From a virus, in the IMG/VR virus record IMGVR_UViG_3300018421_000053, positions 1-45,351 of that record: a DNA stretch of 45,351 bases. One strand, written 5' to 3'. The translations under genes were made by a program, and so were the position numbers. Under the pieces are notes generated by a model. It did not search any database. It saw nothing but the letters and a program-made list of their open reading frames with translations, and had not been told where the DNA came from. This document shows positions 1 to 45,351 of the stretch, piece after piece. Numbering within the stretch: position 1 is the first letter of the stretch; each line of letters begins with the position of its first letter.

Positions 1-324
1 ACCTTCTGCGCCAACAAATACGCCATTGTCGTCGCCCATTGCAACGCCAACGCCGCCAACTTCTGTGCCAACTGTCCAGTTGTCTAGTGTTACTGCGTTT
101 CCGTCAGTTGCACTAAAGTCTAGGTCTACTGTTGCAAGACCAGTTACGTCAACACCTAGGTCAAGACCCATTGTGCCGCCGTAGTTGTCATTAGTTGTTT
201 CAGCAAAGTCTAGTGAAACTTCGCCGCTAATAACTGGGCCAGGTACTGTCGCATTTTCTGTTTCAGCAAATGCAACGCCAGCCATACTAAATACCATTGC
301 GGTAGATAAAAGTAAATTTTTCAT
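1..324 (-). CDS. Secreted porin-like outer-membrane protein, N-terminal part (runs off left edge)
   Basis: The 108 visible codons begin with a classical signal peptide: Lys-2, a hydrophobic stretch LLLSTAMVFSMAG, then an AFA cleavage site near residue 20. The mature part is rich in Gly, Asp, Val and Thr with alternating hydrophobic residues (GLDLGVDVTGL, VDLDFSATDG), as in outer-membrane beta-barrels of the bacterial porin type. A GGAAGAAA Shine-Dalgarno sits 5 nt before the ATG. The C-terminus lies outside the window, so neither barrel size nor family can be fixed. A phage-made outer-membrane barrel could alter receptors or permeability; this is inference. It might instead be a secreted beta-rich adhesin. 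Confidence 0.6.
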   Translation of the reverse strand, partial: MKNLLLSTAMVFSMAGVAFAETENATVPGPVISGEVSLDFAETTNDNYGGTMGLDLGVDVTGLATVDLDFSATDGNAVTLDNWTVGTEVGGVGVAMGDDNGVFVGAEG

Positions 325-347
325 GATTGTTTCTTCCGTTAACTATG

Positions 348-375
348 AAGGCTGTCTTTTGACAGCCTTTTTTTT
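348..375 (+). terminator. Rho-independent-type hairpin in the leader of the porin-like gene
   Basis: A 9-bp stem AAGGCTGTC/GACAGCCTT with a TTTT loop is followed on the plus strand by an unbroken T run, the form of an intrinsic terminator for plus-strand transcription. On the minus strand it lies in the leader of the porin-like gene, preceded by A residues and not followed by T. It may stop antisense transcription or act as a leader hairpin. Confidence 0.6.
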
Positions 376-431
376 GTTCACAATTATAATTATCTTTATT
401 AGGTGTAAATTTCACCAGTCAAAAAAATAAT

Positions 432-622
432 TGTGTATGATGTTGTAAATGTGCAACACCTTCTGTTGCTAGGTGTGTTGCCAACCCCCACGTGCTTAAA
501 TTAAGCCGCTAGTGCCATCTCTGGCGCACGATTGTCATTTGCAATTGTGAATTTTGACCAATAACGCAGTCATCCGGTTAACTCCACTTCACTTTCACAC
601 CTGTCGATCCTATTTCGACCCC
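432..622 (-). ncRNA. ssrA: tmRNA coding piece (permuted two-piece tmRNA); 3' end approximate
   Basis: The piece starts GGGGTCGAAATAGGATCGAC, the D-arm-side end of tmRNA. GGGGTCG (622-616) pairs over 7 bp with CGACTCC (763-757) of the acceptor piece, with G3 (620) opposite U (759): the G3-U70 pair that marks alanine-accepting RNAs. The tag reading frame at 542-501 encodes ANDNRAPEMALAA then TAA, ending LAA like bacterial ClpXP tags. A later 7-bp hairpin (481-475 with 459-453) fits a tmRNA pseudoknot or helix. The permuted order, with the acceptor piece transcribed first, is that of alphaproteobacterial two-piece tmRNA. The 3' end is set only roughly, before a T run at 432-421. Confidence 0.9.
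501..542 (-). other. tmRNA proteolysis-tag reading frame
   Basis: Thirteen codons, GCA AAT GAC AAT onward, encode ANDNRAPEMALAA and end in TAA. With the alanine brought by the charged tmRNA the full tag would be 14 residues. The AND(N) start and the hydrophobic LAA end match the known bacterial tag pattern; the terminal LAA is the ClpX recognition element. Confidence 0.88.
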
Positions 623-623
623 A

Positions 624-734
624 TCAAAAAAGGAAAATTAATACAGAAACAACTATCATTCCTATAATAATCATAGGACATGCAATACTTGTGTTATTGC
701 CTTCGATTGGTGGAAACTGTTCAAAGTCGTTCAT
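624..734 (-). CDS. 36-residue single-pass membrane protein nested in the tmRNA intervening segment
   Basis: This small ORF fills the spacer between the two tmRNA pieces. It starts 19 nt after the encoded CCA of the acceptor piece, with purine-rich AGAGGAAAAGGAAACT as ribosome binding region, and its TGA ends one base before the GGGG that opens the coding piece. The product has a polar N-terminus (MNDFEQFPPIEGNN) and a hydrophobic C-terminal segment from about residue 17 to 36 (PMIIIGMIVVSVLIFLF), so one membrane helix. In ordinary permuted tmRNA genes the spacer is excised and noncoding. I know no family for it; translation is inferred from the fit, start site and helix. Confidence 0.6.
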   Translation of the reverse strand: MNDFEQFPPIEGNNTSIACPMIIIGMIVVSVLIFLF

Positions 735-752
735 AGTTTCCTTTTCCTCTTT

Positions 753-812
753 TGGTGGAGTCGCCGGGTACCGCCCCCGGGTCCAGAATGTGTCCACGTT
801 GCTTCAACGCTA
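753..812 (-). ncRNA. ssrA: tmRNA acceptor piece (permuted two-piece tmRNA); 5' end approximate
   Basis: Reading the minus strand, 784-753 is GGAC, then a 5-bp T-stem CCGGG/CCCGG around the loop GGCGGTA, then the 3' acceptor strand CGACTCC, discriminator A and encoded CCA. The non-standard T-loop is typical of alphaproteobacterial two-piece tmRNA acceptor pieces. CAG/CTG and GTG/CAC stretches upstream can pair with the start of the coding piece to build helix P2. The transcript probably starts near 812, just downstream of a perfect late promoter octamer at 819-826. Confidence 0.88.
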
Positions 813-818
813 ACAGTT

Positions 819-826
819 TATTTATA
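819..826 (-). promoter_or_regulatory. T4-type late promoter for the tmRNA
   Basis: Perfect TATAAATA octamer on the minus strand, placed so that transcription would begin at about 812, the expected start of the acceptor piece. Confidence 0.65.
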
Positions 827-828
827 CA

Positions 829-1038
829 TTACCATTTGGGCATTGTCAAGATCTTTTTTTGACTTCTTACGGCTTCCATTAAACGCAACAAAACTTTACT
901 ATCGCCGTCATGTGCATAACCATTTTTTGCTTTAAATACTGATCTTTTTTCGTTTAGTTGTGTAAATTCTTTTCCTAAGAGCTTTTCTAAATATGATAAA
1001 TCACTGTCACTTAGACTTGCTATTGCTTTACTCACCAT
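829..1038 (-). CDS. Small hypothetical protein, 69 aa
   Basis: The start chosen is the ATG that overlaps the stop region of the upstream gene (ATGGTGAGTAA) and is preceded by GGAGTAAACTCA. The product is helical and charged: an SDSDLSYLEKLLGKE stretch followed by basic KRSVFKAKNGY and RSQKKILTMPKW. I recognise no family. It is the last protein gene before the tmRNA and is translationally coupled to the gene at 1028-1237. Confidence 0.7.
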   Translation of the reverse strand: MVSKAIASLSDSDLSYLEKLLGKEFTQLNEKRSVFKAKNGYAHDGDSKVLLRLMEAVRSQKKILTMPKW

Positions 1039-1237
1039 TGAGTTTACTCCATGCTTCTTCAAACTGTTCACTATAATCGTAAAGAGGGGCGCCATCGCCA
1101 CCGTCATACCAGAGGCGTTTAAAATAACCATCTGCACTTGCTACTACTGTATCGAGATCTGCGTTAAGATGACCTTTGACCATAAAAAACAATCTGTACT
1201 CTTCTTTATAGTCATTTTTTGAAAGTCGTTTTAACAT
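1028..1237 (-). CDS. Small hypothetical protein, 69 aa
   Basis: Strong ribosome site (AAAGGACGGTAAAC before ATG). The product has a basic N-terminus (MLKRLSKNDYKEEYRLFF), a central LNADLDTVVASADGYFKRLWYDG and an acidic end. No known motif. It overlaps the next gene by 11 nt, so the two form a pair. Confidence 0.75.
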   Translation of the reverse strand: MLKRLSKNDYKEEYRLFFMVKGHLNADLDTVVASADGYFKRLWYDGGDGAPLYDYSEQFEEAWSKLNGE

Positions 1238-1301
1238 GTTTACCGTCCTTTGTTGGTAACATTATTATTTACATGATTGTTACAAAGTTGTACGCTAACA
1301 T

Positions 1302-1850
1302 TTAAAAATTTAAAACATTTTCAGTTAGATTGGATGCTGTCATTTCAATTGCACGTTCCCATTGTTTGCTAGGAAGTGTATTCCACATTAAGTCTTTAGA
1401 ATAGTCTAAACTTACCCAACTACTAACACCATTAGTCCTGCTCCCAAGCATTTCACTTTCAAGCTGTCCAGCACCCCATGTTGCTTTACCAACAATAACT
1501 CTCCAATATTCTGGAAACTGACCTATATTCATAATATTAACAATACTTTTATCTCTAGTCATTGAAAGACTTGTGTTCATTTGTTTAGTGGCAGGAAGTT
1601 TTAAATCATCACTGTGTAACACAACAGCCTGGTTAGCGTCAACTGGGCCACCATAAAATATAGGTATATCAACAGCAAGGCGCATACCTTTTCTTAAACG
1701 GTGTGTTACAGAATCATCAGAAAGTTGCTTATTAATAATCCAGCCAGATGCACCATCACCAGTATGATTGTCAATATAAATTACACTTTTGTTGAAAGTG
1801 CCACCTGTAATTGTTGGCAAACTAACTAAAAACTTGTGTGTTAAATTCAT
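1302..1850 (-). CDS. YqgE/AlgH-family protein (UPF0301, DUF179)
   Basis: The 182-residue product matches the family along its length: N-terminal HKFLVSLPTITGGTFNKSVIYI, GASGWIINK, the conserved IFYGGPVDANQAVVLHSDD block near residues 64-80, then IVGKATWGAGQLESEM and a C-terminal LMWNTLPSKQWERAIEM. This is the usual length for the family, whose biochemical role is unclear; AlgH was named for an effect on alginate genes in Pseudomonas. It is normally chromosomal, so a phage copy is unusual. Its start overlaps the stop of the upstream 72-residue gene (ATGA). Confidence 0.9.
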   Translation of the reverse strand: MNLTHKFLVSLPTITGGTFNKSVIYIDNHTGDGASGWIINKQLSDDSVTHRLRKGMRLAVDIPIFYGGPVDANQAVVLHSDDLKLPATKQMNTSLSMTRDKSIVNIMNIGQFPEYWRVIVGKATWGAGQLESEMLGSRTNGVSSWVSLDYSKDLMWNTLPSKQWERAIEMTASNLTENVLNF

Positions 1851-2065
1851 TTATATTCCATTTCAGTTTTTATCTCGTCACCATCTCTGTCATAAGCAAT
1901 ACCCAATGCTAGAGATTGTATATCTTCAATCAATATATTACAGGCAGTTTTATCATATTCTTCTTCTACTAAGCCACTGTATTGATTACGCAGTCTATGT
2001 ACTAAAACTGCCTTATCTTTCATAACATTAATTCGTCTAATCAAATCTTCAATACTGTGCTGCAT
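1847..2065 (-). CDS. Hypothetical protein, 72 aa
   Basis: First gene of a late unit: TATAAATA lies 22 nt upstream, and GGGAG precedes the ATG. The product is a charged helical protein (SIEDLIRRINVMKDKAVLVHRLRNQYSGLVEEEYDK split by no Cys or Gly run). It is coupled by ATGA overlap to the YqgE-like gene, suggesting joint expression. No family recognised. Confidence 0.75.
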   Translation of the reverse strand: MQHSIEDLIRRINVMKDKAVLVHRLRNQYSGLVEEEYDKTACNILIEDIQSLALGIAYDRDGDEIKTEMEYK

Positions 2066-2087
2066 AATGATGTACTCCCACTATACG

Positions 2088-2095
2088 TATTTATA
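2088..2095 (-). promoter_or_regulatory. T4-type late promoter before the 72-aa/YqgE unit
   Basis: TATAAATA on the minus strand, 22 nt before the ATG at 2065 with a GGGAG ribosome site between them. A TTGACT at 2119-2114 upstream could add sigma70 activity. Confidence 0.6.
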
Positions 2096-2120
2096 TACAC
2101 ATCTGATACAATAAGTCAAG

Positions 2121-2149
2121 AAAAAAGGCAACCTATACAGACTGCCTTT
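2121..2149 (-). terminator. Intrinsic terminator after the ATP synthase c operon
   Basis: Stem AAAGGCA/TGCCTTT with a 12-nt loop, followed on the minus strand by TTTTTTCTTG. It also has a T run on the plus-strand side, so it may work in both directions. It separates the subunit c operon from the YqgE unit. Confidence 0.65.
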
Positions 2150-2187
2150 CAGTTTTTTGTTATGTGTCGATTAAAATCGATTCTTTG

Positions 2188-2394
2188 TTAAATTACTTTA
2201 CAATCAAATGTAGATTTTGCAATTTGCACCGGAACTCCGCCATTCTCAATACATGCTTCTTTCCAATTTGGTTGATTAAATTTCTCAAACACTGCAAAAA
2301 ATCCAACTCCAATACAAAAAAGTATTAATGTAGACATTGCAAAAAATGAAGCGACTCCAACTTTGTCAACTATTTCTTGGGAGGCTGTTGACAT
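2188..2394 (-). CDS. Small single-pass membrane protein, 68 aa
   Basis: Starts 2 nt after the subunit c stop, so it is surely co-translated. One hydrophobic helix spans roughly residues 15-36 (ASFFAMSTLILFCIGVGFFAVF); the C-terminal part EACIENGGVPVQIAKSTFDC carries two cysteines 18 residues apart that could pair outside the cytoplasm. I know no family. Position suggests a partner of the viral subunit c, for example in assembly or insertion, but that is only inference from gene order. Confidence 0.7.
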   Translation of the reverse strand: MSTASQEIVDKVGVASFFAMSTLILFCIGVGFFAVFEKFNQPNWKEACIENGGVPVQIAKSTFDCKVI

Positions 2395-2396
2395 TG

Positions 2397-2633
2397 TTAA
2401 ACCGCAAACATTAATAAAAGTGCTACTAAGAAACTAAAAATTCCCAAGGCTTCTGCAAAAGCTATACCAACAAACATATTGGCAGTTTGTTCAGTTGAGC
2501 GATGCGGCATCGATAGTGCTGCATTTAGAAATTGGCCTACAATTGTGCCAACTCCAATTGCTGCAAGACCCATGCCCATGCATGCCAATCCTGCACCAAT
2601 AAATGCTGCCATTTGTGCTATATCACCTGTCAT
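2397..2633 (-). CDS. atpE: F1Fo ATP synthase subunit c (c-ring proteolipid)
   Basis: The 78-residue product has the full subunit c plan: N-terminal [17 protein letters not shown], a Gly/Ala-rich first helix ([17 protein letters not shown]), a polar loop at about 38-50, and a second helix with the ion-binding carboxylate Glu-61 in [13 protein letters not shown], then LVALLLMF. Length and wording are close to alphaproteobacterial AtpE. The normally conserved loop Arg-Asn/Gln-Pro is here Ser-Met-Pro (41-43), so the arginine that faces the F1 stalk is missing. No other ATP synthase subunit is in the window. It overlaps the upstream small gene by 11 nt and abuts the next membrane protein. Confidence 0.92.
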
Positions 2634-2808
2634 TGCGTATTCTTTTTATTTCCATCATACATTGTTTTGCTTCTTCGTAATAGCCTTGGCGAGCAAGTTC
2701 TGATGCTGCTCTGCTATAACCGATGATTTCACAGGTATTATATAATCCTGTCCAAAAACCTTGTAGTGGTGCGAAGGTGTATTTCATTACTGTATCCATT
2801 ACACCCAT
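2623..2808 (-). CDS. Small helical protein, 61 aa, distantly DUF1127-like
   Basis: Overlaps both neighbours (DUF1127 protein upstream, subunit c downstream). It has an aromatic N-terminal helix ([19 protein letters not shown]) and a second helix with [19 protein letters not shown], whose RAASEL/A spacing recalls the arginine-rich helix of DUF1127 proteins. The resemblance is weak; treat the family link as a guess. Confidence 0.65.
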
Positions 2809-3050
2809 CCTTTCAAGTTTTCATTAGCATCTGTAAATCTTTTAAAAGATTTATCTTCATGAGCAATTGCCCAAATATCTCCACGTGCGATACCAATGTC
2901 GTTTAGTTCGTAATCGTTTAGTGCTGATAGTTCTTTAATTGTATTACGAACACGTCTTCTATATTCTATTTTTGCTTTTAATGAACAGAACCAGTCTGTT
3001 AATCCGCTAAAATCTAGCCAGCTTGCGGCTGCTAATACGTATTGTGTCAT
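2799..3050 (-). CDS. DUF1127-domain protein, 83 aa
   Basis: Residues about 28-66 contain the DUF1127 signature: YRRRVRNTIKELSALNDYELNDIGIARGDIW. The domain is very common in alphaproteobacteria, where small members take part in phosphate and carbon regulation and RNA turnover. Here it carries an N-terminal extension (LAAASWLDFSGLTDWF) and opens the operon DUF1127 - 61 aa - subunit c - 68 aa, all overlapping or abutting. A phage DUF1127 protein is unusual and would suit interference with a host regulator. Confidence 0.85.
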   Translation of the reverse strand: MTQYVLAAASWLDFSGLTDWFCSLKAKIEYRRRVRNTIKELSALNDYELNDIGIARGDIWAIAHEDKSFKRFTDANENLKGWV

Positions 3051-3151
3051 ATTTTTATCTCTCTATGTATGTAAGTGTTATTGTGAGTATTAATCTCACA
3101 ACATTATTTAACACAAAAAACCAACGAAATCACTCAAGTTTTTTGCATTGT

Positions 3152-3165
3152 CGACATGCATGTCG
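3152..3165. repeat. Perfect 14-bp palindrome CGACATGCATGTCG
   Basis: Lies in the 130-bp gap between the 60-aa gene and the DUF1127 operon, about 100 bp before the DUF1127 start. The length and position suit an operator or RNA hairpin; no other function is evident. Confidence 0.4.
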
Positions 3166-3180
3166 TGCATATCTAAAATT

Positions 3181-3363
3181 TTATACTAAATTTCTGTAAT
3201 CTATTGGGCGATCGTTAATCATGCAATCCATAACATAATTTTGGTCACTTTGGCGAAACTCTGCTTTAACATATGTTTCTAATGATGCCATATTTTTAGT
3301 TGATCGTGGTAAATTGACCGCAGTCATCACTACACGACCAAGCGCATTTGCTAACTTTGTCAT
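3181..3363 (-). CDS. Hypothetical protein, 60 aa
   Basis: The ATG at 3363 is preferred over a TTG farther up because AAGGAATAAA precedes it. The product (MTKLANALGRVVMTAVNLPR then SLETYVKAEFRQSDQNYVMDC) has a possible amphipathic N-terminal helix. No family recognised. A GATAAATA late-like octamer lies 84 nt upstream, and a nested hairpin (ACTTG/CAAGT within GACA..TGTC) lies in the leader. Confidence 0.65.
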   Translation of the reverse strand: MTKLANALGRVVMTAVNLPRSTKNMASLETYVKAEFRQSDQNYVMDCMINDRPIDYRNLV

Positions 3364-3446
3364 TATTTTATTCCTTATTGTAATGATGTTATTAGGGGAC
3401 AACCCACTTGTCTTTTCAAGTTGTCAGGTAATATTTGTAACCAGTT

Positions 3447-3454
3447 TATTTATC
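3447..3454 (-). promoter_or_regulatory. Late-promoter-like octamer GATAAATA
   Basis: One mismatch to TATAAATA, overlapping the stop of the gene at 3453-4247 and 84 nt before the 60-aa gene. Weak assignment. Confidence 0.35.
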
Positions 3455-4247
3455 ACTGATTAAATAATGTACGGATACTTTCAGGGTCATCTAGCGTGTA
3501 TGGCGATTTAATTTTACTTTGTAATCTACCTTGGCAGCGATAGCCAGCACCAACAGTGCTAACGTCAAATGCTTTGTTAGGTTTACTACCGCTTGGTCTA
3601 AATCCAAATTCAATTTGCATCGCTGCTTCTAGTGGAGGGACACCTAATCCAATATCATCTTTACCTAAGTAAAATAACCCGGCGCCGCCTAGCTGAATAT
3701 AATACACACCTTTTTTATTGTAGTGTTGAACAATAGCAGTTACATTTTCAAACTGAACACGCTCATTGAACGGACGTACTAATCCTTGAGCTGTTGCGGC
3801 TGCCCATGCAGTTTTTTCAACTGATCCAGGCGGGATAGCAAACTTTAATGCTGCATGTAATTGTACAGGTTCTTGTTGTTGAATAAACTGTAACCATTTT
3901 ACCATGGATTCTTTTTTACTTTTTGCTGCTTCAATATAATATGGAATAGCAGCAGGATCAACTGCTTCTTTATTAACAATTTCATAAACGTCACGCTCAA
4001 AGTCGCAGCGTACACTAGTACCGCCCATTTGATCTTTAGCACCACTTTTTACTTCGATGTTAAATGCTTTACCGTTATATACTGCTTCAATATCTCCAGC
4101 GCCTTGGTTACTAAAACCTGCACTAGTATCAGCTTGCCATTCTAACCCAGCTACATTTGCTTGAGTCATAGCATTAAGTACAGCGGCTTCATATGCAAGT
4201 CCGCCGTCATTACGACCTTCAGTTGTTAATAATTCTATTGCTCTCAT
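3453..4247 (-). CDS. PD-(D/E)XK nuclease-like protein with capsid-targeting-like N-terminus
   Basis: The 264-residue product contains GDIEAVYNGKAFNIEVKSGA near residues 52-71, the spacing of a PD-(D/E)XK core (Asp, then Glu-x-Lys on the next strand). The rest is unfamiliar: a central helical region and a C-terminal part with GLFYLGKDDIGLG. The N-terminus MRAIELLTTEG resembles those of several other proteins here. A late octamer AATAAATA ends 5 nt before the ATG and there is no clear Shine-Dalgarno. Likely a virion-associated or late DNA-processing enzyme; nuclease activity is inferred from one motif only. Confidence 0.55.
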   Translation of the reverse strand: MRAIELLTTEGRNDGGLAYEAAVLNAMTQANVAGLEWQADTSAGFSNQGAGDIEAVYNGKAFNIEVKSGAKDQMGGTSVRCDFERDVYEIVNKEAVDPAAIPYYIEAAKSKKESMVKWLQFIQQQEPVQLHAALKFAIPPGSVEKTAWAAATAQGLVRPFNERVQFENVTAIVQHYNKKGVYYIQLGGAGLFYLGKDDIGLGVPPLEAAMQIEFGFRPSGSKPNKAFDVSTVGAGYRCQGRLQSKIKSPYTLDDPESIRTLFNQ

Positions 4248-4252
4248 ACAAC

Positions 4253-4260
4253 TATTTATT
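4253..4260 (-). promoter_or_regulatory. Late promoter, leaderless arrangement
   Basis: AATAAATA, then GTTGT, then ATG: the octamer ends 5 nt before the start codon at 4247, so the transcript would begin at or next to the AUG. Confidence 0.55.
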
Positions 4261-5398
4261 ACATCTTAGTTGTAGTAGACTCATATGTACGGTTGAACTG
4301 ATTGTTAACACGAACAAAAGTTGTACACTTGCTAAGTTGCTTCAGTGTAGGTGCACCAACATATGTACAAGTACTGCGAACACCACCTAAGATGTTTTGT
4401 ATTGTACGTGCAACCGCACCACGATATGGAACAAGTACTTCACGTCCTTCACTACTGCGATAATCTTTAAGACCACCAAAGTGTTTAGTGTTTGCTGCGT
4501 CACTGCTCATACCGTAGAACTGTACAAACTGTTTTTCTTCGTAAACAGACTCAAAGAATCCGTCATCTGTTTTAGTTACTTCATTAGTTTCGTAAATCTT
4601 AGTAATAACTTCGCCACCGCCTTCGTCGTGTCCTGCAAGCATACCGCCAAGCATTACAAAGTCAGCACCTGCAGCAAATGCTTTAGCCACATCACCAGGA
4701 CAAGTACAGCCGCCGTCAGCAATAATATGACCGCCAAGACCGTGAGCGGCGTCTGCGCATTCAATAACAGCAGATAGCTGAGGATAACCAACGCCAGTTT
4801 GGATACGAGTAGTACAAACGCTGCCAGGACCAATACCGACTTTAACAATATCTGCTCCATTTAAAATTAACTCCTGTGTTTGATCCGCAGTAACAACATT
4901 ACCCGCAATGATTACCAAGTCTGAAAAGTTTTGTCGTACTTTGCGCACATGGTCTACAAAGTGTTCGCTATAACCATTTGCAATGTCGATACAAACATAT
5001 TTCAGTTTGTTGTTTACTGCGGCTTTTACTTGCACAAGTTTATTGTAATCGCTATCACCTGTGCCAATGCTCATTGCTACGTGTCTGTGACGTTCATGCA
5101 ATCCATCAAAATATTCGATTAGTTCTTCTGCAGTATAAGTTTTAACTAGACAAGTGAAGATTTCTCCTTCAGCAAGTTTGTCAGCTATTTCCATAGTACC
5201 AACGCCATCCATGTTACTTGCCATAATGGGTGTACCAAAGTAGTGTACATCATGTGCATTGTCAGGAAAATCTGGTTCAAAGTTTCTAAACGTAAACTTA
5301 CGATTCAAATCAACTTCACGTCGTGATTTTAGTGTGCTACGCTTTGGCCTAATCAGAACATCGCTGTAGTCTAATAATACTTCATTTTCAATTCTCAT
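4259..5398 (-). CDS. guaC: GMP reductase (IMP dehydrogenase/GMP reductase family)
   Basis: The enzyme reductively deaminates GMP to IMP with NADPH. The 379-residue chain shows [15 protein letters not shown] at the start, the catalytic loop [15 protein letters not shown] with Cys-195, the phosphate-site [27 protein letters not shown], and [16 protein letters not shown] followed by [12 protein letters not shown], which point to GMP reductase rather than IMP dehydrogenase; no CBS insert is present. IMP can feed adenylate synthesis, which would suit an A+T-rich phage that uses host guanylates. It sits 3 nt after clpS, in one unit with clpS. Confidence 0.92.
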
Positions 5399-5401
5399 GA
5401 T

Positions 5402-5701
5402 TTACTCTTCTTCTAAGTCAAAAGCAAGTGGAAACCCATTTGCTCTACTTGCTATTGTAGCTTCGTGAACTTTTTGTTCAGCAATTTCATAACTGTATAT
5501 ACCTGCAACTCCACGTCCAGTGTTATGAACTTCTAAGGTTATTTTCTCTGCTTCAGCAATAGATTTGTTAAACACTGCACCCAACAATTCTATGACAAAC
5601 TCCATAGGGGTCTGGTCATCGTTAAGCAAAATAACTTTGTACTTGCCTGGCGATTTAAACCCAATTGTTACGTCTTCTTCTACTGCTAATTGCGTACTCA
5701 T
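5402..5701 (-). CDS. clpS: ClpS, adaptor of the ClpAP protease
   Basis: The 99-residue product has the whole ClpS core: YKVILLNDDQTPMEFVIELL (residues 21-40) and ITLEVHNTGRGVAGIYSYEIAEQKV. The N-degron pocket residues are kept: Asn-27 and Asp-28, gatekeeper Met-33 and His-59. Bacterial ClpS hands N-end-rule substrates to ClpA. A viral copy with an intact pocket could redirect host ClpAP or speed removal of chosen host proteins. It lies upstream of guaC and downstream of hsp20. Confidence 0.93.
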   Translation of the reverse strand: MSTQLAVEEDVTIGFKSPGKYKVILLNDDQTPMEFVIELLGAVFNKSIAEAEKITLEVHNTGRGVAGIYSYEIAEQKVHEATIASRANGFPLAFDLEEE

Positions 5702-5723
5702 TTATCTACCTTGGTTGGATCAA

Positions 5724-5743
5724 GGGGGCGGATCTCCGCCCCC
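5724..5743. other. Strong GC hairpin between hsp20 and clpS
   Basis: GGGGGCGG/CCGCCCCC with a 4-nt loop, exceptional in this A+T-rich sequence. On the minus strand TTGATCC follows, not a T run, so it is not a standard intrinsic terminator. It may stabilise the hsp20 mRNA end or mark a processing point. Confidence 0.6.
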
Positions 5744-5754
5744 AAGGTGTTAAC

Positions 5755-6189
5755 TTATTTGTTATATTCAATCGCAATTTTGCGAGGTTTTTTCTCTTCT
5801 GGAATAATACGCTCTAGTTCAATATAAAGCATACCATTTTCCATACGAGCGCCTTGTACAATTACGTCTTCTGCAAGGGTAAAGTGGCGTTTAAATTTAC
5901 GCTGCGCAATACCTTTATGTACCCAACGAACTTCTGGTTGTTCAACCTCTTGTGGGTCATGACTAATTGTTAACACACCGTCTGCGACCTCAATATCAAC
6001 ATCTTCCATACGTACTCCGGCAAGTGCCATTTCAATTTGGAAACGCTCATCCTCTTGAACAATATTATATGGGGGGTAACCAGCGTTACCTGAGTGCTCA
6101 ACGTATCTAAACATATCGTTAAACAGTCTGTCAAATCCAACACTGTGAGGGGTGAGTTTATTAAGATCGATTGTAGTTAGTCTTGTCAT
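5755..6189 (-). CDS. Small heat-shock protein Hsp20 (IbpA-like)
   Basis: The start at 6189 is chosen because AAAAGGAGAAACAAA precedes it. The 144-residue product shows the IbpA-type N-terminus (FDRLFNDMFRYVE), an alpha-crystallin domain opening with YPPYNIVQEDERFQIEMALAG and DVDIEVADGVLTISHD, and the C-terminal tail IPEEKKPRKIAIEYNK with the IxI-type anchor. These ATP-independent holdases prevent aggregation; T4-like cyanophages also carry one, thought to help virion assembly. Both an early promoter (6385-6413) and a late octamer (6249-6256) lie upstream. Confidence 0.93.
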   Translation of the reverse strand: MTRLTTIDLNKLTPHSVGFDRLFNDMFRYVEHSGNAGYPPYNIVQEDERFQIEMALAGVRMEDVDIEVADGVLTISHDPQEVEQPEVRWVHKGIAQRKFKRHFTLAEDVIVQGARMENGMLYIELERIIPEEKKPRKIAIEYNK

Positions 6190-6248
6190 TTTGTTTCTCC
6201 TTTTAAAAGCAAGATTAATGTATGGACCCATCATTGGCATCCACATTT

Positions 6249-6256
6249 TATTTATG
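6249..6256 (-). promoter_or_regulatory. Late-promoter-like octamer CATAAATA before hsp20
   Basis: 60 nt before the hsp20 start, just downstream of the 6258-6282 hairpin. Confidence 0.45.
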
Positions 6257-6257
6257 T

Positions 6258-6282
6258 TGGGAGGCTAACCGTTGGCCTCCCA
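6258..6282. other. Hairpin in the hsp20 leader
   Basis: TGGGAGGC/GCCTCCCA with a 9-nt loop, in the long leader between the early promoter and hsp20. On the minus strand AACATAAATAAAA follows, so it lacks a U tail. The rest of 6290-6420 holds no convincing gene; a 19-codon ATG frame at 6350-6291 has no ribosome site. Confidence 0.5.
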
Positions 6283-6384
6283 CGTGCTTATTAGGTAGCA
6301 ACCCCATTCTTAAAAATTTGTGTACTGTATTTCTTATCGTCTTTACACATGTTTCAGTGCGGCGTCTTCTGCCTTTGCTTATAT

Positions 6385-6413
6385 AATATAGTCTTTTTGT
6401 TATAAAATGTCAA
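6385..6413 (-). promoter_or_regulatory. Early sigma70-type promoter before hsp20
   Basis: TTGACA, 17 bp, TATATT followed by ATATAAG on the minus strand; transcription would start near 6378, about 190 nt before hsp20. Confidence 0.75.
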
Positions 6414-6420
6414 GTACCTA

Positions 6421-6654
6421 TTACCAATTTTCTTGATTTTTTTCTTGTTGCTTTAACCAACGCTTACGAGCCGCTGCTTTTGCTTTTTTCTTTTTTAGAC
6501 TTGGTTTTTCATAGTACTCTCTTTCACGAACTTCTTTTAACAGTCCGTCATTGTTAACCATCTTTTTTAGCTTTCGCATTGCACGATTAACATCATTGTT
6601 ATGTACTTCTACATACAATCCTTTATTATTTTCTTGTCTTGGTTTTCTACCCAT
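6421..6654 (-). CDS. rpsU: Ribosomal protein bS21
   Basis: The 77-residue product matches bS21: YVEVHNNDVNRAMRKLKKMV, DGLLKEVREREYYEKPS, then the basic tail KKKKAKAAARKRWL. bS21 sits on the 30S platform beside the anti-Shine-Dalgarno end of 16S rRNA and helps initiation. Viral bS21 genes are known in marine phages. Its ATG overlaps the infC stop (ATGGGTAG), so the two are made together. A viral copy could exchange into host 30S subunits and change mRNA preference. Confidence 0.95.
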   Translation of the reverse strand: MGRKPRQENNKGLYVEVHNNDVNRAMRKLKKMVNNDGLLKEVREREYYEKPSLKKKKAKAAARKRWLKQQEKNQENW

Positions 6655-7177
6655 TTTTCCCTCGTTTTACAATTCCTATCAATCTATTTCCATTCAAACT
6701 AGGCTTTGAATCCCATTCTGTTTCTTCAAGTGTTTGCACAACACGATCTAGTATTTCAAATCCTAGCTGTTTATTAGCATTTTCTCTACCACGGAAACGA
6801 ACCATAAGTTTAACTTTATTTCCTTTTGACAAGAATTTTTCTATATTTTTAAGTTTTGTTTCGAAATCATGATCACCAATACCCGGTCGGAACTGAATTT
6901 CTTTAACTTCTACACGACTTTCTCGCTGCCGTTTGGCTACTTCTTTTTCTCGTCGTTTTTGTTCGTAAAAGTATTTATTAGCATCTAAAATCTTAGCAAC
7001 AGGAGGATTGGCTGACTCAGTAATCACTACTAGGTCTAATCCTCGACTTTCTGCAATATTTAATGCTTTGTTTTTATCCATTACACCTAATTGACCACTG
7101 TCATCAACCACACGTAACTCTCGATATCTTATTTGCCCATTTACTGGGGCTTTTGGTTCCGGCTTAAATTTGCGCAT
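6647..7177 (-). CDS. infC: Translation initiation factor IF-3
   Basis: The 176-residue product has both IF-3 domains: the N-terminal VNGQIRYRELRVVDDSGQLGVM and ALNIAESRGLDLVVITESANPPVAKI, a linker FYEQKRREKEVAKRQR, and the C-terminal KEIQFRPGIGDHDFETKLKNIEKFLSKGNKVKL with VRFRGRENAN. IF-3 blocks 50S joining and proofreads start codon and initiator tRNA. It precedes and overlaps rpsU. A phage IF-3 is rare and, next to bS21, makes a two-gene translation-initiation cassette. Confidence 0.94.
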   Translation of the reverse strand: MRKFKPEPKAPVNGQIRYRELRVVDDSGQLGVMDKNKALNIAESRGLDLVVITESANPPVAKILDANKYFYEQKRREKEVAKRQRESRVEVKEIQFRPGIGDHDFETKLKNIEKFLSKGNKVKLMVRFRGRENANKQLGFEILDRVVQTLEETEWDSKPSLNGNRLIGIVKRGKNG

Positions 7178-7222
7178 AATTTCTTACGCTATCGGGGTTG
7201 TTGGTTTTCATTTAATCTCCTT

Positions 7223-7660
7223 TTATAACAACTCTTGTTCGCTACCAAGATTTGATAGCATTATATGTAAATAGTCATCGAGACTTTCATATATAGTATA
7301 TCCGTCTTTCATTGAATTAAAGAGTTTTGCAACATCTTTGTTTACATTCTTTCCACTAATAAAAACTTTATTTGCTGGATGTAAAATAGATGCAATCAAC
7401 CCAATTTGGCTAATCGTATCTAGATCAATAAAGACGTTATCACTAAAATGCATTACACTTAATACCCAAGCAATATTATTGCTATTAACTTCTCCGGCAG
7501 GATGGTATAAATTTACCGGTACAGTTTTAAACATGCGCTCTTGCATCTTTGCGACTTCTTCAATAAAGTTTTCATCCGTACTTAAAGTAGTAATACTTGG
7601 ACCCGACTCTATCAATTGCATGTCGGGAGGTGTAATAGTATAAATCGAGTTTTCTCTCAT
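7223..7660 (-). CDS. Hypothetical protein, 145 aa
   Basis: Soluble, mixed alpha/beta product beginning MRENSIYTITPPDMQLIESGPSI, with hydrophobic strand-like stretches (NIAWVLSVMHF, NVFIDLDTISQIGLIASIL, KVFISG). No catalytic motif seen. It lies between the long coiled-coil membrane protein and infC. Confidence 0.75.
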   Translation of the reverse strand: MRENSIYTITPPDMQLIESGPSITTLSTDENFIEEVAKMQERMFKTVPVNLYHPAGEVNSNNIAWVLSVMHFSDNVFIDLDTISQIGLIASILHPANKVFISGKNVNKDVAKLFNSMKDGYTIYESLDDYLHIMLSNLGSEQELL

Positions 7661-7665
7661 TTAGT

Positions 7666-9702
7666 TTACTCTTGAAATGGTTTCGGTGGTGCTAATTTTC
7701 CATCATAGCCATCAGGCCATATAACTTCTCGTTTAGCACGTTCTTCTTTTGTTAGTTCTTCTGTTGGTCTTGTATCAGTATACGGGTCATATTTGTCTTT
7801 GTCAACCTTTTTATTGTCGGGTTTTGGTTTAATGGTATTATACATTGGTCCAGGATTTTTTATTCCTGCGGCTGCGGCACCAGTATCTTTCCATTTATCT
7901 GCAACTTCTTGTAACTCTGGTAATATGCTTTCCTGTATTTCTTCCTCTTTGGGTTCAATTACAGGTTTAGGCTTTTTTGTTGGTGGGGGAGGTACTCTTG
8001 GCGGTAGTCCTCTATCTGCTCTGCGCCATTCAAATATGTACTGTGCTGCAATCAGTAGTGCAACTGCTAATGGATCAAACACAAATATAATAATAAGTAT
8101 TACCCAACGTACTGCATCTTCTAATACATCTCTATCTGTATCACCATACACAAACTCTGCTAGATACTTAACCGGTCCAACTTCTGCTTCTAATTTACGT
8201 GCTTCTGCTTGTAGTGCAAATTTACGAGTTGTAATAGCATCTATTTCAGCGTTTGCTTCACGTATGCGAGAATTTTGTTCGTCAATGATAGCATCCAAGT
8301 CTGCATCTTCGCCTATTTGTATTTCAGCACGTAGACGTTCAATGACAGCTTGTGCTTGTGCAATTTCATCTTCTGCTAGTTGACGTAGTCTTGCAATTTC
8401 TTCACGTGCAGCAATAGTTACTGCATTATCTGCATTACGTAGTTCAGTAATAGTATCTTGTGCTACACTGCGATCTTCTCTGTTAGCAGGAATGTCTCTA
8501 TCCAATACTGCATCAATTTTTGCTTGTATGTTGTCACGCTGTGTTTGTAAACTACTTGCTGCGTCTGCACGAATACGATCAATTGTGTCTAATAGTCCTT
8601 GCTTGCGTTGTTGTACTGCTTCAGTTTGGTCGCCACGTAAACTTGTTATAAGTCCTGTAAGTCTATTACGTTCTTGTGCAATAACATTTTGTGCTTGAGC
8701 ACGTAGTTCTGTTTCTTGTGCTTGTAGACTTGCAATACGATCTTGTTGTGCTGTTACCCATGCTTCTAATGCTCTGCGTGTGTTGCCACCAAATAGTCCG
8801 TCACTAGTAACACCAATCACTGCCTGTCCTTCACGAATCTTATCACGTTCGGTACTTTGTAGTTTGTTTGTTGTAACAACAATCGATTCTTCAATTGCAG
8901 CAATTTGATCTTTAAGTGTATCAACTGCACTGTAATCTGGTTGTAGTTCTGCAATACGTGCTTCGTATGCTGCAGCTTGTTCGTCTAGTCTGGCAATGTC
9001 TGCATCTAATTGTGCAATTTGTTCTATATAAGGCTGTACTTGTTCTTCAACACTTGCTACATTTGTATTAGCGAGTTCTGTTCTGTACTGTTCTACCAGT
9101 CCATTTAAACGTTCTAGTTCAGCATCCAAACTGCGAATTTCGTCTTCATAAACTGCGATACGTCCTAGTAATGCTATTTCTTGTGCATTAATAATACCTT
9201 GTTGTTCTTCAATACTAGGCTGACGTCTTGTATATGCACTATCAATACGTTCTTGTTCACGATCAATTTTTTCTTGAATACCAACATCTTCTTTATCAGC
9301 ATCTGCTTCTGCTTTTACAATACGTTGTTCTGCACGAGCAATAATTTCATTTTGGCGTTCAATTTCAATATCCATTCGCCCTAATACTGCTACTTGCTCT
9401 TGTGCTGCGGCAGTTTGTTCAATATGTGCCTTTGATAAGAATCCAAAAATACCCATGCTTGTAATAAACATAAGAACTAGTACAGCAACTCCTAAGTATA
9501 ACCGCATCCACCAACGTGCACGATTCCAATAACGGTGTAACCAAACAGCCGTTACTAGTTTACCAATTTCAAGTGCGCCGCCCATAATAATGATAGGAAT
9601 GGCTGCTGCCGCAAAGATAGCAACCAATCCAGCCACACTATAATATATTGCAACCGCACTAATCGTAAGAGCGACAAGTAATGTCAATAATCCAAAAAAC
9701 AT
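7666..9702 (-). CDS. Large membrane-anchored coiled-coil protein with a peptidoglycan-binding-like motif
   Basis: The 678-residue product has N-terminal membrane helices (about 5-40 and 66-88), a coiled coil of over 400 residues (about 93-520, rich in Gln, Glu, Ala, Ile), another membrane helix near 533-559, and a proline/lysine-rich tail. Inside the coiled coil, residues 297-320 read GVTSDGLFGGNTRRALEAWV, matching the repeat of peptidoglycan-binding domains (DGxFGxxTxxAV). The TM-coil-TM plan resembles DUF4407-type membrane proteins. It could span inner membrane and wall, for example in lysis or injection; function is not known. Confidence 0.8.
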   Translation of the reverse strand: MFFGLLTLLVALTISAVAIYYSVAGLVAIFAAAAIPIIIMGGALEIGKLVTAVWLHRYWNRARWWMRLYLGVAVLVLMFITSMGIFGFLSKAHIEQTAAAQEQVAVLGRMDIEIERQNEIIARAEQRIVKAEADADKEDVGIQEKIDREQERIDSAYTRRQPSIEEQQGIINAQEIALLGRIAVYEDEIRSLDAELERLNGLVEQYRTELANTNVASVEEQVQPYIEQIAQLDADIARLDEQAAAYEARIAELQPDYSAVDTLKDQIAAIEESIVVTTNKLQSTERDKIREGQAVIGVTSDGLFGGNTRRALEAWVTAQQDRIASLQAQETELRAQAQNVIAQERNRLTGLITSLRGDQTEAVQQRKQGLLDTIDRIRADAASSLQTQRDNIQAKIDAVLDRDIPANREDRSVAQDTITELRNADNAVTIAAREEIARLRQLAEDEIAQAQAVIERLRAEIQIGEDADLDAIIDEQNSRIREANAEIDAITTRKFALQAEARKLEAEVGPVKYLAEFVYGDTDRDVLEDAVRWVILIIIFVFDPLAVALLIAAQYIFEWRRADRGLPPRVPPPPTKKPKPVIEPKEEEIQESILPELQEVADKWKDTGAAAAGIKNPGPMYNTIKPKPDNKKVDKDKYDPYTDTRPTEELTKEERAKREVIWPDGYDGKLAPPKPFQE

Positions 9703-9705
9703 AAT

Positions 9706-10053
9706 TTAATCCCCGTATCTTGTAGCAAGGCCTTCATCAATTAAAGTTTGATTTACGTCGATACGGTTTTCATTTTCGTCTAAAATATAGACATATCCAA
9801 GAGTTCTACCAGCCTTGCCACGCTTGTTCATCACAGTGTTGCAGTAGAATTCTTTTCCAACTAATTCAATTAGTCGTTGTCGTGCACTTAATGCACGTTC
9901 TTTTTCTTTTTCGTCAAAACTTCTTAGATCAGGAGAAGTAATGCCATGTAATTTAATACGTTGACGAACTAAAACATTGAAGCCTAAATCAACTTCAGCA
10001 TCAATTGTAGTACCATCAACTACTCTTACTGTAAAACATTTATATTCGTACAT
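9706..10053 (-). CDS. Staphylococcal-nuclease-like protein (SNase fold), 115 aa
   Basis: The ATG at 10053 is used because the matching region starts there (MYEYKCFTVRVVDGTT). The chain follows SNase: VRVVDGTTIDAEVDLGF, RQRIKLHGITSPDL, EKERALSARQRLIELVG, GRTLGYVYI. Two usual active-site positions differ: VDGDT is VDGTT, and TPE is SPD, while arginines in the RIKLHG and GRTLG segments remain. Similar proteins are common in T4-like cyanophages. It starts 5 nt downstream of the kinase-like gene. Nuclease activity may be reduced or metal use changed. Confidence 0.85.
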   Translation of the reverse strand: MYEYKCFTVRVVDGTTIDAEVDLGFNVLVRQRIKLHGITSPDLRSFDEKEKERALSARQRLIELVGKEFYCNTVMNKRGKAGRTLGYVYILDENENRIDVNQTLIDEGLATRYGD

Positions 10054-10057
10054 AGTG

Positions 10058-10747
10058 TTAATCCTGATTGGGCTTTTGGTCAGCCAACCATTCTTTTGCA
10101 CGACGATCACGTGGGGGCGAATTTAAAAACTTCTGTACATTTCTGTATACTTGTCTAAAGTTTTCTTCACGCTCTTTATTTTCCTGCCCCATTGTATTAT
10201 CTACAACATGGAAGTTAGCAGCACCAAAAACTTGCTGGAATTGCATCAAGTTCTGCTGAACTGTATGCCACATGTTTTTTACCATTTCATCTGGTATTCT
10301 GCGAGCTCGTTGTCTGTTTAATCTTGTTGCTTGTTCAAGGCTAGTGTTTACCATAATCATCATTGTGTCATATCCCAATGATTTTAATGCTTCACTATCT
10401 TTAGCTACTTTATCAACATCTTTCCCTGTGCCATCAATTACAACACCCAAGCGTCCATCCAAATAGCTTCCACGTCTTTTTTGTGTTAGTTCTTTAGCTC
10501 TGGCACGTGTTTCTTGACCTTTTGGACTTGCAATAGTTTCAGGATCGCTCATATCCATATTTTGCTTATACATCAAGTATTCATAAATTTCATCACTATT
10601 AATAGTTTTAAGGCCAGTGCCACCTAGCATCTTTCCAGCCACGTATGACTTTCCAGAACCAGGGCCACCAGCCATGAATACTGCTTTAAAAATATGAGGG
10701 TCATTTGGACCCTCTTCTATATGTTGTATTACTTCATCTATTCTCAT
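10058..10747 (-). CDS. P-loop kinase (zeta-toxin/polynucleotide-kinase-like)
   Basis: The 229-residue chain has Walker A AGGPGSGKS at 26-34, NSDEIYEYL after it, VVIDGTG as the Walker B-like strand, and a lid region RQRARRIPDEMV with several arginines. This layout is that of zeta-toxin and PNK-like kinases found widely in marine T4-like phages; the substrate cannot be read. N-terminus MRIDEVIQHIEEG resembles the capsid-targeting-like starts elsewhere here. A CATAAATA octamer ends 5 nt before the ATG. Confidence 0.8.
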   Translation of the reverse strand: MRIDEVIQHIEEGPNDPHIFKAVFMAGGPGSGKSYVAGKMLGGTGLKTINSDEIYEYLMYKQNMDMSDPETIASPKGQETRARAKELTQKRRGSYLDGRLGVVIDGTGKDVDKVAKDSEALKSLGYDTMMIMVNTSLEQATRLNRQRARRIPDEMVKNMWHTVQQNLMQFQQVFGAANFHVVDNTMGQENKEREENFRQVYRNVQKFLNSPPRDRRAKEWLADQKPNQD

Positions 10748-10752
10748 GCATA

Positions 10753-10760
10753 TATTTATG
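10753..10760 (-). promoter_or_regulatory. Late promoter, leaderless arrangement, kinase-like gene
   Basis: CATAAATA, TATGC, ATG: 5 nt from octamer to start codon at 10747. Confidence 0.5.
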
Positions 10761-10771
10761 CAAATATTGTA

Positions 10772-11305
10772 TTAATCCCATCGATAAAACTTGTGTACTC
10801 CAATACTACCAATAAGTGTCATATCACGAGCCCAGCGTGGATTTACATAGTGTGCGTGATAGTGTGTTGCACCTTCAGTGAGTCCACGAAACTCGTCAAA
10901 CTTCATGATCCGCCATGCAAGTGTTTGTGCAGCAATCCATGCATCTTGATCATTTGGACGATCTACTTTACCGTCGCAGTACCAACTAAACTGGCACTGG
11001 TTACGAATCATATTACCGTTACTATCAGTGCGTCCTTGTTTAACAACTTTGCATACTGTATTAGGATAACGTGTATCACGCACACGGTTTAATACGACAT
11101 CACTTACAGCAATTTGGTCTGCCATACTAGACCCACGTGCTTCATAGTAAATGTTAAGTGCCATACAATATGTTTCGGGAAATACATCTTCACTGTATCC
11201 GGAAAAGTTTTCAGACGCAAATAATGGTGATGCAAATACTGCTAGTGCAATCACCAAAAAGATATTGTACACACTGCTCAGTGTATTAATTAGAAAGTTT
11301 TTCAT
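10772..11305 (-). CDS. SleB/CwlJ-type cell-wall hydrolase with N-terminal signal
   Basis: The 177-residue product begins with a hydrophobic export signal (NIFLVIALAVFASPLFA, cleavage near residue 30) and continues into a Hydrolase_2 domain: MALNIYYEARGSSMADQIAVSDVVLNRV, TVCKVVKQ, CQFSWYCDG and THYHAHYVNPRW. The Glu in YYEARG is the presumed catalytic residue. Members cut peptidoglycan as lytic transglycosylases or amidases; T4-like marine phages often carry one, and the export signal suits a secreted endolysin. GAGG precedes the ATG. Confidence 0.9.
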   Translation of the reverse strand: MKNFLINTLSSVYNIFLVIALAVFASPLFASENFSGYSEDVFPETYCMALNIYYEARGSSMADQIAVSDVVLNRVRDTRYPNTVCKVVKQGRTDSNGNMIRNQCQFSWYCDGKVDRPNDQDAWIAAQTLAWRIMKFDEFRGLTEGATHYHAHYVNPRWARDMTLIGSIGVHKFYRWD

Positions 11306-11329
11306 TTCTGCCTCATTTTTTTGGATTGA

Positions 11330-11551
11330 TTATAACTGTCCAAACCTGATTACTTTACGGACAGCACCTCGATCATCGAGAAGTTTAACTTCGCCGTCTT
11401 TAACTTGTCCTTGTTGTGTCAAGCCGTGACGATCTTTTACTTTATTCCGCATATGTTGGATCGCTGCATTCTTAGATCCAAACAGCTCAAATTCTTTCTT
11501 TACACTACCATGTGCATTATATTCAATAGTTGCAATTTCAAATGTTGCCAT
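11330..11551 (-). CDS. Small early hypothetical protein, 73 aa
   Basis: The start follows a consensus AGGAGG 7 nt upstream and an early promoter at 11575-11603. The product (MATFEIATIEYNAHGSVKKEF, then KNAAIQHMRNKVKDRHGL and a basic end) looks like a small beta-alpha protein. No family recognised; probably an early host-takeover gene. Confidence 0.75.
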   Translation of the reverse strand: MATFEIATIEYNAHGSVKKEFELFGSKNAAIQHMRNKVKDRHGLTQQGQVKDGEVKLLDDRGAVRKVIRFGQL

Positions 11552-11574
11552 GACAAACCTCCTAATACACATAT

Positions 11575-11603
11575 AATATAGTAAAAGTATTTAAGTTTGT
11601 CAA
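11575..11603 (-). promoter_or_regulatory. Early sigma70-type promoter
   Basis: TTGACA, 17 bp, TATATT then ATATGTG; drives the 73-aa gene. It overlaps the end of the gene at 11600-11908. Confidence 0.8.
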
Positions 11604-11908
11604 CCCCAATCTTTTCGATCACCAAGCATTTCGTTGTATTCATAACCTGCATAATATGCATCAATCTGTTCTTGTGACATATTATCACGTTCAATCTTAG
11701 TATCATGTCCAGTACCGGCTGGCCAATGATGGGGTTGTGGTACACGACCATAGTAACTATCAGCACTACCACGATCAAAAGGCCCGCCGTGTTCCATAGT
11801 TGGATTATCATCTCCCCAAGTTACATCATATTGAATACCTTTATACTCAAAGTATTCACGCTCTTTTTTAGCAAATTTTGCTTCGACTTCTAAAGGAAGA
11901 TTTTTCAT
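11600..11908 (-). CDS. Hypothetical protein, 102 aa
   Basis: Basic N-terminus (KFAKKEREYFEYKG), a central WGDDNPTMEHGGPFDRGSADSYYGR with many Gly/Tyr residues, and an acidic C-terminus. No known domain. Its ATG overlaps the stop of the upstream 68-aa gene. Confidence 0.7.
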   Translation of the reverse strand: MKNLPLEVEAKFAKKEREYFEYKGIQYDVTWGDDNPTMEHGGPFDRGSADSYYGRVPQPHHWPAGTGHDTKIERDNMSQEQIDAYYAGYEYNEMLGDRKDWG

Positions 11909-12111
11909 ACGTATTCACTCCAAAATTCGTTCCACATTTCGCCAACCATTTCTTCAATGTCAGCAACTTCAATAAAAGGAACCATTGGCTTTCCAAGACT
12001 CACTGCCCGTTCCATAGCTTCAGAAACATGTTCTGAATCTTTTATAATTTCAGCAACCTGGTCCCAGTATGCTTCTTCAATTGACATTATCCAAGATTTA
12101 GTACCACTCAT
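11905..12111 (-). CDS. Small acidic hypothetical protein, 68 aa
   Basis: Rich in Glu and Asp (VSEAMERAVSLGKPMVPFIEVADIEEMVGEMW segmentwise), helical, tryptophan-containing. A second in-frame start (MSIEEAYWDQ) is possible. It overlaps both neighbours, so it belongs to the early run 12461 to 11330. Small acidic early proteins often bind host factors, but nothing specific is visible. Confidence 0.7.
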   Translation of the reverse strand: MSGTKSWIMSIEEAYWDQVAEIIKDSEHVSEAMERAVSLGKPMVPFIEVADIEEMVGEMWNEFWSEYV

Positions 12112-12461
12112 TATACATTCTCCACTTCTTTAAAACCCATCATTGCAACACGGTAAGTTTTACCGTTAACTGTCATGCGATCACCCATCATAGTTGAACG
12201 CTGACCCATTCCGTCCGGACGATTGTAAAGCACAGTAACGTCATCATTAAAGTCGCCGTTTTCCATTGTGCTACCGTCACGCAATGTAAATTCTGTTTCT
12301 TTGATGCTCCAGGAGCCCATTACATTGTTTGTGTAACGATATGCATACTCTAGTGCTTCTTCAACTGTGTCATGATCGCATGTTACTAACGCAACATCAC
12401 GGAAGCCTTCTACGTCTCCTGTTTCTGAATTTTGGATCATATGTTGAACAGTAATTCTCAT
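12111..12461 (-). CDS. Early hypothetical protein, 116 aa
   Basis: Preceded by an early promoter at 12488-12516 and a GGAGAC ribosome site. The product starts MRITVQHMIQNSETGDVEGF, has a DTVEEALEYAYRYTNN helix, and repeated Met-Gly turns (DGMGQRSTMMGDRMTVNG). No family recognised. Confidence 0.75.
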   Translation of the reverse strand: MRITVQHMIQNSETGDVEGFRDVALVTCDHDTVEEALEYAYRYTNNVMGSWSIKETEFTLRDGSTMENGDFNDDVTVLYNRPDGMGQRSTMMGDRMTVNGKTYRVAMMGFKEVENV

Positions 12462-12487
12462 TGTGTGTCTCCTTAACTTACACTATC

Positions 12488-12516
12488 ATATTAAAACCAA
12501 AACGTCTTGGTGTCAA
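12488..12516 (-). promoter_or_regulatory. Early sigma70-type promoter
   Basis: TTGACA, 17 bp, TAATAT, upstream of the 116-aa gene; its -35 box overlaps the stop of the 52-aa gene. Confidence 0.7.
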
Positions 12517-12671
12517 CAACTTTTTTCACTTTTTTCGATATTTTTTTCTTGTTCTTTTAACGCATCAAAAAGTGATTTAGGAATAACACCAAGTCCAATT
12601 TCACGACGTGGTGCGCAATAATCAGCATATGTTTCGTATGCAACTGCTTCTTTTAGGTAGCTCATTGACAT
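12513..12671 (-). CDS. Small early protein, 52 aa
   Basis: AAGAAGGAAAGCAAC precedes the ATG, and an early promoter lies at 12698-12726. The product MSMSYLKEAVAYETYADYCA continues with PRREIGLGVIPKSLFDALKE and a charged tail ending in SEKSC. It fills most of the otherwise empty 12.46-12.77 kb gap. No family recognised, but promoter, ribosome site and codon use support a real gene. Confidence 0.7.
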   Translation of the reverse strand: MSMSYLKEAVAYETYADYCAPRREIGLGVIPKSLFDALKEQEKNIEKSEKSC

Positions 12672-12697
12672 GTTGCTTTCCTTCTTGTTACATATAT

Positions 12698-12726
12698 AAT
12701 ATAATGACTAAAAACGCCAGAGTCAA
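12698..12726 (-). promoter_or_regulatory. Early sigma70-type promoter
   Basis: TTGACT, 17 bp, TATATT then ATATATG, just upstream of the 52-aa gene. Confidence 0.75.
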
Positions 12727-12764
12727 GCCCTGGCGCAAAAAAGGTTTTGTTAGATATCAATAGC

Positions 12765-13292
12765 TTAGAATTTTTTTTCCAAGTCCAACCACTTTTCCCA
12801 ACTTGGATGTCGTAATTGAATATCCATTTGCTTACGTTTTCTAACCAATTCATAGTACCCTGGCCTATGTGGATTATACGTTGGTTTAATGTCAGTACGA
12901 TTTCCTTTGCGGCTATTGCACGGATTGCAGGCACAAACACAATTTGTCCATGATGTTTTGCCGCCACGACTTATAGGAAGTACATGGTCTATAGTTAGTT
13001 GATTTTTAGGAAATGTTGTTTTGCAATATTGACAGGTGTATTGATCTCTTAGGTATAAGTTGTTTTTGCTGAATCTAGGGTTTCTACTTCGCCGGAGGTA
13101 ATCTTTCAGCATTATTACCGCCGGCACCCTCGTTTCCCACGAGGGGCTCCGCACCACCCAATCGTCATACCATTCCATAACATTGCATTTATCATGATAC
13201 ATGTACATGATTGCTTCTCTCCACTGAACTGCACTTAGTGGGAGATAGCTAACTGGTTGTCCGTCAGCATTTAATACGAGTGTGTCACTCAC
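12765..13292 (-). CDS. HNH endonuclease, GTG start
   Basis: The 175-residue product has the phage HNH layout: N-terminal TLVLNADGQPVSYLPLSAVQ, then CQYCKTTFPKNQLTIDHVLP with the first zinc pair and the Asp-His metal site, and CACNPCNSRKGN with the second pair and the final Asn/His-equivalent. The GTG at 13292 follows AAGGA. A late octamer lies 28 nt upstream. A patch around 13100-13150 is clearly G+C-richer than its surroundings, hinting at separate ancestry. It may be a free-standing homing-type or packaging-related nuclease. Confidence 0.88.
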   Translation of the reverse strand: MSDTLVLNADGQPVSYLPLSAVQWREAIMYMYHDKCNVMEWYDDWVVRSPSWETRVPAVIMLKDYLRRSRNPRFSKNNLYLRDQYTCQYCKTTFPKNQLTIDHVLPISRGGKTSWTNCVCACNPCNSRKGNRTDIKPTYNPHRPGYYELVRKRKQMDIQLRHPSWEKWLDLEKKF

Positions 13293-13319
13293 CAGTTGGT
13301 TCCTTATACCTTATGTAAA

Positions 13320-13562
13320 TTATTTATTGTCGTTATCAGGAAACAGAGAAAAATTTGGTTGAAAATTGTAGTCTTGAGTATACGTAAATGTCAAACCTTC
13401 ACGCAAAGATTCAACCAAGTTTTCTCGCATCCAATAATCATGTACATCTTCGGGATTGCATGGATCATATGCATTATCCAACATGTCTTGAATAATTACT
13501 GGGTCTTTGATATTACTACGCAGACGAATCCTGGCCGATTGAAAATCGATTACATTATTCAT
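13320..13562 (-). CDS. Hypothetical protein, 80 aa
   Basis: The ATG at 13562 overlaps the upstream stop (ATGA type). The product starts MNNVIDFQSARIRLRSNIKD and has an acidic centre (DNAYDPCNPEDVHDYWMRE). No family recognised. Its end lies over the late promoter of the HNH gene. Confidence 0.7.
   Translation of the reverse strand: MNNVIDFQSARIRLRSNIKDPVIIQDMLDNAYDPCNPEDVHDYWMRENLVESLREGLTFTYTQDYNFQPNFSLFPDNDNK
13321..13328 (-). promoter_or_regulatory. Late promoter for the HNH gene
   Basis: AATAAATA 28 nt before the GTG at 13292, with an AAGGA ribosome site between. Confidence 0.45.
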
Positions 13563-13852
13563 CAATCGCACTCTGGAAATTTGTATTCTACAATTTTGCG
13601 AATTGTTTTAACTGAACCGTTTAACTTTTTTTCAACATACTCTTTGGGTTCTTCTGTGCCCCATTTGTGAATTGCAGATTTTGCAAAGTTAAAAATTTCT
13701 CGTTTATTGCTTGATAAGATTGTCTCACGGTAATCGTTATCTCCTATACCTTCTAGATATCTTAATGCATAAACTGTTATATCATCTACGCCTAATGGTA
13801 CTGCTACCTTTGCCAAAATTTTTCTGCCGTCGCCGTTATCTTTAGATCTCAT
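13562..13852 (-). CDS. Hypothetical protein, 96 aa
   Basis: The internal ATG at 13852 is chosen because an early promoter (13933-13961) and AGAAAGG precede it. The product begins MRSKDNGDGRKILAKVAVPLG and has KREIFNFAKSAIHKWGTEEPKEY with a basic tail. No family recognised. Confidence 0.65.
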   Translation of the reverse strand: MRSKDNGDGRKILAKVAVPLGVDDITVYALRYLEGIGDNDYRETILSSNKREIFNFAKSAIHKWGTEEPKEYVEKKLNGSVKTIRKIVEYKFPECD

Positions 13853-13932
13853 TGTTTTGTGCCTTTCTGTGCCAATATAATATGTCTTCACGTGCCATGA
13901 CATTTCGCCATGACACCTTACTTGTAAGTAAG

Positions 13933-13961
13933 ATACTATGGCAAAACGACTTACTTGTCAA
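13933..13961 (-). promoter_or_regulatory. Early sigma70-type promoter
   Basis: TTGACA, 17 bp, TAGTAT; upstream of the 96-aa/80-aa pair. The leader contains an ACTTACTTGTAAGT-like inverted repeat. Confidence 0.6.
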
Positions 13962-13988
13962 CCAAAAAAGGTTGCTTTCCTTCATTTT

Positions 13989-13996
13989 TATTTATA
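13989..13996 (-). promoter_or_regulatory. Late promoter octamer TATAAATA
   Basis: Overlaps the end of the 844-aa virion gene, about 140 nt before the 96-aa gene; may add late expression to it. Confidence 0.4.
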
Positions 13997-16526
13997 ATTC
14001 AACAAATTCTATTTTAATACTCCAATTAACTGGATTACTGTCACCACGAACTTTTATTTGGAAATCGTTACCATTTATTTCAGTACTTGTATTCCATCCT
14101 AGATAAGTTACTGTCCAGTCACCATTTGTGTCTGGAGATACATAACTTGATGCTGATGCAGCAGAAATAGGAGAATTTGCTGTATATACAACTAAATCAT
14201 ATTCTACTATATCATTTTGATTATACGCACTTCCAGGTGACCATGGTGTTTCTAGAACATCTTGTGTTCCACGCTGATAGTCTATTCTATTAACTGCACC
14301 AACTAAACTTGCAACACCAGTATTATTCTGTACTACTCCTTGTAGTTTCCAAGCTCGTTTAGTTGTTGTACTGTTACCTGCTAGTACATAGAGTTCATAA
14401 AACCATGTTTTATCTGTTGCTGGCTGCAATGTGTCGCCATTAAATGTTACATTAGTTGCAACACCGTCAGTTGTTTGTAATGTTGTTGTTCTAAGGCCAG
14501 GTATATCAATATCAACTGTGTCAGTATTTTCAGTAATATTCAAATTATTGTTTATATTTGTCAAAGTTTTAAATTGTAAATCATTAACTGCTCTAGATTT
14601 AAAAACGTCAGCCCCGCCGCCAACATTGGAAACTGTTAAACTATCCCCAATTGTTATATCGTTACTATTTTGTGTAACTGTGATTAGTCCACTGCCGTTT
14701 ATCTTTCTAAGTTCAAACTCATTACTAACATTGCGCTGTTTAAAAACTTCTGCACCAGTACCAATATTAATAATAGTAGTTGATTGGCTACTAATGTCTT
14801 GAGTTGTAGCTAAATCTTCCCAAGTGTTTGTGTCAGAATAAAATGCTTCAATATTGTTACTTGCTGAATTATATCGTAACATTCCCCCAGTCGCTACTCC
14901 TGGTCGTTGATTGTAATTGCCAATTGGCATAGTAAATGCAGCGTTTCCTGGTAATACTGGATTGTCAGCAATACCAATAATTGGATCCCCGCCTGCACCA
15001 CTGCCATTGGTTACTGTAATTTCGTTTGTTGCTCCAGTTATAGTTCTGGCAATTGCTGTGTTTCCATCTTTTACAACAAACCCGTAACTACTAAGTTGAT
15101 TGACACTATTTCCAAAAGCAGTAAGTGTTACACTACTTTGTTGATAATCAGAAATTGTTCCAGTGTTAAATTGGGCAGTATCTTTGCGAACAAAAACTGT
15201 TAAAATATCAGTACGCACAACAATGTCTAAACTGGATGCATTAAGTGCAAGCTGAGCTGCTTCACTATTGACCAAATAAACATTTGCGCCGCCACCTTCA
15301 TTAATTGTAATACTTCCACCTTCTGCTGTTTGAGTATTACTCGTCGTGCCTCCTGTTGATGTTTGTAACCCTCCAGCTGCCCAACCAGGACTGTTAGGAA
15401 CAGTTGGCGTTGTGCCATCACTAGTTTGTTGTTCATGTTGAACATAATTTGTAGTATATCCAATGATGTTTCCACAATAATCACGTACTGGTATTTGATT
15501 ATCAACTGTACTTTGTGGATCATCAGCTTGTGCTAGTAAGTCTAATAATTCTTGATCAAACAATAGTTCGAAAATATTTGCATACTCAACAGGTTCTCCA
15601 CCAGAAGAAGCACTAATAGGATTTTGTCCTTCTGTACCTCCAAATGACGTTCCAGGTCTATAAGTTACAGGATACCCAGCTAATCTATCATATAAACTTT
15701 TCATGCTTGTAACTAAACGTGCATTGTCAGCAATACTTCCGTTAAACGGATTATGCATTACACCAATTTCACTATTACAACCAGGATCTGGTGCTGCGAA
15801 TTGGCTACCACCAAGTGCATATGCACCTTGAATATTGTTCTCAAAATCGATTAGATTCTTAATGCCAGCCGAAACACCCTCAATATCTGATCTGATACTA
15901 TCAATTACACTTTGACTCAAGTTTCCTGCGTTAATAGCGTCTATGTTATTAGCAATATTACCAAGTATACCACCATTGAATACGTTACTACTAAAGCCGC
16001 CAGTACCAATACATGCGCAAACTTCTCCAGGAACAATGCTACCAATTTGGTCAATTAAGTTCTTACCAGCACCAAGAAAACTTCCAAATGCACGTTCTAG
16101 CATGTTTGGAATAGCAATAGGATCAACAGGTGCGCTACAGAAGTTAATCATGTTAGCAACGTTTTGTGCTTCAGCTAGGACACCATTTAACCTTCCCAAT
16201 ATGTTGTTTAGATTTGTGTGATCCATAAAATCATTCATTGCACTGTCTAGTTGAGACAATGCATCATATAGTTCACCTTGTAATTGTGGAATTCCTAGTA
16301 GTGCTTGTATATTTGCACTTAAACAAATTTGTAAATTTGGAAGTTTAATACCATTTCCACTTAAAACACCACAAAGTAATTCTCTAAGTGTAAAACTATA
16401 TTCTGCCTGTGCAACAATGTTAAGATTGGCGTTGCCAAGTGCAGTTGTGCCACTCAAATGGTGTCTAGCATCCAAATACTGATTAGCGTCTTGCAAACCA
16501 TTCTTAAAATCTGTATAGTCTACCAT
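13992..16526 (-). CDS. Large virion protein, tail-fibre or baseplate-like, 844 aa
   Basis: The N-terminal half is helical and Asn/Leu-rich (LQGELYDALSQLDSAMNDFM, cysteine-containing GEVCACIGTGGF). The C-terminal half is Thr/Asn/Gly-rich with repeat-like beta strands, such as the GTGAEVFKQR and GGGADVFKSR pair, as in phage fibres. The next gene, 2 nt upstream in transcription, is a PAAR tip protein, so a baseplate location fits. No enzymatic motif is visible. Confidence 0.75.
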   Translation of the reverse strand: MVDYTDFKNGLQDANQYLDARHHLSGTTALGNANLNIVAQAEYSFTLRELLCGVLSGNGIKLPNLQICLSANIQALLGIPQLQGELYDALSQLDSAMNDFMDHTNLNNILGRLNGVLAEAQNVANMINFCSAPVDPIAIPNMLERAFGSFLGAGKNLIDQIGSIVPGEVCACIGTGGFSSNVFNGGILGNIANNIDAINAGNLSQSVIDSIRSDIEGVSAGIKNLIDFENNIQGAYALGGSQFAAPDPGCNSEIGVMHNPFNGSIADNARLVTSMKSLYDRLAGYPVTYRPGTSFGGTEGQNPISASSGGEPVEYANIFELLFDQELLDLLAQADDPQSTVDNQIPVRDYCGNIIGYTTNYVQHEQQTSDGTTPTVPNSPGWAAGGLQTSTGGTTSNTQTAEGGSITINEGGGANVYLVNSEAAQLALNASSLDIVVRTDILTVFVRKDTAQFNTGTISDYQQSSVTLTAFGNSVNQLSSYGFVVKDGNTAIARTITGATNEITVTNGSGAGGDPIIGIADNPVLPGNAAFTMPIGNYNQRPGVATGGMLRYNSASNNIEAFYSDTNTWEDLATTQDISSQSTTIINIGTGAEVFKQRNVSNEFELRKINGSGLITVTQNSNDITIGDSLTVSNVGGGADVFKSRAVNDLQFKTLTNINNNLNITENTDTVDIDIPGLRTTTLQTTDGVATNVTFNGDTLQPATDKTWFYELYVLAGNSTTTKRAWKLQGVVQNNTGVASLVGAVNRIDYQRGTQDVLETPWSPGSAYNQNDIVEYDLVVYTANSPISAASASSYVSPDTNGDWTVTYLGWNTSTEINGNDFQIKVRGDSNPVNWSIKIEFVEL

Positions 16527-16527
16527 A

Positions 16528-16824
16528 TTAACCTCCGGCTCTCACATCGCCACTTGCACTAGTTGCTCGTGGAGTACAATGTGGAGGACCTACTGTAGGA
16601 CATAACGAATCTGGAGACGCCGGATCATTTAATATAATAATAGGTTTGCCGCCTGCTCTTGTTCTACCAGAAGTAAGAGTTGCACGAAGTGATCCCCCTC
16701 CGTGTGAGTTGGGATCTCCTTCTGTTGATATAAATTCGCCGTTTACTCTTACATTGTTCACAGTTGCACGGGTTCTTGCACCACATGCTCTACTGTCATT
16801 ATTTCTGTGTATGAAGTTTGCCAT
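16528..16824 (-). CDS. PAAR-repeat spike tip protein (T4 gp5.4-like)
   Basis: The 98-residue chain shows GDPNSHGGGSLRATLTSGRTRAG, GKPIIILNDPASPDSLCPT and a GPPHCTPRATSASGDVRAGG repeat, the His/Cys-containing PAAR pattern that folds into a metal-bound cone at the tip of the tail spike. Late octamer AATAAATA ends 5 nt before the ATG with no ribosome site. It precedes the large virion gene. Confidence 0.85.
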   Translation of the reverse strand: MANFIHRNNDSRACGARTRATVNNVRVNGEFISTEGDPNSHGGGSLRATLTSGRTRAGGKPIIILNDPASPDSLCPTVGPPHCTPRATSASGDVRAGG

Positions 16825-16829
16825 ACACG

Positions 16830-16837
16830 TATTTATT
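16830..16837 (-). promoter_or_regulatory. Late promoter, leaderless arrangement, PAAR gene
   Basis: AATAAATA, CGTGT, ATG: 5 nt to the start codon at 16824. Confidence 0.55.
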
Positions 16838-17159
16838 AGATAAGCAGACTGCTTTCTGTAGCAGTTGTTAGCCCTGTTGTGCTTTGCATATAGCCATCAG
16901 CAATACCCTTGTGTGGTTTGCTTACTGCAACAATTTGACTTTTACTAATAATTACTGGATCACTAGCATGAGCATCAACACTCATTAACCAAGGAATAAG
17001 CATTGCTTTTCCGTCAGTTGGGTTAAGCGTAAGCACAGTTGGCTTTACTACTTTTAATTCGCTACCAGTGTCTACGTCGAATCTTGCAACAATTTCTTCT
17101 CCTGTACTGAGTTTAATTGTAACAACATCGCTTTTTTTAAAGTTTGAAATCACCAACAT
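16836..17159 (-). CDS. Conserved phage protein, possibly Sm/Hfq-like fold, 107 aa
   Basis: The N-terminal half reads DVVTIKLSTGEEIVARFDVDTGSELKVV split by a turn, then KPTVLTLN, similar in rhythm to Sm-like small barrels (strand, GEEIVGR-type turn, strand). The C-terminus has ADGYMQSTTGL. It overlaps the glutaredoxin gene by 23 nt. The fold is inferred; no RNA-binding residue can be assigned. Confidence 0.6.
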   Translation of the reverse strand: MLVISNFKKSDVVTIKLSTGEEIVARFDVDTGSELKVVKPTVLTLNPTDGKAMLIPWLMSVDAHASDPVIISKSQIVAVSKPHKGIADGYMQSTTGLTTATESSLLI

Positions 17160-17415
17160 CTAATTTAATATCTCCAATAAGTTCACGGACGTAATCTGGT
17201 TGTAATCTGTTAAGTGCCATTCCGCCGCCTTCAATTAATAGTTTACCTTTGTGATAAATTTGAGGCATTGTTTTATGCCCTTCATTAATCAAAAATTCAC
17301 GAGCTTCTGGATTTTCTGTAATATCGATTGTCTCAAATTCAAACTCATGTTTTGTTAAATATTGCTTTGCCAAATCGCAGTAAGGGCAATAAGGCTTTGT
17401 GTATACTGTGATCAT
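17137..17415 (-). CDS. Glutaredoxin
   Basis: Starts MITVYTKPYCPYCDLAKQYL with the dithiol CPYC at residues 10-13, followed by TMPQIYHKGK with the cis-Pro loop and GGGMALNRL for glutathione binding; 92 residues is usual. It lies three genes from nrdA in the same direction and most likely re-reduces the phage ribonucleotide reductase. Confidence 0.93.
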   Translation of the reverse strand: MITVYTKPYCPYCDLAKQYLTKHEFEFETIDITENPEAREFLINEGHKTMPQIYHKGKLLIEGGGMALNRLQPDYVRELIGDIKLDVGDFKL

Positions 17416-17624
17416 TCTTCCATCAACTTTTTCATTAACTTGGCTTCTTCAGCCTGCTTTTCAATTGTCTTTGGGACAAACAAAAAGACAATACCAACAA
17501 TAAATGGACTAATAAGTGCGGCGGCAATAGCCCATCCTACAGCATTACGTCCTTTTGACTCTGCCCACTTATAAATTAAGTATACGAATAGTGCCCAAAA
17601 GGCAATTGTTAATAGTAGTTCCAT
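17412..17624 (-). CDS. Small membrane protein, 70 aa
   Basis: Two hydrophobic helices (about 2-19 and 28-51: LLLTIAFWALFVYLIY; AVGWAIAAALISPFIVGIVF) and a charged C-terminal tail KQAEEAKLMKKLMEE. It overlaps both nrdB (by 1 nt) and the glutaredoxin gene. No family recognised. Confidence 0.75.
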   Translation of the reverse strand: MELLLTIAFWALFVYLIYKWAESKGRNAVGWAIAAALISPFIVGIVFLFVPKTIEKQAEEAKLMKKLMEE

Positions 17625-18751
17625 TATAGACTAAATCCTTTAAATGTGTCTTCTGTTACATCTTGTTTTGTGCCACCGTTGATGTAACTTGTAATTTCTG
17701 TTTCTTGTGGCGCAACTTGTACTTCCGCACCAGCAATCCATTTTTGTGTCCAAGGTAGTGGATTACTTGCTTGATTGTAAATTTTAGGAAGGCCTGCGTT
17801 GTTCATACGCTTCATTGCAATGTGTTCAATGTAGTCACACAACAATTCACGATTTAGTCCTAGCATACTACCGTCTTTAAACAAATAGTCAGCCCATGCT
17901 TTCTCTTGCTCTACGGCATCAGTAAACATCTTGATGCATTCTTCTTCAGTTTCTTTTGCTATTTCCGCAAAAACAGGATCATCTTTTTTAAGCGTTTTAA
18001 GAAGTAACTGTGTACTGCCCAAGTGAAGATTTTCGTCACGAGCAATAAACTTAATGATTTTAGCATTACCTTCCATCTTTTTGAGTTCGGCAAACGCCCA
18101 CGAGCAAGCAAATGATACATAAAAGCGTACTCCTTCTAAAATATTTACACTCATAATAGCAAGCCAAAGTTTCTTCTTAAGTTCACGTAAATCAACAACA
18201 ACTTTCTTGCCATTGACTGTATGTGTGCCTTCACCTAGTAAGTTATAGTAACTTGCTGCTTCAATAAGATCGTCGTAGTACTTTGAAATGTCTCCTGCAC
18301 ATTCTAAAATTTCTGGAATATCCATTAGTTCGTCAAAAACGATACTTGGGTCGCTGTACACGTTACGAATGATATGTGTGTAACTACGTGAGTGAATAGT
18401 TTCACTAAATGTCCAAGTAATAATCCAGTTCTCAAGTTCCGGCAAACTTACAATACTACCAAACGATTCTGCAGGTGCACGACCTTGTACACTATCAAGT
18501 AGAATTTGACGCTTTAAGTTAGACGTAAAAATGTGTTGTTCATGTGGTGTTAGATTTTTAAAGTCCTTACCATCACGATATGTATCTACTTCTTCAGGTC
18601 TCCAAAAGAACCCCAACTGCTTATCTGTAAATTTATCAAAACTAGGATACTTCATTGTATCATAACGTTGAATAGTAACGCCACCAGACGGGTCGAGAAA
18701 CGCCAGGTTATTTGCTTGACTGCTTTTATTTGTTGTATTAAATACTGACAT
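17624..18751 (-). CDS. nrdB: Ribonucleotide reductase class Ia, small (beta) subunit
   Basis: The 375-residue protein holds the di-iron site: Asp-86 (LLDSVQGRAP), Glu-117 and His-120 (FSETIHSRSYTHI), Glu-206 (LEGVRFYVSF), Glu-240 and His-243 (ARDENLHLGS). The radical tyrosine is Tyr-124. These match E. coli NrdB, so it should make the stable tyrosyl radical. It follows nrdA by 11 nt and precedes glutaredoxin. Confidence 0.97.
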   Translation of the reverse strand: MSVFNTTNKSSQANNLAFLDPSGGVTIQRYDTMKYPSFDKFTDKQLGFFWRPEEVDTYRDGKDFKNLTPHEQHIFTSNLKRQILLDSVQGRAPAESFGSIVSLPELENWIITWTFSETIHSRSYTHIIRNVYSDPSIVFDELMDIPEILECAGDISKYYDDLIEAASYYNLLGEGTHTVNGKKVVVDLRELKKKLWLAIMSVNILEGVRFYVSFACSWAFAELKKMEGNAKIIKFIARDENLHLGSTQLLLKTLKKDDPVFAEIAKETEEECIKMFTDAVEQEKAWADYLFKDGSMLGLNRELLCDYIEHIAMKRMNNAGLPKIYNQASNPLPWTQKWIAGAEVQVAPQETEITSYINGGTKQDVTEDTFKGFSL

Positions 18752-18762
18752 TAATTTTCCTT

Positions 18763-21075
18763 TTAAATGACGCAGCTTTCACAGGCTTCGTCTTCTTCAT
18801 TGATTGTAATTTGCTCTTCGATGTTTATATTAGCACTTTGGTCCATTTTGTCAACATCAATTTCACCTGCTCCGTCATATGTGTTAAAGTAATACAGTTG
18901 TTTACCTCCATATTTGTAGAACATCATTAAGTGTTGTAACATGTTGCTCATTGGGATCTTTTCATCTGGAAAATGCTGTGGATTATAGCTAGTATTAACC
19001 GATATGCCTTGGTCGATATACTTTTGTAGCACTGCCATGATCTTTAGATAACCTTCAGGACTGTGTTGATCCCACAGCAATTCGTATTTGTTTTTAAGAT
19101 GGTGAATTCCAGGAACAACTTGCTTTAATACACCATGTTTTGATTGCTTAACTGATACTAATGAACGTGGAGGTTCAATACCGTTTGTAGCATTACTAAT
19201 TTGTGCACTAGTTTCTGCTGGCATTAATGCCATTAGTGTGCTATTACGAATACCTGTTTCTTGTAACATGCCACGTAACCCGTCCCAGTTCATACGCTCT
19301 ACGTGTGGTACTAGTTCATCAACATCTCGTTTGTAGGTATCAATAGGAAGGATACCATCACTGTATTTTGTTTGGTCATTCCACAAACATGCACCTTGCT
19401 CTTGTGCAAGTTCTGCACTTGCTTTAATTAAATAATAACTCCACGCTTCTGCATATTCGTCAATCATTTCTAAGTCTGGGTTGCTGTATGTCATTCCATT
19501 TTTAGCCATCCAATATGCTAAGTTGATAATACCAACACCTAGCGGTCGGCGACCCATTGTAGCCATTTTTGCTGCAATTACTGGATAATGTTGATAACTT
19601 AGTAGTGCATCAAGTCCACGTACTGCTAGTTTACAAATACGTTTAAAGTCCTTGGGTTTCTTGATATTACCCCAATTGATGGCACTTAATGTACATAGCG
19701 CAATCTCGCCATCAGGATCGTTAAAATCGTTTAATGGTTTGGTTGGCAAATCAATTTCACAGCAAAGGTTACTTTGACGCACTGGTGCCACTTCTTGTTT
19801 AAATGAACTGTGTGTATTAGCATTGTCTACATTCATTAAGTAGATACGACCAGTGTCTTTACGCTCGCCCATAAACTGACTAAACAGCTCTAGTGCTTTT
19901 ACAGTTTTCTTACGTAGTCGTGTGTTACGTTCTGCACGTTCGTATAGTTCTTTAAACTTGTCTTGATCTGCAAAGAATGCTTCGTATAAACCTGGCACAT
20001 CACTAGGTGAGAACAATGTAATATCTCCACCTGAGATAAGACGTTCGTACATTAGTTTATTAAATTGTACACCGTAGTCCATATGACGTACACGATTATC
20101 TTCTACACCTTTGTTATTTTTTAATACAAGAAGATCTTCTACTTCGTAGTGCCAAATTGGATAGTATAGTGTTGCAGCACCATTGCGTACACCGCCTTGA
20201 CTACAACTGCGAGTTGCTGCTTGAAACATTTTATAGAAAGGAACAACACCTGTATGATAAGCATCACCTTTGCGGATTGGAGAACCTAGTGCACGAATAC
20301 TTCCTGCACCGATACCAATACCTGCCTTTTGACTCACATACTTGACAATACTGCTAGTAGTAGCGTTAATGCTATCAAGACTATCACCAGTTTCAATAAG
20401 AACGCAACTACTAAACTGACGCTGAGGAGTACGAACCCCGGCCATAACAGGAGTAGGCAAACTAATGTCAAAGTTGCTAACAGCATCATAATAATCCTTT
20501 ACCCATTTTAATCTTGTTTCCGGTGGATAGTCTGCAAATAGTGTAGCGGCAATAAGCATATAAGACATCTGTGGTGTTTCTTTAATCTCACCAGTTACAC
20601 GATTTTGTACTAGGTACTTACCACGCCACTGCTCCATTGCAGCATATGTAAAGTTTTCGTCACGATCATGTTTAATATAATCGTTTAGTTCATTCCATTC
20701 GTCAGCAGAATAATCTTCAAGTAGTGCAGGATCATACCATCCTTCTTCTACATTGCGCTCAATAAGTTCTTTAATATGACAAGGCTCAAACGAACCATAA
20801 ACATTTTTTCTAATATGGTAAACGATCAGTCTACCTGCTACCCACTGATAGTTTGGTGAATCTTCGTCGATTAGTTCACTTGCGCTTTTAATCAGAGTTT
20901 CTTGAATATCGCTACTAGTAATACCATTATAGAAATGCAAGTGGCTTTTAATCTCGACCTGACTAGGACTTACTCCGTTAATACCATCACATGCATAAAA
21001 TACTACTTTGTGTAGTTTGTCTAGGTCGATGTCTTCCTTGCTTCCATCTCTTTTGGTTACTTGTATGTTACTCAT
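18763..21075 (-). CDS. nrdA: Ribonucleotide reductase class Ia, large (alpha) subunit
   Basis: The 770-residue chain has an N-terminal ATP-cone (about 3-92), active-site cysteines at Cys-224 (FSSCVLIETGD), in SNLCCEIDLPTKPL and in IALCTLSAINWG, and the C-terminal shuttle pair CESC (E. coli has CxxxxC). It reduces ribonucleoside diphosphates with NrdB. Full length; no intein or intron interrupts it. It sits in one unit with nrdB, a membrane protein and glutaredoxin. Confidence 0.97.
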   Translation of the reverse strand: MSNIQVTKRDGSKEDIDLDKLHKVVFYACDGINGVSPSQVEIKSHLHFYNGITSSDIQETLIKSASELIDEDSPNYQWVAGRLIVYHIRKNVYGSFEPCHIKELIERNVEEGWYDPALLEDYSADEWNELNDYIKHDRDENFTYAAMEQWRGKYLVQNRVTGEIKETPQMSYMLIAATLFADYPPETRLKWVKDYYDAVSNFDISLPTPVMAGVRTPQRQFSSCVLIETGDSLDSINATTSSIVKYVSQKAGIGIGAGSIRALGSPIRKGDAYHTGVVPFYKMFQAATRSCSQGGVRNGAATLYYPIWHYEVEDLLVLKNNKGVEDNRVRHMDYGVQFNKLMYERLISGGDITLFSPSDVPGLYEAFFADQDKFKELYERAERNTRLRKKTVKALELFSQFMGERKDTGRIYLMNVDNANTHSSFKQEVAPVRQSNLCCEIDLPTKPLNDFNDPDGEIALCTLSAINWGNIKKPKDFKRICKLAVRGLDALLSYQHYPVIAAKMATMGRRPLGVGIINLAYWMAKNGMTYSNPDLEMIDEYAEAWSYYLIKASAELAQEQGACLWNDQTKYSDGILPIDTYKRDVDELVPHVERMNWDGLRGMLQETGIRNSTLMALMPAETSAQISNATNGIEPPRSLVSVKQSKHGVLKQVVPGIHHLKNKYELLWDQHSPEGYLKIMAVLQKYIDQGISVNTSYNPQHFPDEKIPMSNMLQHLMMFYKYGGKQLYYFNTYDGAGEIDVDKMDQSANINIEEQITINEEDEACESCVI

Positions 21076-21132
21076 GTCTGCTTCCTTAGAATAATAGTAT
21101 TATTGCCGACAACATAATTGTTACGACAGATT

Positions 21133-21582
21133 TTATTTTATAATGTTTTTAATTTCTTGGCGATAACCTATGTTACAGCCTTCGGTTGGTAATGTACTTA
21201 TGACACCATGCTCATAGTTAAGCAAGTGTTTATTGTCGATCAATGTGCACAGTCGCTGAAAACTTTCACCAAAGCATGTTACATAAAGTAACTCATTTGG
21301 TATCTCTGAGTTTGCATAATATATTGTATAACTCATGCCCAAGGCCAAACTGTTTTCACAAAAATCTCCTTGATGTAGCATCTCCCATGGGGTTGGCCAC
21401 TGCTCACTGTTAACAGGGTCAATAGCCAAACTAACAAGTGGGGCACTTTGCCACCACTTAATGACAGTGTTACAAACTTCTGTAATGTTATCTGTGTCAA
21501 GGCTTTTACGGAATTCACGCCACATAGATAGTCGTTTTCTAGGCGATTCATACCATGCCCTGTGGTCTAGTTGCTGTTCCAA
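21133..21582 (-). CDS. Conserved T4-like phage hypothetical protein, 149 aa
   Basis: Tryptophan-rich N-terminal half (HRAWYESPRKRLSMWREF, then VIKWWQSAPLVSLAIDPVNS and WPTPWEMLHQGDFCENS). Such WPTPWEM-type proteins recur near nrd and virion genes in marine T4-like phages; function unknown. It overlaps the upstream fibre-like gene by 16 nt. Confidence 0.8.
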   Translation of the reverse strand: MEQQLDHRAWYESPRKRLSMWREFRKSLDTDNITEVCNTVIKWWQSAPLVSLAIDPVNSEQWPTPWEMLHQGDFCENSLALGMSYTIYYANSEIPNELLYVTCFGESFQRLCTLIDNKHLLNYEHGVISTLPTEGCNIGYRQEIKNIIK

Positions 21583-22232
21583 AGTTGATATGTATACTTA
21601 AATGTTGCGTTTGCGTTGTCGTTATCTGTGTATTGCAGTTTTAATGTGTTAGTGATACTAATGTCTGCATTAAAGACAATGTCAACGGTTGATGTTTCTG
21701 TGTAGTTGTCATCAATCATAACAGTACTTGCACTCGTGTCGGTACCAAAACGTAATTGCCCAGCACGAACGCCATTGGTTGATTCTAACGTATAATCCAT
21801 AATTACTACATTGTAGAGTGATGTGTCAACAGCAAATCCTGTGTTTGCAAGATTTCCGTTTGCTGCTAAAGAAATGACATTTGGTATTGTTGCATGACGT
21901 ATCATGTCAACTTCGCTATTAAACTGTGCAGTAATAACAGCGCCATTGCCTGGTGGAGTTGAAAATGTAAGAGTAGTACCTACTACACTATAATCACTAG
22001 TATTAACTTGTGACCCATCTAAAAATACACCACGAACATTGTTTACTGATATTGTCGTTGGTATGATAAACATGTCGTTAACACCATTGCCGGTGCCTAT
22101 TGTAACTTGTGAGTTACCAATAAACAAACGATGATCGTCAAGTGCATATCCTAACTCGCCACTATCTAGTAACGGCAAGTCTGCAAAATTGCCTTGTCTA
22201 ACTTTAATTTTACTAATACGTGTATCTGCCAT
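21567..22232 (-). CDS. Virion protein, fibre-like, 221 aa
   Basis: Starts with RISKIKVRQGNFADLPLLDSGELGYALDDHRLFIGN, the phage fibre/adhesin N-terminal repeat (GELGYA, RLFIGN). The rest is beta-rich, Thr/Asn-rich, ending YTYQLWNSN. Late octamer CATAAATA 19 nt upstream with GAGG between. Likely part of a tail fibre or decoration. Confidence 0.8.
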   Translation of the reverse strand: MADTRISKIKVRQGNFADLPLLDSGELGYALDDHRLFIGNSQVTIGTGNGVNDMFIIPTTISVNNVRGVFLDGSQVNTSDYSVVGTTLTFSTPPGNGAVITAQFNSEVDMIRHATIPNVISLAANGNLANTGFAVDTSLYNVVIMDYTLESTNGVRAGQLRFGTDTSASTVMIDDNYTETSTVDIVFNADISITNTLKLQYTDNDNANATFKYTYQLWNSN

Positions 22233-22251
22233 TATAATTTCCTCTATAACA

Positions 22252-22259
22252 TATTTATG
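22252..22259 (-). promoter_or_regulatory. Late promoter before fibre-like gene
   Basis: CATAAATA, 19 nt before the ATG at 22232, followed by a GAGGAAA ribosome site. Confidence 0.5.
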
Positions 22260-22929
22260 CTAAATTATAGTACTCGGCTACTCTTAGTGCCCACTTTTCT
22301 TCCCATTCTTTAAACTCTTCAGGACCTATTTCAAATAACTGCCAGTCTAAATTTCTACTACACATAAAAATTGCAGCGTGTTCAATTTTAGTTTGGAACA
22401 TTTCATTATGTGCCATACTATATGCTGCGGCTTGTAAAAAATAGTCGTCGATCCATTCACGCTTTTTAGGTTTATTCGTTTGTTTAAAATCCATAATTGC
22501 AGGCTTGCCTTTATACACACCAACCAAGTCAGTTGTGCCTGCATACAATCCTGGATAACAGAGATTAACTTCACTTCCCCATACTTCTTGCAAATGCGGC
22601 TCTACATTCTTTTTGACTGTTTCGGCCATCATTTCTGCTTGTAATATTTTTTGTCCAGCATAGTCTTCGTTCTTAACCCAACTTTCTAATATGTTGTGCA
22701 TAATAGTGCCAACATTGGCTGCCTCAGTTGTAATCTCTTGTGCTTTTTTCTCACCCACACGTTTTTTCCAGTTAGCAAGTGCTTCACGTTTTTCTTTAGG
22801 TTTTGTTTTATCCAAGATAGTTGTAACACTTGGTACTGGATCGCCATAAGGATTTTCGTATAAACGCTTACCGTTTACACTTTTTCGTTTGAATTCACGA
22901 TAGGGATAGGGGGAATTTATAGTTAACAT
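22255..22929 (-). CDS. PD-(D/E)XK exonuclease (RecB/Cas4-like nuclease)
   Basis: The 224-residue protein shows the order of PDDEXK_1 nucleases: PSVTTIL near 33, GTIMHNILESWV (His of motif I), GLYAGTTDLVGVYKGKPAIMDFKQT with the catalytic Asp and Asp-x-Lys, and YFLQAAAYSMAH. T4-like cyanophages carry close relatives of unknown pathway. Driven by an early promoter (22936-22964), so a recombination or host-DNA degradation role is likelier than a virion role. Confidence 0.88.
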   Translation of the reverse strand: MLTINSPYPYREFKRKSVNGKRLYENPYGDPVPSVTTILDKTKPKEKREALANWKKRVGEKKAQEITTEAANVGTIMHNILESWVKNEDYAGQKILQAEMMAETVKKNVEPHLQEVWGSEVNLCYPGLYAGTTDLVGVYKGKPAIMDFKQTNKPKKREWIDDYFLQAAAYSMAHNEMFQTKIEHAAIFMCSRNLDWQLFEIGPEEFKEWEEKWALRVAEYYNLA

Positions 22930-22935
22930 TTACAT

Positions 22936-22964
22936 AATGTAATACAACATTAAGCAAATGTCAA
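22936..22964 (-). promoter_or_regulatory. Early sigma70-type promoter before exonuclease
   Basis: TTGACA, 17 bp, TACATT. Confidence 0.65.
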
Positions 22965-23578
22965 TAGTTTACAACCCATTTAAATGTTTTATTTGTTGTT
23001 GTGTTTGTTTGTCGTTGAATATCAAATCCTAGATTGCTGAAATAATTTATTACATCATTCATTTCATCTGTGCTACATGGATCAGTGACTGATCCTTGCC
23101 AAACATTAAAATAAGCAACACTCTCAGGGTCTGTGGCTGTTTTTGTTTCAGCAGTGATGCCTAGTGCAGTATTTGCAGTTCCTGCACCAATTGTTACACT
23201 CCAAGTAGACGCCGCCGGTGCAGTGTATGTAATGACAAGTTGATTACTTGTATTTTTACTTGCTACTACTCCTGTCACATTTGCATCATTGATATCAGCA
23301 ATAATACTATTAAGATTAAGACCAGTTGTTCCAAGAGTAATAGTTGAGTCAGCAATAATAAGTGTAGGTGTACCAGTAATTGTTGGATCCGCAACAGTTC
23401 CAGTTATAGTTATTGTTGCTGTACTTTTTGTCATTGTGGTTTCGGTAATCGTAATAGTACAGACACTACTTGCAGACGCTGTTATAATTTGCTTCATAAT
23501 TGCGTACTGTTCTTCATATATAACAAGGTCATTACGTCTATTTTGGTTAGCTTGTTGTGCATTAATACCGAAACTCAT
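22961..23578 (-). CDS. Virion protein, 205 aa
   Basis: N-terminal SFGINAQQANQNRRNDLVIYEEQYAIM helix, then a long Thr/Ile/Ala repeat-like beta region (ITITETTMTKSTATITITGT), and a C-terminal NVWQGSVTDPCSTDEMNDVINYFSNLGF domain. This reads as a structural protein with a fibre-like middle. It overlaps its upstream neighbour by 4 nt. Confidence 0.7.
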   Translation of the reverse strand: MSFGINAQQANQNRRNDLVIYEEQYAIMKQIITASASSVCTITITETTMTKSTATITITGTVADPTITGTPTLIIADSTITLGTTGLNLNSIIADINDANVTGVVASKNTSNQLVITYTAPAASTWSVTIGAGTANTALGITAETKTATDPESVAYFNVWQGSVTDPCSTDEMNDVINYFSNLGFDIQRQTNTTTNKTFKWVVNY

Positions 23579-23892
23579 AGTTTCTTATCCTTTTTACTAA
23601 GTTGTTTTGATGCCATTTTACTAACAGTTTCATCATCCTTTTTTTCTGAGTCCGGGGGTAACGCAGTTGTAAGTGTGATTTCATTTTTGTTAGCAGAACC
23701 AACAGCATCAATACTGTTCAATAATTTAACTAAACTACCCATGTCAATAAAATATCCGCCTGCCTCTAACTTTGCTAGTAGAGTTGAGGTTTTTAATTTA
23801 GTAATGCCACGTGCTTTAGCACGAACAACAAGTTCTTCAATGCCATTAAGCACATAGCCTTGTCCTTCATGTAGTAGTTCAGCTGCTCTCAT
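23575..23892 (-). CDS. Hypothetical morphogenesis protein, 105 aa
   Basis: The ATG at 23892 is chosen because MRAAELLHEG matches the shared N-terminus seen in other genes here and AAGGCAA precedes it. Helical, with ELVVRAKARGITKLKTSTLL and a lysine-rich end (KMASKQLSKKDKKL). It starts 1 nt after the 358-aa gene's stop. Function unknown; virion or prohead association is inferred. Confidence 0.65.
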   Translation of the reverse strand: MRAAELLHEGQGYVLNGIEELVVRAKARGITKLKTSTLLAKLEAGGYFIDMGSLVKLLNSIDAVGSANKNEITLTTALPPDSEKKDDETVSKMASKQLSKKDKKL

Positions 23893-23893
23893 A

Positions 23894-24970
23894 TTATTTG
23901 CCTTGCAACTTTCTTTGCCTTTGAAGCCAGTTTGATAATACATCCCAACCTACATCACCTTTTCTTATCTCGGCTGTACGAAGACCTGAGATTCCAAACT
24001 TATCCCTTGAATTGGATTTCGGTTGTTGTGGCGCAGGTGGCTTTGGTACCATTACTCCTACTCCAGATTTTGGTAGTTTTTGTGTGTTGTCATGATGCAT
24101 GTCGTTATAGTTTCGACCATAATATGGATCTTGCTCAGTTAAACTATTAATAATATCTAAAAACTGCTCTTTGGTAATTTTGCCTGCTTCTAGCATCTGG
24201 AATACACGGTCTTTGGCTTCCAAGAACTTTTTTTCTTTTAGTGCTTGGTCTTCCATTACATCAAGACTTTCTTTCATTTCACGTCCTGTTGCGTTAGCAT
24301 CACCTGCGGCTGCTGAATCCGCTGCAAATTCATCACCCATGTCCATGTCATCCGCATCTGGTATATCTGCTACTGCTGGTTCCATACCCATGTCTGTTGG
24401 CATTGGTGCTGCAGGTGCTTCACCACGTGCTGCTAGTGTTGCATTTTCCAGTCCTTCTTTTGCTGCTTTAGCCTGATCTAGAAGTCCTGCTAATGCTGCA
24501 TCCGCTGCACTATTATATGCTTCTGCTATTTCAAAACCAACTTGTTCTTTCATTGCATCAACAATTGGCATTAGCTTTTGTACTTGCATCTCTGCTAAGT
24601 TTTCCACCATTTTCTGTAGCTCATCAACTAGTTCTTGAGCTGCTAGCATAACTTCAGCTTGCTCTAAATCTGTTGATTCTTTAACTTTTGTTTTCATCGT
24701 TTTTCCATCGCTACGGCCTGGCGCAACTTCTTTAATATATGTTTTCAGGCTAGCTGAAATTAAGTTTAGTTTATTGTATGTTGGGTTTTCCCAATACTTC
24801 AGATCACTTTCTTTGATCTGTTGAATTTTTGCGTTTGTTGTTGTAAGCATACGCTCTAGTGTATTAGTGCTCATTTCACTAATATTAACATTGTGTCCAA
24901 AAGTATTTGCTAGGACACGATTAATTTTGTCAACACTGTGCGCTGCTGAGTTTAAATCGTTTAAATACAT
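23894..24970 (-). CDS. Virion or prohead-core-like protein, 358 aa
   Basis: Helical N-terminus, a central Gln/Glu/Ala coiled-coil region (VMLAAQELVDELQKMVENLA), a low-complexity acidic Ala/Met/Asp part near 195-235, then a proline-rich end (VPKPPAPQQPKS) and basic RKGDVGWDVLSNWLQRQRK. The acidic coiled make-up recalls scaffold proteins. TATAAATA lies 24 nt upstream with GGGGAA between. Assignment is by composition and position. Confidence 0.65.
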   Translation of the reverse strand: MYLNDLNSAAHSVDKINRVLANTFGHNVNISEMSTNTLERMLTTTNAKIQQIKESDLKYWENPTYNKLNLISASLKTYIKEVAPGRSDGKTMKTKVKESTDLEQAEVMLAAQELVDELQKMVENLAEMQVQKLMPIVDAMKEQVGFEIAEAYNSAADAALAGLLDQAKAAKEGLENATLAARGEAPAAPMPTDMGMEPAVADIPDADDMDMGDEFAADSAAAGDANATGREMKESLDVMEDQALKEKKFLEAKDRVFQMLEAGKITKEQFLDIINSLTEQDPYYGRNYNDMHHDNTQKLPKSGVGVMVPKPPAPQQPKSNSRDKFGISGLRTAEIRKGDVGWDVLSNWLQRQRKLQGK

Positions 24971-24994
24971 TTTCTTATTCCCCGTTATATAGTA

Positions 24995-25002
24995 TATTTA
25001 TA
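24995..25002 (-). promoter_or_regulatory. Late promoter TATAAATA before 358-aa gene
   Basis: Perfect octamer, 24 nt from the ATG at 24970. Confidence 0.65.
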
Positions 25003-25468
25003 GTCTTTTCATTATTTTGCGCTTTGCTTCAGCGACTTTACTTTTTGCAGCGCCAGCTTTTGCTAGTGCAATATCTTCGTTTGGGCCGCCTTTTTTTGCA
25101 CGACTCTGGTGCATCCAAGTTTCGTATAGTGCATTACAATATTCCATATCAAGTTTTTCTAATGCATCAATATTTGATCCGTTATGTGCAATATATCTTT
25201 TAACAATACTCATTGCAGTTTCAAATAAAGCCAAATCACGATGTATTACTTCATTGTTTTCGACAATATTATAAAAATTCTTTTTTCTACCAGCAAATTC
25301 TTCACTAATAATATCAATACGATAATTTTGTATAGTAATACTATCAGGTGTTACTGTTTGTGTCATTGCTACTTTTAAATTAACATCAGAATTTGCTGCT
25401 TCATTTAAGGCTTGACTAGTTTCTTCAACTTGTTGTAAGAGTATTTCTTTAAGGCTACGCTTCATCAT
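24998..25468 (-). CDS. Hypothetical protein, 156 aa
   Basis: Starts MMKRSLKEILLQQVEETSQAL, helical, with a basic end KKGGPNEDIALAKAGAAKSKV. No known domain. Overlaps the 75-aa gene upstream by 4 nt and carries the next late promoter in its final codons. Confidence 0.7.
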   Translation of the reverse strand: MMKRSLKEILLQQVEETSQALNEAANSDVNLKVAMTQTVTPDSITIQNYRIDIISEEFAGRKKNFYNIVENNEVIHRDLALFETAMSIVKRYIAHNGSNIDALEKLDMEYCNALYETWMHQSRAKKGGPNEDIALAKAGAAKSKVAEAKRKIMKRL

Positions 25469-25692
25469 GATTTTCCATAGTTGTTAATGTTAAGTTTATA
25501 GCCTGCTACACCACTATTTACAACCTTGTCTAACACGCCACGTGTTACTAGGTTTTGTGCAATGTATGATTCTCTTTCACTTAATTTTTGTTTTTCTAAA
25601 ATCACATCTTCATTAAAATAGTGATCTAAAAATTGACTTTCTCTAATATTAATCCATGTAGGGAAACCACCTTTGGTAATTAATGCTCTCAT
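25465..25692 (-). CDS. Hypothetical protein, 75 aa
   Basis: MRALITKGGFPTWINIRESQ, then a winged-helix-like rhythm (SERESYIAQNLVTRGVLDKV). No family recognised; overlaps both neighbours by 4 nt in the late cluster. Confidence 0.7.
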   Translation of the reverse strand: MRALITKGGFPTWINIRESQFLDHYFNEDVILEKQKLSERESYIAQNLVTRGVLDKVVNSGVAGYKLNINNYGKS

Positions 25693-25943
25693 CTTTGACC
25701 TCCCTCTGGTCCTGCTGGCGTCTGTGATTGTAAAAGTCTAGAAGGAATACCAGTTGGTGCTTTGCGTTTTCTTTTTTCTGAGCGGTATGATTGCTGTTGT
25801 GCAACGCCTGCTTCTCTGTTTGCATCAGCTGTCCTTGCATTGATACGAATGTTTTGATTTGTTTGCTTAGAATTAACCGATCGAGACATTGCTGTGCCTT
25901 GTCTTAGTCCATAACCAGATTCAATAATGTCATTTACTTTCAT
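25689..25943 (-). CDS. Hypothetical protein, 84 aa, low complexity
   Basis: N-terminus MKVNDIIESG, then a Gln/Asn/Arg-rich unstructured chain ending PAGPEGGQR. AAGGTAAAGTGAT precedes the ATG. Possibly an internal or packaging-related virion protein, judged only by the basic low-complexity make-up and the shared N-terminus. Confidence 0.65.
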   Translation of the reverse strand: MKVNDIIESGYGLRQGTAMSRSVNSKQTNQNIRINARTADANREAGVAQQQSYRSEKRKRKAPTGIPSRLLQSQTPAGPEGGQR

Positions 25944-25944
25944 A

Positions 25945-26232
25945 TCACTTTACCTTATTTAAACGCTGCACTGCTTTACTTGCTGGATTAAACCTTTTAG
26001 TTTTTTGTGCTTTACGAGCCATTCGTGCACCCATACGGGCTTTTGTTTTGCGCAACGTTATACGCTTTTTAATATCAATTGGCTTACTACACTGACTGGG
26101 ATCACTCACAACTCTACCAGCACGTTGCCCAACTGCACAACGAAACTTACGAGCAATTTTATTGCCTTTGCGAGCCCATACAAGTTGTGCTTCCACAACA
26201 GGCTCCTCTGATGTAAATTCATTTAAGTTCAT
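25945..26232 (-). CDS. Basic phage protein with two cysteines, 95 aa
   Basis: Acidic start MNLNEFTSEEPVVEAQ, then KFRCAVGQRAGRVVSDPSQC with two Cys 14 apart, and a strongly basic C-terminus (ARMGARMARKAQKTKRFNPA). The FRCxVG..GR.VS.PSQC pattern recurs in marine T4-like phages without known role. GATAAATA ends 5 nt before the ATG, with no ribosome site. Confidence 0.75.
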   Translation of the reverse strand: MNLNEFTSEEPVVEAQLVWARKGNKIARKFRCAVGQRAGRVVSDPSQCSKPIDIKKRITLRKTKARMGARMARKAQKTKRFNPASKAVQRLNKVK

Positions 26233-26237
26233 AAAGT

Positions 26238-26245
26238 TATTTATC
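26238..26245 (-). promoter_or_regulatory. Late promoter, leaderless arrangement, 95-aa gene
   Basis: GATAAATA, ACTTT, ATG: 5 nt to the start codon at 26232. Confidence 0.5.
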
Positions 26246-26250
26246 GGAAA

Positions 26251-26550
26251 TTACATTGACATTAACAGCGTAACAACCACTGTTAATACTCCTGCTACGA
26301 TGGTACCGCCAGTACCCATCATAATTTTATTTGTTGTGTTTTGTGCTTTAATCATATCTTCACGGAGTCTGCCAAACTCACGTATATTGTCTTCACGCAT
26401 ATGCATGACAGATTTTTCGATACTATCTAATCTAGTTTCTATATTATTCACCTTCGATTCCAACACACGATACCTCTCGGCACACAGGTCAACGTGTGCT
26501 TCCAAATTTTCACGCTCGATCTGCGTGGTTGCAATTGTAGTTACTGACAT
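26251..26550 (-). CDS. Coiled-coil protein with C-terminal membrane anchor, 99 aa
   Basis: Coiled coil at about 12-65 (ERENLEAHVDLCAERYRVLE) and one C-terminal helix (GGTIVAGVLTVVVTLLMSM). The plan resembles XhlA-like lysis-associated proteins. Holin-accessory function is a guess. The 133-bp gap above it (26551-26683) holds a GATAAATA octamer and no gene. Confidence 0.65.
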   Translation of the reverse strand: MSVTTIATTQIERENLEAHVDLCAERYRVLESKVNNIETRLDSIEKSVMHMREDNIREFGRLREDMIKAQNTTNKIMMGTGGTIVAGVLTVVVTLLMSM

Positions 26551-26672
26551 AGATTCACTCTTCTACGGCTTAAATGCTTCTTAGCATCGTGTTGGTAGGA
26601 GCCTTGGTATGTTTGCCTAAATTTTATGCCTAGAAACAGACGTTATATAAAATATTTTCTCTGTTACATTAT

Positions 26673-26680
26673 TATTTATC
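26673..26680 (-). promoter_or_regulatory. Late-promoter-like octamer GATAAATA
   Basis: About 120 nt before the 99-aa gene. Confidence 0.35.
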
Positions 26681-26683
26681 AAA

Positions 26684-27103
26684 TCAATCATGCTTATAAA
26701 AATACACGTTTATTACTTCTTTATTAAATGTCTCAAATGTAGCAGTTATAAAATTAACAGTTTCATTTAAATGTGGAGTAAATGCTACACCATCAAAGTC
26801 TGACTTTAAAAAATACACTGGATCATTATTTTGTTCATATACTCGACTGTGCTCTACTACAAAGTTAAATTTCCACACTGTATGTAGTCCTTTAAACTGG
26901 TTTCCAAAGCAGTAATTAACAAGATCTTGTGCATTTAACTGTTGTATAGAGTAGTCTATGGGTTGACTACGCAACCCTATTAGCTGTATAATTGTATTTA
27001 AATTTTGTTGTTGGTTATACTCTTGTATATTATTTGATTTAGAATTAGTATTTTTACTATTTGTAATGTCAACTAAAGTATAAGCCGTATATTTTTCAGT
27101 CAA
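26684..27103 (-). CDS. Conserved T4-like phage protein, 139 aa, TTG start
   Basis: No ATG fits; TTG at 27103 follows AGGTGA, which is the end of the upstream gene. The product has an Asn/Gln-rich part (NSKNTNSKSNNIQEYNQQQN), then TIIQLIGLRSQPIDYSIQQL and a C-terminal beta region (VWKFNFVVEHSRVY). Relatives with VIGLRTQP-type text occur among virion genes of T4-like cyanophages. Confidence 0.7.
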   Translation of the reverse strand: MTEKYTAYTLVDITNSKNTNSKSNNIQEYNQQQNLNTIIQLIGLRSQPIDYSIQQLNAQDLVNYCFGNQFKGLHTVWKFNFVVEHSRVYEQNNDPVYFLKSDFDGVAFTPHLNETVNFITATFETFNKEVINVYFYKHD

Positions 27104-27106
27104 ATG

Positions 27107-27868
27107 TCACCTGTCGCTGGTATTACCACGAACTAAACTTCTACCAAACGATCTACCCATTGCAAATCCAGCTGCGCCACCTGCTGCCGCCGCTGCAGTC
27201 CTTACTGCTATCTTTTTGGCAACACTTGCTTTTTCTGCATTACTAACATTAGCTAAAATATAATTGTTTGCTTTTGAATATTGTTGTAGTGGCTGATACA
27301 ATTCACTTCTAATAGCTTTTGTCTTATAAAACTGTAACAAACGAGTGTTTACCAATCTACGCTGAGATGGATTCAATTTTGCCCAATCAACACCCAGTCT
27401 ACGTATACTTTTATAATTAGTTTCTTGAATTTTAAGAGCTCGTTCCAATTTCATAAACATACCACGGGCTTGTGGTGTTGAGTTTCCTTTTGCTACTTGA
27501 CGCAAATACATCTTTAATTCTTCTTCAGGCAGTTGTACTTGAGAATTGTTTGACAATTTATGTAATGCCTGATATAAATCTGTTCCACTTTGTTTATAAT
27601 TTTTAAATTGGTTACTTTCGATAGTACGTTTAGCATAGGCTCGTGCAATAGATTGAGTCTCTTCATCGTTATTTAAAATATGCATAGAAATTAAATTTAA
27701 AAATGCAAAGTCTGCAACATCGCCAAGATCACTTGTATCGAGTTGCTTACGAGTTCGATACATAGTGCTTTCTGTTAAGTCATTTACAAAGCTGAATGCA
27801 GGAGTGTCATCAATGCTGTGACCCCCTTCAATTGCTGCCCATTGTTTTGCTGTGTATTTTTCTTCCAT
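27107..27868 (-). CDS. Hypothetical virion-cluster protein, 253 aa
   Basis: Helical, basic protein (KQWAAIEGGHSIDDTPAFSF at the start, KSIRRLGVDWAKLNPSQRRL inside) ending in a Gly/Ala hydrophobic patch (AAAAAGGAAGFAMGRSFGRS) that could enter a membrane. Late octamer GGTAAATA plus CTATT directly precedes the ATG. No family recognised. Confidence 0.7.
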   Translation of the reverse strand: MEEKYTAKQWAAIEGGHSIDDTPAFSFVNDLTESTMYRTRKQLDTSDLGDVADFAFLNLISMHILNNDEETQSIARAYAKRTIESNQFKNYKQSGTDLYQALHKLSNNSQVQLPEEELKMYLRQVAKGNSTPQARGMFMKLERALKIQETNYKSIRRLGVDWAKLNPSQRRLVNTRLLQFYKTKAIRSELYQPLQQYSKANNYILANVSNAEKASVAKKIAVRTAAAAAGGAAGFAMGRSFGRSLVRGNTSDR

Positions 27869-27873
27869 AATAG

Positions 27874-27881
27874 TATTTACC
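27874..27881 (-). promoter_or_regulatory. Late promoter, leaderless arrangement, 253-aa gene
   Basis: GGTAAATACTATT then ATG; the TAAATACTATT part is identical to the extended T4 late consensus. 5 nt separate octamer and start codon. Confidence 0.45.
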
Positions 27882-28950
27882 CGATTTTAAATTTGTGTCT
27901 TGGGACCAATTTAACTTTGTCACGAGCTGCTACATATCCCTCACCACCACTATCACCATCAATGTGTGCAGTAACATCCATTTCTGCATTATCAAGTTGT
28001 TCAATAACATTATTTTTAAGATTTTGTATTTTTAGTACTAAATCAAAAAGCAAAGGAAAATACTTGCTTTCTGGCATTGCAAGGATCTTTGCTTGCTTGT
28101 TAGGGCTTACTTTACTATTTTTCAACCAATCATTAAACCCAGTTGTAAGTTCATTCCAACGTCCTGCACGACTCATTTGGTTTACATAAGTGTAGATAAT
28201 ATTTGGAATATCACTTAATCCTGGCTTGGCTGACAACAATGAGTCAATTGCATTTGCATTTTTCTTAACTACAGATTTAAGATTGTTAACACTGCTTACA
28301 TCTATTTTTGGAGGTTGCTGTGCCAATACTGGCGGCATAACAAACAGATTGCCCTCACTTAGTGATTTTGGATCTGCTTGTGTTACATTTCCATTTAAAT
28401 CTGTATGAGTATGAATAACAACACCAGCTGTACTGCGAGCAATACGTTTGCCTATATTGCTGTCTGTTTTGACTGAATATGTAACTTTATTAGGCTTAAA
28501 AATAAAGTGTCCGTTATCTACCGCTGGTTGTGATTTATATAATAAATCCCCATGTATAAAACCAGAAAAGCCAGATGGTGTTGCACTTTCAAATGCATCC
28601 CAAACATTGGCCATTGCTTGTGCATACGCACGCCTGTTATCGTCTACTTCTTTGCCTCGGTTTAAAATCATACTTTGTAATGCATCAGCTGACTTAACAC
28701 GGCCGTCATATGACTTGCTGCCAAATCCTGCAATATCTGTTAAAATAAAATCGCCATTGGCGTCTCTGCCGAATATTACTGCAGGAGTACCATCCCATTT
28801 AATACTAACATCACTGACATCACTACCAAAACGCTCAAGTATACTTAATGCTTCCATAGCACCAGCAGAGCCTTCAATGAAAGCAAGGTCTTCCAAGTGT
28901 TGTAGATTACGTCCTACCTTAGATTCAGTGAGTATTTCTTTTGCTCGCAT
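27877..28950 (-). CDS. Nucleic-acid-ligase-like nucleotidyltransferase candidate, 357 aa
   Basis: Residues 50-60 read IKWDGTPAVIF, fitting motif I (Lys-x-Asp-Gly) of covalent nucleotidyltransferases with Lys-51 as acceptor. FIHGDLLY (131-138) can be motif III, EGYV (337-340) motif IV and KVK (345-347) motif V at the very end. The order is that of T4-type RNA ligases, but spacing between III and IV is long, so an insertion would be needed. N-terminus MRAKEILTES matches the shared motif. It overlaps the pol-beta-type nucleotidyltransferase by 1 nt. Ligase activity is inference. Confidence 0.55.
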   Translation of the reverse strand: MRAKEILTESKVGRNLQHLEDLAFIEGSAGAMEALSILERFGSDVSDVSIKWDGTPAVIFGRDANGDFILTDIAGFGSKSYDGRVKSADALQSMILNRGKEVDDNRRAYAQAMANVWDAFESATPSGFSGFIHGDLLYKSQPAVDNGHFIFKPNKVTYSVKTDSNIGKRIARSTAGVVIHTHTDLNGNVTQADPKSLSEGNLFVMPPVLAQQPPKIDVSSVNNLKSVVKKNANAIDSLLSAKPGLSDIPNIIYTYVNQMSRAGRWNELTTGFNDWLKNSKVSPNKQAKILAMPESKYFPLLFDLVLKIQNLKNNVIEQLDNAEMDVTAHIDGDSGGEGYVAARDKVKLVPRHKFKIG

Positions 28951-29732
28951 TAGTCAAGTTCTTTCCAATTTGGATCACTTCTTAAGTCAGCTAGCATCGC
29001 TTCACCTGCTTCTTTGCCCAACGCTGCCATAATAGCTTCTACGCTGCCAATATCTTTTCCGGAGGCATTCGGGCCGAGTAATGCTTTTGCTACTTGTTCG
29101 ATGTTGTCTGTTACTAGATCGGCTTTTTTACCGTTAGCATCTCTGCTAAACAAACCTTGGTATGGTGACCAAAGCATGTTTTGTTTTTTAGCAAGATATG
29201 CCATAGCAATTTGTTTGTTTACACCTTTCCACTTTGAACCTTGTGGAATTGTATGTGTATGGAATTTTGCTGCATTGGCTGCATTAGGAACAACCATAAT
29301 ATCTACTTGGTGTGCATGGTCGCCCATTGGCACTTTAACATGCACACTTGTACCAGATTGTGCTGTTTCTAATCCAGCCATGTCAAATGTTTGACGTAAT
29401 TTTTTACGAATATCTTTATCAGGAGAATCTAACATATCATACTCTTGACGCAGTTGGTTTACATCTACAATCATATCCAAGTCTCCGCTGACTTTTCCTG
29501 GAGTAGGAGTTGCACCACTACCAATGGGAATCGCTTGTGCATTAACTTTTTGTAATACACCGTTGATAACTTTCATAATACCAGGAATCATTTCGTGATC
29601 AAATCCCACAGTACCGTCAAAGACATTACCGCCTTCATGCAAGTGCAGGTCTTTTTGTCTTAATCTTTTAATTCGGCTACCACGTCTGACTTTACGCTTA
29701 TAATTCCCGCCCAGGATGTCTCGAATCTTCAA
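28950..29732 (-). CDS. DNA polymerase beta-superfamily nucleotidyltransferase, 260 aa
   Basis: The pol-beta core is clear: PIGSGATPTPGKVSGDLDMIVD gives Gly-71/Ser-72 and Asp-84/Asp-86, and HQVDIMVVP gives the third carboxylate Asp-144. Such enzymes add nucleotides to RNA, proteins or small molecules. N-terminus MKIRDILGGN with a very basic run KRKVRRGSRIKRLR. Translation is coupled to the ligase-like gene. Its 5' end overlaps the 88-aa gene by 35 nt. Confidence 0.78.
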   Translation of the reverse strand: MKIRDILGGNYKRKVRRGSRIKRLRQKDLHLHEGGNVFDGTVGFDHEMIPGIMKVINGVLQKVNAQAIPIGSGATPTPGKVSGDLDMIVDVNQLRQEYDMLDSPDKDIRKKLRQTFDMAGLETAQSGTSVHVKVPMGDHAHQVDIMVVPNAANAAKFHTHTIPQGSKWKGVNKQIAMAYLAKKQNMLWSPYQGLFSRDANGKKADLVTDNIEQVAKALLGPNASGKDIGSVEAIMAALGKEAGEAMLADLRSDPNWKELD

Positions 29733-29964
29733 CTTTAATAATCCCTCTTTTGAATTTACGAGGATCTTTTGTTCTAATACTGTTAATAAGTCGCTTATTT
29801 AAATCTGCAGCAGTTTCAACATCAAAAGTTTCATTAATTAATTCAATTAAATTAATTGCAGTTACTATTACTTGTTCAGCATTAGATTCGACAATTTGTT
29901 TCTTGTCTCGACGAGGAGACATTGAATTAATTTCTTCTAATATAGATCTCGTTTTTCTTTTCAT
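29698..29964 (-). CDS. Conserved T4-like phage protein, 88 aa
   Basis: The ATG at 29964 directly follows TATAAATACTATT. MKRKTRSILEEINSMSPRRDKK at the start, a central helix VIVTAINLIELINETF and a basic end. MKRKTRSILEE-type proteins recur in T4-like cyanophage virion clusters; function unknown. Confidence 0.75.
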   Translation of the reverse strand: MKRKTRSILEEINSMSPRRDKKQIVESNAEQVIVTAINLIELINETFDVETAADLNKRLINSIRTKDPRKFKRGIIKVEDSRHPGREL

Positions 29965-29969
29965 AATAG

Positions 29970-29977
29970 TATTTATA
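29970..29977 (-). promoter_or_regulatory. Perfect late promoter, leaderless arrangement, 88-aa gene
   Basis: TATAAATACTATT is the full extended T4 late consensus and is followed at once by ATG. Confidence 0.7.
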
Positions 29978-30210
29978 AATATTGTTGCTGAAACATTAAC
30001 GGATAGCACTTATGGCACTTTTGCATTTCCTGATTACGAACTTAGGATCCATTGCTAATAAGATAATGAAAACAACAGTGGTGGCGGGCAACACACAGGC
30101 TTACTTTTTTGGCTCATACAGGCTCAAACTTATTGACTCCTAAAGGCTAGGCCCGTTGTTCAAAATCATATATAGACTAGATAAGGTCAACGGCGTTATT
30201 GTTTCAGCAA
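29978..30210. other. Intergenic region without a convincing gene
   Basis: 233 bp between the gp41 helicase stop and the 88-aa gene. Contents: near-repeats GAGCCTGTATG and TAAGCCTGTGTG on the minus strand, and GCCCGTTG near CAACGGC that can pair with one bulge. A 25-codon plus-strand frame lacks support. It could hold a small structured RNA; nothing decisive is visible. Confidence 0.35.
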
Positions 30211-31602
30211 CTATTCCCTTCGTTTAAGTAAATTGTTTAATCTGTCTGCATTATTAACTGCAACAGTTGTTGATTGAGTAACTTGCTCTCCAGCTGGGCT
30301 TACACTTGTTTGTTTATTTGATTTTAAACTTTGATAAATGCTGGCTACTTGTCCTTCTTCGCCTTGTTCATCTTCATCCAAATCAGTAATACGAAGTGTA
30401 TTCATGTCGTAACCTAAATCTAGTTTACTACCAACACCACTACTTGAACGTGTTTTCATAAACTGTATTTGCACCCTGCCACGCTCACGCATTGCACGGC
30501 TGCTAAAGATACCGATCAAGTTGTCTGCTGTATTAATCTTACTAATACCACCTGCAATGTGGCTGTGGTCAAACTCTACTTCGTCAACTGCACCACGGTT
30601 AAGTTGTGATGCTGTAACAAATAGAATATGTAGTTCAGTTGCCAGGTTACGTAACTCTTCACTTACAAACTTGTCTTTAATAAACTGATCACTTGGATTT
30701 ACTTTTACTGTTACCGGCATCATCAAGTCCAAGTAGTCAACAAACAATGCATCTACTTTAATGCCTTTTTGTATTTGATATTCTTTTAAATATGCTTTAA
30801 TATCATTAACTGTACTGCCATTTGCCATTTGTATAATTTGCAATACGCCTGCTTTTTTACTTGCCATTTTAACTTTAAGCTCAACGTCACTTGGATTTTT
30901 CATAACGTCTTTAGTGCTCATATTAGTAAGCATGGCGTCTAGTCGCATACTGCACAGTTCTTCACTAAGTTCCAAACTTACATAAACAACGTTCTTACCA
31001 GCAAGTGCCCAGTTGAGTGCCATGTTCTGCATAAACAAACTTTTACCACTGCCCGAACCACCTGCAAAGATATTCAGTTCGCCTGGATTAAATCCGCCAT
31101 ACAATACTTTGTCCAGACTCTCCCAACCGGTACTGTTTTGTCCACGATTGTCTTTAATAGTTTGAATACGTCCTGCGGGATCATCCCAATAGTTAAGTCC
31201 AAAGTCTTTAGCAAGTCCAATGCTAACAGCATCTTTAATTAGTTTTTCTACACTACCATATTCATTGCGTTCAAGTTTGTCAGCACTAGCAAGGATAGCA
31301 CCTTCCAGTGCTTTGTGTCTACAAAACTTTTCGTATTCATCCATAAACCATTTTTTATGGTCATCTGTCACTTTGTTAGTAATGTCGTCAAACTGCTGAC
31401 TTGTTTTTGCAGCAATTTGTTCATGTGTGGGTAAGTCACCATAACCGTCTACGTGTTGTTGTATAAAGTCCATAACAGGCTGATACTTACGTGTAAAGTA
31501 TTTGCTTTGTGTAATAGCATTACATCTAACAAAGAGGTCTTTCTCTGCTAACAAAAACTCAATATAAAGTTTTTGTAAATCGTCTGTATACTCTTCACTC
31601 AT
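30211..31602 (-). CDS. Replicative DNA helicase, T4 gp41/DnaB-like
   Basis: The 463-residue protein has a short N-terminal helical domain and a RecA-type core: Walker A GGSGSGKS (181-188), VVYVSLELSE, Walker B VDALFVDYLDLM, ILFVTASQLNRGAV and an arginine finger region RERGRVQIQFMKTRSS. It unwinds the fork 5' to 3' with the primase at 31864-32880, two genes upstream. The C-terminal 60 residues are a polar tail. Confidence 0.95.
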   Translation of the reverse strand: MSEEYTDDLQKLYIEFLLAEKDLFVRCNAITQSKYFTRKYQPVMDFIQQHVDGYGDLPTHEQIAAKTSQQFDDITNKVTDDHKKWFMDEYEKFCRHKALEGAILASADKLERNEYGSVEKLIKDAVSIGLAKDFGLNYWDDPAGRIQTIKDNRGQNSTGWESLDKVLYGGFNPGELNIFAGGSGSGKSLFMQNMALNWALAGKNVVYVSLELSEELCSMRLDAMLTNMSTKDVMKNPSDVELKVKMASKKAGVLQIIQMANGSTVNDIKAYLKEYQIQKGIKVDALFVDYLDLMMPVTVKVNPSDQFIKDKFVSEELRNLATELHILFVTASQLNRGAVDEVEFDHSHIAGGISKINTADNLIGIFSSRAMRERGRVQIQFMKTRSSSGVGSKLDLGYDMNTLRITDLDEDEQGEEGQVASIYQSLKSNKQTSVSPAGEQVTQSTTVAVNNADRLNNLLKRRE

Positions 31603-31925
31603 TTAATTTCGCCTGTTAGCTTCTTAGCAATATATTCGTTACGGGTATATACCATGCGCCAGTCTTTACTTTTGTGTGGCACTGTGCCATTCATATCCAT
31701 TGTTATAACGTACTCGTAATAATTTGTCAACCAAATCCGTTCATTGGTTATATCGCTACGTTTAGGTAGCCAAGCAAATCGTTTGACCCATTCGCTTTGT
31801 AAATCTGTGTATGCACTTACATGTTTCACTCTTTTATAAAAATCCTCATCTCTAATATTGTAATCATCTACAATAGGATTTAGCAAGTAACTGGATCTTT
31901 GTTGAGTTGCTCTCTGTACTTTCAA
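31599..31925 (-). CDS. Hypothetical protein between primase and helicase, 108 aa, TTG start
   Basis: The TTG at 31925 has an excellent AAGGAG ribosome site 5 nt upstream; no ATG lies near. The frame overlaps the primase C-terminus by 62 nt and the helicase start by 4 nt. The product is Tyr/Trp/Arg-rich (WVKRFAWLPKRSDITNERIW). Position suggests a replication accessory protein, but no gp59 or other loader similarity is evident. Confidence 0.7.
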   Translation of the reverse strand: MKVQRATQQRSSYLLNPIVDDYNIRDEDFYKRVKHVSAYTDLQSEWVKRFAWLPKRSDITNERIWLTNYYEYVITMDMNGTVPHKSKDWRMVYTRNEYIAKKLTGEIK

Positions 31926-32880
31926 TTATACTCCTTACTGTAAATAATCTACCATATTTTTGCACTGCATCGCCAGCGTCTTTACATCCCTCCCAAGGAG
32001 GAAAACTTACACTCCAACCACGCTTGAGTGCTGCCTTAACTAATTCATTACCAGCTTTATCAGCATCTGGTACTACAATAACTTCTGTTTTTAAACTATC
32101 AACTACATCACACTGTGTCATACTAGGTGTGTTGCCTTGCATTGCAACACCGCCAGTAACAAGTGCATCAAATTGACTTTCAGTGACTATGGTGTACTTA
32201 TGATTAGCCTGTGCATCAACATTGTATACAAAATGCTTGGGACTCTTCAAGTAATACTTGGGCGTTTCTTTATTTGGTGTCTTTCCAACCCAACGTGCAG
32301 TATATCCTACAATTCTTTCTTCATAGTAGAATGGTAATATTATACGGTTACTGAAATGTTTAAACGGGCTCCAGTGCCAGTCATTATAAAAACTTAATCC
32401 ACGTTCTTGAACATACTCACATGCTGATATAAACTTATCCAGTTCTTGATCAGTTAATACACTAGTGTTAACTTCCGACAACCTTTTGCTGTCTGGAGGC
32501 AGTGGTTCTTCATGCCAGTTTATTTTTACTTCACGTGGTGTATCTTGTTTAATAAACTGGCCTGCAATGTCAGCTTCTTCTTGCTCTTTAAGCAATTCAA
32601 AATTGATACGTTGTATTTGTGCAGTATCAGCGCCAAACTGTACAAGTAATTCTTGTAGTCTACCATTTATTTTTCTACCAGGCGACCAACCAGTTTTAAA
32701 TCCACAGTTAAAACAATTGTATTGTACTTTGTCATCAGTAAACATAAGCCCGCCACGTTTACGGGTATCAGCACGGTGCCCACGTGTGACACACATTGGA
32801 CAGTTTCCACTGACCCAACCACTAGGTGTATACTTCCAACCGCCAGGCAACGTCTGACGAACAAAATCTAAAACTAACAT
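31864..32880 (-). CDS. DNA primase, T4 gp61-like
   Basis: The 338-residue chain has an N-terminal zinc ribbon (Cys-27, Cys-30, Cys-56, Cys-59 in CPMC and CFNC) and a TOPRIM core with TESQFDAL (catalytic Glu) and VVPDADKAG (Asp-x-Asp). It makes RNA primers for lagging-strand synthesis. An early promoter starts the unit primase - 108 aa - helicase. Confidence 0.93.
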   Translation of the reverse strand: MLVLDFVRQTLPGGWKYTPSGWVSGNCPMCVTRGHRADTRKRGGLMFTDDKVQYNCFNCGFKTGWSPGRKINGRLQELLVQFGADTAQIQRINFELLKEQEEADIAGQFIKQDTPREVKINWHEEPLPPDSKRLSEVNTSVLTDQELDKFISACEYVQERGLSFYNDWHWSPFKHFSNRIILPFYYEERIVGYTARWVGKTPNKETPKYYLKSPKHFVYNVDAQANHKYTIVTESQFDALVTGGVAMQGNTPSMTQCDVVDSLKTEVIVVPDADKAGNELVKAALKRGWSVSFPPWEGCKDAGDAVQKYGRLFTVRSIIESTESNSTKIQLLAKSYCR

Positions 32881-32886
32881 ATAGCT

Positions 32887-32915
32887 ATATTACGCTCTAT
32901 ATAGGATTTTGTCAA
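32887..32915 (-). promoter_or_regulatory. Early sigma70-type promoter before primase
   Basis: TTGACA, 17 bp, TAATAT. It overlaps the last codons of the virion gene at 32890-33717. Confidence 0.7.
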
Positions 32916-33717
32916 GTGTTCCTGTGTTTCCAACATCAGCTACATAGCGGAAACGAACCCACATAAACATGCCATCCCATGTAAACGGAACAACACCTGA
33001 TGCACTTGTAAATGTCCAATAGTTGTTTGAGTTTTCTGGATCAAGTTGTATTTCAAACCAATCACGTTCTGCTGGCTGTAAATCCAGTGTTCCTTCTGCA
33101 TATAGTTTTCCACTAAAATTAGTAACATATACTGCGGCAGTATTTGTGCCATCACTGTTAAGAGTTTGTGCAGTACTTGCTAATTTTGATCCAACATTTC
33201 CAGGGTTAGTAAACTGGCTTTCTTCTAAACTCTGCTCAATTTGTAGTCCAGGAGCAATTTTAATTTCAAGAGTATAGTTTATTTGAAATTGAACAGTGTC
33301 ACTTGTTAATCCAAATTCATTGCCTTCACTATCAGTATAAGTAATAGTTAGATCGTAAAGACCAGCAGACAAGTTATCTACGTCTGTTTTAGTTAAACGG
33401 AGTAATAAAGTACTGTTATTGTAATCAAAGAAAGATAAGTTTTTTGTGACACGAACTATATTATCTGAGCGTGAAACAATTCGAGCTGTAAATGTTTTGT
33501 TTACTAAGCTAACTGCTTTACGAGTTTCGCTGATTACAGAAAACAAAATATCGGTATCGATACCGGTATACACAACAAAAGGATTGTAGTTATTTGATGT
33601 GCCATAATAGTTTGTACCAGTTCGAATTGGCAAAACAGAAGAATTCGTGCCGCTACGATTGGGTATTGTAAATTGAGCTTTTTGATTAAAGCTATATGAT
33701 GTACCTTGATATGCCAT
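32890..33717 (-). CDS. Virion protein, baseplate/fibre-like, 275 aa
   Basis: N-terminal domain with DTDILFSVISETRKAVSLVNK and AGLYDLTITYTDSEG resembles the beta-sandwich of baseplate upper or fibre-connector proteins; C-terminal domain NFSGKLYAEGTLDLQPAERD ends WVRFRYVADVG. Late octamer 19 nt upstream with GGAG between. Found among replication genes, it breaks the functional clustering. Confidence 0.75.
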   Translation of the reverse strand: MAYQGTSYSFNQKAQFTIPNRSGTNSSVLPIRTGTNYYGTSNNYNPFVVYTGIDTDILFSVISETRKAVSLVNKTFTARIVSRSDNIVRVTKNLSFFDYNNSTLLLRLTKTDVDNLSAGLYDLTITYTDSEGNEFGLTSDTVQFQINYTLEIKIAPGLQIEQSLEESQFTNPGNVGSKLASTAQTLNSDGTNTAAVYVTNFSGKLYAEGTLDLQPAERDWFEIQLDPENSNNYWTFTSASGVVPFTWDGMFMWVRFRYVADVGNTGTLDKILYRA

Positions 33718-33736
33718 TAGATAATTTCTCCACTAG

Positions 33737-33744
33737 TATTTATT
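33737..33744 (-). promoter_or_regulatory. Late promoter before 275-aa virion gene
   Basis: AATAAATA, 19 nt before the ATG at 33717, with GGAGAAA between. Confidence 0.5.
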
Positions 33745-33762
33745 TCGATAAGTAATAATAGG

Positions 33763-34146
33763 ATGACACATATACCACAAAAATATCAGAAACTACTGGA
33801 AAATTTTCCATTTCTAACACTTATTTCGTATGGCGGTAATGAATATGTTGGCATTATGCAAAATCTTGACCAACAAATGGCAAGTATGTATTGCTTTGAA
33901 AACATTAAAAACGCTAACGATAAAAGAGATTTTTTAGATCTAGGTGAAGAATGGTGGTGGGGAACAAATCGAATGATCCCTATCAACATTATTTTTAAAA
34001 GCCGCTGGGAAAAATTTAGGCCCACGTTAGTTACTTTCAGTCTTAAAGACTTTGAAGTAATACATGGACCAACTATTAGTTTAAGTAATATAATTCAAAA
34101 ACGTGTTAAAAGAAGAAATATACAACTAGTTAGAAAAGTTAACTAG
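33763..34146 (+). CDS. Conserved T4-like phage hypothetical protein, 127 aa; only plus-strand protein gene
   Basis: MTHIPQKYQKLLENFPFLTL then YVGIMQNLDQQMASMYCFEN and the tryptophan block EEWWWGTNRMIPINIIFKSR. The EYVGI.QN.D and GEEWWW text recurs in T4-like cyanophage proteins of unknown role. It is divergent from the virion gene at 33717 and convergent with the oxygenase gene, overlapping it by 8 nt. Confidence 0.85.
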   Translation: MTHIPQKYQKLLENFPFLTLISYGGNEYVGIMQNLDQQMASMYCFENIKNANDKRDFLDLGEEWWWGTNRMIPINIIFKSRWEKFRPTLVTFSLKDFEVIHGPTISLSNIIQKRVKRRNIQLVRKVN

Positions 34147-34891
34147 TTCTAAGTGTAGTATTCTTTTGCGGGTCAACTGTTCGTAAACGTCTGGCTGTTG
34201 TTTTTTCGGCTGCATGTAACAATAACCCACGCCTAATTTTATCACTGTGATTTGGCATAGTGCTATGAAGAACTCTTGGGTGCCAACACACAAAACTTCC
34301 TTTTGGTCCTTGATGTTGTTTATAATTATCCATAAAGAACAAGTCAAATACGCTCTTGTCTGCATACAAGTTTTGATAATAATCATATATGTATTTGTGT
34401 GACCCTGGAACATATCCTGTTGCACCATTGTCTGGTTCAAAGTCACAAAGCATTACCATAAATTGTAATCCCAACAGACCTTCTGTATATTTAAACTCTT
34501 TGAATCGATAAGGTGTATCAATATGTGGACGTACAAAATTCATACCTGGATGTAGTACAATAAAGTCACACATATACCATTCCCAATTGCCGGCACCAAA
34601 TGCAGCATCTGCACACTTGCCCAATTCAGGTTTGATTACATTATTAATAAAATGATTTTCTTTTGGTTCATCTGTCCAATAGTAAGCCCAGTCAATTTTA
34701 TCTATTTCTTCTTTGGACATTTCCTTGATTGTTTCCCAACCAAACCATTTCATATTTTTGTCATGGCCACGCTCTGGTGGAAATGTTTCTGCATAAGTGT
34801 TTAATTCTTCAATACACTCAGGATCAAATCTGGCTTCCCACATTGTAAATCCATTGTCATTGATTTCTTCTAAAAATTTTTGTTCATTCAT
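34139..34891 (-). CDS. Phytanoyl-CoA dioxygenase-like 2-oxoglutarate/Fe(II) oxygenase
   Basis: The 250-residue protein holds the metal triad: His and Asp of RPHIDTPYR, and the distal His in WHPRVLHSTMPNHS, followed by RRGLLLHA with the 2-oxoglutarate-binding Arg. GATGYVPGSHKYIYDY is the typical PhyH segment. Related oxygenases are frequent in cyanophages with no settled substrate. It lies 1 nt after the PolIII-like gene. Confidence 0.88.
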   Translation of the reverse strand: MNEQKFLEEINDNGFTMWEARFDPECIEELNTYAETFPPERGHDKNMKWFGWETIKEMSKEEIDKIDWAYYWTDEPKENHFINNVIKPELGKCADAAFGAGNWEWYMCDFIVLHPGMNFVRPHIDTPYRFKEFKYTEGLLGLQFMVMLCDFEPDNGATGYVPGSHKYIYDYYQNLYADKSVFDLFFMDNYKQHQGPKGSFVCWHPRVLHSTMPNHSDKIRRGLLLHAAEKTTARRLRTVDPQKNTTLRTS

Positions 34892-34892
34892 A

Positions 34893-35453
34893 TTAATATC
34901 CTAATTTTTCACAAATCAAGTTCATATGCACTACACAAGCCATTGCATACGAAAATGCGTGTGCTTTTTTAAAGTAATAACTGCCATTTTCTGGTTTAGT
35001 CCAAACCTCACGATTTATACGGTCCCAGTCCACGTCTTTTGCCAGGTATCTTTTTGATGGACGAATAATAGCTAACACCGCGGCGAGTTGTTCTAAACTG
35101 GATGGTTCTAGTGTACTTACGAGTTCTTCGTTTCCGCTTAAATGGAAAACTTGAGAGGTAAACTCTGGATGCTTTAATAGTTCCCATATCGGTTCTCTTT
35201 CCATGAGTTCTTTTAAATGTGCTTCGCTTTTTATATCTTTATATATGCTAACATTGAGCATGTCTAGTTTAAAGAATCCTGCTTCATCTGCTTCTTTGTG
35301 ATCTAGTGTGCATAATACTTTAAACGGATCAACAGGAACACGATGACAATATACCCCTGTGTTGTGTTTACGATTTTTCAAACGTGCTGGTACATGTTTA
35401 ATTTTTGCTAGTATTTGATCTCTGTTAGCAAAGTCAATATCAATATCAGGCAT
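34893..35453 (-). CDS. Miniature DNA polymerase III alpha-like (C-family palm) protein, 186 aa
   Basis: The ATG at 35453 follows GGAGACAGTTG. Segments align in order with bacterial DnaE: PDIDIDFANRDQIL with PDFDxDF (Asp-5/Asp-7 for catalytic D401/D403), HNTGVY with the HAGGVV loop, DEAGFFKLDMLNV with YAGLVKFDFLGL (Asp-64 for D555), QVFHLSGNEELVSTLEPSSL with the VFQLES segment and AAVLAIIRP with ALxRPG, and YYFKKAHAFSYAMA with YGFNKSHAxAYA. The PHP, most of the fingers, beta-binding and OB parts are absent. Whether it polymerises is unknown. Confidence 0.75.
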   Translation of the reverse strand: MPDIDIDFANRDQILAKIKHVPARLKNRKHNTGVYCHRVPVDPFKVLCTLDHKEADEAGFFKLDMLNVSIYKDIKSEAHLKELMEREPIWELLKHPEFTSQVFHLSGNEELVSTLEPSSLEQLAAVLAIIRPSKRYLAKDVDWDRINREVWTKPENGSYYFKKAHAFSYAMACVVHMNLICEKLGY

Positions 35454-35467
35454 CAACTGTCTCCAAT

Positions 35468-35665
35468 TTAATCATTCATTATTTCTCCATCATCATTATT
35501 TGTATAACGTATACCTAAATCAGGCTGTACCCTTTTTTCCATGTGTTCTTTACAACAATACCAAATAGTTTTTCCTACTTGTTTACCGCATACTGCATCC
35601 ATTGCTTGATAGTCTCCAACACTATTTTTAACAAATAGTATATGATGTTTGTTACACTTATCCAT
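35468..35665 (-). CDS. Cysteine-rich hypothetical protein, 65 aa
   Basis: CNKHHILFVKN, AVCGKQVGKT and WYCCKEHMEKR supply four Cys and several His that could bind zinc. No family recognised. Overlaps the upstream 73-aa gene by 8 nt. Confidence 0.65.
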   Translation of the reverse strand: MDKCNKHHILFVKNSVGDYQAMDAVCGKQVGKTIWYCCKEHMEKRVQPDLGIRYTNNDDGEIMND

Positions 35666-35879
35666 CTAGTATCCACATTTTTGAGCAGTAGTAACATACT
35701 GCTTTTGGTTTTTGTTTAGTTACTAATATACTAAACAACGGGTGTGAATCATCATCACAATACCCTTGCCATGGTTCGTCTAAATACACTTTTTCTTTTT
35801 TTGCGACTAGTTTTTCAACTTCTTTACGTTTGGCTTCACGTTCCTGGTCAGTTAAATTATATTTTTTACGTTTAAGCAT
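35658..35879 (-). CDS. Small hypothetical protein with C-terminal CxxC, 73 aa
   Basis: The ATG at 35879 overlaps the stop of the zinc-finger gene (ATGCTTAA). Basic helical N-terminus (KRKKYNLTDQEREAKRKEVE), then GYCDDDSHPLF and AVCYYCSKMW, a possible zinc knuckle. Function unknown. Confidence 0.65.
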   Translation of the reverse strand: MLKRKKYNLTDQEREAKRKEVEKLVAKKEKVYLDEPWQGYCDDDSHPLFSILVTKQKPKAVCYYCSKMWILDG

Positions 35880-36528
35880 CAACAGGTTCTCCATCAATTA
35901 TGTGTCTTACCCATGCTGCATCTTGCGGTGCTTGTTGTGTTTTTTTGCCCCAGTGGCCTGCATCAATTGCATTGGCTACTCTGTTAAAACATTCTTCGTT
36001 CATTGCATTTAATGCAACTTGTGCACGAGTGCTACAAATAACTATCCATGGACTTATTTTGCCAGACTCCACCCAGTCTGCAATTACATATCCACCTGCA
36101 CTTTCCCAGAATGTGTCAAAGTAAGACGTCTTACTTGCATGTTCTACAAAACGTTCTAATGCTCTATCCACTGTTTCTTTTTTAACATGATCTCGTACAA
36201 ATAACATATACATACGATCAGTTGGCCAATCTTTAAGTTTTGCTTGTTTACGTACTAGCCAACGAGTGTATGCTTCTGTGTCAATGACACGAGTATTAAT
36301 GCAGTAACTTCCATATTTAACAAATGCGCTGAAAAACTGACTGTCTACAAAATCCTTATATTCCTTAGGCTTATGTTGCATACTAAGTCTATAAAACAAG
36401 TCAAATGCAGTAAAGCCAGCTATTGTTTCAGGAAATTCTTTTGAGAGCCAGCGGCGTTTTTTCTCACACGTGTGAGCAAGTAATGTACTTTCACGTTTGA
36501 ATTCCTTTCCGCAATAATCACATTTCAT
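35872..36528 (-). CDS. Protein with N-terminal C2HC zinc finger, 218 aa
   Basis: MKCDYCGKEFKRESTLLAHTC supplies Cys-3, Cys-6, His-19 and Cys-21, a classical finger spacing. The remainder is helical (TAFDLFYRLSMQHKPKEYKD, YTRWLVRKQAKLKDWPTD). It lies in the run of replication-associated genes downstream of UvsW, suggesting DNA binding, but its role is unknown. Confidence 0.75.
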   Translation of the reverse strand: MKCDYCGKEFKRESTLLAHTCEKKRRWLSKEFPETIAGFTAFDLFYRLSMQHKPKEYKDFVDSQFFSAFVKYGSYCINTRVIDTEAYTRWLVRKQAKLKDWPTDRMYMLFVRDHVKKETVDRALERFVEHASKTSYFDTFWESAGGYVIADWVESGKISPWIVICSTRAQVALNAMNEECFNRVANAIDAGHWGKKTQQAPQDAAWVRHIIDGEPVDA

Positions 36529-36986
36529 TTAATGATCTCTTTAATCTCTTTTTTGGTCATTCCTTGTTGTTCCATAATATCAACAAATGAGTCTTTTCCA
36601 TTTGTTTCTACTAACAACTCAAGTTCTTCATCACTGTATTCAGGATATTGTTCAGATAACCAATTCATAAACTTGTTTTTTATAACACCTTTACCAGGAG
36701 GAAGCCAAGGATGAAACTCATTACGACCACTGCCTGCAAGTTGTAACAGATAGTGCTGTAATTGTGGATGATGACGTAGCGTATTAAAGTTTAAATTAGT
36801 AAACTCATTTACTAACATTAGGTATTGTGCTGCATTTACACCTTTAACACTACTAGCATAACGCATTTGTACCCACAGTTGCTTGTCATATTTTTTACGT
36901 TCATCCTCAGACAAACTCTTGTACCAGCTTCTATCTCTGGTATCAATAGCTCGCATTTCATTTTTAAGATCTAGCTTACTCACCAC
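36525..36986 (-). CDS. Conserved T4-like phage protein, 153 aa, GTG start
   Basis: No ATG fits; GTG at 36986 overlaps the upstream stop. DTRDRSWYKSLSEDERKKYD, then YLMLVNEFTNLNFNTLRHHP and GRNEFHPWLPPGKGV. Proteins with this FHPWIPP text occur beside uvsW in cyanophages. A gp62-like clamp-loader role crossed my mind but motifs do not support it. Confidence 0.75.
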   Translation of the reverse strand: MVSKLDLKNEMRAIDTRDRSWYKSLSEDERKKYDKQLWVQMRYASSVKGVNAAQYLMLVNEFTNLNFNTLRHHPQLQHYLLQLAGSGRNEFHPWLPPGKGVIKNKFMNWLSEQYPEYSDEELELLVETNGKDSFVDIMEQQGMTKKEIKEIIK

Positions 36987-37480
36987 AAATCATCCGTACT
37001 TAGTATATCAGGCAGTTTAGCAGTTTCTTTGACAAAGTAAACACATTTCGGATTGTTTTTTTCTTCAAGAGGTACTGCTAGTATGTGCCCGTATTTTAAT
37101 TTAGGAAAATACCATTTTACCTCCTGGTAAATATTTACAATTTCAACTTCTATAAACTCTGGCATAAATCCTGTAATTGGGTTAAATACAAACCCTTTAA
37201 ACCCACGGTCATTTAGACTTGTTATTGGTAGTATTTCAGGATCTCCAACCATGGGATCACAAACAACCAAGTTCCAATCTAATGGAACCCTTACTGTATT
37301 TTTACCAATTTTTAGTACTGCCGCAGGACAACTAAAACTTTCTAAAAAAACCAGCGGAACGAAAATATAATCTGCATTATCTTTATCGCTATAGTCTAGA
37401 ACACAATATCTAATGTCTTCTATTTCTTCAGGAACATATTCTAAGTCATAGCACTTGTTTTCTACTGTTAATATTTTCAT
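36980..37480 (-). CDS. Conserved T4-like phage hypothetical protein, 166 aa
   Basis: Beta-rich, with VRVPLDWNLVVCDPMVGDPE, LPITSLNDRGFKGFVFNPIT and KWYFPKLKYGHILAVPL, text that recurs next to uvsW in marine T4-like phages. Function unknown. Overlaps uvsW by 4 nt. Confidence 0.8.
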   Translation of the reverse strand: MKILTVENKCYDLEYVPEEIEDIRYCVLDYSDKDNADYIFVPLVFLESFSCPAAVLKIGKNTVRVPLDWNLVVCDPMVGDPEILPITSLNDRGFKGFVFNPITGFMPEFIEVEIVNIYQEVKWYFPKLKYGHILAVPLEEKNNPKCVYFVKETAKLPDILSTDDLW

Positions 37481-38931
37481 TTAAAATCTACTTTCTCTAC
37501 ACGGAAAGGATAGTTCGCTTCACGGTAGTATTTTTTACGTTCAGTCAAATGTCGTTTGCTAAACTTTGCACTGCTAGTAATATCCCATATTTGGACACTG
37601 TCTTTGTCTTGTGCTTTACGTATTCCCCGTCCTATTGATTGAATTACTCGAACAAATGACTTACCAGGTTCAATGAGTACCAAGTTAAAAATGCGAGGAA
37701 TATTAATACCAACAGCCGCAACACCATAGGTTGCAATAATAATTTTATTGTTTGCTTCACTAATCTCATCATACTCATCTTTCCTGTCAGATGTTTTCAT
37801 TGAACCACTAATAAAAACAGTGTCGTCTCCGAGACGTTCTACTAGCCCTTCACCTGCTTTAAGTCTATCAACAAGCACAAGTGTATTTCCACTAGCTGAC
37901 ATGTTTTTAATCATTTCACTAATATAGTCTAAACGATTTTTGTCAGTTGTCAAGTATGTAAGCTCGCTCTGATAGTTACCATAATTAACTGTGTCTTGCA
38001 ACTGCATAATGTTAACATCACACTGTGCTAGTACACCTTGATCTTGTAGTTCACTTGCTGCTAGTTGGTGCACAACTTCTCCTAAGCCTACTTCTAAACT
38101 TAATCGTTCGTGGTCTGCTTTAGGTATAGTACCTGTTAGTCCCCAACGAATAGGAACATTACGGAAACTACCTGTTAACAGTTTCTTTAGTACGTCTGCC
38201 TTTGCTTGGTGCACTTCGTCTACCATAACGCATACTACATCTTCTGCAAAATCGTCCAAACTCATTTCACTTTCACCATCACGAAAACGTTTTTCGATAA
38301 TGTTCAAACTCTGCCATGTACAAATGGTATGTGTTTTACCATACTCTTTACGGTCACCAAAGTATACACCTACATCTAGTCCCAAGTTGATATAGTCTGC
38401 TTCTGTTTGTGTAACCAAGTCTTTGTTTGGTACAATAACAATACTACGCCCATAAGGTTCTATTAGGTTACTGAGTGCAGCGGTCATCAGTGTCTTACCA
38501 GCGCCTGTTGCAATCTCTTGAATACTTTGTGTGTTATCTAAAAACTTATTGATAATTTCCACTTGGTAATCACGCAACATTACTGGGGTTCCAGCCGCTG
38601 GGTGTTTATCAGGCCAAGTTCTGGCACTAAAATGGTCCTGTGCAATTTGTTGAAAGTCAAACTTCCAAATGGTACGCTGATCCTCTACATTAAGCTCGTA
38701 TCGTTGTTCTTGTAATATAGGAATAATATGTGGCAATGCATTTACAAACGTGTTGCCCCCCATAGTAAAAAAACTCACACAGCCGTCCCAACGCCCTAGT
38801 TTGTATGCTGGTACGTGTCTTGCATAAGGCAAAAAGAACTTTAATTTTTGTTCACACTTGCGACGAGTCTGCAAATCAAGACCTTCAACTTTACAGTTTA
38901 CTTCGTCTTTAAGAATAATTTTACACTTCAT
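37477..38931 (-). CDS. uvsW: UvsW-type RNA-DNA helicase (superfamily 2)
   Basis: The 484-residue product has an N-terminal domain of about 115 residues, then MLRDYQVEIINKFL (Q-motif-like), ATGAGKT (141-147), VMVDEVHQAK (motif II, DEVH), LTGTIPKADHERL (motif III) and QSIGRGIRKAQ (motif VI). T4 UvsW unwinds R-loops and branched DNA and shifts replication from origin to recombination mode. An early promoter sits just upstream. Confidence 0.94.
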   Translation of the reverse strand: MKCKIILKDEVNCKVEGLDLQTRRKCEQKLKFFLPYARHVPAYKLGRWDGCVSFFTMGGNTFVNALPHIIPILQEQRYELNVEDQRTIWKFDFQQIAQDHFSARTWPDKHPAAGTPVMLRDYQVEIINKFLDNTQSIQEIATGAGKTLMTAALSNLIEPYGRSIVIVPNKDLVTQTEADYINLGLDVGVYFGDRKEYGKTHTICTWQSLNIIEKRFRDGESEMSLDDFAEDVVCVMVDEVHQAKADVLKKLLTGSFRNVPIRWGLTGTIPKADHERLSLEVGLGEVVHQLAASELQDQGVLAQCDVNIMQLQDTVNYGNYQSELTYLTTDKNRLDYISEMIKNMSASGNTLVLVDRLKAGEGLVERLGDDTVFISGSMKTSDRKDEYDEISEANNKIIIATYGVAAVGINIPRIFNLVLIEPGKSFVRVIQSIGRGIRKAQDKDSVQIWDITSSAKFSKRHLTERKKYYREANYPFRVEKVDFK

Positions 38932-38937
38932 ATATTA

Positions 38938-38966
38938 ATATTATACTATACGTTAATTTTTGTCAA
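38938..38966 (-). promoter_or_regulatory. Early sigma70-type promoter before uvsW
   Basis: TTGACA, 17 bp, TAATAT. Confidence 0.75.
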
Positions 38967-38985
38967 TCGTACTATAAGTACTTAG

Positions 38986-39023
38986 TGAAAAGAAGAGCCG
39001 GTAAAGTGTCTTACTTTACCGGC
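38986..39023 (-). terminator. Intrinsic terminator after the AAA+ ATPase gene
   Basis: Perfect 10-bp stem GCCGGTAAAG/CTTTACCGGC, 7-nt loop, followed on the minus strand by TCTTCTTTTC. It isolates uvsW transcription from the upstream unit. Confidence 0.7.
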
Positions 39024-39033
39024 CCAGTTAAAC

Positions 39034-39081
39034 CCAACGGTGTGAGTGAGAGTGACGCAGACAGAGGAGGTCCACCGTTGG
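39034..39081 (-). other. Structured 3' leader element with ACCTCCT in its loop
   Basis: 9-bp stem CCAACGGTG/CACCGTTGG with a 30-nt loop that on the minus strand contains ACCTCCTC, the core of the 16S anti-Shine-Dalgarno sequence. It lies between the AAA+ stop and the terminator, so it is transcribed. Confidence 0.5.
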
Positions 39082-39090
39082 ACTTTTATT

Positions 39091-40083
39091 TTATCGGCCT
39101 CGTTTCATGCAGGTCATTTCTACATAACGTTGCCATTTATTGCCGTTCATTTTTTTGAGATCGGCAATCTTTAGTACCATACGCAAGCTCATTTCACGTA
39201 GCTTACTACGGTTATCAAAAATGAACTCCAGCAATTGATCTTGCTCTTGACTGGAGAACATATATTCTTGCAGCATACCGTCTTTGACGATTTGCTTACA
39301 GCGCAAAAATTTATCACGCATAGTATCTAGCGTCAGATCTAGATAGTGACAACGTGACATGATAGCGTCCAAGTGGTCTTTAATTTTACCACGAGTTGCT
39401 TCAAACTTTAGGTTTGTGATAAAGATAATAGAACCTTTAAACTCAAACCGATCTGGAATTCCTTCACGGCGTAACACTGTACTTTCTGAACGCCAGCTTA
39501 GGAAACGCTTTGGGCTACTGTCTAGTGCAGCCTTTAGCAAGTTGAGGCTAGTTTCATCATACAATACGCTATCACAGTCATCTAGTACAAGTACACTACC
39601 CTCATTGGCATATTCAAAGAGCAGTTTATACAAACCAATGGCAGACGCTGCGCCCTTTTCCATACCATACTTACGACCCGTGTTGCCAGAACCTCCAGAC
39701 ATTTTGTTCATCATTTCAGCTTCACGGATAACTTTCTCAACGCCGTATGATTTGCCAACGCCCGGAGGTCCAGTAACGACCATTCCACGGACAACGCCAT
39801 CACAACTTGCGTAGCTCATGTCTTCTAAAATTTGAAAACGCTCACGCAGACGTTCAATAACTTCTTCATCTGTTTCTTTCTTTTCCTCGGCTTGCAATTC
39901 AATATCGTCTTTAGTTTTTACTTTGATACGAATGTTACGCTCAGGATAACCATTTTCACCAGTACCAGCAACAGTAACAAAACTACCGTTTTTGCCTTTA
40001 CTAACACCTTTTACAAGTGTAAATACTTCATTTGTAATTGGCATTTTATTGTACTCTCCAGTACGGATCAAAACTTTTTGCAT
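39091..40083 (-). CDS. AAA+ ATPase, 330 aa
   Basis: Walker A TGPPGVGKS (104-112), Walker B SVLVLDDCDS, sensor region GSIIFITNLKF and arginines in DAIMSRCHYLDL. A separate N-terminal beta domain of about 90 residues precedes it. The start with GGAGTGAGAG upstream is used; an ATG 13 codons later (MPITNEV) is also possible. Similar ATPases occur near uvsW in marine T4-like phages; the substrate is not known. Early promoter upstream. Confidence 0.85.
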   Translation of the reverse strand: MQKVLIRTGEYNKMPITNEVFTLVKGVSKGKNGSFVTVAGTGENGYPERNIRIKVKTKDDIELQAEEKKETDEEVIERLRERFQILEDMSYASCDGVVRGMVVTGPPGVGKSYGVEKVIREAEMMNKMSGGSGNTGRKYGMEKGAASAIGLYKLLFEYANEGSVLVLDDCDSVLYDETSLNLLKAALDSSPKRFLSWRSESTVLRREGIPDRFEFKGSIIFITNLKFEATRGKIKDHLDAIMSRCHYLDLTLDTMRDKFLRCKQIVKDGMLQEYMFSSQEQDQLLEFIFDNRSKLREMSLRMVLKIADLKKMNGNKWQRYVEMTCMKRGR

Positions 40084-40117
40084 GGTCTCTCACTCCATAA
40101 ATTGTTTCTACACCACT

Positions 40118-40146
40118 TTGATAACACAGTATGAATACCGTGTCAA
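40118..40146 (-). promoter_or_regulatory. Early sigma70-type promoter before AAA+ ATPase
   Basis: TTGACA, 17 bp, TATCAA; the -10 box is weak. Confidence 0.55.
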
Positions 40147-40841
40147 CACTTTTCTTCAATTTTTACGTAATTAAATACAGTTTCTTTACAATTACTGAAT
40201 TTACTTACGTCATGTTGCTTTACTTTACCAGTTAGGGTTATCTGACGAGATTCAAGAATTCCAGCAATGTCAGGTTCTTTATTAAAGAAGAACTTAACAA
40301 TGTTTTCTTCTTGGGTAATACAAGTTACCAAATGTATGCCATACTTTGCAATAAACTTGACGTCTTTAACTAGTACATTAATCCGCATACGTTCGCCAAT
40401 TTTGCCAACAAACTCGCTTTTATTACGCATATCGTCAAACCAATCATCCAGTCCTTGACGTTTTTTCTGGACACGATAACTGTTAGGGAGACTGGCAAGA
40501 ATACTAACGCCAAAAACATCAGTTGTTTCGTTACTAATTACCCTTAGCACACTGTCTTCAAAACTGTTGAGTTTTCCCATAAGTTTCTTAGCAATTAGCT
40601 CATCACGAAAACTATTTCTAATATTAGAAGCTTCAGTATTCACTTCATCAGTAAATTCTGGAAGGCTTATATCTCCTGACAAATATTGCATAACTGCCGT
40701 CTTGTTATCAGTGACGTTTACATCATTTTCGTAGTCATAATATCCATAGCCACTTTTGATAAAGCCTTGTTGGCTATCAACTATGATTGACAATTGAAGA
40801 ACTTGCTCAGTATTAAATGTAGGACCTTTACTGTATTTCAT
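40143..40841 (-). CDS. Hypothetical protein, 232 aa
   Basis: The ATG at 40841 is chosen because it overlaps the upstream stop (TAATG) and GGAGGCAGTG precedes it. Product with FNTEQVLQLSIIVDSQQGFI, a helical middle and a C-terminal beta region (RMRINVLVKDVKFIAKYGIH, GILESRQITLTGKVKQHD) suggestive of a small nucleic-acid-binding barrel. No family confirmed. Confidence 0.7.
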   Translation of the reverse strand: MKYSKGPTFNTEQVLQLSIIVDSQQGFIKSGYGYYDYENDVNVTDNKTAVMQYLSGDISLPEFTDEVNTEASNIRNSFRDELIAKKLMGKLNSFEDSVLRVISNETTDVFGVSILASLPNSYRVQKKRQGLDDWFDDMRNKSEFVGKIGERMRINVLVKDVKFIAKYGIHLVTCITQEENIVKFFFNKEPDIAGILESRQITLTGKVKQHDVSKFSNCKETVFNYVKIEEKC

Positions 40842-41155
40842 TACACTGCCTCCGCTACTGGAGAGCAAGCAACAGCCTGCTCTACTAGGAACTCACGATA
40901 GTCTTCGTCGAGCTCGTTCAACTCTTCTTGCCACTCGTCCCAGGTGATTACCTCAATTGGAAACTCCTTGAATGAGATGTTATTCTCAATGAACTTCGCA
41001 GCAACGAACGCCATAGCATCCTGCGGACGGTCTAGGTCACGAACGATGTACTCGTTACCACCTTTCATCTTCCAGTACGCATTGCCTGAGGCAAAACGGC
41101 CGTCTTCGCTGTGAGCACCATAGTTTTCCAAAATCTGTGTCTTAACTACGAACAT
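40841..41155 (-). CDS. Small early acidic protein, 104 aa, G+C-rich for this genome
   Basis: MFVVKTQILENYGAHSEDGR, then NAYWKMKGGNEYIVRDLDRP and an acidic half (WDEWQEELNELDEDYREFLV). GGAGACAGTC precedes the ATG and a strong early promoter lies upstream. Codons are markedly richer in G and C than those of neighbours, which hints at a different origin. No family recognised. Confidence 0.75.
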   Translation of the reverse strand: MFVVKTQILENYGAHSEDGRFASGNAYWKMKGGNEYIVRDLDRPQDAMAFVAAKFIENNISFKEFPIEVITWDEWQEELNELDEDYREFLVEQAVACSPVAEAV

Positions 41156-41181
41156 GACTGTCTCCTGTTGTCTACATATAT

Positions 41182-41210
41182 AATATAGTGACTACTAACC
41201 TAAATGTCAA
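41182..41210 (-). promoter_or_regulatory. Early sigma70-type promoter
   Basis: TTGACA, 17 bp, TATATT then ATATATG; drives the 104-aa/232-aa pair. Confidence 0.8.
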
Positions 41211-41244
41211 CTGAAAACATCAAAAAAGTTTTCAATGTTTTCAG
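41211..41244. other. Hairpin abutting the early promoter at 41182
   Basis: 10-bp stem CTGAAAACAT/ATGTTTTCAG with a 14-nt loop, directly next to the -35 box. It may end transcription from the 91-aa gene or insulate the promoter; the minus-strand tail is not T-rich, the plus-strand side has T8 farther on. Confidence 0.45.
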
Positions 41245-41260
41245 TGGGTTGTAATTTTTT

Positions 41261-41536
41261 TTACATAGCGTAATTTTTTTTGTAATTGGCTACATCTCGC
41301 AAATACGTATCCTCATTATACGTAGGCATTTTTTGCCAGTATGCAATCTTACGCTCACACACATCTAGTTCTTTGCTTGCACGATGACGCTCTGCAAAGT
41401 CCTCGCTATTTTGTATGATGAATTTTAAGAAAAAGTAATTCTCAAGGTGCTTACAGATCATATTATTAGGATTGTAGCGATATGGATTGAAAGTTGCAGC
41501 ACTGCGTTTCTCATTATCCTGGTAACATAAAAACAT
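41261..41536 (-). CDS. Small early protein, 91 aa
   Basis: The ATG at 41536 follows GAGGAGAGTATA and an early promoter. Product MFLCYQDNEKRSAATFNPYR with a basic helical end (RHRASKELDVCERKIAYWQK). No family recognised. Confidence 0.7.
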   Translation of the reverse strand: MFLCYQDNEKRSAATFNPYRYNPNNMICKHLENYFFLKFIIQNSEDFAERHRASKELDVCERKIAYWQKMPTYNEDTYLRDVANYKKNYAM

Positions 41537-41563
41537 TATACTCTCCTCTGTTAATGTGAGTTT

Positions 41564-41592
41564 AGTATAAAGTCTGAAAATCAATAAATCAA
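41564..41592 (-). promoter_or_regulatory. Early sigma70-type promoter
   Basis: TTGATT, 17 bp, TATACT, 28 nt before the 91-aa start. Confidence 0.65.
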
Positions 41593-41610
41593 GAACAATT
41601 TAGTATAGGT

Positions 41611-42267
41611 TTATAATACTTGTGTTTTTTCGTGTCCTACACGAACTTGTGGGTCTACATAAATGTCAATGCCCAGTTTGTGTGCATCCAAACACCATGA
41701 AACATCTTCACTGCACATGTCTTGTAGTCCATTACCCAAGTCTTGTAGCTTGGGAGCAAACCATGGATACTCCATTTGTTCAAACACGCCACGTTTTATT
41801 AGTACCCAGCCAAATCCAATGTAGTCTGCTTTGAATGCAAATTTACGCTGTTCCATTTCATCTGCAGTAATAAAACGATATGTACCATGTTCACGGAAAT
41901 AATCGTCATCCATGGATTCTACAACAGGTGTTGTGCCTCCAGGTTGACTATACCAACCACTAGCAACGTCACAGTCCATGCTTACTAGTTTATCAAACTG
42001 TTGTGTGTTGAATATAATATCGCTGTCAATCCATAACATATAATCGTAGTGCTGTCCGTTCCATGGCTTTTGATATTTCCCACGTCCAACATCTGCACCT
42101 ACTACTTTGCAACGAGCAAAATTAACCATGCTACTATAAGACTGGCTTAAAACAGGATTGCCACCACGTGATTTAATATGAAAGAATAATGCTAAGAAGT
42201 TTTTTAAAAACTCTCCACTGTATGATGCGCCAGGCATACACAGTACAATTGTTTTACCTTGGATCAT
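41611..42267 (-). CDS. Glycosyltransferase family 2-like, 218 aa
   Basis: GT-A pattern: KTIVLCMPGASYSGEFLKNF at the start, YMLWIDSDIIF with the metal-binding Asp-x-Asp near 96-100, VASGWYSQPGG, GFGWVLIKRGVF and CSEDVSWCLDAHKLG with the probable base. Could modify phage DNA, virion or host surface glycans. Coupled by 4 nt to the 73-aa gene. Confidence 0.82.
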   Translation of the reverse strand: MIQGKTIVLCMPGASYSGEFLKNFLALFFHIKSRGGNPVLSQSYSSMVNFARCKVVGADVGRGKYQKPWNGQHYDYMLWIDSDIIFNTQQFDKLVSMDCDVASGWYSQPGGTTPVVESMDDDYFREHGTYRFITADEMEQRKFAFKADYIGFGWVLIKRGVFEQMEYPWFAPKLQDLGNGLQDMCSEDVSWCLDAHKLGIDIYVDPQVRVGHEKTQVL

Positions 42268-42485
42268 GCAGCACTTTTATACCGTTTGATTGTTTCCTGT
42301 GTCATAACACCAGTAACCCAATTTTCTGCTGCATCTTCTACATAATGATAAGATTTGTTAGGATATTCAATTTCACCAATACGTTTTCCATATTCATAAA
42401 ATTCCACTACTAAGATTTCGTCTGTTAAACCTATAACAGAATCTTTAACATTGTCGTCACTAGAAAAAGTTTTTATAATTTTCAT
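42264..42485 (-). CDS. Hypothetical protein, 73 aa
   Basis: MKIIKTFSSDDNVKDSVIGL, a beta region (DEILVVEFYEYGKRIGEIEY) and a short helix. No family recognised; overlaps the glycosyltransferase start and follows the 263-aa gene by 3 nt. Confidence 0.7.
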   Translation of the reverse strand: MKIIKTFSSDDNVKDSVIGLTDEILVVEFYEYGKRIGEIEYPNKSYHYVEDAAENWVTGVMTQETIKRYKSAA

Positions 42486-42488
42486 TGG

Positions 42489-43280
42489 TTACTCCGGTTT
42501 CGTTAAACTTGCTCTACAAATATACGGCGATTCATTTAATTTGTCAATAATATCTACAGGATCTTCTATTAGTTTTCCAACTTCTAGCATTCCATTGTGA
42601 GCAAAATTTAAAATGCCCATTTCAGTAAATCCAACATCAGTTAATTCTTGTTTGTAAGTTTCATATTTTTGACGAGCGTCTGGATTCATACCTGCAATAG
42701 TGTTTACTCTGTTACTGCCAAATTCATCAAATCCGATTGGAAATTGAAAATTAAATTTAGGAGAAATTCTCATGTCAAGCAATTCAGGTATTCTAGTAGT
42801 ATTTTCATTGAATAAAAATTCTTGCATTAACGGCGCTTCACTTCGATTACCAGTTGCAATCATTGTATTTAAATCTAAATATATTGACCCCCAGGGCACA
42901 GTTGCTACTGCATTTTCTGTATCATTGTTATAATCAAATACTTCAGTGTTGAACCCTTTTACTGGAATTAAATTAATAAAACTCAATTGGTATGACCGTG
43001 TTTTATAATCATCAATAAATGGCACATCGTTTTCAAAAAAATCAACCATTCTAAGATGCGGTGCTCTTATAATTGTTTCCCAATTATGAAATACAATTTG
43101 ATTATATCTTTTTGACATATCAATTTCCCAACTTGCAGACCATGTTTCTTCATCTGTAACCATTTTTTTCAAATTGTAAGATGTTTGTCTATCATCAAGT
43201 ATAGCGTTGGGATCTTGAACTGTCCAATCATCACTAATAGCGTCAGTAAATCCGACTGTAAAAATTAATTTATCGCTCAT
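42489..43280 (-). CDS. Hypothetical protein, 263 aa
   Basis: Aromatic, Asn/Asp-rich, beta-rich (KLIFTVGFTDAISDDWTVQD; SYQLSFINLIPVKGFNTEVF). Late octamer GATAAATA lies 22 nt upstream with AAGG between, so it may be a virion protein. No motif recognised. Confidence 0.7.
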   Translation of the reverse strand: MSDKLIFTVGFTDAISDDWTVQDPNAILDDRQTSYNLKKMVTDEETWSASWEIDMSKRYNQIVFHNWETIIRAPHLRMVDFFENDVPFIDDYKTRSYQLSFINLIPVKGFNTEVFDYNNDTENAVATVPWGSIYLDLNTMIATGNRSEAPLMQEFLFNENTTRIPELLDMRISPKFNFQFPIGFDEFGSNRVNTIAGMNPDARQKYETYKQELTDVGFTEMGILNFAHNGMLEVGKLIEDPVDIIDKLNESPYICRASLTKPE

Positions 43281-43302
43281 TTAAATGCCTTAGTTATGTG
43301 AA

Positions 43303-43310
43303 TATTTATC
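43303..43310 (-). promoter_or_regulatory. Late promoter before 263-aa gene
   Basis: GATAAATA, 22 nt before the ATG at 43280. Confidence 0.45.
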
Positions 43311-43321
43311 ACGATTTGTTA

Positions 43322-43412
43322 TGGCGGAGGCTCAGGGATTCGAACCCTGGGAACGCTTTTGACGTTCGTCGGTTTTCAAGACCGGTGCATTCGACCACTC
43401 TGCCAAACCTCC
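43322..43412 (-). tRNA. tRNA-Ser (anticodon UGA)
   Basis: 91 nt with a long variable arm, anticodon loop CTTGAAA, GGTTCGAATCC T-arm and encoded CCA. 7-bp acceptor stem GGAGGTT type. Reads UCA and related serine codons. Confidence 0.95.
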
Positions 43413-43430
43413 ATAATGGTCATCTATTTA

Positions 43431-44027
43431 CTACTTTACAGTAAAATTGGCTGCAAAAGTCATTCTTTCTTTATCTAAGCCGTGCACCTCAGTTAAATGT
43501 GGCACAAAGGATTCGAATAACAATAACTTACCTGGTTCTGGCGCATATCCAGTTTCTTGTGTTGTTTCCATTTTGTAATTTTTAATTGGAAGTGTGCTAT
43601 GTTTTGTAAAAGGATTTTTAAAAATTGTTCCTGCTGCACCGTCTGGTGCTTTTAAGTAATAGATAGCACTAATGTTCGAGTTAGGATGGGTATGTTCTTC
43701 TTGAAACTGTCCAGGCCCACTAGCATTAATCCATGCATGGTCGCATTTAATTTTAGATGGATGTGCATCTAAATGTTGACAAAATATTTTAATATGTCTC
43801 TCAATGCCTAGTATTAGTTTTCTAAAAGGCTGAGTATTTGCTAAACTCTTTTTATGATAAGACGACTTTACATCACAAAACCAACCGGCTGGCTTTTCTT
43901 CAAGTATATCACCTCTAAGTTCATCACACTTGTTTATTATTTTTTGATGATCGTCTTTGCTCACAACATCATATGCATAATATACAAGGGTTGGAAAATG
44001 AGCATTAATTCCAAAAGGTTTGTTCAT
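43431..44027 (-). CDS. Second 2-oxoglutarate/Fe(II) oxygenase-like protein, 198 aa
   Basis: The core EEHTHPNSNISAIYYLKAPD and LLLFESFVPHLTEV with the late Arg in RMTFAANF match the TIGR02466-type putative oxygenases (His...His...Arg). Different family branch from the PhyH-like gene at 34139. Substrate unknown. It lies between tRNA genes. Confidence 0.8.
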   Translation of the reverse strand: MNKPFGINAHFPTLVYYAYDVVSKDDHQKIINKCDELRGDILEEKPAGWFCDVKSSYHKKSLANTQPFRKLILGIERHIKIFCQHLDAHPSKIKCDHAWINASGPGQFQEEHTHPNSNISAIYYLKAPDGAAGTIFKNPFTKHSTLPIKNYKMETTQETGYAPEPGKLLLFESFVPHLTEVHGLDKERMTFAANFTVK

Positions 44028-44228
44028 TTAACTAAAATGTTTTTGTAACATTTCAATGCGATCTTCTGCTGCCGCCATTTTATCAAGTTCTTCTTGAATC
44101 GCTTCAACAATGTCGCTGTGCTCACCAATACCTACTGATTGATTCATATAAACCATAATGTTTGTTTTTGCACGTTCTAACTCACCTTCGGCGTGCATAC
44201 GTGCTGCTTTGACTAGTTGTTCTTTCAT
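44028..44228 (-). CDS. Small conserved phage protein, 66 aa
   Basis: The ATG at 44228 follows GGAAGAAAAAAA. Helical: EQLVKAARMHAEGELERAKT, then YMNQSVGIGEHSDIVEAIQE. VGIGEH-type small proteins recur in marine T4-like phages. It abuts the oxygenase gene. Confidence 0.75.
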   Translation of the reverse strand: MKEQLVKAARMHAEGELERAKTNIMVYMNQSVGIGEHSDIVEAIQEELDKMAAAEDRIEMLQKHFS

Positions 44229-44266
44229 TTTTTTTCTTCCTTTAAAATAGTATGTGTATATATTAA

Positions 44267-44342
44267 TGGAGCGGACGACCAGATTCGAACTGGCGACATT
44301 TACCTTGGCAAGGTAACGCTCTACCAACTGAGCTACATCCGC
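44267..44342 (-). tRNA. tRNA-Gly (GCC)
   Basis: 76 nt, acceptor GCGGATG/CGTCCGC, anticodon loop TTGCCAA, encoded CCA. Confidence 0.95.
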
Positions 44343-44345
44343 ATA

Positions 44346-44421
44346 TGGTGGAGAATACCGGGATCGAACCGATGACCTATTGAATGCAAATCAATCGCTC
44401 TCCCAACTGAGCTAATTCCCC
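44346..44421 (-). tRNA. tRNA-Ala (UGC)
   Basis: 76 nt, acceptor GGGGAAT/ATTCTCC with the G3-U70 alanine identity pair, anticodon loop TTTGCAT, encoded CCA. Confidence 0.95.
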
Positions 44422-44425
44422 TTTA

Positions 44426-44502
44426 TGGTCTCGGTGAATGGATTCGAACCACCGGTCTCCTGGACCCAAACCAGGCGCTTTACCAGACTAAGCTACACCG
44501 AG
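44426..44502 (-). tRNA. tRNA-Pro (UGG)
   Basis: 77 nt, acceptor CTCGGTG/CACCGAG, anticodon loop TTTGGGT, encoded CCA. Its first 10 nt overlap the end of the CDS at 44493-44693. Confidence 0.95.
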
Positions 44503-44693
44503 CTTTCTTTTGTCATTACACAAACGGCTTGCATACCTTGAGGAAAGTAGCCGTCCATGCCGCCTACATCTACTGATAGTTGCTCCCTTGCTTCAAAACA
44601 TGTGTACATGTCTGGAAAGGTATACTTAGGACCATAAGCATTTACTACCATTGGTTCAGTACCATTCAGTATAATGTAAACTAAAACCCACAT
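44493..44693 (-). CDS. Small protein ending inside tRNA-Pro, 66 aa
   Basis: The ATG at 44693 follows AGGAGAACCACA. Hydrophobic start (MWVLVYIILNG), then YGPKYTFPDMYTCFEAREQL and a second Cys near the end; could be membrane-attached. The TAG stop is formed by bases 8-10 of tRNA-Pro, so mRNA and tRNA processing compete on the same transcript. Confidence 0.7.
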   Translation of the reverse strand: MWVLVYIILNGTEPMVVNAYGPKYTFPDMYTCFEAREQLSVDVGGMDGYFPQGMQAVCVMTKESSV

Positions 44694-44708
44694 TGTGGTT
44701 CTCCTAAT

Positions 44709-44782
44709 TGGCATCGGTGCAGGGAGTCGAACCCCGGCTTTCAGTTTTGGAGACTGACGTGCTACCATAACACTTCACCGAC
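44709..44782 (-). tRNA. tRNA-Trp (CCA)
   Basis: 74 nt, anticodon loop CTCCAAA, T-arm GGTTCGACTCC, encoded CCA. The first acceptor pair is G-U. Confidence 0.92.
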
Positions 44783-44786
44783 ATAA

Positions 44787-44871
44787 TGGTGCGGATAGAG
44801 GGACTTGAACCCCCACGCTGTAAAGCACTAGAACCTAAATCTAGCGTGTCTACCAATTTCACCATATCCGC
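44787..44871 (-). tRNA. tRNA-Leu (UAG)
   Basis: 85 nt with a long variable arm, acceptor GCGGATA/TATCCGC, anticodon loop TTTAGGT, encoded CCA. Confidence 0.95.
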
Positions 44872-44875
44872 ATTA

Positions 44876-44951
44876 TGGTGCTGGATGAGGGACTTGAACC
44901 CCCGACCCACTGATTACAAATCAGTTGCTCTACCAGCTGAGCTAATCCAGC
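44876..44951 (-). tRNA. tRNA-Thr (UGU)
   Basis: 76 nt, acceptor GCTGGAT/ATCCAGC, anticodon loop TTTGTAA, encoded CCA. Confidence 0.95.
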
Positions 44952-44952
44952 G

Positions 44953-45030
44953 TTATCTTCTTACTCTGCAGTTAGGGCACCAATCATTGTGACCTAATTC
45001 GCTTTTACATTCTGTGCATACTTTATTCAT
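44953..45030 (-). CDS. 25-residue zinc-ribbon protein between tRNA genes
   Basis: MNKVCTECKSELGHNDWCPN followed by CRVRR: two Cys-x2-Cys pairs (CTEC and CPNC) 9 residues apart, enough for a minimal zinc ribbon, with a basic tail. TATAAATA lies 6 nt before the ATG. The stop lies 2 nt from tRNA-Thr. Too short to name, but four cysteines and a perfect late promoter argue against chance. Confidence 0.65.
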   Translation of the reverse strand: MNKVCTECKSELGHNDWCPNCRVRR

Positions 45031-45036
45031 AAGCAT

Positions 45037-45044
45037 TATTTATA
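45037..45044 (-). promoter_or_regulatory. Late promoter before the zinc-ribbon gene
   Basis: Perfect TATAAATA, 6 nt before the ATG at 45030, immediately after the tRNA-Ser(GCU) 3' end. Confidence 0.6.
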
Positions 45045-45132
45045 TGGCGGTCGGACTGGGAATCGAACCCAGTCTACCCTTTCAGGTAGTACGGATTAGC
45101 AATCCGCTGCATTACCATCCTGCCCCCCGACC
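45045..45132 (-). tRNA. tRNA-Ser (GCU)
   Basis: 88 nt with long variable arm, acceptor GGTCGGG/TCCGACC (last pair G-U), anticodon loop TTGCTAA, encoded CCA. Confidence 0.93.
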
Positions 45133-45133
45133 T

Positions 45134-45208
45134 TGGCTCCAGATGTAGGGATCGAACCTACGACCAATTGATTAACAGTCAACTGCTCTACCTCTGAGCT
45201 AATCTGGA
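45134..45208 (-). tRNA. tRNA-Asn (GUU)
   Basis: 75 nt, acceptor TCCAGAT/ATCTGGA, anticodon loop CTGTTAA, encoded CCA. Confidence 0.95.
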
Positions 45209-45218
45209 ACGTTAATTT

Positions 45219-45247
45219 ATAATAGTATTTAACCTCTTATTTGTCAA
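45219..45247 (-). promoter_or_regulatory. Early sigma70-type promoter in the tRNA cluster
   Basis: TTGACA, 17 bp, TATTAT, just upstream of tRNA-Asn; likely transcribes the tRNA run below it. Confidence 0.7.
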
Positions 45248-45255
45248 CATTTTTT

Positions 45256-45331
45256 TGGTGCTCCCGGTAGGATTCGAACCTACAGTCGACCCGTTATGAG
45301 CGGGGGGCTTTAACCGTTAAGCTACAGGAGC
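45256..45331 (-). tRNA. tRNA with CAU anticodon (Met or lysidine-type Ile2)
   Basis: 76 nt, acceptor GCTCCTG/CGGGAGC, anticodon loop CTCATAA, encoded CCA. The anticodon stem has 4 good pairs and a C/U mismatch at its outer end. Sequence alone does not separate elongator Met from Ile2; initiator features (three G-C pairs at the stem base, unpaired first base) are absent. Confidence 0.9.
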
Positions 45332-45337
45332 AAATTA

Positions 45338-45351
45338 TGGTGCCCTCTCCC
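45338..45351 (-). tRNA. 3' end of another tRNA, cut by right edge
   Basis: Encoded CCA, discriminator A and a 3' acceptor strand AGAGGGC; the rest lies outside the window. Confidence 0.6.

Follow-up and report, generated by a model that had tools for sequence, protein, structure and literature searches.

The intervening segment (IVS) of a permuted tmRNA is normally excised and discarded. Among 18,146 phage genomes, 53 two-piece tmRNAs have been suggested, of which 50 belong to marine or aquatic phages; one was described in the myophage Melnitz (PMC9004378, 2022). A further study lists 79 phage tmRNA sequences and also reports genes nested within tmRNA: a tRNA gene inside the IVS of a tmRNA from the nominally archaeal MAG GCA-2688965, called unique there, and group I introns of tmRNA that contain homing endonuclease genes (PMC11915505).

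We analyzed a 45-kb IMG/VR record classed as linear (45,351 nucleotides, in full the window). The original prediction, made from the letters alone, had regarded a permuted tmRNA as new for a T4-like phage genome. This claim of novelty was wrong, as PMC9004378 already lists such phage tmRNAs, and because they are published, the tmRNA of the window by itself belongs to a known kind. With the Rfam families alpha_tmRNA (RF01849) and tmRNA_permuted (RF04321) it shares a full-length match, a G3-U70 acceptor stem, an encoded CCA, a resume codon, and a tag ending in LAA. However, its IVS is 130 nt long and holds a protein gene. In a survey of 240 alphaproteobacterial genomes, centered on an Aliiroseovarius genome, 219 had an RF04321 match above the cut-off; among the 150 alphaproteobacterial matches listed, the median length was 217.5 nt, compared to 314 in the window (about 97 nt shorter), and only 4 of the 150 reached a length of 290 or more. 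Alphaproteobacterial IVSs are usually far shorter than that of the window.

The window shares a viral two-piece tmRNA of the alphaproteobacterial type with Melnitz and the marine phages, and we also found an IVS ORF (MFKWLSKTRLVV...PKYLSG...) in Melnitz, a cultured Methylophilales phage (MZ577097). This ORF belongs to the KYLG family, another family than that of the window. It lies under the annotated SsrA, where no CDS is annotated, and we found no mention of it in PMC9004378, so that one overlooked small protein gene is present in a cultured phage. GCA-2688965 resembles the window in that the IVS of its permuted tmRNA houses another gene, but there the cargo is a tRNA in a nominally archaeal MAG, whereas here we found protein genes in many phages and a tRNA-Arg in a viral locus. 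The group I introns also place a protein gene within a removed tmRNA segment, but the segment described here is a permutation spacer and not self-splicing, and its proteins are very small and have no relation to endonucleases. No report of a protein gene in a tmRNA IVS was found in the literature searched, which largely excluded subscription papers and preprints.

The permuted tmRNA and its intervening segment

The features of the locus, in the order of transcription, are the following.

821..849, minus strand: promoter-like element TTGACA-N17-TATAAA, read in the sequence, immediately upstream of the tmRNA
753..814, minus strand: acceptor (5') piece of the tmRNA with the T arm and CGACUCCACCA, CCA at 755-753 (RF04321 and RF01849 alignments, sequence)
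623..752, minus strand: IVS of the permuted tmRNA, 130 nt, between the CCA end (753) and the GGGG of the coding piece (622)
739..750, minus strand: ribosome-binding region AGAGGAAAAGGA (sequence); in the predicted fold of the full precursor it is paired to the 3' end of the IVS ORF
624..734, minus strand: small gene in the IVS, MNDFEQFPPIEGNNTSIACPMIIIGMIVVSVLIFLF, 36 codons (ORF list, sequence, homologs)
450..622, minus strand: coding (3') piece of the tmRNA, GGGGUCGAAAUAGGAUCGAC... (RF01849 alignment)
501..542, minus strand: tag reading frame GCA...TAA, ANDNRAPEMALAA (ARAGORN, RF04321 alignment)

ARAGORN called a permuted tmRNA at 847..410 (minus strand) with the tag ANDNRAPEMALAA. Using cmscan, we obtained a match to the full RF01849 model (1-355) at 853-450 (minus strand; 130.7 bits, E 1.6e-35; cut-off, 50 bits) and a match to RF04321 at 814-501 (minus strand; 117.8 bits, E 1.6e-22; cut-off, 47 bits). 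The order is permuted, with the 3' half before the 5' half in a covariance match above the curated cut-off. The acceptor stem, GGGGUCG/CGACUCC, has 7 bp including G3-U70 and is followed by the discriminator A and then CCA, which makes it alanine type. The T arm loop reads GGCGGUA in the window sequence, and the tag frame (GCA AAT ... GCG GCT TAA) has a resume codon and a hydrophobic ending. These results confirmed the original prediction in its main claim, a viral permuted tmRNA of the alphaproteobacterial type, for which it had suggested a search with the alpha-tmRNA covariance model as a check; the acceptor stem, the encoded CCA, the T-loop, and a tag frame of its own (542-501) were likewise found as it had described them. 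The span that it had given, 432-812, was roughly right, the 5' part reaching to about 814.

A promoter consensus scan, which requires the -10 box to end in T, did not list the 821-849 element in the window. Among the matches listed, 162 of 296 viral tmRNA loci have a similar element in front of them, a count made without a shuffled control. No SmpB gene was found in the 45-kb fragment, and SmpB of the host is assumed. The tmRNA of the window is intact and complete, and it lies in a conserved viral gene neighborhood. Its obvious role would be ribosome rescue in infection, as had been proposed.

The truly unusual feature is the protein gene in the IVS, which had been overlooked although it lies inside the coordinates first assigned to the tmRNA. 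The ends of the IVS are complementary and prolong the acceptor stem. The 36-codon ORF almost fills the 130 nt; it starts after AGAGGAAAAGGAAACT and closes with a TGA stop codon that is separated by a single nucleotide from the GGGG of the mature coding piece. The encoded protein, as read from the sequence, has an acidic N-terminal half, a single C-terminal membrane span, and no lysine or arginine. A PHROG search with window protein P0001 returned only phrog_32596 (E 0.077), over the membrane span, and assigned it to no known family. Our best guess is that it acts in the host membrane. We consider it probable that the phage permuted tmRNA also serves to carry a small protein gene.

Open reading frames in viral tmRNA spacers

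We assembled at least 303 viral permuted tmRNAs from pattern scans of viral contigs, selected for an IVS length of about 79 to 171 nt. Among the matches listed, their IVSs formed about 100 clusters. A ribosome-binding site followed by an ORF of at least 25 codons was present in 23 of 57 clusters of viral IVSs of 100 to 175 nt, compared to a mean of 3.6 and a maximum of 6 in 100 dinucleotide-preserving shuffles. Of 14 long IVSs from bacterial assemblies, one had the same combination, and two (L124 and L139) look like misbinned viral contigs.

For the selection test, we sorted the ORFs into families of similar proteins, made codon alignments, and placed substitutions on a minimum spanning tree. 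Ten families had an excess of synonymous changes, with pN/pS of 0.12 to 0.58 and P values of 1e-25 to 4e-3, which treat the substitutions on the tree as independent and are uncorrected for the roughly two dozen families tested. Correction for the number of families would leave the strongest P values unaffected and render the weakest (about 2e-3 to 4e-3) marginal. The ten families, given below, cover 133 of the 303 viral loci (among the matches listed).

L261 type: pN/pS 0.16, P 1.4e-25
L003: pN/pS 0.27, P 2e-18
L007: pN/pS 0.32, P 5e-8
L029/DLCM: pN/pS 0.44, P 2e-6
L009/KYLG: pN/pS 0.58, P 5e-6
L266: pN/pS 0.12, P 6e-5
L279: pN/pS 0.37, P 6e-4
L269: pN/pS 0.30, P 2e-3
L005: pN/pS 0.38, P 2e-3
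L287: pN/pS 0.46, P 4e-3

Alternative-frame ORFs and ORFs of structured IVSs, used as controls, had a pN/pS of about 1, and three-base indels in the IVS ORFs respected the frame. On the same ground, the ORFs of the structured clusters L016 and L178 were rejected as coding.

Some viral IVSs are non-coding, many being structured or holding other cargo, such as the tRNA-Arg(TCT) at L023:4705-4781, inside the IVS of a viral permuted tmRNA. The IVSs of L016, L010, L050, L067, and L150 consist of conserved, non-coding sequence, and an Rfam search of the non-coding viral IVSs gave no family at gathering scores. In the L261 IVS cluster (32 loci) we observed a second, upstream overlapping frame with an ATG or GTG directly after AAAGGAG, which may serve as a translated leader for the main IVS ORF.

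The position of the stop codon differs among the IVS-ORF families, and a single shared regulatory logic is therefore not established. The stop of the L003/L004 family falls within the mature coding piece, with its last base at position 13 of that piece, and the frames of the L017 and L029 groups read further into it. These features would fit a scheme in which the IVS ORFs are targets of the tmRNA itself: in families ending in MGAK or reading into the coding piece, processing at the 5' end of the coding piece would cut off the stop codon, and the resulting non-stop messages would be tagged and then destroyed, which would place tmRNA supply under feedback of the ArfA kind. However, processing spares the stop in the class of the window and in the MIEK.., DLCM, and MKHY families, where it is located within the IVS, and the conserved part of the proteins ends ahead of the junction. 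We thus regard self-targeting as unlikely and favor the reading of the IVS ORFs as small genes carried by the tmRNA.

Within IVSs, homologs of the window ORF were found only in L103, L110, and L120 among the sampled viral loci. This small family, underpowered alone, holds 2 synonymous changes and 1 nonsynonymous change (P 0.11), and the ribosome-binding site of L103 is weaker than that of the window. By scanning for the motif QFPPIEG we found stand-alone relatives. The protein stands alone, 100% identical, in L384 and L385, and diverged stand-alone versions are present in L395, L393, and L382. All 3 differences between the ORFs of the window and L385 are synonymous, but two of them fall in the search motif, and they are thus not independent evidence. 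Compared to L395, outside the search motif, pS was 0.60 and pN was 0.23 (P 0.014). A tblastn search of cultured phages with the window protein and a diverged homolog gave nothing convincing for stand-alone relatives.

These data also bear on a rival explanation, namely, that the IVS is an AT-rich spacer, kept by an ordinary phage permuted tmRNA just for its processing stem, in which the ORF arose by chance as an open frame. AT-rich DNA readily yields short ORFs, complementary IVS ends are found in viral and many bacterial copies, and the within-IVS family of the window offers just three ORF substitutions. A chance frame would nevertheless leave unexplained the roughly 6-fold excess of ribosome-binding site plus ORF over the shuffles, the strong purifying selection in ten families, the identical and diverged stand-alone proteins, and a synonymous excess against L395 that persists outside the search motif. 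It is already disfavored, and we consider it quite improbable.

Folding and a tentative model of dual output

We next consider how a nested gene carried by the tmRNA could be expressed. The tmRNA precursor of the window folds with -52.6 kcal/mol (z -4.9), and the acceptor stem continues into the IVS, which in the predicted fold brings the ribosome-binding site into pairing with the ORF's 3' end. The mean unpaired probability of the ribosome-binding site was 0.12 in the full precursor versus 0.47 in the nascent form, which lacks the last 18 nt of the IVS, in ViennaRNA folds that model neither ribosomes nor pseudoknots. A like contrast was found in L083, L146, L279, L307, L024, L261, and L266; it was weaker in several other families and not present in all. 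Masking of the ribosome-binding site by the stem recurs in families whose IVS starts with AAAGGA.

From these folds we infer the following course of events. A single transcript would begin just upstream of the acceptor piece. During transcription, the IVS would expose the ribosome-binding site at its 5' end, and the 36-residue membrane protein would be translatable. Once transcription has passed through the IVS's 3' end and the coding piece, these would pair with the ribosome-binding site and the acceptor strand, and translation would end as the acceptor stem closes and processing begins. Processing would then remove the IVS and yield the two mature tmRNA pieces, which, together with host SmpB, would rescue stalled ribosomes and add an ALAA-ending tag. 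Translation and tmRNA maturation would presumably compete with each other.

In its general form, the model holds that these are dual-output loci with an exchangeable spacer pocket, in which the processing stem also controls the cargo genes and provides them with a ribosome-binding site and, for one class, with a stop codon as well. Peptide synthesis would be limited to transcription and would end at tmRNA maturation. We propose this general form tentatively, as a possibility somewhat short of an even chance. Such an arrangement would be a compact way for one short transcript to yield both a protein and a stable RNA.

Exchange of spacer contents and the phage neighborhood

The tmRNA body of the window is 97% identical to that of L213, 96% to that of L055, and 95% to that of L178, and all three have unrelated IVSs. 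Conversely, L103 is only 82% identical in the tmRNA body and 98% identical in the IVS. The L261-type gene stands alone upstream of the tmRNA in L057, L160, and L202, and it is also a stand-alone gene in L214, where ARAGORN calls no tmRNA. Downstream of the tmRNA, the L083-type gene stands alone in L024 and the DLCM-type gene in L186. These comparisons show that the tmRNA body and the contents of its IVS are swapped independently. The IVS acts as a cargo pocket that small phage genes from the neighborhood have entered and left many times.

The tmRNA spacer serves many other phages, too, as an exchangeable pocket for small genes. Annotation masks tmRNA spacers, which are taken for waste, and small phage proteins have therefore been overlooked in large number. 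The repeated entry of small genes into the same spacer would also represent a natural experiment on the origin of nested genes.

In L385 (about 14046-14214), the stand-alone ORF lies exactly between two copies of the 28-bp direct repeat TTGATGTGGAAATGGCATAAGGGGGTTG. One copy ends the upstream gene, and the other begins at the stop codon of the ORF, which looks like a precise insertion. Separately, manA RNA motifs (RF01745) were observed near viral tmRNAs at L057:1813-1987 and L010:3125-3352.

The window encodes phage replication genes, namely, a DnaB-like helicase, a primase, and a ribonucleotide reductase. The tmRNA is flanked by genes 829-1137 and 1028-1237 and, on its opposite side, by gene 1-324, and these genes recur in many other viral contigs; L213, whose tmRNA body is among the closest, has the same flanking genes on both sides, and the nearest tmRNA bodies found are viral. 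Although the tmRNA lies close to the contig end and gene 1-324 resembles an outer-membrane protein, the idea that host DNA without a phage role was captured or misassembled there (for 1-830, a doubt raised in the original prediction) is refuted by this synteny and is extremely improbable, the IVSs of alphaproteobacterial copies being, moreover, mostly much shorter.

Several other genes of the window were observed, all on the minus strand. An AlgH-like DUF179 protein (PF02622) is encoded at 1302-1850, a DUF1127 protein (PF06568) at 2799-3050, and a homolog of phytanoyl-CoA dioxygenase (PhyH, PF05721) at 34139-34891. Ten tRNA genes lie at 43322-45331, near the far end of the window. The protein encoded at 2397-2633 matches ATP synthase subunit c (43.4 bits to PF00137, for which the cut-off is 24) and has homologs in the viral contigs L245 and L253.
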